From: a virus
Strand: one strand, 5' to 3'
Length of the DNA stretch: 33,700 bases
Virus record (IMG/VR): IMGVR_UViG_3300042562_002423
Span: 1-33,700 of that record
Positions 1 to 33,700 of this stretch are shown here, in pieces. Numbering within the stretch: position 1 is the first letter of the stretch; the number at the start of each line of letters is the position of its first letter. Made by a program: the position numbers and the translations under genes. The notes beneath the pieces were generated by a model. That model was not told the DNA's origin and made no database searches. It saw nothing but the letters and a program-made list of their open reading frames with translations.

Positions 1-107
1 TAAATATATATTGTTATATATAGAAATTAAATATTATAACTAAACTAAATAAGTTTTTTATATAAAATAAATAGGTGGATTTTTTATATACACCGTCTAT
101 AAAAAAC

Positions 108-500
108 ATGATACTTACGAGAGAAATTGAAATTAAGATAAGTGAGTCTAACTATCAATACTACGAAGACTTAGGATATGATATTTCAATTAGTGAGATA
201 ATAACCATACCTGTAGAATTACTTCCAAACGGGTCACATTATAAGATAAAATGTAAATGTGATGGATGTGGTACAGAAAAAGAAGTAATATACAAAAACT
301 ACCTAAAATACGACAACGAAAAATGGGGAGACTACTCATGTCGAAAGTGTTCTGAGGTCAAAAGAAAAGAGACATTAAGGAAAAACTTCGGTGTAGATTA
401 TCCCATACAAAATAAAAAAGTATTGTCAAAGATGAAAAAAACTCTGATTGAAAAATATGGAGTCGACAATATATCAAAAAAGAAAAAAAATAATGAATAA
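108..500 (+). CDS. Truncated phage endonuclease-like protein (N-terminal DNA-binding part only)
   Basis: This 130-residue protein resembles the N-terminal part of a family of phage proteins related to homing endonucleases. It has a cysteine-rich zinc-finger-like core (C49, C51, C54 and C78, C81), followed by two copies of a repeat of the type KxxxxxKFGVDxPxQ (NFGVDYPIQN near 93-102 and KYGVDNIS near 117-124). I recall full members as roughly twice this length, with a nuclease-like C-terminal part that is absent here. The reading frame stops in a lysine run straight after the second repeat. An ATG at 75 is also in frame, but the 108 start gives MILTREIEIKI, which matches the usual family N-terminus. 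The last 8 nt overlap the RNase R start. It is probably a non-catalytic remnant or a stand-alone DNA-binding protein. Confidence 0.6.
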   Translation: MILTREIEIKISESNYQYYEDLGYDISISEIITIPVELLPNGSHYKIKCKCDGCGTEKEVIYKNYLKYDNEKWGDYSCRKCSEVKRKETLRKNFGVDYPIQNKKVLSKMKKTLIEKYGVDNISKKKKNNE

Positions 501-2025
501 AATTAAAGAAGGAGACATATTCGAAACACAAGTAGAATTCTCCACATCAGGAAATGCTAATATAAAAGTAGAAGGACAAGAAATCTTCATACACAAAAAA
601 AAGACTGCAAATTCACTACACATGGATACGGTAAGAGTAGAAATATTCCAGGGACAGAAAAAAGTAGAAGGAAAAGTATTAGAAGTGGTATCGAGGTTCA
701 AAACTGAATTTGTAGGAACTGCACAGGTAAAGAATGATACGATATTTGTAGTAACCGATAGTCCTAGAATATCAGTTGACTTTTATATAAAAGGAGACTC
801 TGATGTTGAAAATGGTCAAAAAGTATTAGTAGAATTTTTAGATTGGGAAATTGGTAAAAAGTCCCCACGAGGTAAGATTATAAAAATATTAGGATTTGTT
901 GGTGAAAACAACACCGAAATGAATGCAATAATGTATGAATATGGTTTACCGATTGATTTTCCACAAGAGGCATTAAACGAGGCAGAACTTGTATCTGAGG
1001 TAATTTCCGAAAAAGAGATTAGTAAAAGAAAAGACCTTAGAAATGTGACTACTATAGGTATAGATCCGTTCGATTCAAAAGATGCAGATGATACTATTAG
1101 TTTAGAATTTATAAACGGTAAAAGATATATATCGATTAATATCGCAGATGTTACTCATTATATAAAACCAGAAACAGAACTTGACAAAGAGGCCTATAAA
1201 AGAGGAACCTCAGTCTACTTAGTAGACAGATGTGTTCCAATGCTACCACATAGACTGAGTAATGGTATATGTAGTTTAAAATCAGGAGCAGATAGATTGT
1301 GTTATACCGCAACTATGTGCATTGATGATAGTGGTAAGATTAAGGAAAAATGGTTCGGTAGAACAATTATTAATGTAGATAAGGATTATTCATACGAACA
1401 GGCACAGGAGGTAATCGAAAATGGTGGGGATGGTAGTGATACCGATTCAATTATATTAGAACTGGATAAGATTGCAAAGGTTATGAGAAAACGTAGAATA
1501 AAAGAAGGTTCTATTGAAATGGGTGGTAAAGAGGTTAAGTTTGATTTGGATGAGAATGGTAAACCATTGGGTGTTTATTTCAAAGAACAAAAGGATGCAA
1601 ATAAACTAATAGAAGAGTATATGTTATTGGCGAATAAAGAGGTTGCAAAATTCATAAAATCGAAAGAACTTCCTTGTGTTAATAGAGTTCACCCTACGCC
1701 AGATGATGAAAAGTTAATTCAATTGAAAAAGATTGCTACTAATTTTGGTTATGAGTTGGAGATAGGCGATCCGGATACTACAAAAATGGAGTTAAATAAA
1801 CTACTTAAAGATATAAAAGATACACCGGAGGAAAATATAATAAGTACTTTAGTTATTAGATCTATGAAGAAGGCCTATTACTCAACGGAAGAAATCGGAC
1901 ACTATGGCCTTGATTTTGAGGACTATAGCCACTTTACCAGTCCAATTCGCCGCTATTCCGATGTGCTAACACATAGGTTATTGACAATGGCATTGGGTAA
2001 TGATGGGTATCCTAAAAATAAATAA
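493..2025 (+). CDS. rnr: RNase R/RNase II-type exoribonuclease, cold-shock and catalytic (RNB) part
   Basis: The product (510 aa) resembles bacterial RNase R, a processive 3'-to-5' exoribonuclease. Residues about 8-140 look like the two cold-shock OB domains, without the N-terminal helix-turn-helix of cellular RNase R. The RNB domain starts near 185. The Mg-binding aspartates D191, D194, D197, D199 and D200 reproduce the DxxDxxDxDD pattern of E. coli RNase R. The HFTSPIRRYSDVLTHRLL block near the C-terminus is the conserved RNA-binding and catalytic arginine region. The protein stops just after that block, so the last RNB helices and the S1 domain are missing; they are encoded by the next gene in another frame. 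An in-frame ATG lies at 448, but 493 (ATGAATAAAATTAAAGAAG) follows the neighbouring stop and gives a sensible OB-domain start. Phage RNase R is uncommon and T4 has none. Confidence 0.9.
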   Translation: MNKIKEGDIFETQVEFSTSGNANIKVEGQEIFIHKKKTANSLHMDTVRVEIFQGQKKVEGKVLEVVSRFKTEFVGTAQVKNDTIFVVTDSPRISVDFYIKGDSDVENGQKVLVEFLDWEIGKKSPRGKIIKILGFVGENNTEMNAIMYEYGLPIDFPQEALNEAELVSEVISEKEISKRKDLRNVTTIGIDPFDSKDADDTISLEFINGKRYISINIADVTHYIKPETELDKEAYKRGTSVYLVDRCVPMLPHRLSNGICSLKSGADRLCYTATMCIDDSGKIKEKWFGRTIINVDKDYSYEQAQEVIENGGDGSDTDSIILELDKIAKVMRKRRIKEGSIEMGGKEVKFDLDENGKPLGVYFKEQKDANKLIEEYMLLANKEVAKFIKSKELPCVNRVHPTPDDEKLIQLKKIATNFGYELEIGDPDTTKMELNKLLKDIKDTPEENIISTLVIRSMKKAYYSTEEIGHYGLDFEDYSHFTSPIRRYSDVLTHRLLTMALGNDGYPKNK

Positions 2026-2030
2026 TTAAT

Positions 2031-2405
2031 ATGAATAATTTAAAAGACAAAAATAAGCTAGAAGAGTTGTGTAAGCACATATCTAAAAGAGAAGAGTTAT
2101 CAAGTAAAGCACAGAGAGATTCTATTAAATATAAACAAGCAGAATATCTGCAAGATAAAATCGGTCAAGTTTTTGATGGAATCGTAACCGGTGTATTGGA
2201 AAGAGGTTTATATGTCGAAATAATCGAAAATAAATGCGAGGGTATGATAAGAATGGATTCTATTGTCGGTAAATGGAATGTGGATTTGGAAAATTATTTG
2301 ATTATGAATCAAATAGGTGAGAAAATTCAGTTAGGTGATCCTATAAAAGTGATAGTTAGTTCAATTGATCTTCTTAAAAAACAGATAAACTTCTTAAAGT
2401 TCTGA
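2031..2405 (+). CDS. RNase R C-terminal part: last RNB helices plus S1 RNA-binding domain
   Basis: This 124-residue protein continues the RNase R homology that breaks off in the preceding gene. Residues 10-45 (LEELCKHISKREELSSKAQR onward) match the helix that closes the RNB domain in RNase R. Residues about 45-124 form an S1 domain, with the strand pattern GxVxGVLERGLYVEIIENKCEGMI. The start lies 5 nt after the upstream stop and in a different frame. Upstream of its ATG this frame is open only back to 2022. A one-base indel in the A/T run at about 2014-2025 would fuse the two pieces into a protein of about 636 aa. Either the enzyme works as two associated polypeptides, the gene is broken, or the sequence has an indel error. 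The TGA overlaps the next ATG (TGATG). Confidence 0.85.
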   Translation: MNNLKDKNKLEELCKHISKREELSSKAQRDSIKYKQAEYLQDKIGQVFDGIVTGVLERGLYVEIIENKCEGMIRMDSIVGKWNVDLENYLIMNQIGEKIQLGDPIKVIVSSIDLLKKQINFLKF

Positions 2406-2866
2406 TGGGACAATTGTTCAAAGATTGGTCCAATTCGGAAGATAATTTGAAGGATTTTGATTATGAGGTATTGTTAAACAACAATACTTTGGATCAATTT
2501 GAGAATTTGATGTCTAAATACAAAGAATGGACATCGTTCAAAAGGGATATTAGACTAACGAATGTTTTAGAATCAGGAAAGAGAATGCAGTTTGATATAG
2601 AATCAATATCTTTGATGGTGCAGCTTGGGAATAGTGGAAATATTATTTCCCTACAAATGGGTGTACTTAGAATAAAGTCAATGTCTTTCATTCTAAAAGA
2701 AAACAATATAGAGAAACTGACTCTAAGATGTGGACTATTGTCAAATCCGATGGGTAAGGTAGCAAAAGAGCTTATGGAAAATTCAATGGACATCGATTTA
2801 AAACCACATATAATAGATAATAAAGTAGTTTACTTTTATATAGATACATATGAAAATGCAGCATAA
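2405..2866 (+). CDS. Hypothetical phage protein
   Basis: I do not recognise this 153-residue protein. It is predicted to be soluble and mixed alpha/beta, with no signal peptide or membrane segment. Its start codon overlaps the stop of the RNase R S1 fragment (TGATG), so it is probably translationally coupled to it, and it is the last gene of the rightward operon 108-2866. A strong hairpin terminator follows directly. The position suggests a function in the same expression class as the RNase, but nothing in the sequence identifies it. Confidence 0.75.
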   Translation: MGQLFKDWSNSEDNLKDFDYEVLLNNNTLDQFENLMSKYKEWTSFKRDIRLTNVLESGKRMQFDIESISLMVQLGNSGNIISLQMGVLRIKSMSFILKENNIEKLTLRCGLLSNPMGKVAKELMENSMDIDLKPHIIDNKVVYFYIDTYENAA

Positions 2867-2868
2867 AT

Positions 2869-2897
2869 AAAAAGCCATTCATTTGAGTGGCTTTTTA
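2869..2897. terminator. Bidirectional hairpin terminator between converging operons
   Basis: A 12-bp stem pairs 2869-2880 with 2885-2896 (AAAAAGCCATTC / GAGTGGCTTTTT, one G-T pair) around the loop ATTT. The A-tract on one side and T-tract on the other give a U-run on either strand. It lies between the end of the + gene at 2866 and the end of the portal gene on the - strand. Confidence 0.85.
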
Positions 2898-2911
2898 TTA
2901 TATACAATGTT

Positions 2912-4633
2912 TTAGAATTCAAACTCGCCTCCACCTTGTGCACCACCTTGTGCTGGAGGTGTCTCAGGCGCGGCTTGTGCACCACCTTGTACCGGAGCTT
3001 CCGGGGTGGCCTGACCACCTTCTGCTGGCATTTCACCTTCCATACCACCCTCTACCGGAGCACCACCTTCCGCACCACCAGCACCACCTTCAGGTCCGGC
3101 ACCTGTACCAGCGGCATCTTTTGCCCAGTATTTTTGATTTTCTGCTTTTTCCTCAGGAGTAAGTTTGAATATGTTATCCATGATCCATTCAATATGGAAG
3201 TAAGGCTTTTCACCATTCATAATACCGGTAAGTGTAGTTATCGCCTCTGCTCTTTTTGCCATATTGTTTATTTTCTTCCACTCTTCAAATATTTGATTTG
3301 TGTAAAAAATTATATCCATCTGATTAAGAACAATCTCATCCTCTTTTAATTCAGGAAACTCGATTAACATTTGTAATTTAAGAGGCTTTACTATAAGTTC
3401 TTTGAAATTTGCTCTGATTCTGGAAATAAAATTGTGAAACTTGATTTCATCCCTTGTCATTTCTGCAGCACCATCTACTAAATTTCCACCACCACTTTCT
3501 CCTTCGAATCTGGTCAATGGTATTTTAGAAGCTCTTTTAAGTGCTTGATGAAACCATTTAAGCATTGTTTCTTCGTTTAAGTCATGTCCCTGCGGAGATT
3601 TAAGTTCCATTGATGGTGAACCCGCATCACCCTCCGGAAACCATATTTGTTTATTATATGGAAGATGTTTAGATCCGTTTAGTGTCAGCGTTCCTAACGT
3701 GTCATCCCATTCTACTTCCTCGGAGTAATCATGAATAAGTTGTCCAATTTGTTCTTCTGCCCTTTGACGTGACAAACCTTTAATAGGAACCTTAAATTCC
3801 TGATATATTGTCGCGTTTATTACGTTGAACATGATCCTAGTTTGTTCAAGAATCTTCAACTGGTTATATGGCTTGATAAGTCCTTCGATATACGAAGTCT
3901 CTGAATAATCATTTTGTGTAGAATATGAAATGAATACAATCTGTGAATCCAAAAATATTCTTCTAAGTTGTGGATCTTCGGGGAATTGAATCCAAAGATG
4001 TCCCACGTTTGGTTCATATGCAGGAACAAGTGTTTCTGGTCTAAGTCTATTAAATGCAATGATATTTTTCTTTTTATCATCATATACAATCTCCACCGCC
4101 ACATAACCATCTATAAGAAAGTCCTTTATCATGTTCCATGCGGTGATACTATCTGAAAATCCATATTTGTTATAGATTTTTTCAAAGTACTCTTGATATT
4201 TGTCCTTTATTTCCTGTGAATAGTCATTTGAAATTGGTCTTGGTGAGCAGAAGTCTCTATCATCATTGTATACGATACATTCATCAGCAACAGCACTAAT
4301 CATATCACGAATTTCATCTTTTATAGAATACTCTCTAAGAATCCTTCTTTTATCACCATATGCTTTATCCAAATAAGGAATAGACTTTCTATTAAGAACT
4401 GATGCCACTGCTCTCTGCGAAAAGAAATCATACATTGAATTTCCTTTAGCAGCATACGGATCTTCATTGATTCCAATACCAACTTGGTTTCGAATTATCA
4501 TATCATCATAATTCATTCCATAGTTTGATAGAGTTCTAAGTATCCTACTAAAAAGTCCTTTGTTTTCTACAGCCGAGTTAACAAAACCCATACCCTGTCC
4601 TTCTCTTTCGTTGTTATAGTTATATGATGCCAT
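2912..4633 (-). CDS. 20: Portal vertex protein, T4 gp20-like
   Basis: The 573-residue product matches T4-type portal proteins (T4 gp20 is 524 aa). The portal forms the ring at the unique capsid vertex that binds the terminase and conducts DNA. The recognisable family core spans about residues 60-500. It includes the EIRDMISAVADECIVYND segment, the VEIVYDDKKKNIIAFNRLRPETL strand region, and the stem region KRASKIPLTRFEGESGGGN. The last 65 or so residues are a low-complexity Gly/Ala/Glu/Pro tail not expected in T4 gp20. The longest open frame begins at 4708, but its first 25 codons cover the AT-rich promoter and leader. The ATG at 4633 gives MASYNYNNE and lies 22 nt after a TATATATA box. Confidence 0.92.
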   Translation of the reverse strand: MASYNYNNEREGQGMGFVNSAVENKGLFSRILRTLSNYGMNYDDMIIRNQVGIGINEDPYAAKGNSMYDFFSQRAVASVLNRKSIPYLDKAYGDKRRILREYSIKDEIRDMISAVADECIVYNDDRDFCSPRPISNDYSQEIKDKYQEYFEKIYNKYGFSDSITAWNMIKDFLIDGYVAVEIVYDDKKKNIIAFNRLRPETLVPAYEPNVGHLWIQFPEDPQLRRIFLDSQIVFISYSTQNDYSETSYIEGLIKPYNQLKILEQTRIMFNVINATIYQEFKVPIKGLSRQRAEEQIGQLIHDYSEEVEWDDTLGTLTLNGSKHLPYNKQIWFPEGDAGSPSMELKSPQGHDLNEETMLKWFHQALKRASKIPLTRFEGESGGGNLVDGAAEMTRDEIKFHNFISRIRANFKELIVKPLKLQMLIEFPELKEDEIVLNQMDIIFYTNQIFEEWKKINNMAKRAEAITTLTGIMNGEKPYFHIEWIMDNIFKLTPEEKAENQKYWAKDAAGTGAGPEGGAGGAEGGAPVEGGMEGEMPAEGGQATPEAPVQGGAQAAPETPPAQGGAQGGGEFEF

Positions 4634-4655
4634 TAAAATTATTAAAATTTTAAGG

Positions 4656-4663
4656 TATATATA
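4656..4663 (-). promoter_or_regulatory. Late-promoter-like TATATATA box of the portal gene
   Basis: On the - strand TTTTATATATACC ends 22 nt before the portal ATG and matches the TTWATATATA box seen before most genes in the window. Confidence 0.55.
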
Positions 4664-4674
4664 AAATATGACGT

Positions 4675-4693
4675 ACCTCTTTTTATGAGAGGT
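4675..4693 (-). other. Small hairpin upstream of the portal promoter box
   Basis: ACCTCT at 4675-4680 pairs with AGAGGT at 4688-4693 around a 7-nt loop. It has no T-run after it on the - strand. It lies between the terminator of the upstream gene and the portal TATATATA box, so its role is unclear. Confidence 0.3.
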
Positions 4694-4709
4694 GGTATAG
4701 GAAAACAAA

Positions 4710-4733
4710 AAAGGGTAGCGATTACTACCCTTT
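4710..4733 (-). terminator. Hairpin terminator downstream of the 148-aa gene
   Basis: AAAGGGTAG (4710-4718) pairs perfectly with CTACCCTTT (4725-4733) around a 6-nt loop. On the - strand the stem is followed by a T-rich run, ending transcription of the gene at 4749-5195 before the portal promoter. Confidence 0.8.
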
Positions 4734-4748
4734 AATTCGAATATATTT

Positions 4749-5195
4749 TTAGATATAGAAACTTCTATTTATGATTCTCAGGTCATCCTTTTTAAGTTCG
4801 ATTTCACCCAAAAGTTTTTGAACATCATTCTGATAGTTTGTCAAATAGTCTAACAATCTTTCATAAGACTTAACGGATTGTCTGTCTAAGAAAAGGTTTC
4901 CATCAGACCACTGTACCTCACCACCTGGTTTTATTTTTGCATTAATCAAATGTGTATTGACACCTGATTGGAAAATACACCTAATAGTATTGGCCTCTCT
5001 TTCTCTCAAAACCTGCACAGAGTGAAACTTAGCATCCTTAAAAGGACGTATCTCACCAACTAAAATATTAAATTTTAAATCATCAATCTTTTTTTGTTCC
5101 AAAAAATTAGCATGTTTAATAAACAACAGAGCTTTTTGTTTCTGTCCAAAAGATGATAGTTTTTCCGCTGCAGAAATGTACGTAGAATAGTTCAT
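4749..5195 (-). CDS. Hypothetical phage protein
   Basis: This 148-residue soluble protein is not recognised. The N-terminal 40 residues are helical, the middle (about 45-105) has a beta-rich pattern, and the C-terminal 40 residues are again helical and charged. It has its own terminator downstream. A TATCTTTG sequence (5223-5230), matching the Bacteroidetes -7 consensus TAnnTTTG, lies 27 nt upstream. That suggests transcription by the host RNA polymerase, possibly earlier than the neighbouring structural genes. Confidence 0.7.
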   Translation of the reverse strand: MNYSTYISAAEKLSSFGQKQKALLFIKHANFLEQKKIDDLKFNILVGEIRPFKDAKFHSVQVLREREANTIRCIFQSGVNTHLINAKIKPGGEVQWSDGNLFLDRQSVKSYERLLDYLTNYQNDVQKLLGEIELKKDDLRIINRSFYI

Positions 5196-5222
5196 AGAGA
5201 TTTTTTTTATTTGTTTACTCTA

Positions 5223-5230
5223 CAAAGATA
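5223..5230 (-). promoter_or_regulatory. Possible host-type -7 element (TATCTTTG)
   Basis: The - strand reads TATCTTTG, matching TAnnTTTG of the Bacteroidetes primary sigma factor. I see no good TTTG -33 element 19-21 nt upstream, so this is a partial match. Confidence 0.35.
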
Positions 5231-5238
5231 CTCATTTT

Positions 5239-5934
5239 TTACTTACCACCATATTTTTTCAAGCTTTTTTGTATTCTTTTGATATGGTCCTTCATCACTT
5301 TATACTTTTCTGATATATCGTTGTTTATATCATAGAATTCGTCAATCATAGACTTCATCATCTCTTGGTTTCTTTCTCCCTTTGTTTCAATTTTTTTATT
5401 CCAAATCTCCATTAACTTCTTAGGATCATATATGGCATTTGGGTGTTGTGAATATAAAAATCTAGGTAGCATATTCATGTTTATTTTGTGTACCAATTTT
5501 ATCTGAGCAGCATTGAACTCCATAAGAGTGTATTCAAATCCAACTCTTAAAAGTTCTTTATAAACCGTATCATAATCTACTTTTAGAAATAAATCGTCTT
5601 CAAATATTTCGTCTGTTATATAGGGGTCAAAGAAGGCAGCCCTCACCTCAAGTGGTACAAAATTTAAATTCACCGCCATTAATATTATCTTACCACTGAG
5701 ATTCTTTTGTTCAACAAAAAAAATAGGGGCATATTTCATCCAATTGGAATCATCCATATAATGTAGAAAATAAAATCCACCCTGTTGTATTTTGGCAATA
5801 TCTATAGCAGTGACATCATCATCACTCTTAGAATATTTTTCTGCAAAAAAAATAGAGTTTACTTTGAAGTTTTCTTCAATACCATTACCATAAACCAAAA
5901 GATTCAATTTAACATTCTCCATCAACACTCCCAT
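5239..5934 (-). CDS. Hypothetical phage protein, C-terminal coiled coil
   Basis: The product (231 aa) is not assigned. Residues about 1-130 are beta-rich and contain the conserved-looking blocks GGFYFLHYMDDSNWMKYAPI and LMAVNLNFVPLEVRAAFFDP. The last 60 residues are charged helices, probably a coiled coil, ending KKYGGK. The open frame extends to 6015, but the ATG at 5934 follows a TATATATA box by 17 nt and avoids translating the promoter; a second in-frame ATG at 5922 is possible. It is divergent from the gp4 gene and shares a symmetrical promoter region with it, which suggests a late, virion-related role. Confidence 0.7.
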   Translation of the reverse strand: MGVLMENVKLNLLVYGNGIEENFKVNSIFFAEKYSKSDDDVTAIDIAKIQQGGFYFLHYMDDSNWMKYAPIFFVEQKNLSGKIILMAVNLNFVPLEVRAAFFDPYITDEIFEDDLFLKVDYDTVYKELLRVGFEYTLMEFNAAQIKLVHKINMNMLPRFLYSQHPNAIYDPKKLMEIWNKKIETKGERNQEMMKSMIDEFYDINNDISEKYKVMKDHIKRIQKSLKKYGGK

Positions 5935-5951
5935 ATGCAATTTTTTTCTTT

Positions 5952-5959
5952 TATATATA
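5952..5959. promoter_or_regulatory. Symmetrical TATATATA box shared by divergent genes
   Basis: TTTATATATAAA reads the same on both strands. It ends 17 nt from the ATG of the - gene (5934) and 20 nt from the ATG of gp4 (5980), so it could serve as a late promoter in both directions. Confidence 0.5.
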
Positions 5960-5979
5960 AAGAAACAAAAATATATAAA

Positions 5980-6507
5980 ATGATAAACTCCAAACCAAAC
6001 AATAGTAGATACCATGGTGGTAATTTTATACCAACAAATAAAGATAAAGTTCTGAAGCTAAACACACAGGGTGGAGTTTATTACCGTAGTTCATGGGAAC
6101 AAAAGATAATGGTTTGGCTTGATTTGAAAGATGAGATATTTCAATGGGGTGCGGAATGCCTGGAAATACCATATCAAATGACACATTTCGAAAATGGAGA
6201 TACTCGCATAAAAGCACATAGGTACTACCCAGACTTCTTCTATAGAATGAGAGGTGCTGACGGTATTTTGAGAGAAGTAGTGGTTGAGGTGAAACCCATG
6301 AAAGAGTATAAGATGGTGATTGCACTGACTGAAGGAAAGCTTACCGTTCCAGAAAAAGGAATGAAGAAACTAAAAAGCTTTGAGTATGATTTAAAGATGG
6401 CCTACAAAAACAAGCAAAAATGGGAAACCATGATAAAATGGTGCGAAAAAAAAGGATTTTCTTTCATTATAATAACCGAAGAAAACCTTAAAAACTTTAG
6501 CGTATAA
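5980..6507 (+). CDS. 4: Head completion protein, T4 gp4-like (nuclease fold)
   Basis: The 175-residue product matches T4 gp4 (about 150 aa), needed to finish the DNA-filled head before the tail joins. The shared block is YRSSWEQKIMVWLDLKDEI followed by QWGAECLEIPY, against YRSNWEKFFFEWLDKNPEI and AWGSETAVIPY in T4. Residues E40, D85 and E103-x-K105 (YYPDFFYRM, then VVVEVKP) reproduce the active-site pattern of restriction-endonuclease-like nucleases, so a DNA-end trimming role is plausible. The open frame begins at 5785 but runs antisense through the neighbouring gene; 5980 gives the correct gp4 N-terminus. The 3' end overlaps the converging membrane-protein gene by 11 nt. Confidence 0.9.
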   Translation: MINSKPNNSRYHGGNFIPTNKDKVLKLNTQGGVYYRSSWEQKIMVWLDLKDEIFQWGAECLEIPYQMTHFENGDTRIKAHRYYPDFFYRMRGADGILREVVVEVKPMKEYKMVIALTEGKLTVPEKGMKKLKSFEYDLKMAYKNKQKWETMIKWCEKKGFSFIIITEENLKNFSV

Positions 6508-6844
6508 GAAATTTTAGACTTAGAATAGTGAGGTACACCACTACATTCATCCATGGAAGAACTCTTATGTATATTTTATAAAGTGTGTCATTCAAATGAT
6601 AGATTAAAAACTTTGAAATATTTATTAGTAACAAAAACATGAAAAAATCATTAAAACTAGAAAAAAGGCCAATAATCGGCCAAAAAATCGACATCAACTT
6701 AAATACATAAAAAATTATATCAGTCATGCGTGTCGTTTCCACATCTTTATTTTTAAACAATAAATCAAGTCTCTTTTTATTTAAAAAATGATATATTTCC
6801 GAAAAAGTAAATGCGAATAGCATAGTATAAAATATAGTAATCAT
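6497..6844 (-). CDS. Small integral membrane protein
   Basis: The 115-residue product is very hydrophobic, with about four likely membrane helices: residues 2-17, 44-62, 66-86 and 95-112. The loop at 23-38 is charged. No signal-peptidase or lipobox site is visible and I do not recognise a family. It starts 2 nt after the stop of the 99-aa gene, so the two form an operon. A holin-like or superinfection-exclusion role is possible for a small phage membrane protein, but nothing here proves it. Confidence 0.65.
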   Translation of the reverse strand: MITIFYTMLFAFTFSEIYHFLNKKRLDLLFKNKDVETTRMTDIIFYVFKLMSIFWPIIGLFSSFNDFFMFLLLINISKFLIYHLNDTLYKIYIRVLPWMNVVVYLTILSLKFLIR

Positions 6845-6846
6845 AG

Positions 6847-7146
6847 TTATTCTTTTATTGTTATTTCTTCCATTCCCATAAGATTATTCATCTGATACTG
6901 TGTAAGTCTTATAGATTTATCTTTTTCTACAAGTAAAAAAAGTGCGTCTTCAATGAACGCCTCAACACCCTCTCCGACAATCCTATCATACTCTCGTGGT
7001 ATGTATTCATCAGACTTTCTACTATCATAGATAGTCTTTATATAAGACTCCCTCTCTTTTAAGTCTATATGCATAGAACACCCATCAGGCCTTGTTCCAT
7101 TTCCTCTTTCGGATTCTTCCCAAATCTGTAAAATAACCTTGTTCAT
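6847..7146 (-). CDS. Hypothetical phage protein
   Basis: This 99-residue acidic soluble protein is not recognised. It has one cysteine in a GxRPDGCSMHIDLKERESYI segment and a helical C-terminal half. It is the first gene of a two-gene operon with the membrane protein. A TTAGTATATA box (7169-7178) lies 22 nt before the ATG. Confidence 0.7.
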   Translation of the reverse strand: MNKVILQIWEESERGNGTRPDGCSMHIDLKERESYIKTIYDSRKSDEYIPREYDRIVGEGVEAFIEDALFLLVEKDKSIRLTQYQMNNLMGMEEITIKE

Positions 7147-7193
7147 AAAAAATAAAATTTATAAAAATTATATACTAATATATGAAAAAGTTT

Positions 7194-7847
7194 TTATACT
7201 CTTAACTTATATGCAAATGGAACTTTAACACCTTTAAGATCGGGAATATTAGAACCCTCTATTTTAACTATTTTTTTATACTTTTTTGATATCGATTTGA
7301 TTTGTTCACTAACATCATCAACTGATGTAAATGCAATCCCACCTTCTTCCGAAACTTTAGATTCCATTCTTGATGCGGTATTTACAACATCACCAAAGAA
7401 GTCGACAAGTTGTACATTTTGTATTTTACAATTTTTGGAAATCATCTTTCCGGAACAAATTCCAATTCTTAGTCTAAGTTTTTCGGTATTGGTCACTTCT
7501 ACTGCAAAATCAACAGCATTTTCAAGTGATTTTTCATCTTTATTAAAATATACCATAAATGCATCACCAATTGTTTTAACAACAAAACCACCATGTTTTC
7601 TGGCTAGATTATCCATCAATTCAAAATGTTTATTCAATTGCAAATCCATTGTTTTTGGATCTTCGGACCACATTTTAGAAGATCCTACGACGTCGGTGAA
7701 CAACATTGCCGGTGATGGACCACTAGTATCCTCACTTTTATTTTCCTCATAATGCCTTTGTGCGTCGCTAAGAAGTCTATCCGATCTTTTCGAAGAATCG
7801 ACATTCTCTACAGATTCAAAAAATTTAAATTCATTTATCCATTTCAT
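7194..7847 (-). CDS. Class III adenylate/guanylate cyclase-like enzyme
   Basis: The product (217 aa) is a single class III nucleotide cyclase catalytic domain (about residues 45-217) after a short polar N-terminus. All six canonical catalytic positions are present: metal aspartates D52 (LFTDVVGSS) and D95 (KTIGDAFM), purine-specifying K91 and D149 (VDFFGD), and transition-state N156 and R160 (VNTASRMES). The spacings K-x3-D, D-x6-N and N-x3-R match mycobacterial Rv1625c as I remember it. The Lys/Asp pair predicts ATP as substrate and cAMP as product. There is no membrane or sensor domain. The N-terminus MKWINEFKFFESVE resembles capsid-targeting sequences (see findings). The open frame runs to 7886 but the first 13 codons cover the promoter; ATG 7847 follows TATATATACAAT directly. 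Such an enzyme is unusual in a phage. Confidence 0.85.
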   Translation of the reverse strand: MKWINEFKFFESVENVDSSKRSDRLLSDAQRHYEENKSEDTSGPSPAMLFTDVVGSSKMWSEDPKTMDLQLNKHFELMDNLARKHGGFVVKTIGDAFMVYFNKDEKSLENAVDFAVEVTNTEKLRLRIGICSGKMISKNCKIQNVQLVDFFGDVVNTASRMESKVSEEGGIAFTSVDDVSEQIKSISKKYKKIVKIEGSNIPDLKGVKVPFAYKLRV

Positions 7848-7851
7848 ATTG

Positions 7852-7859
7852 TATATATA
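7852..7859 (-). promoter_or_regulatory. TATATATA box 4 nt before the cyclase ATG
   Basis: The - strand reads TTTATATATACAATATG. With a -10-like element this close, transcription would start at or next to the ATG, predicting a leaderless mRNA. The box is palindromic and also lies 50 nt before the divergent gene at 7910. Confidence 0.5.
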
Positions 7860-7909
7860 AATTTGTGGATATAATAAATAATACATATATTAGCATAAAA
7901 ATAGATATT

Positions 7910-8110
7910 ATGATTTCATCGAGCAACACAGAAAAGTATAGCGGACGTGTATTTGAGGCAAAAGAAAATTTTGGCATCGAGACTCGCATTAAAAAAGATT
8001 ATGTAAGTCTTCACAATCCATCGGATTTCGTTGATGCAAAATTGGCAGAATTCAAAGACAAGAATGTTGAGGTAGAGATTACTATTAAGATTGTAGAAAT
8101 ACCTTATTGA
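7910..8110 (+). CDS. Small hypothetical protein
   Basis: This 66-residue protein is not recognised. It looks like a compact beta-rich fold (YSGRVFEAKENFGIETRI, then VEVEITIKIVEI). An upstream in-frame ATG at 7865 is possible, but 7910 is preferred because the earlier codons look like AT-rich leader. It is divergent from the cyclase gene and converges on the gp55-like gene. Confidence 0.6.
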   Translation: MISSSNTEKYSGRVFEAKENFGIETRIKKDYVSLHNPSDFVDAKLAEFKDKNVEVEITIKIVEIPY

Positions 8111-8124
8111 TCTTGTTTTATCCA

Positions 8125-8541
8125 TTATAGAGAATGTAGACCCATTCCGTCGTTTGATCCCTCAATAGAGATAAGTCTTATCTGATGTTCATTGTCGCCT
8201 TTCTTCTTATACAAGTCATTATATCCTTTGGCGATTCCTCTTTTGAATATTTCGGTGAAATATGCGAAGGCGTTTACCGATTTTTCTTCGTTGAAGTTAT
8301 ACCAGTTCTGAAATACATAAAGGAGTCCACTTTGGTAGCAATCCATCTTGTCGTCGTTCGACCAGTATCTCATTTTTTTGATTGTTTTCTTTGCTAAAAG
8401 CTCTAGCATTTTTTGCGCGGGTCTTGTAAGTCTTCCCTGTGCTTTACTGACTACTAATTCTATGTAAAGTTCTCTATTATTTAAGTACATTAATATTTGA
8501 TTAATTTTTAAGTTTTTATAAAACTTATTGAAATCTTTCAT
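8125..8541 (-). CDS. 55: Late-transcription sigma factor, T4 gp55-like
   Basis: The 138-residue protein matches T4 gp55, the minimal sigma factor that directs host RNA polymerase to late promoters (T4 gp55 is 185 aa). Residues 19-32 (YLNNRELYIELVVS) align with YVNNKELLQAIIDW of gp55. The block MDCYQSGLLYVFQNWYNFNE, then NAFAYFTEIFKRGIAKGYNDL (about 66-110), corresponds to the region 2-like core ([20 protein letters not shown]) that contacts polymerase and the promoter. The C-terminus is short and ends GMGLHSL; whether it binds a sliding clamp, as the gp55 tail does, cannot be told. The TATATA-type boxes before most genes here are its expected targets. A start at 8490 (MYLNNREL) is an alternative. 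Confidence 0.82.
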   Translation of the reverse strand: MKDFNKFYKNLKINQILMYLNNRELYIELVVSKAQGRLTRPAQKMLELLAKKTIKKMRYWSNDDKMDCYQSGLLYVFQNWYNFNEEKSVNAFAYFTEIFKRGIAKGYNDLYKKKGDNEHQIRLISIEGSNDGMGLHSL

Positions 8542-8633
8542 GTTATATAGACTTTATATTAAAAAGTTTAATTTATCAGAAACCACATTCAAATCATATA
8601 TGGTATTCGTTTTTATAAAAACTCTATTAAATA

Positions 8634-8663
8634 AAAAAACCCTCTGATAAAGAGGGTTTTTTT
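8634..8663 (-). terminator. Hairpin terminator downstream of the 427-aa gene
   Basis: ACCCTCT/AGAGGGT extended by A/T pairs forms a stem of about 12 bp (8634-8645 with 8651-8662) around a GATAA loop. It is followed by a T-run on either strand. It separates the 427-aa gene from gp55. Confidence 0.85.
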
Positions 8664-8676
8664 ATATTTTTTAATA

Positions 8677-9960
8677 TTATAGTTTTGTTATTTCTTTATA
8701 TTGTGTTTCCTTAACACCATACAATTCTGTGTCTAAAACTGATTTTCTTTTCTCTAAGTTTTTAAGTGCCGTTGTCAATACTTCGGATTCCCCAATCATC
8801 TTCATAGATCCTTTAAGTTTTTCAATGTTGAAACTAACGTCTTCTAATTTAAGTGTGATTTCTCTTTCTTTATCTTCTAACTTTCTTTTAACAATCAATT
8901 CTTTTCCTAATTTATTTTCGAAGAAGTAAGTCAAGTCATAGTTAAGCTCGTTTCTTACTTCGTTTACCAATTCTAATGCAGATTCGTATTTGAAGAATGA
9001 GTTGCCATATCTTTCGTCACATCTGTATAAGAAAGTAGCCTTTTTATAGTTGAATGCAAAACATTCTAAGTATGGATTGATTAAGTTGTTTACTCTTTTA
9101 ACTACGTCTAACTCAACAAATTTATCAAGGTTTTTAGAAACCTCAAGTAAGATTGGGTAGAAGTTTTTGTTAACGATTGGAATGATTGGAGAGTTGAATA
9201 GACTTTCTAATGTAGTCTCATCATTCATCTCATCATCATTGATAAATACTTTACCTTTTTTAGCAACTGATAATCCGATTGTTAAATATTCAGAAATTCT
9301 GAAGTTAACTCTATCTTCTGTTACTGACGCATATTTCATAGCAGTCTCTAACATTCTTAAAGATTTCAAAGACTCTTCATCTTTTACGTGATTTTCGACC
9401 AATGTTTTTTCGATTACGTTTTCACTTAAAAGGAACCAAGAATCTCTAACTAAAGCAATATGACCATCTTCAACAGACTCAACGATTGTGAAGATAGATT
9501 CTCCTTTACCACCACTTAGTAAGTTTGTTCTTTGCTCAGGTGATTTTGTTAAGTTGTGTACGAATAATTTTATTTCAGGAACCCAGTCATAAACAGCAAG
9601 TTCATTCAAAACTTTAGACATTCTGTCTTGATCGGTCTCAAGATTGATAGTTTGTAAAAGAACGTTGATAGGTTGTCTATAAAGCTCACCACTATTCTTA
9701 GTATTAAGGACATTGTATAAATTTTTCAACTCATAAAGCAACTCAAAGTTCTTCATGTCATCATTCAATCCCTCTAAAAGAGACTTAACGCTTTTATCGT
9801 AAGTATAAGGTTTAAGTCTTTCGTTTAACGAATTTACGATAGCTTTCTCAGAAGCATCGTTGCAGGCATTCATATGTCCCTCAACTATCGTAGAAATCTC
9901 TTCTTGATCAAGAGAAAGATTCTTTTTAAAGTTAAACAGTTCAAGTTTAAGATTCTTCAT
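8677..9960 (-). CDS. Large hypothetical phage protein, possibly structural or internal
   Basis: The product (427 aa) is soluble and mainly helical, with no recognisable catalytic motif. The last 80 residues (from about 350) are strongly charged and heptad-like, indicating a coiled coil. Repeated short motifs such as EL.NLYNVLN and LLEGLNDD suggest helical packing. It has its own late-type box (TTAATATATA, 9991-10000, 30 nt upstream) and its own strong terminator, as expected for a highly expressed single-gene unit. That favours a virion or abundant late protein, but I cannot name it. Confidence 0.75.
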   Translation of the reverse strand: MKNLKLELFNFKKNLSLDQEEISTIVEGHMNACNDASEKAIVNSLNERLKPYTYDKSVKSLLEGLNDDMKNFELLYELKNLYNVLNTKNSGELYRQPINVLLQTINLETDQDRMSKVLNELAVYDWVPEIKLFVHNLTKSPEQRTNLLSGGKGESIFTIVESVEDGHIALVRDSWFLLSENVIEKTLVENHVKDEESLKSLRMLETAMKYASVTEDRVNFRISEYLTIGLSVAKKGKVFINDDEMNDETTLESLFNSPIIPIVNKNFYPILLEVSKNLDKFVELDVVKRVNNLINPYLECFAFNYKKATFLYRCDERYGNSFFKYESALELVNEVRNELNYDLTYFFENKLGKELIVKRKLEDKEREITLKLEDVSFNIEKLKGSMKMIGESEVLTTALKNLEKRKSVLDTELYGVKETQYKEITKL

Positions 9961-9990
9961 ATTTTTAGATATTTTTTTTATGTTATAGAG

Positions 9991-10000
9991 TATATATTAA
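9991..10000 (-). promoter_or_regulatory. TTAATATATA box of the 427-aa gene
   Basis: This is a perfect copy of the window's recurring box on the - strand, ending 30 nt before the ATG at 9960. Confidence 0.5.
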
Positions 10001-10026
10001 CTACAAAAAGCCATTTTTTTCTATTT

Positions 10027-11277
10027 TTATTGATTTGGTGGACGGGGCGTTACGTTCTGCTGACCTGTAACAGAATCATTTGTATTAGTACTAGCCCTCT
10101 CTCTTGCCCTAAGTATATTATTAAACCACCTACTTCTCTTAGGAAGCATTGAATAACCATCATTCTTTTCGGGAGTACCGTATCTTTCCGATGGGTTGGT
10201 ATTCGAGTCAGTATTGTAGAAACTACCGGTTTGTCCATGTGCAGGTAATGGATTTTTTGGATTGAATGGACCATCAACCCAGGGTGCATTTTTATCGATC
10301 GTAGCCCCGGGATTACTTGCAGCACGTACCGTCGTGTTTGGAGTAACACCAACGCTATCGCCAATATTTATTGTTCCGGTATTAATGATTTTTCCGGTAT
10401 TATTTACTTTGGCATTTCCCGTAGGATCTAGTGAAAGAACGTTTCCTGTAGAGTCTACTGCAATGACGTTTCCTGCAGAGTCTAAAGAAAGAACGTTTCC
10501 TGTAGTGTCTACTGCAATGACATTTCCTGCTCTATCGGAATTAGAAACACCATTAAAATATTCAGATACACCACCAGTAAGTACGAATCCATTTTCATCT
10601 TTCATACCGGATCCATATTCTCTTTGATATCCCTCACCCGAAATAATATCTCTTCTAAAGGCCGGATAATAGGTCTCTACCGTAAAAGAACATTTGAGCT
10701 TGATGTTATTGTCACTAGTCAAGTTCTTTTCTCTACTCATCTCAATACTATTGGAATCCGGCATTACGAGTACTGCATCTATATTCATAAAGTTATGTTC
10801 AAAATACATGAACTTGTAGATCCACAAGGTATCCAATATTGCTTGACTACATTTAAAAGTATCAATTTCACTCGACAATGTTATTTCCAAATCATAGTTA
10901 ACCGTAATGGGAACCGCCCTAACTTTAGAAAGTACTTTCCTTATTTCAAACTCATTTTCAACAATCATTCTGAGCCAAACATTTGGATTGGCAAACTCAT
11001 CAGACTTTATGTTGAAACTGGTCATAGTAAGATGACCTCTTGGTATAAGATCGGTATTTAGTTCAATAAACCTATTTTCGGAAACAATATCATCAGAGAA
11101 TGAGTCCAATAGGAATCTTTCATCTCCGGTAAGAGAATAGTATATAGGAACCTGAACAAACACATCTCCTGAAGTGAATCTGTTTGTCCACTTTATCTGT
11201 CCTTCAATAGTATCCAACACACATACGGTTAAATCTCTAAAAAAGACATCTTCGAAATTAAACTTTTCTCCAATCAT
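10027..11277 (-). CDS. 15: Tail sheath stabiliser/completion protein, T4 gp15-like, with repeat tail
   Basis: Residues about 1-215 follow the pattern of T4 gp15, which caps the tail and fixes the last sheath ring. Matching blocks are DVFVQVPIYYS against KFIRVPITYAS, LIPRGHLTMTSFNI against LPRINLHLVDFSYN, VPITVNYDLEITL against SPIKMIYELSIFT, and FTVETYYPAF against FEVNGWMYP. T4 gp15 is 272 aa and this product is 416 aa. The extra C-terminal part contains four 9-residue repeats (AGNVIAVDT / TGNVLSLDS type), then Asn/Pro-rich sequence. The open frame can be extended to a TTG at 11316, but the ATG at 11277 lies directly behind a TTAATATATA box and is preferred. It is divergent from gp44. Confidence 0.75.
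   Translation of the reverse strand: MIGEKFNFEDVFFRDLTVCVLDTIEGQIKWTNRFTSGDVFVQVPIYYSLTGDERFLLDSFSDDIVSENRFIELNTDLIPRGHLTMTSFNIKSDEFANPNVWLRMIVENEFEIRKVLSKVRAVPITVNYDLEITLSSEIDTFKCSQAILDTLWIYKFMYFEHNFMNIDAVLVMPDSNSIEMSREKNLTSDNNIKLKCSFTVETYYPAFRRDIISGEGYQREYGSGMKDENGFVLTGGVSEYFNGVSNSDRAGNVIAVDTTGNVLSLDSAGNVIAVDSTGNVLSLDPTGNAKVNNTGKIINTGTINIGDSVGVTPNTTVRAASNPGATIDKNAPWVDGPFNPKNPLPAHGQTGSFYNTDSNTNPSERYGTPEKNDGYSMLPKRSRWFNNILRARERASTNTNDSVTGQQNVTPRPPNQ
10421..10530. repeat. 27-bp in-frame tandem repeats in the gp15-like gene
   Basis: About four 27-bp units encode alternating 9-residue repeats (GNVIAVD and GNVLSLD types), so pairs of units form a 54-bp higher-order repeat present twice. Confidence 0.85.
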
Positions 11278-11340
11278 ATCGATATATATTAAATAAACTT
11301 TCTTTCTACCAAACAATATATCATATGTAAAAACTTTAAT

Positions 11341-12300
11341 ATGTCAGTAAAAAACTTATTACTTTGGGAGAAATGGAGACCCAAAAACCTGGAAGACATC
11401 ATACTTATTCCGCGAATAAAAAAACAATTTGAAAACGGTATAAATCAACACTATATCTTCTATGGTCACTACGGTACCGGAAAAACCAGTTTGGCAAGAA
11501 TACTCGTTGGAAAATACAGCAAGGAAACCCCGTTTCTAGAACTGAACTGTTCTATGGACACCTCTATTGATGTACTTAGAGAAGAGATACAGAATTTTTG
11601 TAAGTTTACTCCAATGTTTGAGTCCAACTCTGATGTCAAATATGTTTTCTTAGACGAATTTGAAAGGGTTTCTGCACAATTCCAAGATGCATTCAAGGCA
11701 TTTATAGAGAAGTATAACAATAATGTGAGGTTCATAATAACTACGAACCACATCAATAAAATTTCGGATGGTTTAAAGTCTAGGATAAAGACAGTGAACT
11801 TTGATTGTATGGATTCGGAAGAAGAAAGACATCTAAAGATAGAGTTATACAAAAGAATACAGAACACTATTCTACCAAAAGAAGGACGAGAAATATCTAA
11901 GGATAATCTTATCTCTATAATAAACAAAAAGTTTCCAGACTTCAGAAGTATTCTTGTTGAAGTACAAGATTTTTTAGAAACGGGTGAGATAAATAATGGG
12001 GTAAGTAACGTATCGAACAAGATAAAAAACGACCTATACAATTTTCTATACGAAAGTGGAGACTATGAAAGTGTTTATCATTTTCTCATGTCAAGCTTTG
12101 GTCAAGAGAAAATAGATTCGATGATTAAGTTATTAGGCAAACCATTTATAGATTGGTCTATTGAAAATAGTAAAAATGTTGATAAACTATTTGAATGTAA
12201 CTATGTTATTGCAGACTATACGAGTAAATTGGAAACAAACACAGATCCGATTGTATTGGGTATGACGATAATAGGTAAGTTTAGGAAAATTTTAAAATAA
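11341..12300 (+). CDS. 44: Sliding-clamp loader ATPase, T4 gp44-like
   Basis: This AAA+ protein of 319 residues, the same length as T4 gp44, opens and loads the sliding clamp for phage DNA replication and late transcription. Visible motifs are Walker A G42-HYGTGKT-49, Walker B VFLDEFE (D105, E106), sensor 1 ITTNH (N136) and the SRC-like KSRIK with arginine finger R148. The N-terminal LLLWEKWRPKNLEDII is typical of RFC-type clamp-loader subunits. The C-terminal collar helices start near 225. No gp62 (small subunit) gene is seen in this window. No close TATATA box stands before it; it starts 64 nt from the divergent gp15 gene. Confidence 0.95.
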   Translation: MSVKNLLLWEKWRPKNLEDIILIPRIKKQFENGINQHYIFYGHYGTGKTSLARILVGKYSKETPFLELNCSMDTSIDVLREEIQNFCKFTPMFESNSDVKYVFLDEFERVSAQFQDAFKAFIEKYNNNVRFIITTNHINKISDGLKSRIKTVNFDCMDSEEERHLKIELYKRIQNTILPKEGREISKDNLISIINKKFPDFRSILVEVQDFLETGEINNGVSNVSNKIKNDLYNFLYESGDYESVYHFLMSSFGQEKIDSMIKLLGKPFIDWSIENSKNVDKLFECNYVIADYTSKLETNTDPIVLGMTIIGKFRKILK

Positions 12301-12314
12301 AGGATATGTCAAAG

Positions 12315-12324
12315 TTAATATATA
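12315..12324 (+). promoter_or_regulatory. TTAATATATA box 4 nt before the gp25 ATG
   Basis: TTAATATATA-ACTC-ATG: the box ends 4 nt before the start codon, a spacing that predicts a leaderless or nearly leaderless transcript. Confidence 0.5.
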
Positions 12325-12328
12325 ACTC

Positions 12329-12706
12329 ATGGCGAACTTTAATTTCACAGACTTTTATTTAGGATATCCAGGACACCCAAGATTTGTAGACAAAGCACTC
12401 ATTGAAGATGATATAATACGTGTGATTGTTCAGAAATGGGAAATGATACTTTTTACAAATAAAGGTGAAGTCTTCTTTGAAACAGAATTTGGAGGAGACT
12501 TACCATACTACCTTCACGAGACAAGACTATCTTCGACCACAATAGAAGGTGATCTCAAACAGCAGATTGGTTCCTATATTCCCGAAATAAGTGGAATAGA
12601 CTATATATTGACGGTATCTTTTTTTGAAGATCCGGAAAGACATCAAGAGTATATGGAAGTTTTTTTCCAGATAAGAGATTTGGATGTATATTTAGTCGTT
12701 GCCTAA
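12329..12706 (+). CDS. 25: Baseplate wedge protein, T4 gp25-like
   Basis: The 125-residue product belongs to the gp25/GpW family, the conserved sheath initiator of contractile tail baseplates. The sequence IIRVIVQKWEMILFTNKGE followed by FETEFGGDLPYYLHE, then DLKQQIGSYIPEISGI, is the family core. Its size is close to T4 gp25 (132 aa). It follows gp44 by 28 nt but has its own promoter-like box. Its stop codon overlaps the stop of the converging 68-aa gene by a few bases (12703-12706). Confidence 0.9.
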   Translation: MANFNFTDFYLGYPGHPRFVDKALIEDDIIRVIVQKWEMILFTNKGEVFFETEFGGDLPYYLHETRLSSTTIEGDLKQQIGSYIPEISGIDYILTVSFFEDPERHQEYMEVFFQIRDLDVYLVVA

Positions 12707-12909
12707 CATCTGAAATATACTTCGTTCAAAAAGTCTACATAATCATATATACAACTTTCCTTTATTTTCTTAGGCAAATCTTTGAAGCTGACATCAGTCC
12801 ATTCTTTATCGAATACCCACTTCATGTTTTTTGGAGCCTTCTTTTTAGAACCATACTTGTTACGCATTGCATAAACATATTTAAATTGTTGTTTTGATTT
12901 AGCAGGCAT
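12703..12909 (-). CDS. Small basic hypothetical protein (MPAKSKQQF family)
   Basis: This 68-residue, lysine-rich protein starts MPAKSKQQFKYVYAMRNKYG. That N-terminus recurs in many uncharacterised small phage proteins. A helical WVFDKEWT segment follows. The function is unknown. It is the last of three closely spaced genes (spacing 9 nt) led by the isochorismatase-like gene. Confidence 0.7.
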   Translation of the reverse strand: MPAKSKQQFKYVYAMRNKYGSKKKAPKNMKWVFDKEWTDVSFKDLPKKIKESCIYDYVDFLNEVYFRC

Positions 12910-12918
12910 AATATTAAA

Positions 12919-13299
12919 TTATTTTTTAATCCATTTAAATTGTGGATACTTTTCAATCATATGGTCCCAAAATCCTTGACTAACATCTTGATCAACAACT
13001 ATGGTATATTTTGGTTCTATTGCATTCGAAAGCCCATCCATTACTTTTTTCGAAAAGTTTGGTTCTTTTACAGAGTTCACCAACGACTTTATAACGATAT
13101 GATCACCACCGAATTGAATAAGAAGTGCGATCAATGGTTGTTTAGAATCAATTCTCACAAGAGGTCTACCTCCTTTGTCTAAAATAGAAGAAGCATAAAG
13201 TACATTACCCTTCATAAGAACATTTGGAAATATCTTTGACATCTCTGCAACAACATCTTCTATTATTCTATATTTGTTGAATTCCAATATAATTCTCAT
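12919..13299 (-). CDS. Hypothetical protein, possibly acetyltransferase-like fold
   Basis: The product is 126 residues. The order of strands and helices, with a central IALLIQFGGDHIVIKSLV segment and the C-terminal DVSQGFWDHMIEKYPQFKW, is loosely reminiscent of GNAT acetyltransferases. No clear acetyl-CoA binding loop (Q/RxxGxG/A) is visible, so the family is not established. It lies 9 nt after the isochorismatase-like gene in the same operon. Confidence 0.65.
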   Translation of the reverse strand: MRIILEFNKYRIIEDVVAEMSKIFPNVLMKGNVLYASSILDKGGRPLVRIDSKQPLIALLIQFGGDHIVIKSLVNSVKEPNFSKKVMDGLSNAIEPKYTIVVDQDVSQGFWDHMIEKYPQFKWIKK

Positions 13300-13308
13300 T
13301 ATTATTCT

Positions 13309-13959
13309 TTATTTTATGGCACAGAAGGTTGCACTATAGATATATCTTTCGTTTCTTTTCAATTTAACACCCATCACCTCTGCAGCAGTTTCGACATCCG
13401 TAAGACACTCACCATCCGCACCACCTACAAGAATAACATCTCTAACCTCACTCAAACCTTCATTTAAATTTTGTGCCTCAGCAACTTCTGTGAAAAGTTC
13501 GTGAAGCTTCTTTGGCATATGATACCATTTGTGCTTGTTGCCAATATAGACTATCAGAGTTCCCTCATTTGTAGGAAAAAAATCACCTTTCTTCAGTTCA
13601 TCCGCATCTTCTTTTACACTTACTTCTTTATAGGTTTCGGGAGTAAGAACTTTTTTATAAAAGTCCGCATCCACATCGTAATTATATCTCTTTTCAATTA
13701 AATCTTTTTGATTAGGGAAATGATAAAGGTCTTTATGAACCGGTATCTCTGGGTCTTCATCGTATAGATAGTCTTTATCAACGTTTTTCCCATCAACATG
13801 ATTATCCCAAATTTGATACACTTTACTAAACTCATTACAATATTTTTTCAACTCACTAACATACTTATCGGTGAAAAAGGAGCGGAAAGATTTTTGCACA
13901 TCAACTACAATAAGAATGTCTTTATTGCTGTGACTTTCGAATGTTTTTAGGTATCTCAT
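13309..13959 (-). CDS. Isochorismatase-like cysteine hydrolase with capsid-targeting-like N-terminus
   Basis: The product (216 aa) has the pattern of the isochorismatase/nicotinamidase superfamily. D20 lies in the first strand (ILIVVDVQKSF), K90 in IEKRYNYDVDADF, and the nucleophile C185 in VGGADGECLTDVETAAEVMG. The family hydrolyses amides or vinyl ethers such as nicotinamide; the substrate here cannot be read from sequence. An insertion near 105-160 is unusual for the family. The first residues MRYLKTFESHS precede the fold and match the N-terminal motif shared with three other proteins in the window. The ATG follows TTAATATATA by 4 nt. It heads an operon with two small genes. Confidence 0.78.
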   Translation of the reverse strand: MRYLKTFESHSNKDILIVVDVQKSFRSFFTDKYVSELKKYCNEFSKVYQIWDNHVDGKNVDKDYLYDEDPEIPVHKDLYHFPNQKDLIEKRYNYDVDADFYKKVLTPETYKEVSVKEDADELKKGDFFPTNEGTLIVYIGNKHKWYHMPKKLHELFTEVAEAQNLNEGLSEVRDVILVGGADGECLTDVETAAEVMGVKLKRNERYIYSATFCAIK

Positions 13960-13963
13960 TTAC

Positions 13964-13973
13964 TATATATTAA
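13964..13973 (-). promoter_or_regulatory. TTAATATATA box 4 nt before the hydrolase ATG
   Basis: The - strand reads TTAATATATA-GTAA-ATG, the same 4-nt spacing as at the cyclase and gp25 genes. Confidence 0.5.
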
Positions 13974-14016
13974 ATATAAAATCCGATTTATCTCGTTTAA
14001 TATACATATTAAATAA

Positions 14017-14049
14017 AAAAACTCATCATATCTGATATGATGAGTTTTT
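14017..14049 (-). terminator. Hairpin terminator downstream of the Gln/Glu-repeat gene
   Basis: ACTCATCATAT (14021-14031) pairs with ATATGATGAGT (14035-14045) around CTG. It is flanked by an A-run and a T-run, giving a terminator on either strand. Confidence 0.85.
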
Positions 14050-14072
14050 ATTTTTAGATTTTAGTATTTTAA

Positions 14073-14645
14073 TTAAGCTGGAAGTTCTTCCTCTTCTTGT
14101 CCTTCTTCTTCCTCTTCTTGACCTTCTTGACCCTGTATTTGTGGTTGAGTCTGTGGTTCTTCAAACTCACCCTGTGGTTGAGCTTGTTCTTGACCCTGTC
14201 CCTGTGGTTGAGCTTGTTCTTGACCCTGTCCTTGTGGTTGAGCTTGTTCTTGACCCTGTCCCTGTGGTTGAGCTTGTTCTTGACCCTGTCCTTGTGGTTG
14301 AGCTTGTGTTTGTGCCTCACCTTCAGTTTGTACCTGAACCTGACCCTGTGTTTGTCCTTGTGCACCACCCATTAATGCGTTTCCTGGAATCTTCTCAACG
14401 TCTGTGTTGTTAAGAGTTATGTATTTTACAATCTCTTCTGCGATGTCAACATCACCGAAAAATTGACGAAGATTTTTTCCTGTCGTATCTTTAACTTTCT
14501 TAACGTAAGAATTGATAAGTGATTGAGGAATATCAATCATAGTTTTAACCTTATAGATATCGTTCACTTGAAGAACAGCCTCACTGATTATCTCTTGTCT
14601 GTTTTTCTGAACTCTAAAACTTTCAAATTGTCTGATATGTTTCAT
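14073..14645 (-). CDS. Gln/Glu-rich repeat protein, candidate internal head protein
   Basis: The 190-residue product has three parts. Residues 1-22 (MKHIRQFESFRVQKNRQEII, then SE) resemble a T4 capsid-targeting peptide and end in I-S-E|A, which fits the T4 gp21 protease rule (I/L)-x-E|A. Residues 23-95 are a small helical domain. The rest is low complexity, with about four copies of the 10-residue repeat QPQGQGQEQA followed by an acidic EEEEEGQEEEE tail. It is a single-gene unit with its own late-type box (14672-14681, 26 nt upstream) and terminator. It could be an internal head protein, a core protein or another virion component. The functional call is inference; the gene itself is well supported. 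Confidence 0.75.
   Translation of the reverse strand: MKHIRQFESFRVQKNRQEIISEAVLQVNDIYKVKTMIDIPQSLINSYVKKVKDTTGKNLRQFFGDVDIAEEIVKYITLNNTDVEKIPGNALMGGAQGQTQGQVQVQTEGEAQTQAQPQGQGQEQAQPQGQGQEQAQPQGQGQEQAQPQGQGQEQAQPQGEFEEPQTQPQIQGQEGQEEEEEGQEEEELPA
14171..14310. repeat. 30-bp in-frame tandem repeats
   Basis: Four full 30-bp units and one partial unit start at 14171, 14201, 14231, 14261 and 14291. They are nearly identical; the second base of the unit is C, C, T, C, T in order. They encode QPQGQGQEQA on the - strand. Confidence 0.9.
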
Positions 14646-14671
14646 TTTTTTGGTTTAATTTTTTATATAGT

Positions 14672-14681
14672 TATATATTAA
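14672..14681 (-). promoter_or_regulatory. TTAATATATA box of the Gln/Glu-repeat gene
   Basis: This is a perfect copy of the recurring box on the - strand, 26 nt before the ATG at 14645. Confidence 0.5.
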
Positions 14682-14701
14682 GTAAAAAATATCGTTTTTT
14701 T

Positions 14702-15538
14702 TCACTTTTTAAAATTCCATTGTAGTATATTATATTGAAGACCGACACCTATTTGAATACCGGTTGCAGGTATAAATGTAATAGGATTTAAACTTACCCC
14801 ATATCCACCATAGATTCCCAAGCCCCATCTTTTTGGAGGAAAATACTTTTTCAATACATCCGATTTCTTAGGATCTATAAGAGCGCCATCTAATTTAGAA
14901 ACTTTAAATCCTGGATAGTCACTTTTAACAAAAATTTCAAGAAGACCATCTTTATTTTCGGTCAGTCCTGTTGTCATGCCCATACTAAACTCATCTTTAA
15001 CTATCTTCATTTTAGAAGTAGATAATTCAAATGTACTATCAACATATACATCAAAGTTACCTTCAATCAATCTATAGTTTTCTGATGAATATTTATTGTT
15101 CAGGTCCCATTCAAAATTCTTTACAAAGGTATTACCTTCCCACTTACCCGGACTGGTTGAATTTATCTCAACATAAGTTGTATCATGCACGACTTTAAAG
15201 ATAGTTTTAACAACGACTAATGGATTATCCTTTAAGTTTTTAACTTCATTTGCCAAATCATTATTGAGTTTCTTTAAATCACCATTCTCTGAAATAAGAG
15301 CACCTTTCTCATAGACTAGTTTACCATTTTTACCCTTATACGATCTCAAAGAATCATTTAGAGTAAATACATTTTGTTTAAGTGTATTTATCTGACGATC
15401 ATTACCATTACAAGATCTAATAAACAAAAACAAAAAAACCAAAGCCAATACTAATAGTATATTTCGCTGATCGGAAGTTTTTAAAGATAATTTGTCTAAG
15501 AAAAGTTTGTATTTTCCTAATAATTTTTTTGTTTTCAT
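14702..15538 (-). CDS. Membrane-anchored coiled-coil protein, possible spanin-like
   Basis: The product (278 aa) has a basic N-terminus and one membrane helix at about 27-40 (ILLVLALVFLFLFI), followed by C43. A coiled coil (about 48-105) is followed by a beta-rich domain. The C-terminal strand pattern WGLGIYGGYGV, then IQIGVGLQYNILQW resembles outer-membrane beta segments ending in an aromatic residue. An inner-membrane anchor, periplasmic coiled coil and outer-membrane-facing C-terminus is the layout of a protein spanning the envelope, as in lysis spanins. IRSC is a poor lipobox and lies far from the N-terminus, so I favour a membrane anchor. No lysin or holin gene is recognised beside it. 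Confidence 0.7.
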   Translation of the reverse strand: MKTKKLLGKYKLFLDKLSLKTSDQRNILLVLALVFLFLFIRSCNGNDRQINTLKQNVFTLNDSLRSYKGKNGKLVYEKGALISENGDLKKLNNDLANEVKNLKDNPLVVVKTIFKVVHDTTYVEINSTSPGKWEGNTFVKNFEWDLNNKYSSENYRLIEGNFDVYVDSTFELSTSKMKIVKDEFSMGMTTGLTENKDGLLEIFVKSDYPGFKVSKLDGALIDPKKSDVLKKYFPPKRWGLGIYGGYGVSLNPITFIPATGIQIGVGLQYNILQWNFKK

Positions 15539-15557
15539 AATTTTTTTTTATTTTAAG

Positions 15558-15566
15558 TATATATCA
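15558..15566 (-). promoter_or_regulatory. TGATATATA box of the membrane-anchored protein gene
   Basis: A variant of the recurring box on the - strand, 19 nt before the ATG at 15538. The divergent gene at 15610 has its own TATATATATTTGTATATA region at about 15575-15592. Confidence 0.4.
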
Positions 15567-15609
15567 AAATATTTTATATATATTTGTATATAAAATAAAA
15601 GGACCCATT

Positions 15610-16143
15610 ATGCAGTACAAAAGACTTATCTGTTTTGATTTTGATGATACATTATTTCACACTCCACTTCCAGAAGATGGGAAAGTAGTTTGGAAAGAAA
15701 AAACCGGAACAGAATGGCCACATAGAGGTTGGTGGGGTAAACCAGAGTCAATCGATGACGAAATATTCGATATCCCAAAAAATGAATGGACTTACCAAAG
15801 ATACCTGGATGCAGTAGCTGACCCAGATGCTTATGTTATTTTGGCAACAGGAAGATTAGACAAAGTTCCTGGAATGAGAGAGAACGTAGAAAAGATTCTA
15901 AGAGACAACAACATAGAATTCGATGAAGTACACCTAAACTGGGGAAGTGATACCTTTATCTTTAAGTGTAATCTTTTAGAGAGAACCGTTAAGAAATTAG
16001 GTGTACATGAACTGACTTTCTATGATGATAGAGAAGAGCACCTACCAAAGTTTGTGGAATGGGCAAAAGACCAAGATATCGAAAGTAAAATAGTTGATGT
16101 TGTTAATAAAACATCAACAACTATTCAAGGATCGAGTATATAA
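15610..16143 (+). CDS. HAD-superfamily phosphatase-like protein (RNA-repair HAD_SAK type)
   Basis: The 177-residue product carries HAD motif I CFDFDDTLFHTP (nucleophile D10, acid D12), motif II LATGR, and motif IV YDDREEH. The sequence after motif I (TPLPEDGKVVW, GWWGKPESID) is characteristic of the HAD domain in the 'Swiss army knife' RNA-repair family and related phage proteins. The expected chemistry is removal of a phosphate, for instance from a polynucleotide 3' end, but the substrate is not proven. The ATG follows GGACCCATT, a weak Shine-Dalgarno-like sequence. It precedes clpS, with both in the same direction. Confidence 0.8.
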   Translation: MQYKRLICFDFDDTLFHTPLPEDGKVVWKEKTGTEWPHRGWWGKPESIDDEIFDIPKNEWTYQRYLDAVADPDAYVILATGRLDKVPGMRENVEKILRDNNIEFDEVHLNWGSDTFIFKCNLLERTVKKLGVHELTFYDDREEHLPKFVEWAKDQDIESKIVDVVNKTSTTIQGSSI

Positions 16144-16176
16144 AAAAATATATAATCAAAAAATAAGATAAATGCT

Positions 16177-16455
16177 ATGGGTAAAACTAAAGAACAAGTA
16201 GAATCAAAGGTAGAAGAAATAGTTTCAAAGCCTTATCGAATTGACCTTCATAACGATGATCACAATTCTTTTGAATGGGTAATAACATGCCTTATGAAAA
16301 TATGTAATCATGAAGAAGATCAAGCAAACCAATGTGCGCACATAATACACTTCAAAGGAAAATGTGACGTAAAATATGGTGATTATGATACAATCTCAAC
16401 AATGAAAGAAAAACTCAGAACTGCAGGTCTTTCTGCAACAATGGAAGCAAACTAA
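16177..16455 (+). CDS. clpS: ClpS-type N-degron adaptor for ClpAP protease
   Basis: The product (92 aa) is a ClpS homologue, the adaptor that hands proteins with destabilising N-terminal residues to the ClpAP protease. The NDD motif (N26, D27, D28 in IDLHNDDHNSFEWV) and H58 (AHIIHFKGK) correspond to E. coli N34-D35-D36 and H66, which hold the substrate's alpha-amino group. F32 sits where E. coli has the gatekeeper M40. The stretch QANQCAHIIHFKGKCDVKYG, then AGLSA is much closer to Bacteroidetes ClpS, as I remember it, than to proteobacterial ClpS, suggesting capture from the host. A box near 16147-16155 lies about 21 nt upstream. A terminator follows directly. Confidence 0.88.
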   Translation: MGKTKEQVESKVEEIVSKPYRIDLHNDDHNSFEWVITCLMKICNHEEDQANQCAHIIHFKGKCDVKYGDYDTISTMKEKLRTAGLSATMEAN

Positions 16456-16456
16456 T

Positions 16457-16490
16457 AAAAAAAGACCACTCAAAATGAGGGGTCTTTTTT
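16457..16490. terminator. Bidirectional terminator between clpS and the large terminase gene
   Basis: AAAAAAGACCxCTC (16458-16471) pairs with GAGxGGTCTTTTTT (16477-16490), with one mismatch, around AAAAT. It serves both converging genes. Confidence 0.85.
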
Positions 16491-16493
16491 ATT

Positions 16494-18647
16494 TTATCTT
16501 TTATTAAACCAGTTTATTCCATTTACATTAGTTCCTGTGTTTTGCACCTTTGTTCTATTCATAACCTGTCGTCTAGCCTTTAGAACCTGACCATAATCAA
16601 CACCTTCTACATAGTCCATATTTCGCATACAATCGTTTACATAGGCCATAAACTCCTTAGGACTATACTTATTACCCCATTCTTCTACCATCTCTTTGAA
16701 TTCGGATTTGTTGAAAATAGAAGTTGCGTTGACCACGGTCATAACGGTATCATCATGTCCTACATCCGCAGCATATCTTACATTACCGGCAGTAGTGACA
16801 TGCTTTACGAAAGTCGTTATCTCTCTAATATTGTCTTCGTTCGTTATACTAAATCCTCTACTATACATCAGATCCTGATAGTCCTTCACCATCATGTTTT
16901 TGTTCTCACCAACTTTTAACCCAATCTTTTCTTCGGTTGAATCTATCCTATGTTTATACCTAACAAATACCGATGATCCATAGTTGTTATTTCCATCAAA
17001 AACATGCGACATTTCTGCCAATAAAGTATTACCATAGTTGTTAAGCTCCAAAACTATTTTTACATTTTCAGGATTTAAATATTCGAATACCAAAAGATAA
17101 AGAAGCTCTGCTAATTGTTTGACAGAAACAAAGTTGTTTCTATATATACCAACCTGTTCAAGTCTAAAAAAGTCTATGATAGATTTATATTTATGTCTCT
17201 GTGTTTCTATTAAATCCATTGGTTTTTCAGAAATTTTGAATATGTTGATAATAGAATAATCTTGTCCCAAACCCTCTGATATATCGACAGAAAGAACATA
17301 TTTATAATCCTTTCTTTTTAATGGTATATGAACTTCATCATCATCTATCCATTTTAAGTCTTCATACGTAAACCGTAACTTATTCTTAAACTCCGAAATA
17401 TCCTCATGTATATAGTTCTTTTTGGATTTTAACAACTCATCTATTATTGCCTCGTTCAAAAGAGACTTACTTGAGTTGATAAACCTCAATCCATACTCCT
17501 GGTTGAACGCGTCTTCCCCACCAATATCCTTAACCGCCTCATCTTTCCAAGTAGTCATCTCAGCGATGGCCAGTATCGAAGTTTCGAATCCGTTTTTGTC
17601 GATAAAATGTAGTGATTTTACTTCTTCATCCGTACATTTATCATTGTTGAAGACATGAATTACATCCTTTTGTTGATCTAGGTTAAACTCAATCTTCGTC
17701 TTTGTGACTTCACCAAAAGTATTTTGTACTAATTTAAATATATCATCTTTTGTGACTCCATATTCATAAAGTTTATGTGGATTCAACCTTATATAGGTAA
17801 CAAACCTACCGGGAACCTGATACCAGTAAACCCTCATAGGTTTGTAGTTATTCTTCATTGGATCACCATCAGGTCTTTCTGCGTCAGTAAGCAGTCTATG
17901 GAACAAGTTCATACCATTTGGTGTCGATGTAATGATAATCTTCGAGTTTTGTACCGCAGAAACCGTCGGAAAGGCGGCAGTATAATATGGTTCGATGATA
18001 TTCGAAGGAATATGTGCGAACTCATCTAAGTAAAGAACATCAATGGTAAAACCGATTGCCGGAGTCTTAGACCTTGCAGAAGTTTTGATTCTACAACCAT
18101 TCTCAAATGTAAGAGATTTTTGATTCCAAGTCTTTACACCTGGTTTTAAGAAGAAAGGAAGTAAAGTATAGATTGATTTTACTTTATCAACAATCTCAAT
18201 GGCAGTATCACCTTTGTTGGCAACAATCATACAGTTCTTATCATTGCTAAACAAGATTGTATGTAGTATAAAAATGGCAGAAGACACGGTTTTACCTACC
18301 TGTCTAGATGCCATAAGTATGTTGAACCTATTATTTACAAAGTTGTCTAGTATTTCTTTTTGGTAATCTCTAAGTGTTATGGAACCAACCGACCCATCTT
18401 CTCTTTTCGTCTTACAATACTTCTCAGTAAAGTAATGTATATCTAATGCACATCTTACATATTCTTGTTGCTCATCGGGAGTCATTCTAAAAGATACACC
18501 AGATCTTCTGATACCGACTTCACTCTTCATCCATGGATTCTGATATCTCTTAACAACTATACCATCGTTTATCTTATCGGTTGCCTCATCGACAAATTTG
18601 GTTGTAAAAATCATCTGCCTTTCGGTATCGTTTGCTTTTACCGCCAT
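16494..18647 (-). CDS. 17: Terminase large subunit, T4 gp17-like DNA packaging motor
   Basis: The product (717 aa; T4 gp17 is 610) is the ATPase-nuclease that pumps DNA into the head through the portal. The ATPase domain shows the adenine-side segment LRDYQKEIL (about 92-100), Walker A SRQVGKT (114-120), Walker B VLYLDEFAHI (D208, E209) and the coupling motif TSTPNG (about 240-245). The nuclease domain begins near residue 445 with the metal-binding VLSVDISEGLGQDYSIINIF. A TATATATA box (18669-18676) lies 21 nt before the ATG. It is transcribed divergently from the small subunit gene, whereas in T4 genes 16 and 17 are adjacent on the same strand. Confidence 0.97.
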   Translation of the reverse strand: MAVKANDTERQMIFTTKFVDEATDKINDGIVVKRYQNPWMKSEVGIRRSGVSFRMTPDEQQEYVRCALDIHYFTEKYCKTKREDGSVGSITLRDYQKEILDNFVNNRFNILMASRQVGKTVSSAIFILHTILFSNDKNCMIVANKGDTAIEIVDKVKSIYTLLPFFLKPGVKTWNQKSLTFENGCRIKTSARSKTPAIGFTIDVLYLDEFAHIPSNIIEPYYTAAFPTVSAVQNSKIIITSTPNGMNLFHRLLTDAERPDGDPMKNNYKPMRVYWYQVPGRFVTYIRLNPHKLYEYGVTKDDIFKLVQNTFGEVTKTKIEFNLDQQKDVIHVFNNDKCTDEEVKSLHFIDKNGFETSILAIAEMTTWKDEAVKDIGGEDAFNQEYGLRFINSSKSLLNEAIIDELLKSKKNYIHEDISEFKNKLRFTYEDLKWIDDDEVHIPLKRKDYKYVLSVDISEGLGQDYSIINIFKISEKPMDLIETQRHKYKSIIDFFRLEQVGIYRNNFVSVKQLAELLYLLVFEYLNPENVKIVLELNNYGNTLLAEMSHVFDGNNNYGSSVFVRYKHRIDSTEEKIGLKVGENKNMMVKDYQDLMYSRGFSITNEDNIREITTFVKHVTTAGNVRYAADVGHDDTVMTVVNATSIFNKSEFKEMVEEWGNKYSPKEFMAYVNDCMRNMDYVEGVDYGQVLKARRQVMNRTKVQNTGTNVNGINWFNKR

Positions 18648-18668
18648 ATATAGTATTTTTTGTTTTTG

Positions 18669-18676
18669 TATATATA
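18669..18676 (-). promoter_or_regulatory. TATATATA box of the large terminase gene
   Basis: The - strand reads TTTTATATATACAAAAAC, ending 21 nt before the ATG at 18647. Confidence 0.5.
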
Positions 18677-18713
18677 AAAGGGTAAAAGTGGAAAAAATAC
18701 ATTTTTTTCTATT

Positions 18714-18721
18714 TATATATA
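18714..18721 (+). promoter_or_regulatory. TATATATA box 4 nt before the ribbon-helix-helix gene
   Basis: TTTATATATA-CTAC-ATG shows the short 4-nt spacing that predicts a leaderless transcript. Confidence 0.5.
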
Positions 18722-18725
18722 CTAC

Positions 18726-18914
18726 ATGGGAAGGAAATCGGGCGTCAACAAGCTAAAAGTGGGTTTCTCTATAGATATAGAGACATATAAAGAGTTCGAA
18801 CAGTATTGTGAGGACAATTCAATAAATAGATCTAAACTAATAGATAAAATATTGAAAAACTTCCTTGAGACGGATGTCAAACCAACCAAAAATAATTATA
18901 TTAAACATGTCTAA
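18726..18914 (+). CDS. Small ribbon-helix-helix-like DNA-binding protein
   Basis: This 62-residue protein has the ribbon-helix-helix pattern: strand KLKVGFSIDIE, helix TYKEFEQYCEDN, turn SINR, helix SKLIDKILKNFLE. Such dimers usually bind operators as repressors. Its last 8 nt overlap the small terminase start (ATGTCTAA), so the two are co-translated. This position suggests a regulator of the packaging genes, or a protein that helps the small terminase recognise DNA. No operator repeat was identified. Confidence 0.7.
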   Translation: MGRKSGVNKLKVGFSIDIETYKEFEQYCEDNSINRSKLIDKILKNFLETDVKPTKNNYIKHV

Positions 18915-19530
18915 AGAAGAAAACGAAAAAAATAGAATAAAATACGAGTTTGATGAGATACAATCAGAAAACGGAGACTTTGATTTTTCTAAACATCTAG
19001 CAAGACCAGAAGACTTACCGGATTTAGGTGAGATTGAAATATATGACTATGACTCCGATTTAACGGTTGCTAGTCAACAAGCCATGGATGTATTAGAACC
19101 ATTAGTGGATCTATACTTAGGAGATGTACCTAAGTTAAAAGAACACCCTTATATAAAGAGTAAGATGAAGGAAGATGCAATGGTTTATGCAGAAGCTATA
19201 TTCCTTACTAAAATGACAAGAAAGAACCTTCTTACACAGATGAGACAAGTAGATAATGGGGACAATTCTGCAAGGATGCACGAAGTTGTAAACCAGACGG
19301 TTGGACAAATAAGAGAAAATGCCAAATTTTTATCTGGTCAAAAAAGTGAACTAGAAAAATTCTATAAAACACTTAGAAAAGACTTAGGATACGACGAAAT
19401 AGAACAGGAAGTACAACCAACCACAGAATCGGATACAAAAAGTGTAGAGGGTGAGGTTACGACAAATAGACAATTGAACGAAATGATAAAACTTGCAATG
19501 TTGAACAAGGTCCAAGATAAGACAAAATAA
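18907..19530 (+). CDS. 16: Terminase small subunit, T4 gp16-like
   Basis: The 207-residue product (T4 gp16 is 164 aa) fits the T4-type small terminase, the ring that recognises DNA and regulates gp17. It has an acidic N-terminus with DLPDLGEIEIYDYDSDL. Its helical core is KMKEDAMVYAEAIFLTKM, then SARMHEVVNQTVGQIRENAK and SGQKSELEKFYKTLRKDL, parallel to the gp16 core containing PRHMEVFATLMGQM and NKEILKLHKEMKDI. A variable Glu/Thr-rich C-terminal tail follows. The open frame reaches back to 18865, but the ATG at 18907 (MSKEENEKN) overlaps the upstream stop as expected. The gene is divergent from gp17 and converges on the 281-aa gene with a 1-nt gap. Confidence 0.8.
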   Translation: MSKEENEKNRIKYEFDEIQSENGDFDFSKHLARPEDLPDLGEIEIYDYDSDLTVASQQAMDVLEPLVDLYLGDVPKLKEHPYIKSKMKEDAMVYAEAIFLTKMTRKNLLTQMRQVDNGDNSARMHEVVNQTVGQIRENAKFLSGQKSELEKFYKTLRKDLGYDEIEQEVQPTTESDTKSVEGEVTTNRQLNEMIKLAMLNKVQDKTK

Positions 19531-19531
19531 A

Positions 19532-20377
19532 CTATTTATTCTTATATCTAAATCTTTCGAATGTTTTTATGAGTTGATATTCAATAGAAACTTTTGTTTT
19601 AGAAAATCTATTAACTTTGTTAGGACTCACATAGTTCACATAAAGAGTCGTCTCGGATTTAAGTAAATCCTTTATTTTAGACTTTATCACAGATTCACTA
19701 TTCCCGATAAGAATTTCCAAAAGATTGTTACAATCTATCGCAAGCCTGATGGTATTTTCATCATCTTCATAGAATTCAATCTCATCGTATTTTTCAATTT
19801 CTTCTTCTATAAACCTATCACCTTCGGTCTTCATTCCAATAAGATGTTGAAGAATAAGTCTTACTTTCTTATGTGCGACTCCATCCAAATCTCTATTATA
19901 GAAAGTATCTGATATGAAATAGTATTTTTTAACAATCAACCCAATTTTTTCAAGTTTTTCTTCTATCTTCTTTATTATCTTCTCATAGTTGTTTTTAGTA
20001 TTCTTTGAGCAGATTAGGTATATGTCATCGGTTTTGTTTTTAAGATGTTGTAGGTTTTCTATGTTTATTTCATAGTCAAGCGTTTCTATTATATCAGGAT
20101 TCATGTACTCCTGCATAGAGAACATAAGGTTTGTTATATCAGTCTTTAAGTTTTTACATTTTATTTTTAAAACATTCATTAGTTTTTCAGGAACCCAATA
20201 AGTTGTACCTCCAAAATATATTGAATTGTTTTGACTTTTGTATATTCCACTTTTTATTAGGTTGAAATCGGATTTAGATATTTTAATAATAGGAACTTTA
20301 GGATTTAACTTATCCACTATCCAAACTTTACTATTCATTACCAAAATGGTTTCTATGTCGAAGAAGTGCGCTTTCAT
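19532..20377 (-). CDS. Hypothetical protein, possibly HAD-like fold
   Basis: The 281-residue product may have a degenerate HAD fold. The first strand MKAHFFDIETILVMN stands where HAD motif I (DxD) would be, but with D-x-E. A serine after a strand (IYLICSKNTKNN, about 119) could be motif II, a lysine lies in GVAHKKVRLILQHL, and acidic EIEFYEDDENTIRLA could be motif IV. The C-terminal part is not recognised. With the second acid changed, activity is uncertain. Its start overlaps the preceding 79-aa gene by 4 nt (ATGA), indicating translational coupling. Confidence 0.65.
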   Translation of the reverse strand: MKAHFFDIETILVMNSKVWIVDKLNPKVPIIKISKSDFNLIKSGIYKSQNNSIYFGGTTYWVPEKLMNVLKIKCKNLKTDITNLMFSMQEYMNPDIIETLDYEINIENLQHLKNKTDDIYLICSKNTKNNYEKIIKKIEEKLEKIGLIVKKYYFISDTFYNRDLDGVAHKKVRLILQHLIGMKTEGDRFIEEEIEKYDEIEFYEDDENTIRLAIDCNNLLEILIGNSESVIKSKIKDLLKSETTLYVNYVSPNKVNRFSKTKVSIEYQLIKTFERFRYKNK

Positions 20378-20613
20378 ATTTTAAAATTCGTTACTTTATA
20401 TTTTATCTCATGTGGTGTTCCATCAAATCTACTACCTTCATATTCTTTGTCGGTCCATGTAACCCCGTCACTAAGTTCATTATCAAAACTTCTACATTTG
20501 GAACAATTTTTAGGAGGTAATTTAACACCATCTATCTCGATAATTTCATTTTCAAAATAAAAAAAGGTGGATTTACACCATGGACTCCCACATATTGCTG
20601 AATTATTTTCCAT
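20374..20613 (-). CDS. Small cysteine-rich hypothetical protein
   Basis: The product (79 aa) has four cysteines as two pairs, C8/C13 (CGSPWC) and C37/C40 (CSKC), a likely zinc-binding site. No known family is recognised. It is the first gene of an operon with the 281-aa protein (ATGA overlap). The ATG follows TATATATACAAT by 4 nt, the same arrangement as the cyclase gene. Confidence 0.65.
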   Translation of the reverse strand: MENNSAICGSPWCKSTFFYFENEIIEIDGVKLPPKNCSKCRSFDNELSDGVTWTDKEYEGSRFDGTPHEIKYKVTNFKI

Positions 20614-20617
20614 ATTG

Positions 20618-20625
20618 TATATATA
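20618..20625 (-). promoter_or_regulatory. TATATATA box 4 nt before the 79-aa gene
   Basis: The - strand reads TATATATACAATATG, a sequence identical to that at the cyclase gene 12.8 kb away. Confidence 0.5.
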
Positions 20626-20632
20626 AAAAAAG

Positions 20633-20657
20633 AAAACCCATCATTTGATGGGTTTTT
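20633..20657 (-). terminator. Hairpin terminator downstream of the 151-aa gene
   Basis: AAAACCCATC (20633-20642) pairs with GATGGGTTTT (20647-20656) around ATTT, with a T-run on either strand. Confidence 0.85.
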
Positions 20658-20661
20658 AAAA

Positions 20662-21117
20662 TTATTTTATCATATTTTTACTTAGTGCAAAATCATATAA
20701 TATGGACAAGTTTAAATATTTATAGTAGTTGTCTCTTATTTCTCTTAACTTTTTGTTTCTTTTTATTATGTTGAATATCAACATTCCAAATTCTTCTTGG
20801 AAATCCAAATAACAATCACACCAAGGTTTGTTATAATTTTCCAATGTTCTCCATTCTGTGTATCCTCCGGTAAGCCAAAATAATGATTTTTCCGGTGTAA
20901 TAGATTCCGTATCTATTTTATCTAGTTCCATATCCCATATACTATCATTAAAATCCAATTTCCTCATCAATAAGGCGACGGCTTCTGCTATATCACTGGT
21001 TAGTTCGTTTCCAATTTCGAAGAAGTATATATCTTCTTCTTTTGTTACTCTTACAGAACCGTTGTTATAAACATCGTTTTTGCCTGTAGACTTTAGAACA
21101 GGTTTTCTCCTTTTCAT
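20662..21117 (-). CDS. Hypothetical phage protein
   Basis: The 151-residue soluble protein is not recognised. It has a central FWLTGGYTEWRTLENYNKPW segment and a helical, basic C-terminus. The open frame extends to 21276, but that part is antisense-frame overlap with the repeat gene upstream; the ATG at 21117 (MKRRKPVLKS) is the first reasonable start after that gene. It forms an operon with the 94-aa gene and ends at a terminator. Confidence 0.65.
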   Translation of the reverse strand: MKRRKPVLKSTGKNDVYNNGSVRVTKEEDIYFFEIGNELTSDIAEAVALLMRKLDFNDSIWDMELDKIDTESITPEKSLFWLTGGYTEWRTLENYNKPWCDCYLDFQEEFGMLIFNIIKRNKKLREIRDNYYKYLNLSILYDFALSKNMIK

Positions 21118-21145
21118 AGTTACTATTTTATTTTTTAGTCGGTCA

Positions 21146-21430
21146 TCATAGCCTGACACCGTTTTGCCACACTCCATCGAAGTTTCCATTTTCAAAGATA
21201 CCATCCTCCCATATCCCATGGAAAGAACCACCTTTGAATATACCATAATACCAATTTCCAGAATAGAAATCACCACTATGCCAAATTATAGTTTCTTTTT
21301 TTAATTCAATAATAGCATTATCAAACTCAGAATCTATAAGCCAGTAAAATTCGTTAGATTGTAATATTTTATTTATTTCTCTTTCATTGGTAAAGACCTT
21401 ACCATTGTGTTTTAACTCTATGTATCTCAT
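21146..21430 (-). CDS. Small protein with GxW/GxF repeats (MORN-like)
   Basis: The C-terminal half of this 94-residue protein consists of short repeats of the type G-x-W-x-x-G-x-F-x-x-G (HSGDFYSGNWYYGIFKGG, then FHGIWEDGIFENGNFDGVW). They form a regular beta structure found in several phage and bacterial proteins, often at termini. The N-terminal half begins MRYIELKHNGKVF. The function is not known. A TAAATATATA box lies at 21454-21463, 23 nt before the ATG. Confidence 0.7.
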   Translation of the reverse strand: MRYIELKHNGKVFTNEREINKILQSNEFYWLIDSEFDNAIIELKKETIIWHSGDFYSGNWYYGIFKGGSFHGIWEDGIFENGNFDGVWQNGVRL

Positions 21431-21590
21431 GTTTGGAGATTTTTTTTATATGTTATATATTTAAATTTAGGTAATAAAAAAAACACTAATTGACTTAATG
21501 ACGTATTTTTAAACTATTTAAAAAATAAATTTTATATTTGTCGGTTTTAAAGGGAAAAATGGTGCTAAATATTTGTTAAATAAAAATTCA

Positions 21591-21602
21591 GTGTTTTAAC
21601 AC
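21591..21602 (-). terminator. Weak hairpin downstream of the tandem paralogue genes
   Basis: The palindrome GTGTTTTAACAC lies about 10 nt after the stop of the 122-aa gene on the - strand, followed by GAATTTTTATTT. It is a weak candidate terminator. The rest of the 21431-21612 gap holds only the box of the 94-aa gene and AT-rich sequence. Confidence 0.35.
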
Positions 21603-21612
21603 AACAAACGAA

Positions 21613-21981
21613 CTATTGATTGTCCAAAAAATTCTTTTCTTCTATGGTTAGAGATTCTTTTCCATATTTGAATATCTTTTCTAAGATTAGATCTACTTCT
21701 AAGATGATTGGTTCTTTTATATGCTCATATACCTTTACATTAGACAATTCTGGTAAGAATTTATTGAACAATCTAACCGTTTCATAATCTTCGATTACAA
21801 AATCGTTTTCTTTAATAAGATTAAATGCGATTAGAATACCATCTTTAGTCAACCACAATTTTGCATATGTCTTTTTTTTGAAATCCAAAATGGTTTCGTA
21901 CATTAAATCATATAAAACACAGAAGTCTTTAAGTTCGACATCATTCAGTGTCGTAAGGTCAACGCAAATTATATCTTTCAT
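21613..21981 (-). CDS. Hypothetical protein, paralogue of the upstream gene (copy 2)
   Basis: This 122-residue protein is a shortened paralogue of the 180-aa protein encoded just upstream. The N-termini match (KDIICVDLTTLNDVEL against DKIICINLESVNTQQL). The C-termini match closely (LEVDLILEKIFKYGKESLTI against LEVDAILEKIFKYGIDSITL, each then EEKNxLDN). The middle region KVYEHIKEP is shorter here. ATG 21981 lies 1 nt after the upstream stop and aligns with the paralogue; an ATG at 21996 is also in frame. The C-terminal pattern resembles a short motif at the ends of Bacteroidetes proteins (KISEKGxxSLTxEEKxFL). Confidence 0.7.
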   Translation of the reverse strand: MKDIICVDLTTLNDVELKDFCVLYDLMYETILDFKKKTYAKLWLTKDGILIAFNLIKENDFVIEDYETVRLFNKFLPELSNVKVYEHIKEPIILEVDLILEKIFKYGKESLTIEEKNFLDNQ

Positions 21982-21982
21982 A

Positions 21983-22525
21983 CTAATGGTTATCAAGTAA
22001 ATTCTTTTCCTCCAATGTTATAGAATCTATCCCATATTTGAATATCTTTTCTAAGATGGCGTCTACTTCCAAAACAACCGGTAAGTTTTTCTTAAAATCT
22101 TCGACAAAAACTTCTTTAACCGAATATTTAACATAAACAGATTCTTTTCGAGACTCTAAGTTATATAACTTTGAATCCATAGATGTAGTTCGTATATCAT
22201 AACCTTCTGCAAGAAATGCTTTGTAGTTTCTAAGAGCTTGTTCAGTTTTTGGCATCTTTGGAGTTTTCACAGGTTTAATGGCTTTTATTTTATCCTGATC
22301 TTCTTTGGAAAGAGACTCAAAGTTCGAACCCAATCGAAAGAAACCACCGATAATAAAAGCAATAATTTTACCTTCTATCATCCAGTACATAGATACTTTT
22401 GTTTCTTTTTTTCTTCTATAAAGTTCTTCAAAACCAATAAAGTAAGTCTCACATATAGCGAATAGCTGTTGAGTGTTTACCGATTCCAAATTTATGCAGA
22501 TTATTTTATCTAAGTTGACTCTCAT
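21983..22525 (-). CDS. Hypothetical protein, paralogue of the downstream gene (copy 1)
   Basis: The product (180 aa) is the longer member of a tandem pair. The N-terminal domain (IICINLESVNTQQLFAICET, then VSMYWMIEGKIIAF) looks like a small alpha/beta domain. A linker of about 60 residues (about 65-125) is absent from the second copy. The C-terminal LEVDAILEKIFKYGIDSITL is shared. It is preceded by the best host-type promoter in the window, suggesting early expression by host RNA polymerase. The function is unknown; early, duplicated, non-structural genes in phages often target the host. Confidence 0.7.
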   Translation of the reverse strand: MRVNLDKIICINLESVNTQQLFAICETYFIGFEELYRRKKETKVSMYWMIEGKIIAFIIGGFFRLGSNFESLSKEDQDKIKAIKPVKTPKMPKTEQALRNYKAFLAEGYDIRTTSMDSKLYNLESRKESVYVKYSVKEVFVEDFKKNLPVVLEVDAILEKIFKYGIDSITLEEKNLLDNH

Positions 22526-22542
22526 AGTTTCTGTTTGTTTTA

Positions 22543-22574
22543 CAAATATACCTATTTTATTCCACTACTACAAA
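22543..22574 (-). promoter_or_regulatory. Bacteroidetes-type promoter TTTG-N20-TATATTTG
   Basis: On the - strand TTTG (22571-22574) is followed by exactly 20 nt and TATATTTG (22543-22550). This matches the Bacteroidetes consensus TTTG-N19-21-TAnnTTTG. It ends 17 nt before the ATG of the gene at 22525. Confidence 0.7.
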
Positions 22575-22650
22575 TTTTATTCTATCTTTTATTTGTAATA
22601 GATACAATCTTTTAGATACGAAAATACAAATAAATTTAGAGATTGCACTT

Positions 22651-22660
22651 TTAATATATA
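22651..22660 (+). promoter_or_regulatory. TTAATATATA box of the 1116-aa gene
   Basis: This is a perfect copy of the recurring box, 22 nt before the ATG at 22683. Confidence 0.5.
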
Positions 22661-22682
22661 AACAAAATATAATCATAACTAC

Positions 22683-25600
22683 ATGAAATATCTTATTAAA
22701 AGAAATGACTTTTTAAGAGGTGCCAAAAGATTAGACGAAAAGTCTGAATTTTTGAGAGATGCCAAAATATCAGGAAATGAACTATACCAAGAACTTATAA
22801 AAGAAAGTGAATATGCAACTAACCACGGATCAGGTCCATTGGCAAACGATATTGGGTGGCATGACTCATTAATAGGTAGGTTTCTTAACCATCTCGTGAG
22901 AAAGGCAAAAGTTGCCGCAAATCTAATAAGAATTAAAAATGTTATATCTTCATTAGAAGGTGAATTCGTTAGAATTCAGGCAGAAGGTGTTGCATATAAG
23001 ATGAATGAAGAAGAAAAGAAATTGTGGTTTAAAGTACAATTGAATAACATTTTTTATTCATTAAAGGATGCGGTCGAAAGAGGCGACGAAGTTTCGGTTA
23101 TAATAAATATGACAGAGTCTTCTATAACTTCAGTAAATTCCTTTGAAGATGATCAAATTGATAAAGAATTAAAAACAAAGCTATTAAAAGAACTTCAAGA
23201 TTTTTTAGAGTTTTTAAAAACTCTTGAAGAAGAAGAAAAAGAGGACGCACAGGATGCTGACGCACAGGATGCTGACACACAGGATGCTGACACACAGGAT
23301 GCTGACACACAGGATGCTGACGCACAGGATGAACAGGAAGTAGATGATGAAGTATATTCAAAACTAGAATCGAGTGTTCCAACCATGATTAAGAATCTAA
23401 GTGCACTTTACAATATATTAAAAAATTATAAAAGTGTAAATATTTTAGATTTCAACAAAAAAGAAGAAGACGCTGCAAAGAAATCGGTTCCTTATATCAC
23501 CAAAGTCGGTGATACAATAGTATCTATTCAACAAAGTGAACTAAACATAAAGAAACTTACAGCAGATCAAATCATTGGTAAGAACGAGTTAGAGTTGAAA
23601 CCAACACTCGATGCGGCACTGAAAAGAAATATTCCAAAGGAAAAAGCAACTTTACCCGCAGGACTTGAACTAATATTAGAGAAACAAGGAAATAGTGTAG
23701 ATGGAAACAATGTCTACAAAGAGGAAGATTATTTGACTCAGGCATTTACAAAACTAAAGGCAGATATAAACGCATTAACAGACACGAAAGACGGAAAGTT
23801 GGCAATAAACACAGAGTTCTTACGAATACTATTGGCAAAACATAAAGATGGTAAAAACGATAGACTTATAATGGCTTTATACGACAATATAAATAAGTAT
23901 TTAGTTGGTTCCAAAAAGCAAACTATTCAAGAAAAAGATCCTTTATACAAAGAATCATACGAATATCTAATGCCAAAAAACGAGGAAAACCCAAATGGTG
24001 GCAAGATTGAAGTAGTCGCGGAAAAGATTGCTAGATTTTCAAAAAGAGCTCTACAGTTTGACGGAAAGAACCTTTACGGAGGTTTGGGAGAATTGGGAGA
24101 CCCACTTAAAAAGTTCGTCGAGACGATGAAAATCCTTATGAAGAACCCGATAGTCAACGTCAATCCGGAATATTCAAAACAATTGGCAGAAAAAGAAAAG
24201 AATAAAAAATTCGTAGTCGGGAGAGAATACCTATATACCAACAAAGAAGGGGTAACAAGTGTTGTTAAACTTGTTTCTCTCACACACGACATGCAGACAG
24301 GCGCTGATAAAAAATGGCTCACCCCAGATGATGTTAAAAAAGACACATTGAAAAATGGACTATATTCGGTCATACTAAAAGACAAAAAAGGAAAGTATTC
24401 TTCGGGTTCGACAAACTTTGCAATCAGTCCAGAAAAGCTTAAACCATACGAAGACCAAAAAGCCAAAGAGACCAAATACAAAAAGGACGAGCTTATAAAA
24501 GATATAGAAAGTGCGACCAAAAAAGCATTGGAGCTTAGAAAGACCGCACCAGAAAGTGCGGAGAAGATACAGATAAACATAGATAAAATGAAAGTTGATT
24601 TGGACAAACTTGACGAATCTGTAAACGAAAGTACTTACATCTCAAAATACATGAAGATACAATCGGGAATAGGTTCCATTTTGTTGGAATTGAACGATGC
24701 ATTGAAGGAAACTAATAATAAACCTGGAGGAAGATTGCTCAAATTCGACAGATTCATGTCTTATATAAAAGAAGCAGATGAGGCATCCGATCCAATATCT
24801 GGAATGAGTCGATCAGAAAGAGTACAAGACTGGTTTGACAAAAAGTGTATGACCGTAAAAGACTACACAATGGAAAAGACAGAGATGGATAAAGTAAAGT
24901 CAAACTTTGATAAATTAAAAGAACAAAAAGACTCTTTTGTAATAGACGGATATGATCCTATAATCGAAATACTTAAATTGTTTAATAGAGCATATAAGCT
25001 TTACATGGCAAAATACATAACGAAAAGAAGTACAGGACCCGGTGCGAGCACCGAAGCAGAGTACACTTCTTTTGGAGAAAAGGGACCTTATAGAAACGAC
25101 AAGATATTTGACTCGTGGGAAAGTGCGGTTTTGGATATAATGAAAGACAGAGAATACCAAACCATCTTTGACAAAAAGACTATGCTTCGAGTTGGAGACG
25201 AAATGAGACCAAATGCAGGAGCCAACCTAAGAAAGTTTATGACAGACATGTTGGATGGTGAAAATCTATACAAAACAAAAGGTGGATATGGTGAAGCAGG
25301 TAAAGGAAAACAAGCAGAACTATTGGACAAATACTTTGGACCCGCGGATGAAAAAACTGAGGCAGAAATTGAAAAAAACGGAACTGGACTTGGAAAAGAT
25401 CTAGAAGAAAACCCAGCGATTGCAGAAGAGGTCAGTAAAAATGCGATAAAGGCGAAGGTCACTAAATGCGAAGATGCATTTTTTTCCGATAGTAAAGCCC
25501 TGTTTCCAATAGCCAACGCGTTCTTAATCATAAAAGGTAAAAATGATAAAGGTCCTATACAAAGGTCGATATTTATACAAAAAATAGAAGGTAGATTTGT

Positions 25601-26033
25601 GTACTTACAATACTCAAAGAGTTTTGGAACATTCAAAGGATATTTGGATAAAATACAATATGGTGCTAAAGTAGAATTAGCAGACGAGGGTGATATAAAA
25701 CAAAACAATGAAAGATCACCAATCTACTATACCAAAGTAAAAGTTGACGATTTTGCAAATCTTTTATTAAAAGCAGGTCAGTTATCGGTGGGTAGATTAG
25801 ACAATGATGGTAAAGAAGACGAAGAGAAAATATCGATTGAAGGATCATATTGGATAACAAAAGAAGCTGGTGGTAAACAGGTTGTTTTTGATGCCGTTCA
25901 AAAAGGTGAGGCACAAGGAACCGATGAGTTGAAGAAAAAACAATTACTTAATGCAATAGAAAGAGCAAACAATAAAACAGGAATTGTAACACTCATAGAC
26001 GCACGAGATAAAATTATAATCAAAAGAACATAG
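22683..26033 (+). CDS. Very large repeat-containing phage protein, probably virion or internal
   Basis: This 1116-residue soluble protein has no recognised catalytic motif. The N-terminal 170 residues include ELYQELIKESEYATNHGSGP and GWHDSLIGRFLNHLVRKAKV, a helical domain that I believe recurs in large proteins of other T4-like phages. An acidic segment with six DAQDA/DTQDA repeats follows (about residues 188-217). The centre is lysine-rich and helical, and the C-terminal 200 residues are beta-rich (RSIFIQKIEGRFVYLQYSKS). A block near residue 690 (LLKFDRFMSYIKEADE) resembles the N-terminal motif of the candidate internal proteins. It is co-transcribed with a coiled-coil protein (1-nt gap) and lies just before the tail sheath gene. 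It could be an injected internal protein, scaffold or tail component. Confidence 0.75.
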   Translation: MKYLIKRNDFLRGAKRLDEKSEFLRDAKISGNELYQELIKESEYATNHGSGPLANDIGWHDSLIGRFLNHLVRKAKVAANLIRIKNVISSLEGEFVRIQAEGVAYKMNEEEKKLWFKVQLNNIFYSLKDAVERGDEVSVIINMTESSITSVNSFEDDQIDKELKTKLLKELQDFLEFLKTLEEEEKEDAQDADAQDADTQDADTQDADTQDADAQDEQEVDDEVYSKLESSVPTMIKNLSALYNILKNYKSVNILDFNKKEEDAAKKSVPYITKVGDTIVSIQQSELNIKKLTADQIIGKNELELKPTLDAALKRNIPKEKATLPAGLELILEKQGNSVDGNNVYKEEDYLTQAFTKLKADINALTDTKDGKLAINTEFLRILLAKHKDGKNDRLIMALYDNINKYLVGSKKQTIQEKDPLYKESYEYLMPKNEENPNGGKIEVVAEKIARFSKRALQFDGKNLYGGLGELGDPLKKFVETMKILMKNPIVNVNPEYSKQLAEKEKNKKFVVGREYLYTNKEGVTSVVKLVSLTHDMQTGADKKWLTPDDVKKDTLKNGLYSVILKDKKGKYSSGSTNFAISPEKLKPYEDQKAKETKYKKDELIKDIESATKKALELRKTAPESAEKIQINIDKMKVDLDKLDESVNESTYISKYMKIQSGIGSILLELNDALKETNNKPGGRLLKFDRFMSYIKEADEASDPISGMSRSERVQDWFDKKCMTVKDYTMEKTEMDKVKSNFDKLKEQKDSFVIDGYDPIIEILKLFNRAYKLYMAKYITKRSTGPGASTEAEYTSFGEKGPYRNDKIFDSWESAVLDIMKDREYQTIFDKKTMLRVGDEMRPNAGANLRKFMTDMLDGENLYKTKGGYGEAGKGKQAELLDKYFGPADEKTEAEIEKNGTGLGKDLEENPAIAEEVSKNAIKAKVTKCEDAFFSDSKALFPIANAFLIIKGKNDKGPIQRSIFIQKIEGRFVYLQYSKSFGTFKGYLDKIQYGAKVELADEGDIKQNNERSPIYYTKVKVDDFANLLLKAGQLSVGRLDNDGKEDEEKISIEGSYWITKEAGGKQVVFDAVQKGEAQGTDELKKKQLLNAIERANNKTGIVTLIDARDKIIIKRT
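23244..23333. repeat. 15-bp in-frame tandem repeats (6 units)
   Basis: Six 15-bp units of GAC-RCA-CAG-GAT-GCT encode DAQDA, DAQDA, DTQDA three times and DAQDE. The units are almost identical, so copy number may vary between isolates. Confidence 0.9.
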
Positions 26034-26034
26034 T

Positions 26035-26577
26035 ATGAGATATCTAAAAAAATTCAAGTATTTTGAAGACGTTGAGGTAGATGCTACCGACGAACCGGAC
26101 GTAAAGTTGGCAAAGGAAGAGACTAATAATCTCGAGGAATACCTTAAAGACTTTCCGGCAGTAAAGGCAGAACTGGATAAAGCATTCACTGAAATAAAAA
26201 GTGACAAAGACAATGAACTTCTTAACCAGAGTATTGATGAAATAAAGAAAAAGTTTCCAGACAATCCATTCATAGAAGAGTATACACACATGATGAATCT
26301 ACAAATTAAAATAAAGTACATACAAGACGAATTGTTGAATTATAACGACGAATTATTCAAAAACGAAGAAGATCTTAAAGAAATAAGTACATCAGAAGGT
26401 GATACAACAGCCAAGACAGAGACTATAGATGATATAAAGTCTAAACAAAAGATAAAGACCGGGGAGATTACACAACTTCAAAAAGACCTAACAAAGGCAA
26501 AGGCAGATTTCGATAAGAAAATGAATGAAATAAAGAAAGAAATACAAGATTCTTCTAAAAAAATAAGTTCTATTTAG
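26035..26577 (+). CDS. Coiled-coil protein with capsid-targeting-like N-terminus
   Basis: The product (180 aa) is almost entirely charged helix, with a long coiled coil in the C-terminal half (KTGEITQLQKDLTKAKADFD, then KKMNEIKKEIQDSSKK). The first residues MRYLKKFKYFEDVE match the N-terminal motif of the cyclase, hydrolase and Gln/Glu-repeat proteins. It starts 1 nt after the stop of the 1116-aa gene, so the two are made together and may act together. The length and composition are like head core (scaffold) or internal proteins, but there is no direct homology I can name. Confidence 0.72.
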   Translation: MRYLKKFKYFEDVEVDATDEPDVKLAKEETNNLEEYLKDFPAVKAELDKAFTEIKSDKDNELLNQSIDEIKKKFPDNPFIEEYTHMMNLQIKIKYIQDELLNYNDELFKNEEDLKEISTSEGDTTAKTETIDDIKSKQKIKTGEITQLQKDLTKAKADFDKKMNEIKKEIQDSSKKISSI

Positions 26578-26607
26578 AAAAATAGAAAAATATCGCTTTT
26601 TTCATTT

Positions 26608-26615
26608 TATATATA
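26608..26615 (+). promoter_or_regulatory. TATATATA box of the tail sheath gene
   Basis: TTTTATATATACTTTAAC ends 30 nt before the ATG at 26646. Confidence 0.5.
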
Positions 26616-26645
26616 CTTTAACTATAAAAAATTAAACTAAAAAAT

Positions 26646-29600
26646 ATGGCAATTCAAATTGGAAAATACAAAAGACCGGGGATATTCCTAGAGGAATATG
26701 ATAACTCAGTTATCTCTAGTCCAGTTATTGAAGGACTTACGAACTTGGTAATAGGCGTGTCTAAAAAGGGACCTGTCAATACACCTATCAGAGTTACTAA
26801 TACGACAGATTTAGAGTCAATATTCGGTCAATTGGATCGAGGATTGGAGAGAAAGGGTTCGTTCTTTCATAGGACTGTTTCGAAAATGTTGGAATCGGCA
26901 CCAGTTTATGCAATAAACTTGTTACTTACCGACGATAACTTAGATGTTATTGAATATAAGTCTCTATCTACTTCAGCAGACTATACAAATGATGTTGAAA
27001 GAGAAGGACCTTATAGAAGATTTTTCGACACAACAGGTTTCTGGAAAAGAGATACTGAGTCTTTCATCAATCTTACTAAAAACAACACAGGATATTCTGA
27101 AAGAGCATTCAGTCTAACAAACTTATCCGATAAATTCGTAACGGTATTTGTTTTCAAATCGGCCATTACAGGATTCGATAGAAGTCTTATCGAATGGTAT
27201 GGTTCTGCAGAAAAAATGCCTTCTTATGTAGGTATAAATGATTGGGCATCTGATTATATGGTCGACGTTGTCATTGTTGGTGGGGATTGGTCAAACTATA
27301 AAGAGTTGGCTGTAGATTCTAGATGGAGTGCATACTTTAACGCAACAGGTCTTAGAAAGGAAAAAGTGAGAGAATTCACGAATGATAGAAACATAACACT
27401 TTTAGGATACTATGAAGGTCTTTCTTTAATTCCGTATTTTAGAGATACAAACGGTAGAAATATTTTCATCGAAACCGTGGTAAATAGAGATACTGATAGA
27501 ACAGGAGTATTTTGCACATTCAACAATGATTTGGTCGAAACGGATTTCTTTAATGGAAGATTAGACTTAATCGGTCATACTATTGCTGGTAAAAATGAAA
27601 CTAACATTGACTTCCTTTCTTACCAAGACGTAATTTCAGAAGAAATCGAAATAATTTCAAATCCTTTGGATTTACCAGGAAACGTAACTGCTTTATTGGG
27701 TGGTTCTTCTTCTACTTCACCAGCGGGATGGTTATACAATTCTGTAGGAGATCATCATGTATATGGTACCCCTAAAACAAAAGGGTGGGTTAAAAATGGA
27801 TCAGAAAGAACATCATACTTCGCAGAAGGATATATCTACAATGTTGGATTAGAATCAGATGTTTATTTTGGAACAAACTCTATTGTTGCAACATATTCTG
27901 TATTAAATACAGACTATGAGGCATTCTTAGTGGTAGGTGATAAGCAAGTTATCTTGGATCCACAATCGGTTAATTTAAAAATAGATACAAATAACTATTT
28001 ATATAGTAATACTGCAGCAACTTACTCATCGGCATTCGTTTTAGACTCTACCGGTAAATTTAAAGTGGTAAATAGTACAAATTCAAATAACCCATCAGTA
28101 GCATCCAGTGATACCGTATTGGCATATGTTAAGTTCAAAGTATTGGAACAAAAAATAACAGGTAGTCCGGTTTGGAATAACATAAGTTTGGAAGAAAGTG
28201 GATTTAAAAACTTTACATTTGGTAGTACATCTGCAGACTACTATGTTGAGGCAGTTGTAGGTGCAACCGGATCAGTAAAAGTATCATTTATTGATACCGA
28301 CACATCTATAAGCGTAAAAGAGTATGCACAGTATAGAAGATTCAAAATGTTCAACAGACTGGTTGACTTAATTGATAGTCCTAATAAGGAAAAAATGGTT
28401 ATGTTAAAAAGTCATACCGATAATTTATTAACAGAAAACAAAGGTAATAAAATTAGTTTAGCGGATATTTCAATATCAAATATTGTTACTTCTTCTACAA
28501 GGGATAAATCTTTTGAACTTAAACTTCCATTCGAAACGACCGAATTAAATGATATATTAAATGGATTTTTAGTATTCTATACAGTTGATGACGAGTTTAT
28601 ATTAGGTGCAAAGGGTGCAAAAACACAAGTTGAAGTTGCAAACGAATCAGAATTTGGTGTAGTTGCCAAATATTCGAAACTATATACAAGATACTACGAT
28701 GGTGTAATAAACACAGGAGATTTCTTTTATGCAAACAAAATACCTCAAGGTATATTAGAGAATGCGGACGCAACACCTTATGTAGATGGTTCTGAATATA
28801 TATCAGATGTTTATTTCTTTGATGGTGAATCTACACTGAGTGTATTTGGGTTGACCGAAGGATTAAACGTAGGACCTACATCATCAGCAGCTGGATATGA
28901 CTATATCGCATTTAACTCTACTGAAGATCCTTCATTAGAATTATACGATATTATATCAATAAAAGGTGCTACAACAAACACAGGTACCTTTACAATAATA
29001 TCAGAAAACCAAATCGGAAATATTGGAACTGCAAGTGGAATATGGAACTATGTTTATAAAGTAAATGAAGAAACTTCTTACGAAAGAGTTCAAAATGTTT
29101 CAATAATAGAAGACTTCAACACTAAACATTATCTTAAAATGTATGTTGATAATGCTGGAAAAAATCTAAATATATCATTAATGAATGATACTTTTACATC
29201 ATATGAAGAAGTAAATACAAATACTGCAGGTACTATTGGAATAAAATCCGCAATAACAAACTACAAACAGTCTTTAGAGGTTGAAGTTCCAACAGGATAT
29301 GTTCAAGTACCCAACAAAGTTCTTGTAAATGGTGCTAGATATACTGAAGTTAAAGTTGGTGATTTCTTAGAAGCATTTTATGATGAAAGTACTTTAAGAG
29401 TAGGAGAATATCCTAGAAAGTTGACAAGAGTTGTATCGAAAAGACAATACTCAGGAAACGCAGACTTAGTAGAGATTACTTGTGATTCTAGAATAAAAGT
29501 AACTACATTTGGTACAGACTTACAAACAATGAGATACAAAACGGTTGATAACTATTCATTGACTTACAAAGCAATCTCTCTTAAAGGATTTAGAGTAAGA

Positions 29601-30605
29601 GAAGCATCATTACCTGATGGAACAGAAGCAAAACAAAACACGTTATTGAATCTTGTATCAAAAGGAACTCCAATGTTCAAAGCGATTACAAATAAAGAAG
29701 CAATCGACTTTAGATACCTAATCGATTCGTTTGGTTTAGGTTTAACAGAGAAATCAAAACAACAATTGGTAGACATCTGTGGAGATAGATTAGACGCGTT
29801 TGGATTCCTGAACATGCCTTCTATGAAGTCATTCAAAAACTCAAGCTCACCTTCTTTCGTAAACAAAGAAGGAGTTCTTCAGACAGAGTTCATCGCAAAA
29901 GGTGGAGATCCTGAAAGTGGACCAGCATTCCTTTACTCATTCGGTGATGGTGCAGGTACAACTTGTGTTGGTTACTTCATGCCATACTTATCAGTAAATG
30001 ATAATGGAAGACCATTGGATATGCCACCAGCATCTTTTGCAGCAACAACGTATATGAGAAAACATACATCAAATGTTGGATCTATTACTCCTTGGACAAT
30101 CGCGGCAGGTGTTACTAACGGTAGAATAACGAATATCGCTGGATTAGAAATGGACTTTACCCCAACTGATATCGAGTGGTTAAATGGTGCACAAATTAAC
30201 CCAATCGTTTTCAAAAGAAATAGAGGAAATATTATCGAAACCGAAAATACTGCACAAACTCTTTATAAATCAGCACTTTCTTATATTCACGTAAGAGAAG
30301 TACTTATCGAACTTGAAAGAGAATTGTCAAGAATGTTGTTAGACTTCCAATGGAGATATAACACACCGGATATCAGATCTGAAATCAAACTTAGAGCTGA
30401 CGTAATCTGTGAGACATACGTAAGTAGAAATGGATTATATAACTACTTCAATAAAATGGATGAGGAAAATAATACCACAGAGATTATCGACAACCAAATC
30501 GGTGTTCTTGATACTTACGTAGAGCCTATCAAAGGTATGGGAATCATTGTTAACAATGTAACTATATTAAGAACAGGAGCTATTGCAGCAGGTGGATTCG
30601 CATAA
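26646..30605 (+). CDS. 18: Contractile tail sheath protein, T4 gp18-like, unusually long
   Basis: The N-terminal residues 1-110 (MAIQIGKYKRPGIFLEEYD, then VIGVSKKGPVNTPIRVTNTT and LESIFGQ) are typical of tail sheath proteins. The C-terminal region from about residue 1000 (GTPMFKAITNKEAIDFRYLI to TYVEPIKGMGIIVNNVTILR) is the conserved sheath core that forms the contractile lattice. At 1319 residues it is twice T4 gp18 (659). The extra 650 or so residues lie in the middle and are beta-rich, Ser/Thr/Asn-rich and presumably exposed on the outside of the sheath. No intein splice motifs were seen. It is a single-gene unit with its own promoter box and terminator. Confidence 0.94.
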   Translation: MAIQIGKYKRPGIFLEEYDNSVISSPVIEGLTNLVIGVSKKGPVNTPIRVTNTTDLESIFGQLDRGLERKGSFFHRTVSKMLESAPVYAINLLLTDDNLDVIEYKSLSTSADYTNDVEREGPYRRFFDTTGFWKRDTESFINLTKNNTGYSERAFSLTNLSDKFVTVFVFKSAITGFDRSLIEWYGSAEKMPSYVGINDWASDYMVDVVIVGGDWSNYKELAVDSRWSAYFNATGLRKEKVREFTNDRNITLLGYYEGLSLIPYFRDTNGRNIFIETVVNRDTDRTGVFCTFNNDLVETDFFNGRLDLIGHTIAGKNETNIDFLSYQDVISEEIEIISNPLDLPGNVTALLGGSSSTSPAGWLYNSVGDHHVYGTPKTKGWVKNGSERTSYFAEGYIYNVGLESDVYFGTNSIVATYSVLNTDYEAFLVVGDKQVILDPQSVNLKIDTNNYLYSNTAATYSSAFVLDSTGKFKVVNSTNSNNPSVASSDTVLAYVKFKVLEQKITGSPVWNNISLEESGFKNFTFGSTSADYYVEAVVGATGSVKVSFIDTDTSISVKEYAQYRRFKMFNRLVDLIDSPNKEKMVMLKSHTDNLLTENKGNKISLADISISNIVTSSTRDKSFELKLPFETTELNDILNGFLVFYTVDDEFILGAKGAKTQVEVANESEFGVVAKYSKLYTRYYDGVINTGDFFYANKIPQGILENADATPYVDGSEYISDVYFFDGESTLSVFGLTEGLNVGPTSSAAGYDYIAFNSTEDPSLELYDIISIKGATTNTGTFTIISENQIGNIGTASGIWNYVYKVNEETSYERVQNVSIIEDFNTKHYLKMYVDNAGKNLNISLMNDTFTSYEEVNTNTAGTIGIKSAITNYKQSLEVEVPTGYVQVPNKVLVNGARYTEVKVGDFLEAFYDESTLRVGEYPRKLTRVVSKRQYSGNADLVEITCDSRIKVTTFGTDLQTMRYKTVDNYSLTYKAISLKGFRVREASLPDGTEAKQNTLLNLVSKGTPMFKAITNKEAIDFRYLIDSFGLGLTEKSKQQLVDICGDRLDAFGFLNMPSMKSFKNSSSPSFVNKEGVLQTEFIAKGGDPESGPAFLYSFGDGAGTTCVGYFMPYLSVNDNGRPLDMPPASFAATTYMRKHTSNVGSITPWTIAAGVTNGRITNIAGLEMDFTPTDIEWLNGAQINPIVFKRNRGNIIETENTAQTLYKSALSYIHVREVLIELERELSRMLLDFQWRYNTPDIRSEIKLRADVICETYVSRNGLYNYFNKMDEENNTTEIIDNQIGVLDTYVEPIKGMGIIVNNVTILRTGAIAAGGFA

Positions 30606-30620
30606 ATACACTAAAAATAA

Positions 30621-30652
30621 CAAAAAACCTCAAATTTATTTGAGGTTTTTTG
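30621..30652 (+). terminator. Hairpin terminator of the tail sheath gene
   Basis: CAAAAAACCTCAAA (30621-30634) pairs with TTTGAGGTTTTTTG (30639-30652), a 14-bp perfect stem with loop TTTA, followed by TTTTATAA. Confidence 0.9.
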
Positions 30653-30703
30653 TTTTATAAAAACTTTATAGATATTTTAAGATATAAGGAAGAAAGATAT
30701 ATC

Positions 30704-30712
30704 TAATATATA
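30704..30712 (+). promoter_or_regulatory. TAATATATA box of the gp26-like gene
   Basis: The box CTAATATATATT ends 24 nt before the ATG at 30737. Confidence 0.45.
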
Positions 30713-30736
30713 TTCTAAAAAATAACAAATAACATT

Positions 30737-31678
30737 ATGTCTAAAGAACAAGAAATGAGTGAAGAGGACTACCTAAAAAGACATCTAAATGATTTAGATA
30801 CTAGTAAGAATCACAACAACTTCAATGATGATACCACCACACAAAAACCAGTCGTAGAGGGAGCTAGAGTAAGTGACTTACAATACTTCAACTTCGATAT
30901 CAGAGAATTACCTTGTGGACACTTCTACCCAACAGGAACACTCTTTATGGTAAGACCAGCACAAGTAAAAGAGATTCAAGCATATTCTATGGTAGATGAT
31001 AATAACTTCTACGACATAGTAGAGAAGATGAACGATATGCTTCAGTCTTGTATAAGAGTAAAATACTCTGATGGTAAAATGGGAACATTCCTTGATATAA
31101 AAGACCAAGATAGATTATTCCTAATTTTCCTTATCAGAGAACTTACCTTCCAAGCAGGAAATTCATTATCAGTAAATGCAAAATGTTCTTGTGGCGAAGA
31201 AATCGCAATAGAACTAAATAAAGAAAATTTCGTTTTTCATGAAATAGACGAGAAGCTTTCGAAATTCTATAATAAAAATTCAGGATCATACCATTTCAAA
31301 ACGGTAAACGGAAAATCGTTTGAATTGACACCACCTAACATCGGACTTCAAAAGGCATTTACCGAATATATTATGAAAGAGAATAACGAAAAGAGAAATC
31401 CTAACTTAGCATTTTTGAAAATAATTCCTTTTATGATGAATGGTAGAACTTCTATAACATATGATGGAGTAAAAGCCAAAGTAAAAGATTTTGAGGAAAT
31501 GGATGATATTTCATTCCAGTTTTTGAACGCCGCGGTCGGCAAGATGACATTTGGAATAAAAGAATTAAAGAAAGTGTGTAAGTGTGGTGAGGAGGTCCAT
31601 ACCGAAATGCAGTTTCCCAACGGAGCCTCAGGTATTTTCGTTATTCATGATGCCTTTGAAGCATATATTAAAGAATAA
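30737..31678 (+). CDS. T4 gp26-like baseplate/tail assembly protein with zinc ribbon
   Basis: The 313-residue product resembles T4-type baseplate hub assembly proteins. Characteristic blocks are YFNFDIRELPCGHFYPTGTL, VRPAQVKEIQAYSMVDDNNF, DRLFLIFLIRELTFQAGNSL and FELTPPNIGLQKAFTEYI. Two CxCG pairs (CSCGEE near 154 and CKCGEE near 282) probably form a zinc ribbon. The N-terminal 45 residues are acidic and disordered. T4 gp26 is about 208 aa, so this is longer. The gene sits between sheath and tube genes, consistent with tail assembly. The assignment to gp26 rather than another tail factor is moderate. A 71-aa gene follows after 4 nt. Confidence 0.68.
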   Translation: MSKEQEMSEEDYLKRHLNDLDTSKNHNNFNDDTTTQKPVVEGARVSDLQYFNFDIRELPCGHFYPTGTLFMVRPAQVKEIQAYSMVDDNNFYDIVEKMNDMLQSCIRVKYSDGKMGTFLDIKDQDRLFLIFLIRELTFQAGNSLSVNAKCSCGEEIAIELNKENFVFHEIDEKLSKFYNKNSGSYHFKTVNGKSFELTPPNIGLQKAFTEYIMKENNEKRNPNLAFLKIIPFMMNGRTSITYDGVKAKVKDFEEMDDISFQFLNAAVGKMTFGIKELKKVCKCGEEVHTEMQFPNGASGIFVIHDAFEAYIKE

Positions 31679-31682
31679 ATTA

Positions 31683-31898
31683 ATGCTACAAAAACATTTT
31701 CATACTCAAGAAGCCGCAATGGATGAATGGGCATTTTGGATGTTCGAAGAGAACATCAAACTTGTAAACGAAATCGTCGAAGAAGAAGAAAACCAAAGAA
31801 AGAAAGACGAAGGAGAACAACAAAAAGGAATGCCAGATACAAGCTCAATGATGAAGAATGCATCAAGTATGTCAAACATAAGTATGCCGAAATTCTAA
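31683..31898 (+). CDS. Small acidic/helical protein downstream of the gp26-like gene
   Basis: The product (71 aa) has a helical N-terminal 40 residues with HFHTQEAAMDEWAFWMFEEN, then a Glu/Lys-rich stretch and a Met/Ser-rich C-terminus. The same frame is open back to 31584, overlapping the end of the gp26-like gene. The ATG at 31683, 4 nt after the upstream stop, is the simplest start. It is translationally coupled to the gp26-like gene, so it is probably a tail-assembly partner. No family is recognised. Confidence 0.65.
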   Translation: MLQKHFHTQEAAMDEWAFWMFEENIKLVNEIVEEEENQRKKDEGEQQKGMPDTSSMMKNASSMSNISMPKF

Positions 31899-31910
31899 AA
31901 ATAATAACTA

Positions 31911-31946
31911 AAAAAACCCCACTCAAATTTTGAGTGGGGTTTTTTT
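31911..31946 (+). terminator. Strong hairpin terminator of the rightward tail operon
   Basis: AAAAAACCCCACTCAA (31911-31926) pairs with TTGAGTGGGGTTTTTT, a perfect stem of about 16 bp with a 3-nt loop and a T-run. Confidence 0.9.
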
Positions 31947-31962
31947 AGTTATAAAAAAAAAG

Positions 31963-31992
31963 AAAATCACACTCAAATTGAGTGTGATTTTT
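31963..31992 (-). terminator. Second hairpin terminator, serving the tail tube gene
   Basis: AAAATCACACTCA (31963-31975) pairs with TGAGTGTGATTTT (31979-31991) around AAT. It lies just after the tail tube stop on the - strand. It and the preceding hairpin share the ACTCAAATT/GAGT apex. Confidence 0.88.
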
Positions 31993-31997
31993 AAATA

Positions 31998-32621
31998 TTA
32001 ATATCCTGTCATCATTGGTGGATTAATAGAGAATCCTGAATCGATATATTCGTCGATGAAATAGTCATATACAAAGTCAGCCTGAACTTGTTGAACTATA
32101 TCATTTGATGCCCAATCAAGCTCGTAACCACCAAGTTTCGACATTTGACAGTTTTGAAAAGTAACCCTTCTCAATACAACACCCTTTTTATCATGTTGGT
32201 TAACTATGATAGTTCCTATCATATCACTTTTGTAGTGAAGAGAACCATTTTGTGAGTTGAAAAGTAAGTCATACCAAGCTTTTAAAGTATTCCAAACTTC
32301 CATAGAACCATTGTTGTTAACATTTACCTGGAAAGGTATTGCCAACACACCACTAGTCTTAGTAGGAGTTGTTTGAAAAACTCTTGTAGAGTATTTGAAT
32401 CTTTGCTCTTTAGCTTGAGTATCAAACTCTGTCAAGTTGGCCAAACTTATTTTAGTAGCATTCTCTAATAATAAAAGAGCGTCTCTTTTTTGTGCCTGAA
32501 GAATATTAGGAAGTATAAACGTAATCTCAAAGAGGTTAAGGTATACTACTTCATCCGGCATTGTACCAGGTCCACCGGGTGAACCAACATGGGAAATCTG
32601 CGTATAGTGTGGTAACGGCAT
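31998..32621 (-). CDS. 19: Tail tube protein, T4 gp19-like
   Basis: The 207-residue product (T4 gp19 is 163 aa) forms the inner tail tube. Family features are the N-terminal strand VVYLNLFEITFILPN and the middle MEVWNTLKAWYDLLFN. The typical end is RRVTFQNCQMSKLGGYELDW, then SNDIVQQVQADFVYDYF, like GLWPTNVGELQLDWDSN in T4. It lies on the opposite strand to the sheath gene; in T4 genes 18 and 19 are consecutive on the same strand. Box sequences lie at 32664-32673 and 32715-32723 upstream. Confidence 0.87.
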   Translation of the reverse strand: MPLPHYTQISHVGSPGGPGTMPDEVVYLNLFEITFILPNILQAQKRDALLLLENATKISLANLTEFDTQAKEQRFKYSTRVFQTTPTKTSGVLAIPFQVNVNNNGSMEVWNTLKAWYDLLFNSQNGSLHYKSDMIGTIIVNQHDKKGVVLRRVTFQNCQMSKLGGYELDWASNDIVQQVQADFVYDYFIDEYIDSGFSINPPMMTGY

Positions 32622-32657
32622 ATGTTTTTGTTTTTTTTTATGTAATTGTAAACAATT

Positions 32658-32725
32658 ATAATGTATATATTAATATTTTTTTTTCTTCTGTTTTCTAGAA
32701 GATTAACTATAATGTATATATTATA
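32658..32725 (-). promoter_or_regulatory. Two copies of a box-containing direct repeat upstream of the tail tube gene
   Basis: TATAATGTATATATTA occurs at 32658-32673 and 32708-32723 (+ strand reading), 50 bp apart. Read on the - strand each contains the AATATATA late-promoter-like box. The nearer box (32664-32673, TTAATATATA) is 42 nt from the ATG. The pair may be tandem promoters. The 32622-32750 gap contains no gene. Confidence 0.45.
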
Positions 32726-32750
32726 TTAAAAAAGCAATTTTTTTCCATTT

Positions 32751-33700
32751 TCAATATCCCAACCAATCACTCAAAGAGATCCATCCAAAGTCTTTGTATA
32801 TTTTTTGTGGATTACTTGGTATATTCTTAGGTCTTATTGTTTTAGAGAACAAATTCCAATCTTTTTGTGTTTTAAGAAATATATTAGACATATATGATTT
32901 GGCATCATCGAATGATAAAAACTTACTTTTCTTTTCAACTTTTATTTTTTTCTCATATGTACCCAAAAAGAATCCCTTATCATATTTTATATTATTCTTT
33001 TTACAACAATCGTAAATTTTTCGCCAAGTACATTCATATATTTTAGACAACTCTAATATTTTCATACCAGATTCAATATTCATTTTCAATTCATTCAAAT
33101 CTATTTTAGATTTATTTGAACTATACAGTGGTGGATTAACAATTATATCATTACATTTATCATACTTTCTTTTTAAACCAAACTCAAATCCATTGGGGTA
33201 CAAATATTTGTACAATGATTCAATCTCTTTGTATTTCTTAATTCTTATATAAGATGATTTATTTCCATTTTTAACAATAACACGTCTTATTTCATATTGT
33301 GTTATATTTAATAATTTAAATAAATTCTCAATGTGAGACCAATCTTGATTATAACATGATGTTACATAAAATTGTCTAGATTTATTCTTTAAATTAAAGT
33401 AAAAACAACCATCACCGTCAATCAAACCCTGATAAAAGAACCTTTTAATATCATCCGGTATTACTTCTAATAAAGTATTCGGAGAGGTATAAGATTTATT
33501 AATGAAATATTTAGATATGAAATTGTCATAGAATTCAACATTACAAAAGTAAATTGTCATCTGTGGTCTTCTATCAACACGTTGTCTCTCCATTGTACAT
33601 ATATTTAAGAAATCTATCCTTTTAATATATTCAAGTATTGTAATAGCATCATCTTTAACAATGGAAATACCAACTCTTTTTCTTTCAATAAACCCATCAG
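32751..33700 (-). CDS. LAGLIDADG homing endonuclease (partial, runs off the right edge)
   Basis: The frame stays open from the stop at 32751 to the window edge, so the ATG at 33593 need not be the start. At the edge the sequence reads DGFIERKRVGISIVKDD, like the end of a first LAGLIDADG motif. The second motif, FYQGLIDGDGCFYF, is encoded at about 33405-33440. Two motifs suggest a monomeric enzyme. Next comes a helix-turn-helix-like segment (MKILELSKIYECTWRKIYDC). The C-terminal 55 residues (LSFDDAKSYMSNIFLKTQKD, then PKNIPSNPQKIYKDFGWISL) match a short DNA-binding repeat of the 'NPxxxYxxxGWxxxxDWLG' type found in integrase- and endonuclease-like proteins. It may be free-standing or intron-encoded; no exon sequence is visible downstream of it. 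Confidence 0.85.
   Translation of the reverse strand, partial: DGFIERKRVGISIVKDDAITILEYIKRIDFLNICTMERQRVDRRPQMTIYFCNVEFYDNFISKYFINKSYTSPNTLLEVIPDDIKRFFYQGLIDGDGCFYFNLKNKSRQFYVTSCYNQDWSHIENLFKLLNITQYEIRRVIVKNGNKSSYIRIKKYKEIESLYKYLYPNGFEFGLKRKYDKCNDIIVNPPLYSSNKSKIDLNELKMNIESGMKILELSKIYECTWRKIYDCCKKNNIKYDKGFFLGTYEKKIKVEKKSKFLSFDDAKSYMSNIFLKTQKDWNLFSKTIRPKNIPSNPQKIYKDFGWISLSDWLGY

Follow-up and report, generated by a model that had tools for sequence, protein, structure and literature searches.

A stand-alone class III adenylate cyclase with a capsid-targeting-like N-terminus in a relative of the Mahaphages: a candidate virion-delivered enzyme

What use does a phage have for a nucleotide cyclase that consists of a catalytic domain and no sensor? 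The gene that raises this question lies in a 33.7-kb virus record (positions 1 to 33,700 of IMGVR_UViG_3300042562_002423), referred to here as the window. The window is a piece of a relative of the 634–642 kb "Mahaphage" genomes, for which Bacteroidetes are the predicted hosts (Al-Shayeb et al. 2020; PMC7162821). It encodes a T4-type portal, terminase, tail sheath, tail tube, baseplate wedge protein, clamp loader, and late sigma factor. Its closeness to the clade is apparent in the core proteins, as the portal is 82% identical to that of LR745206 (634 kb) and 77.5% identical to that of LR756502 (642 kb), compared with 48–51% for 636- and 735-kb phage genomes.

2912–4708, minus strand (the cyclase strand): T4-type portal protein, core start near 4633 (PF07230, E 5e-58)

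Two further genes of the window are unusual in length or integrity. At 1319 residues, the tail sheath protein (26646–30605, plus strand) is double the length of its T4 counterpart, and its sheath match falls in the C-terminal part. An RNase R-like gene (448–2405, plus strand) is split by an in-frame stop into 448–2025 and 2031–2405; in G001 and G003 it is a single unbroken ORF of 627–642 residues.

The cyclase gene and its catalytic domain

The interval 7194–7847, for which the earlier note had named no strand, is open on the minus strand only, the plus strand being full of stops. We place the start at ATG 7847 because the majority of homologues begin at the corresponding codon and not at the upstream ATG, and because the longer ORF from ATG 7886 gains its 13 additional codons mostly by reading an AT-rich box as codons, a stretch that ends in TTTATATATACAAT.

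7194–7847, minus strand: class III nucleotide (adenylate) cyclase gene, 217 residues plus stop, start ATG 7847 (PF00211)
7197–7742, minus strand: catalytic domain, from residue alignments and the structure model
7692–7694, 7575–7577, and 7563–7565, minus strand: catalytic residues D52, K91, and D95, respectively
7401–7403, 7380–7382, and 7368–7370, minus strand: catalytic residues D149, N156, and R160, respectively
7743–7814, minus strand: linker of variable length and sequence plus KRSxRLL region, from the alignment (pLDDT <50 at residues 9–37, low confidence in the model)

PF00211 is the sole domain of the 217-residue protein (E 8e-25; 82.5 bits against a cut-off of 21.9), which bears out the earlier description of a phage-encoded class III cyclase with a complete active site and a stand-alone catalytic domain lacking a sensor. 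The six catalytic residues occupy exactly the positions claimed for them. All six are invariant in 13 of 13 phage homologues examined. They hold in a set of 10 homologues, in all homologues at 70–77% identity, and in a second, remote set at 43–54%, and an HMM profile alignment places each on the identical residue of T. brucei GRESAG 4.1. Agreement of this kind goes far beyond chance. D52 and D95 form the metal Asp pair, N156 and R160 the Asn/Arg pair, and K91 and D149 the K/D purine pair. As had been proposed, this invariant K/D pair argues for ATP as the substrate. The residue preceding R160 is a small one, Ser, as would be expected in an adenylate rather than a guanylate cyclase, a reading based on PDB entries 5d0g and 5d0h, whose titles mention a KDA-to-EGY conversion.

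The earlier note had also suggested a structural comparison and a search for conservation in related phages. The latter gave the 13 homologues described above. For the former, an AlphaFold model (pLDDT 78.5; core mostly 83–95; residues 9–37 disordered) superposes on solved adenylate and guanylate cyclases, best on 6sir (Z 19.8, rmsd 2.4 over 166 residues). With the class III adenylate cyclases of PF00211 (Ma1120, GRESAG 4.1, RhGC) the phage protein shares the fold (Z 17–20), the metal Asp pair, the K/D pair, and the Asn/Arg pair. Values of dN/dS among the homologues range from 0.08 to 0.26, indicating that the gene is under purifying selection. Given these residues, the fold match, and the dN/dS values, we predict that the enzyme is very probably active.

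In contrast to cellular class III cyclases, the phage cyclase has no sensor and belongs to a group of its own. Cellular homologues reach at most 38% identity among those found, and the phage cyclases form a single group in the tree (support 93/93; 92% of bootstraps), on which grounds we rejected a recent gain from a host. The neighboring archaeal placement is unsure, as long branches meet there. A further match of 31% occurs in MT838110, a fecal contig of uncertain nature.

The N-terminus of the cyclase and its counterparts across the proteome

The first 11 residues of the cyclase are conserved among the phage homologues, whereas the linker that follows them is not.

7815–7847, minus strand: capsid-targeting-like N-terminus MKWINEFKFFE, with a predicted cut after E11, between FFE and S (13 of 13 phage cyclases; T4 control; gene-start enrichment)

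All 13 phage cyclases start with M-x-x-h-x-x-[FYW], hydrophobic or aromatic at positions 4 and 7, and all 13 carry a cleavage-like site, [FILV]-[FN]-E-[SAD], within 15 residues of the start. Among 79 cellular homologues, one loosely matches the motif, with a start that resembles a signal peptide. The N-terminal motif M-K-x-h-x-x-F ending in Glu is shared with the T4 internal proteins IpI, IpII, and IpIII and with T4 Alt. Two remote phage homologues nearly reproduce the T4 signal (MKTFIEFINES and MKSFKEFINES, compared with MKTYQEFIAE, cut before A, in T4 IpIII). The motif of the window and its close relatives is longer than that of T4 by one residue ahead of the Glu. In T4, the first 10 residues of IpIII are enough for packaging, and heterologous proteins fused to this signal are packaged and delivered (PMC9026906; also PMC9958956). 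Residues 4 and 7 of the T4 capsid-targeting signal weigh most in targeting, whereas processing depends on residues 8 and 10 (PMC9026906). The prohead proteases of T4 and giant phages cut after Glu (PMC5694885). The motif could serve another localization. The two cyclases with nearly T4-like starts (in the regions L099:3886-7611 and L101:3909-6271) lie amid small genes that themselves have T4-targeting-like starts (MRTFKEYLIET, MSNFLKYEEFINK, and MRNLIDYDQFLFEE).

We then compared the frequency of the pattern M[KR]x[ILVFYM]xx[FY] at gene starts with that at internal Met residues, genome by genome. In T4, the positive control, it occurs at 5 of 279 gene starts, namely those of IpI, IpII, IpIII, 61.1, and gp38. 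In LR745206 it is found at 94 of 949 protein starts and at 12 of 3042 internal Met residues (p 7e-47). Two contigs of the window's own lineage gave 19/155 starts versus 3/685 internal Met residues and 11/122 versus 4/699, and part of LR756502 gave 46/500 versus 5/1901. The negative controls were cellular contigs (5/512 starts) and the T4-like Tenacibaculum phage PTm1 (4/310 starts). Since the motif is missing from PTm1, it is a trait of the clade, and we rejected the idea of a general trait of T4-like phages. The pattern occurs in none of the 49 T4-homologous core genes checked.

Two other causes of the enrichment were considered and rejected. Once the first 15 residues are removed, the 94 signal-bearing proteins of LR745206 fall into 85 clusters and are otherwise unrelated, so the signal behaves as a module and is not explained by paralogy or common descent. 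Codons within the motif match genome usage, which places the selection on the protein and excludes a cause at the nucleotide level. Past the motif, the residue following the first Glu is enriched over background for Ser (6.2-fold), Ala (3-fold), and Asn (2-fold), and the residue two before that Glu is mostly F, L, or I. By analogy, this sequence pattern corresponds to the hydrophobic-x-E rule for cleavage by the T4 protease.

Three further proteins of the window carry such a start:

13309–13959, minus strand: w19, signal MRYLKTFESHS, isochorismatase-like by eye, not recognized by Pfam
14073–14645, minus strand: w20, signal MKHIRQFESF, conserved in the 634- and 642-kb phages
26035–26577, plus strand: w33, signal MRYLKKFKYFEDVE, a coiled coil

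w19 is also conserved in the 634- and 642-kb phages and is possibly an injected hydrolase. In LR745206 (L027–L046, L064–L075) and LR756502 (L276–L293), the start MK[YH][LI]Kx[FY]..E is found on about 10% of the proteins, and these make up a candidate list of injected proteins. A scan of 20 signal-bearing proteins returned a NUDIX domain (L027:18783-19247), an amidase match below the cut-off, and no Pfam match for the other 18.

Gene neighborhood, late-type box, and head-assembly genes

The cyclase gene is flanked by two conserved genes and directly preceded by an AT-rich box.

8125–8541, minus strand: w12, T4 gp55-like late sigma factor, upstream neighbor of the cyclase (phrog_234 late sigma factor, E 3.6e-7)
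6847–7146, minus strand: w9, conserved downstream neighbor, function unassigned; w12–w9 is the cyclase insertion slot
7848–7861, minus strand: late-type box TTTATATATA followed by CAAT, abutting the cyclase ATG; the transcript is possibly leaderless

The late sigma factor is 98–100% identical across syntenic relatives. Of 80 loci that hold its gene, 15 contain the cyclase, and in these 15 IMG/VR loci it occupies the same place between the sigma gene and w9. In most of the cyclase-free loci, and likewise in LR756502, sigma and w9 are still close together. In LR745206 and L096–L102 the cyclase lies elsewhere in the genome. Because it is patchy in the slot and differently placed in these genomes, we regard it as a cargo gene that can be exchanged within a core late region. 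The slot (8125 to 7146 in the window) often holds an opposite-strand ORF of about 350–376 residues with no assigned function in L003–L016 and L182–L261, which stands in place of the cyclase or next to it.

Once the box T[AT]{2}TATATA had been identified in these genomes, it was checked against gene classes that had been defined independently. It lies ≤60 nt from 18 of 22 homologues of T4 late genes, compared with 6 of 27 early ones (p 4e-5). In LR745206 it precedes 49 of the 94 signal-bearing genes and 162 of 726 others (p 5e-9); the same comparison did not reach significance in the two partial contigs. The late box of T4 itself, TATAAATA, is not enriched at gene starts here. The box stands directly before the cyclase ATG in the window, in G001, and in LR745206, and its frequent position ≤15 nt from the ATG suggests leaderless late transcripts in Mahaphage relatives. 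Within the window, the TAATATATA/TTTATATATA box is seen at late gene starts at 7852–7861, before 16494–18647, before 26646–30605, and at others.

A candidate for the processing enzyme is encoded in the relatives, past the point that corresponds to the left edge of the window, which ends before this gene. There, a protein of 700–717 residues combines a putative S77-like protease domain with 11–12 Y[LI]AE repeats and is followed by the capsid gene. Of 9 related records, 8 have a PF03420 match at this place between portal and capsid (E 8e-6 to 2e-4), all of them weaker than the Pfam cut-off requires. The order portal, putative protease-scaffold, capsid is that of T4 genes 20-21-22-23. Unlike in T4, protease and scaffold are fused in one gene, an arrangement that PTm1 shares and that is so annotated there.

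Proposed delivery, rival readings, and meaning

The best explanation of these observations, and one that we consider probable, is that an active stand-alone class III adenylate cyclase serves as virion cargo, is injected with the DNA, and raises cAMP. The cyclase would be expressed late, from the phage late-type promoter, and residues 1–11 would attach it to the prohead core. A protease resembling T4 gp21 would then cut behind E11 and so set the cyclase free inside the head, from where it would enter the host together with the phage DNA. The injected enzyme would convert host ATP to cAMP ahead of any phage gene expression, and this cAMP would act on host cyclic-nucleotide receptors. A search for PF00027 cNMP-binding proteins in LR745206 and eight related contigs found none. 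The likely receiver is therefore a host protein, either a transcription regulator or a cyclic-nucleotide defense receptor that cAMP would saturate. The absent sensor would be explained because control lies in delivery. The control by timing and localization that had been envisaged earlier thereby acquires a concrete form, in a capsid-targeting-like N-terminus and a late-type promoter.

A simpler possibility is an ordinary metabolic gene whose product is made and works in the infected cell, unpackaged, with the motif in another role such as anchoring. The presence of the cyclase in 15 of 80 late-sigma loci fits an accessory gene, as host-modifying genes often are. We nevertheless find this reading rather unlikely, given that the start is common to about 10% of the proteome, in unrelated proteins with T4 targeting and cleavage features, and that the late synthesis implied by the box suits packaging better than an early take-over. 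The other extreme, a catalytically dead structural passenger, would account for the head-targeting-like signal; the conservation of all six catalytic residues in homologues with as little as 43% identity, together with the low dN/dS, makes it very unlikely.

Two readings turn to defense. The enzyme, packaged or not, could swamp receptors of the Pycsar or CBASS type by supplying a cyclic nucleotide that competes for them. The relatedness of its sequence to PycC (E 9e-8) and the accessory distribution of the gene point this way, as does the precedent of T4 IPI, an injected anti-restriction protein (PMC9958956); we hold such counter-defense to be possible, if on the whole improbable. The reverse arrangement, a phage-borne Pycsar-like module that acts against rival phages through an adjacent effector, could draw on w8, a small membrane protein encoded two genes downstream of the cyclase. 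However, w8 and w9 also occur in phages that have no cyclase, PADLOC finds nothing in either, and the PF00027 search described above was negative. With the effector absent and the neighbors persisting without the cyclase, we rejected this module, which is largely refuted and exceedingly improbable. The link to Pycsar that the earlier note had drawn was thus not supported: hits to the PADLOC PycC models are partial and weak, the 634-kb relative has no cNMP-binding protein, and w8 is independent. PycC and the phage cyclase share the class III domain; the latter differs in lacking a paired cNMP-binding effector, in a K/D pair that argues for ATP, and in its head-targeting-like signal.

Returning to delivery in the virion, the closest functional parallel is T4 Alt, also an enzyme delivered with the DNA. 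By analogy, the cyclase would work as Alt and the internal proteins do. In contrast to the T4 internal proteins, a nucleotide cyclase is the putative cargo, about 10% of the proteome bears the signal, and MK[YH][LI]KxF is the clade's own variant. The nearest precedent is provided by polyvalent proteins with GGDEF or RelA/SpoT domains, from which invading elements were suggested to use injected nucleotide-signal enzymes (PMC5512222). Like the phage cyclase, these are encoded near late genes; they are large, multidomain, and of other cyclase types, whereas the phage cyclase is a single-domain class III enzyme with a T4-type signal. A search of open-licence papers, a narrow basis, turned up neither a class III cyclase packaged in virions nor any mention of this signal in Mahaphages.

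At the level of the clade, we lean slightly toward a modular injection system of Mahaphages in which about one-tenth of the proteome bears a T4-like label, with the adenylate cyclase as one exchangeable cargo that produces a cAMP burst on entry; this would make it the first class III cyclase to be delivered in a virion. If this is true, what the phage delivers ahead of gene expression is a ready-made protein, a second-messenger enzyme, and for this route of take-over we found no report among class III cyclases. The putative targeting peptide should be transferable and could be assayed in T4, using cyclase residues 1–20 and also MKTFIEFINESKNE. With the label, the probable injected proteins of the largest known phages could be listed directly, although most of these proteins are without known function, and it would become testable why giant phages hold so many genes.
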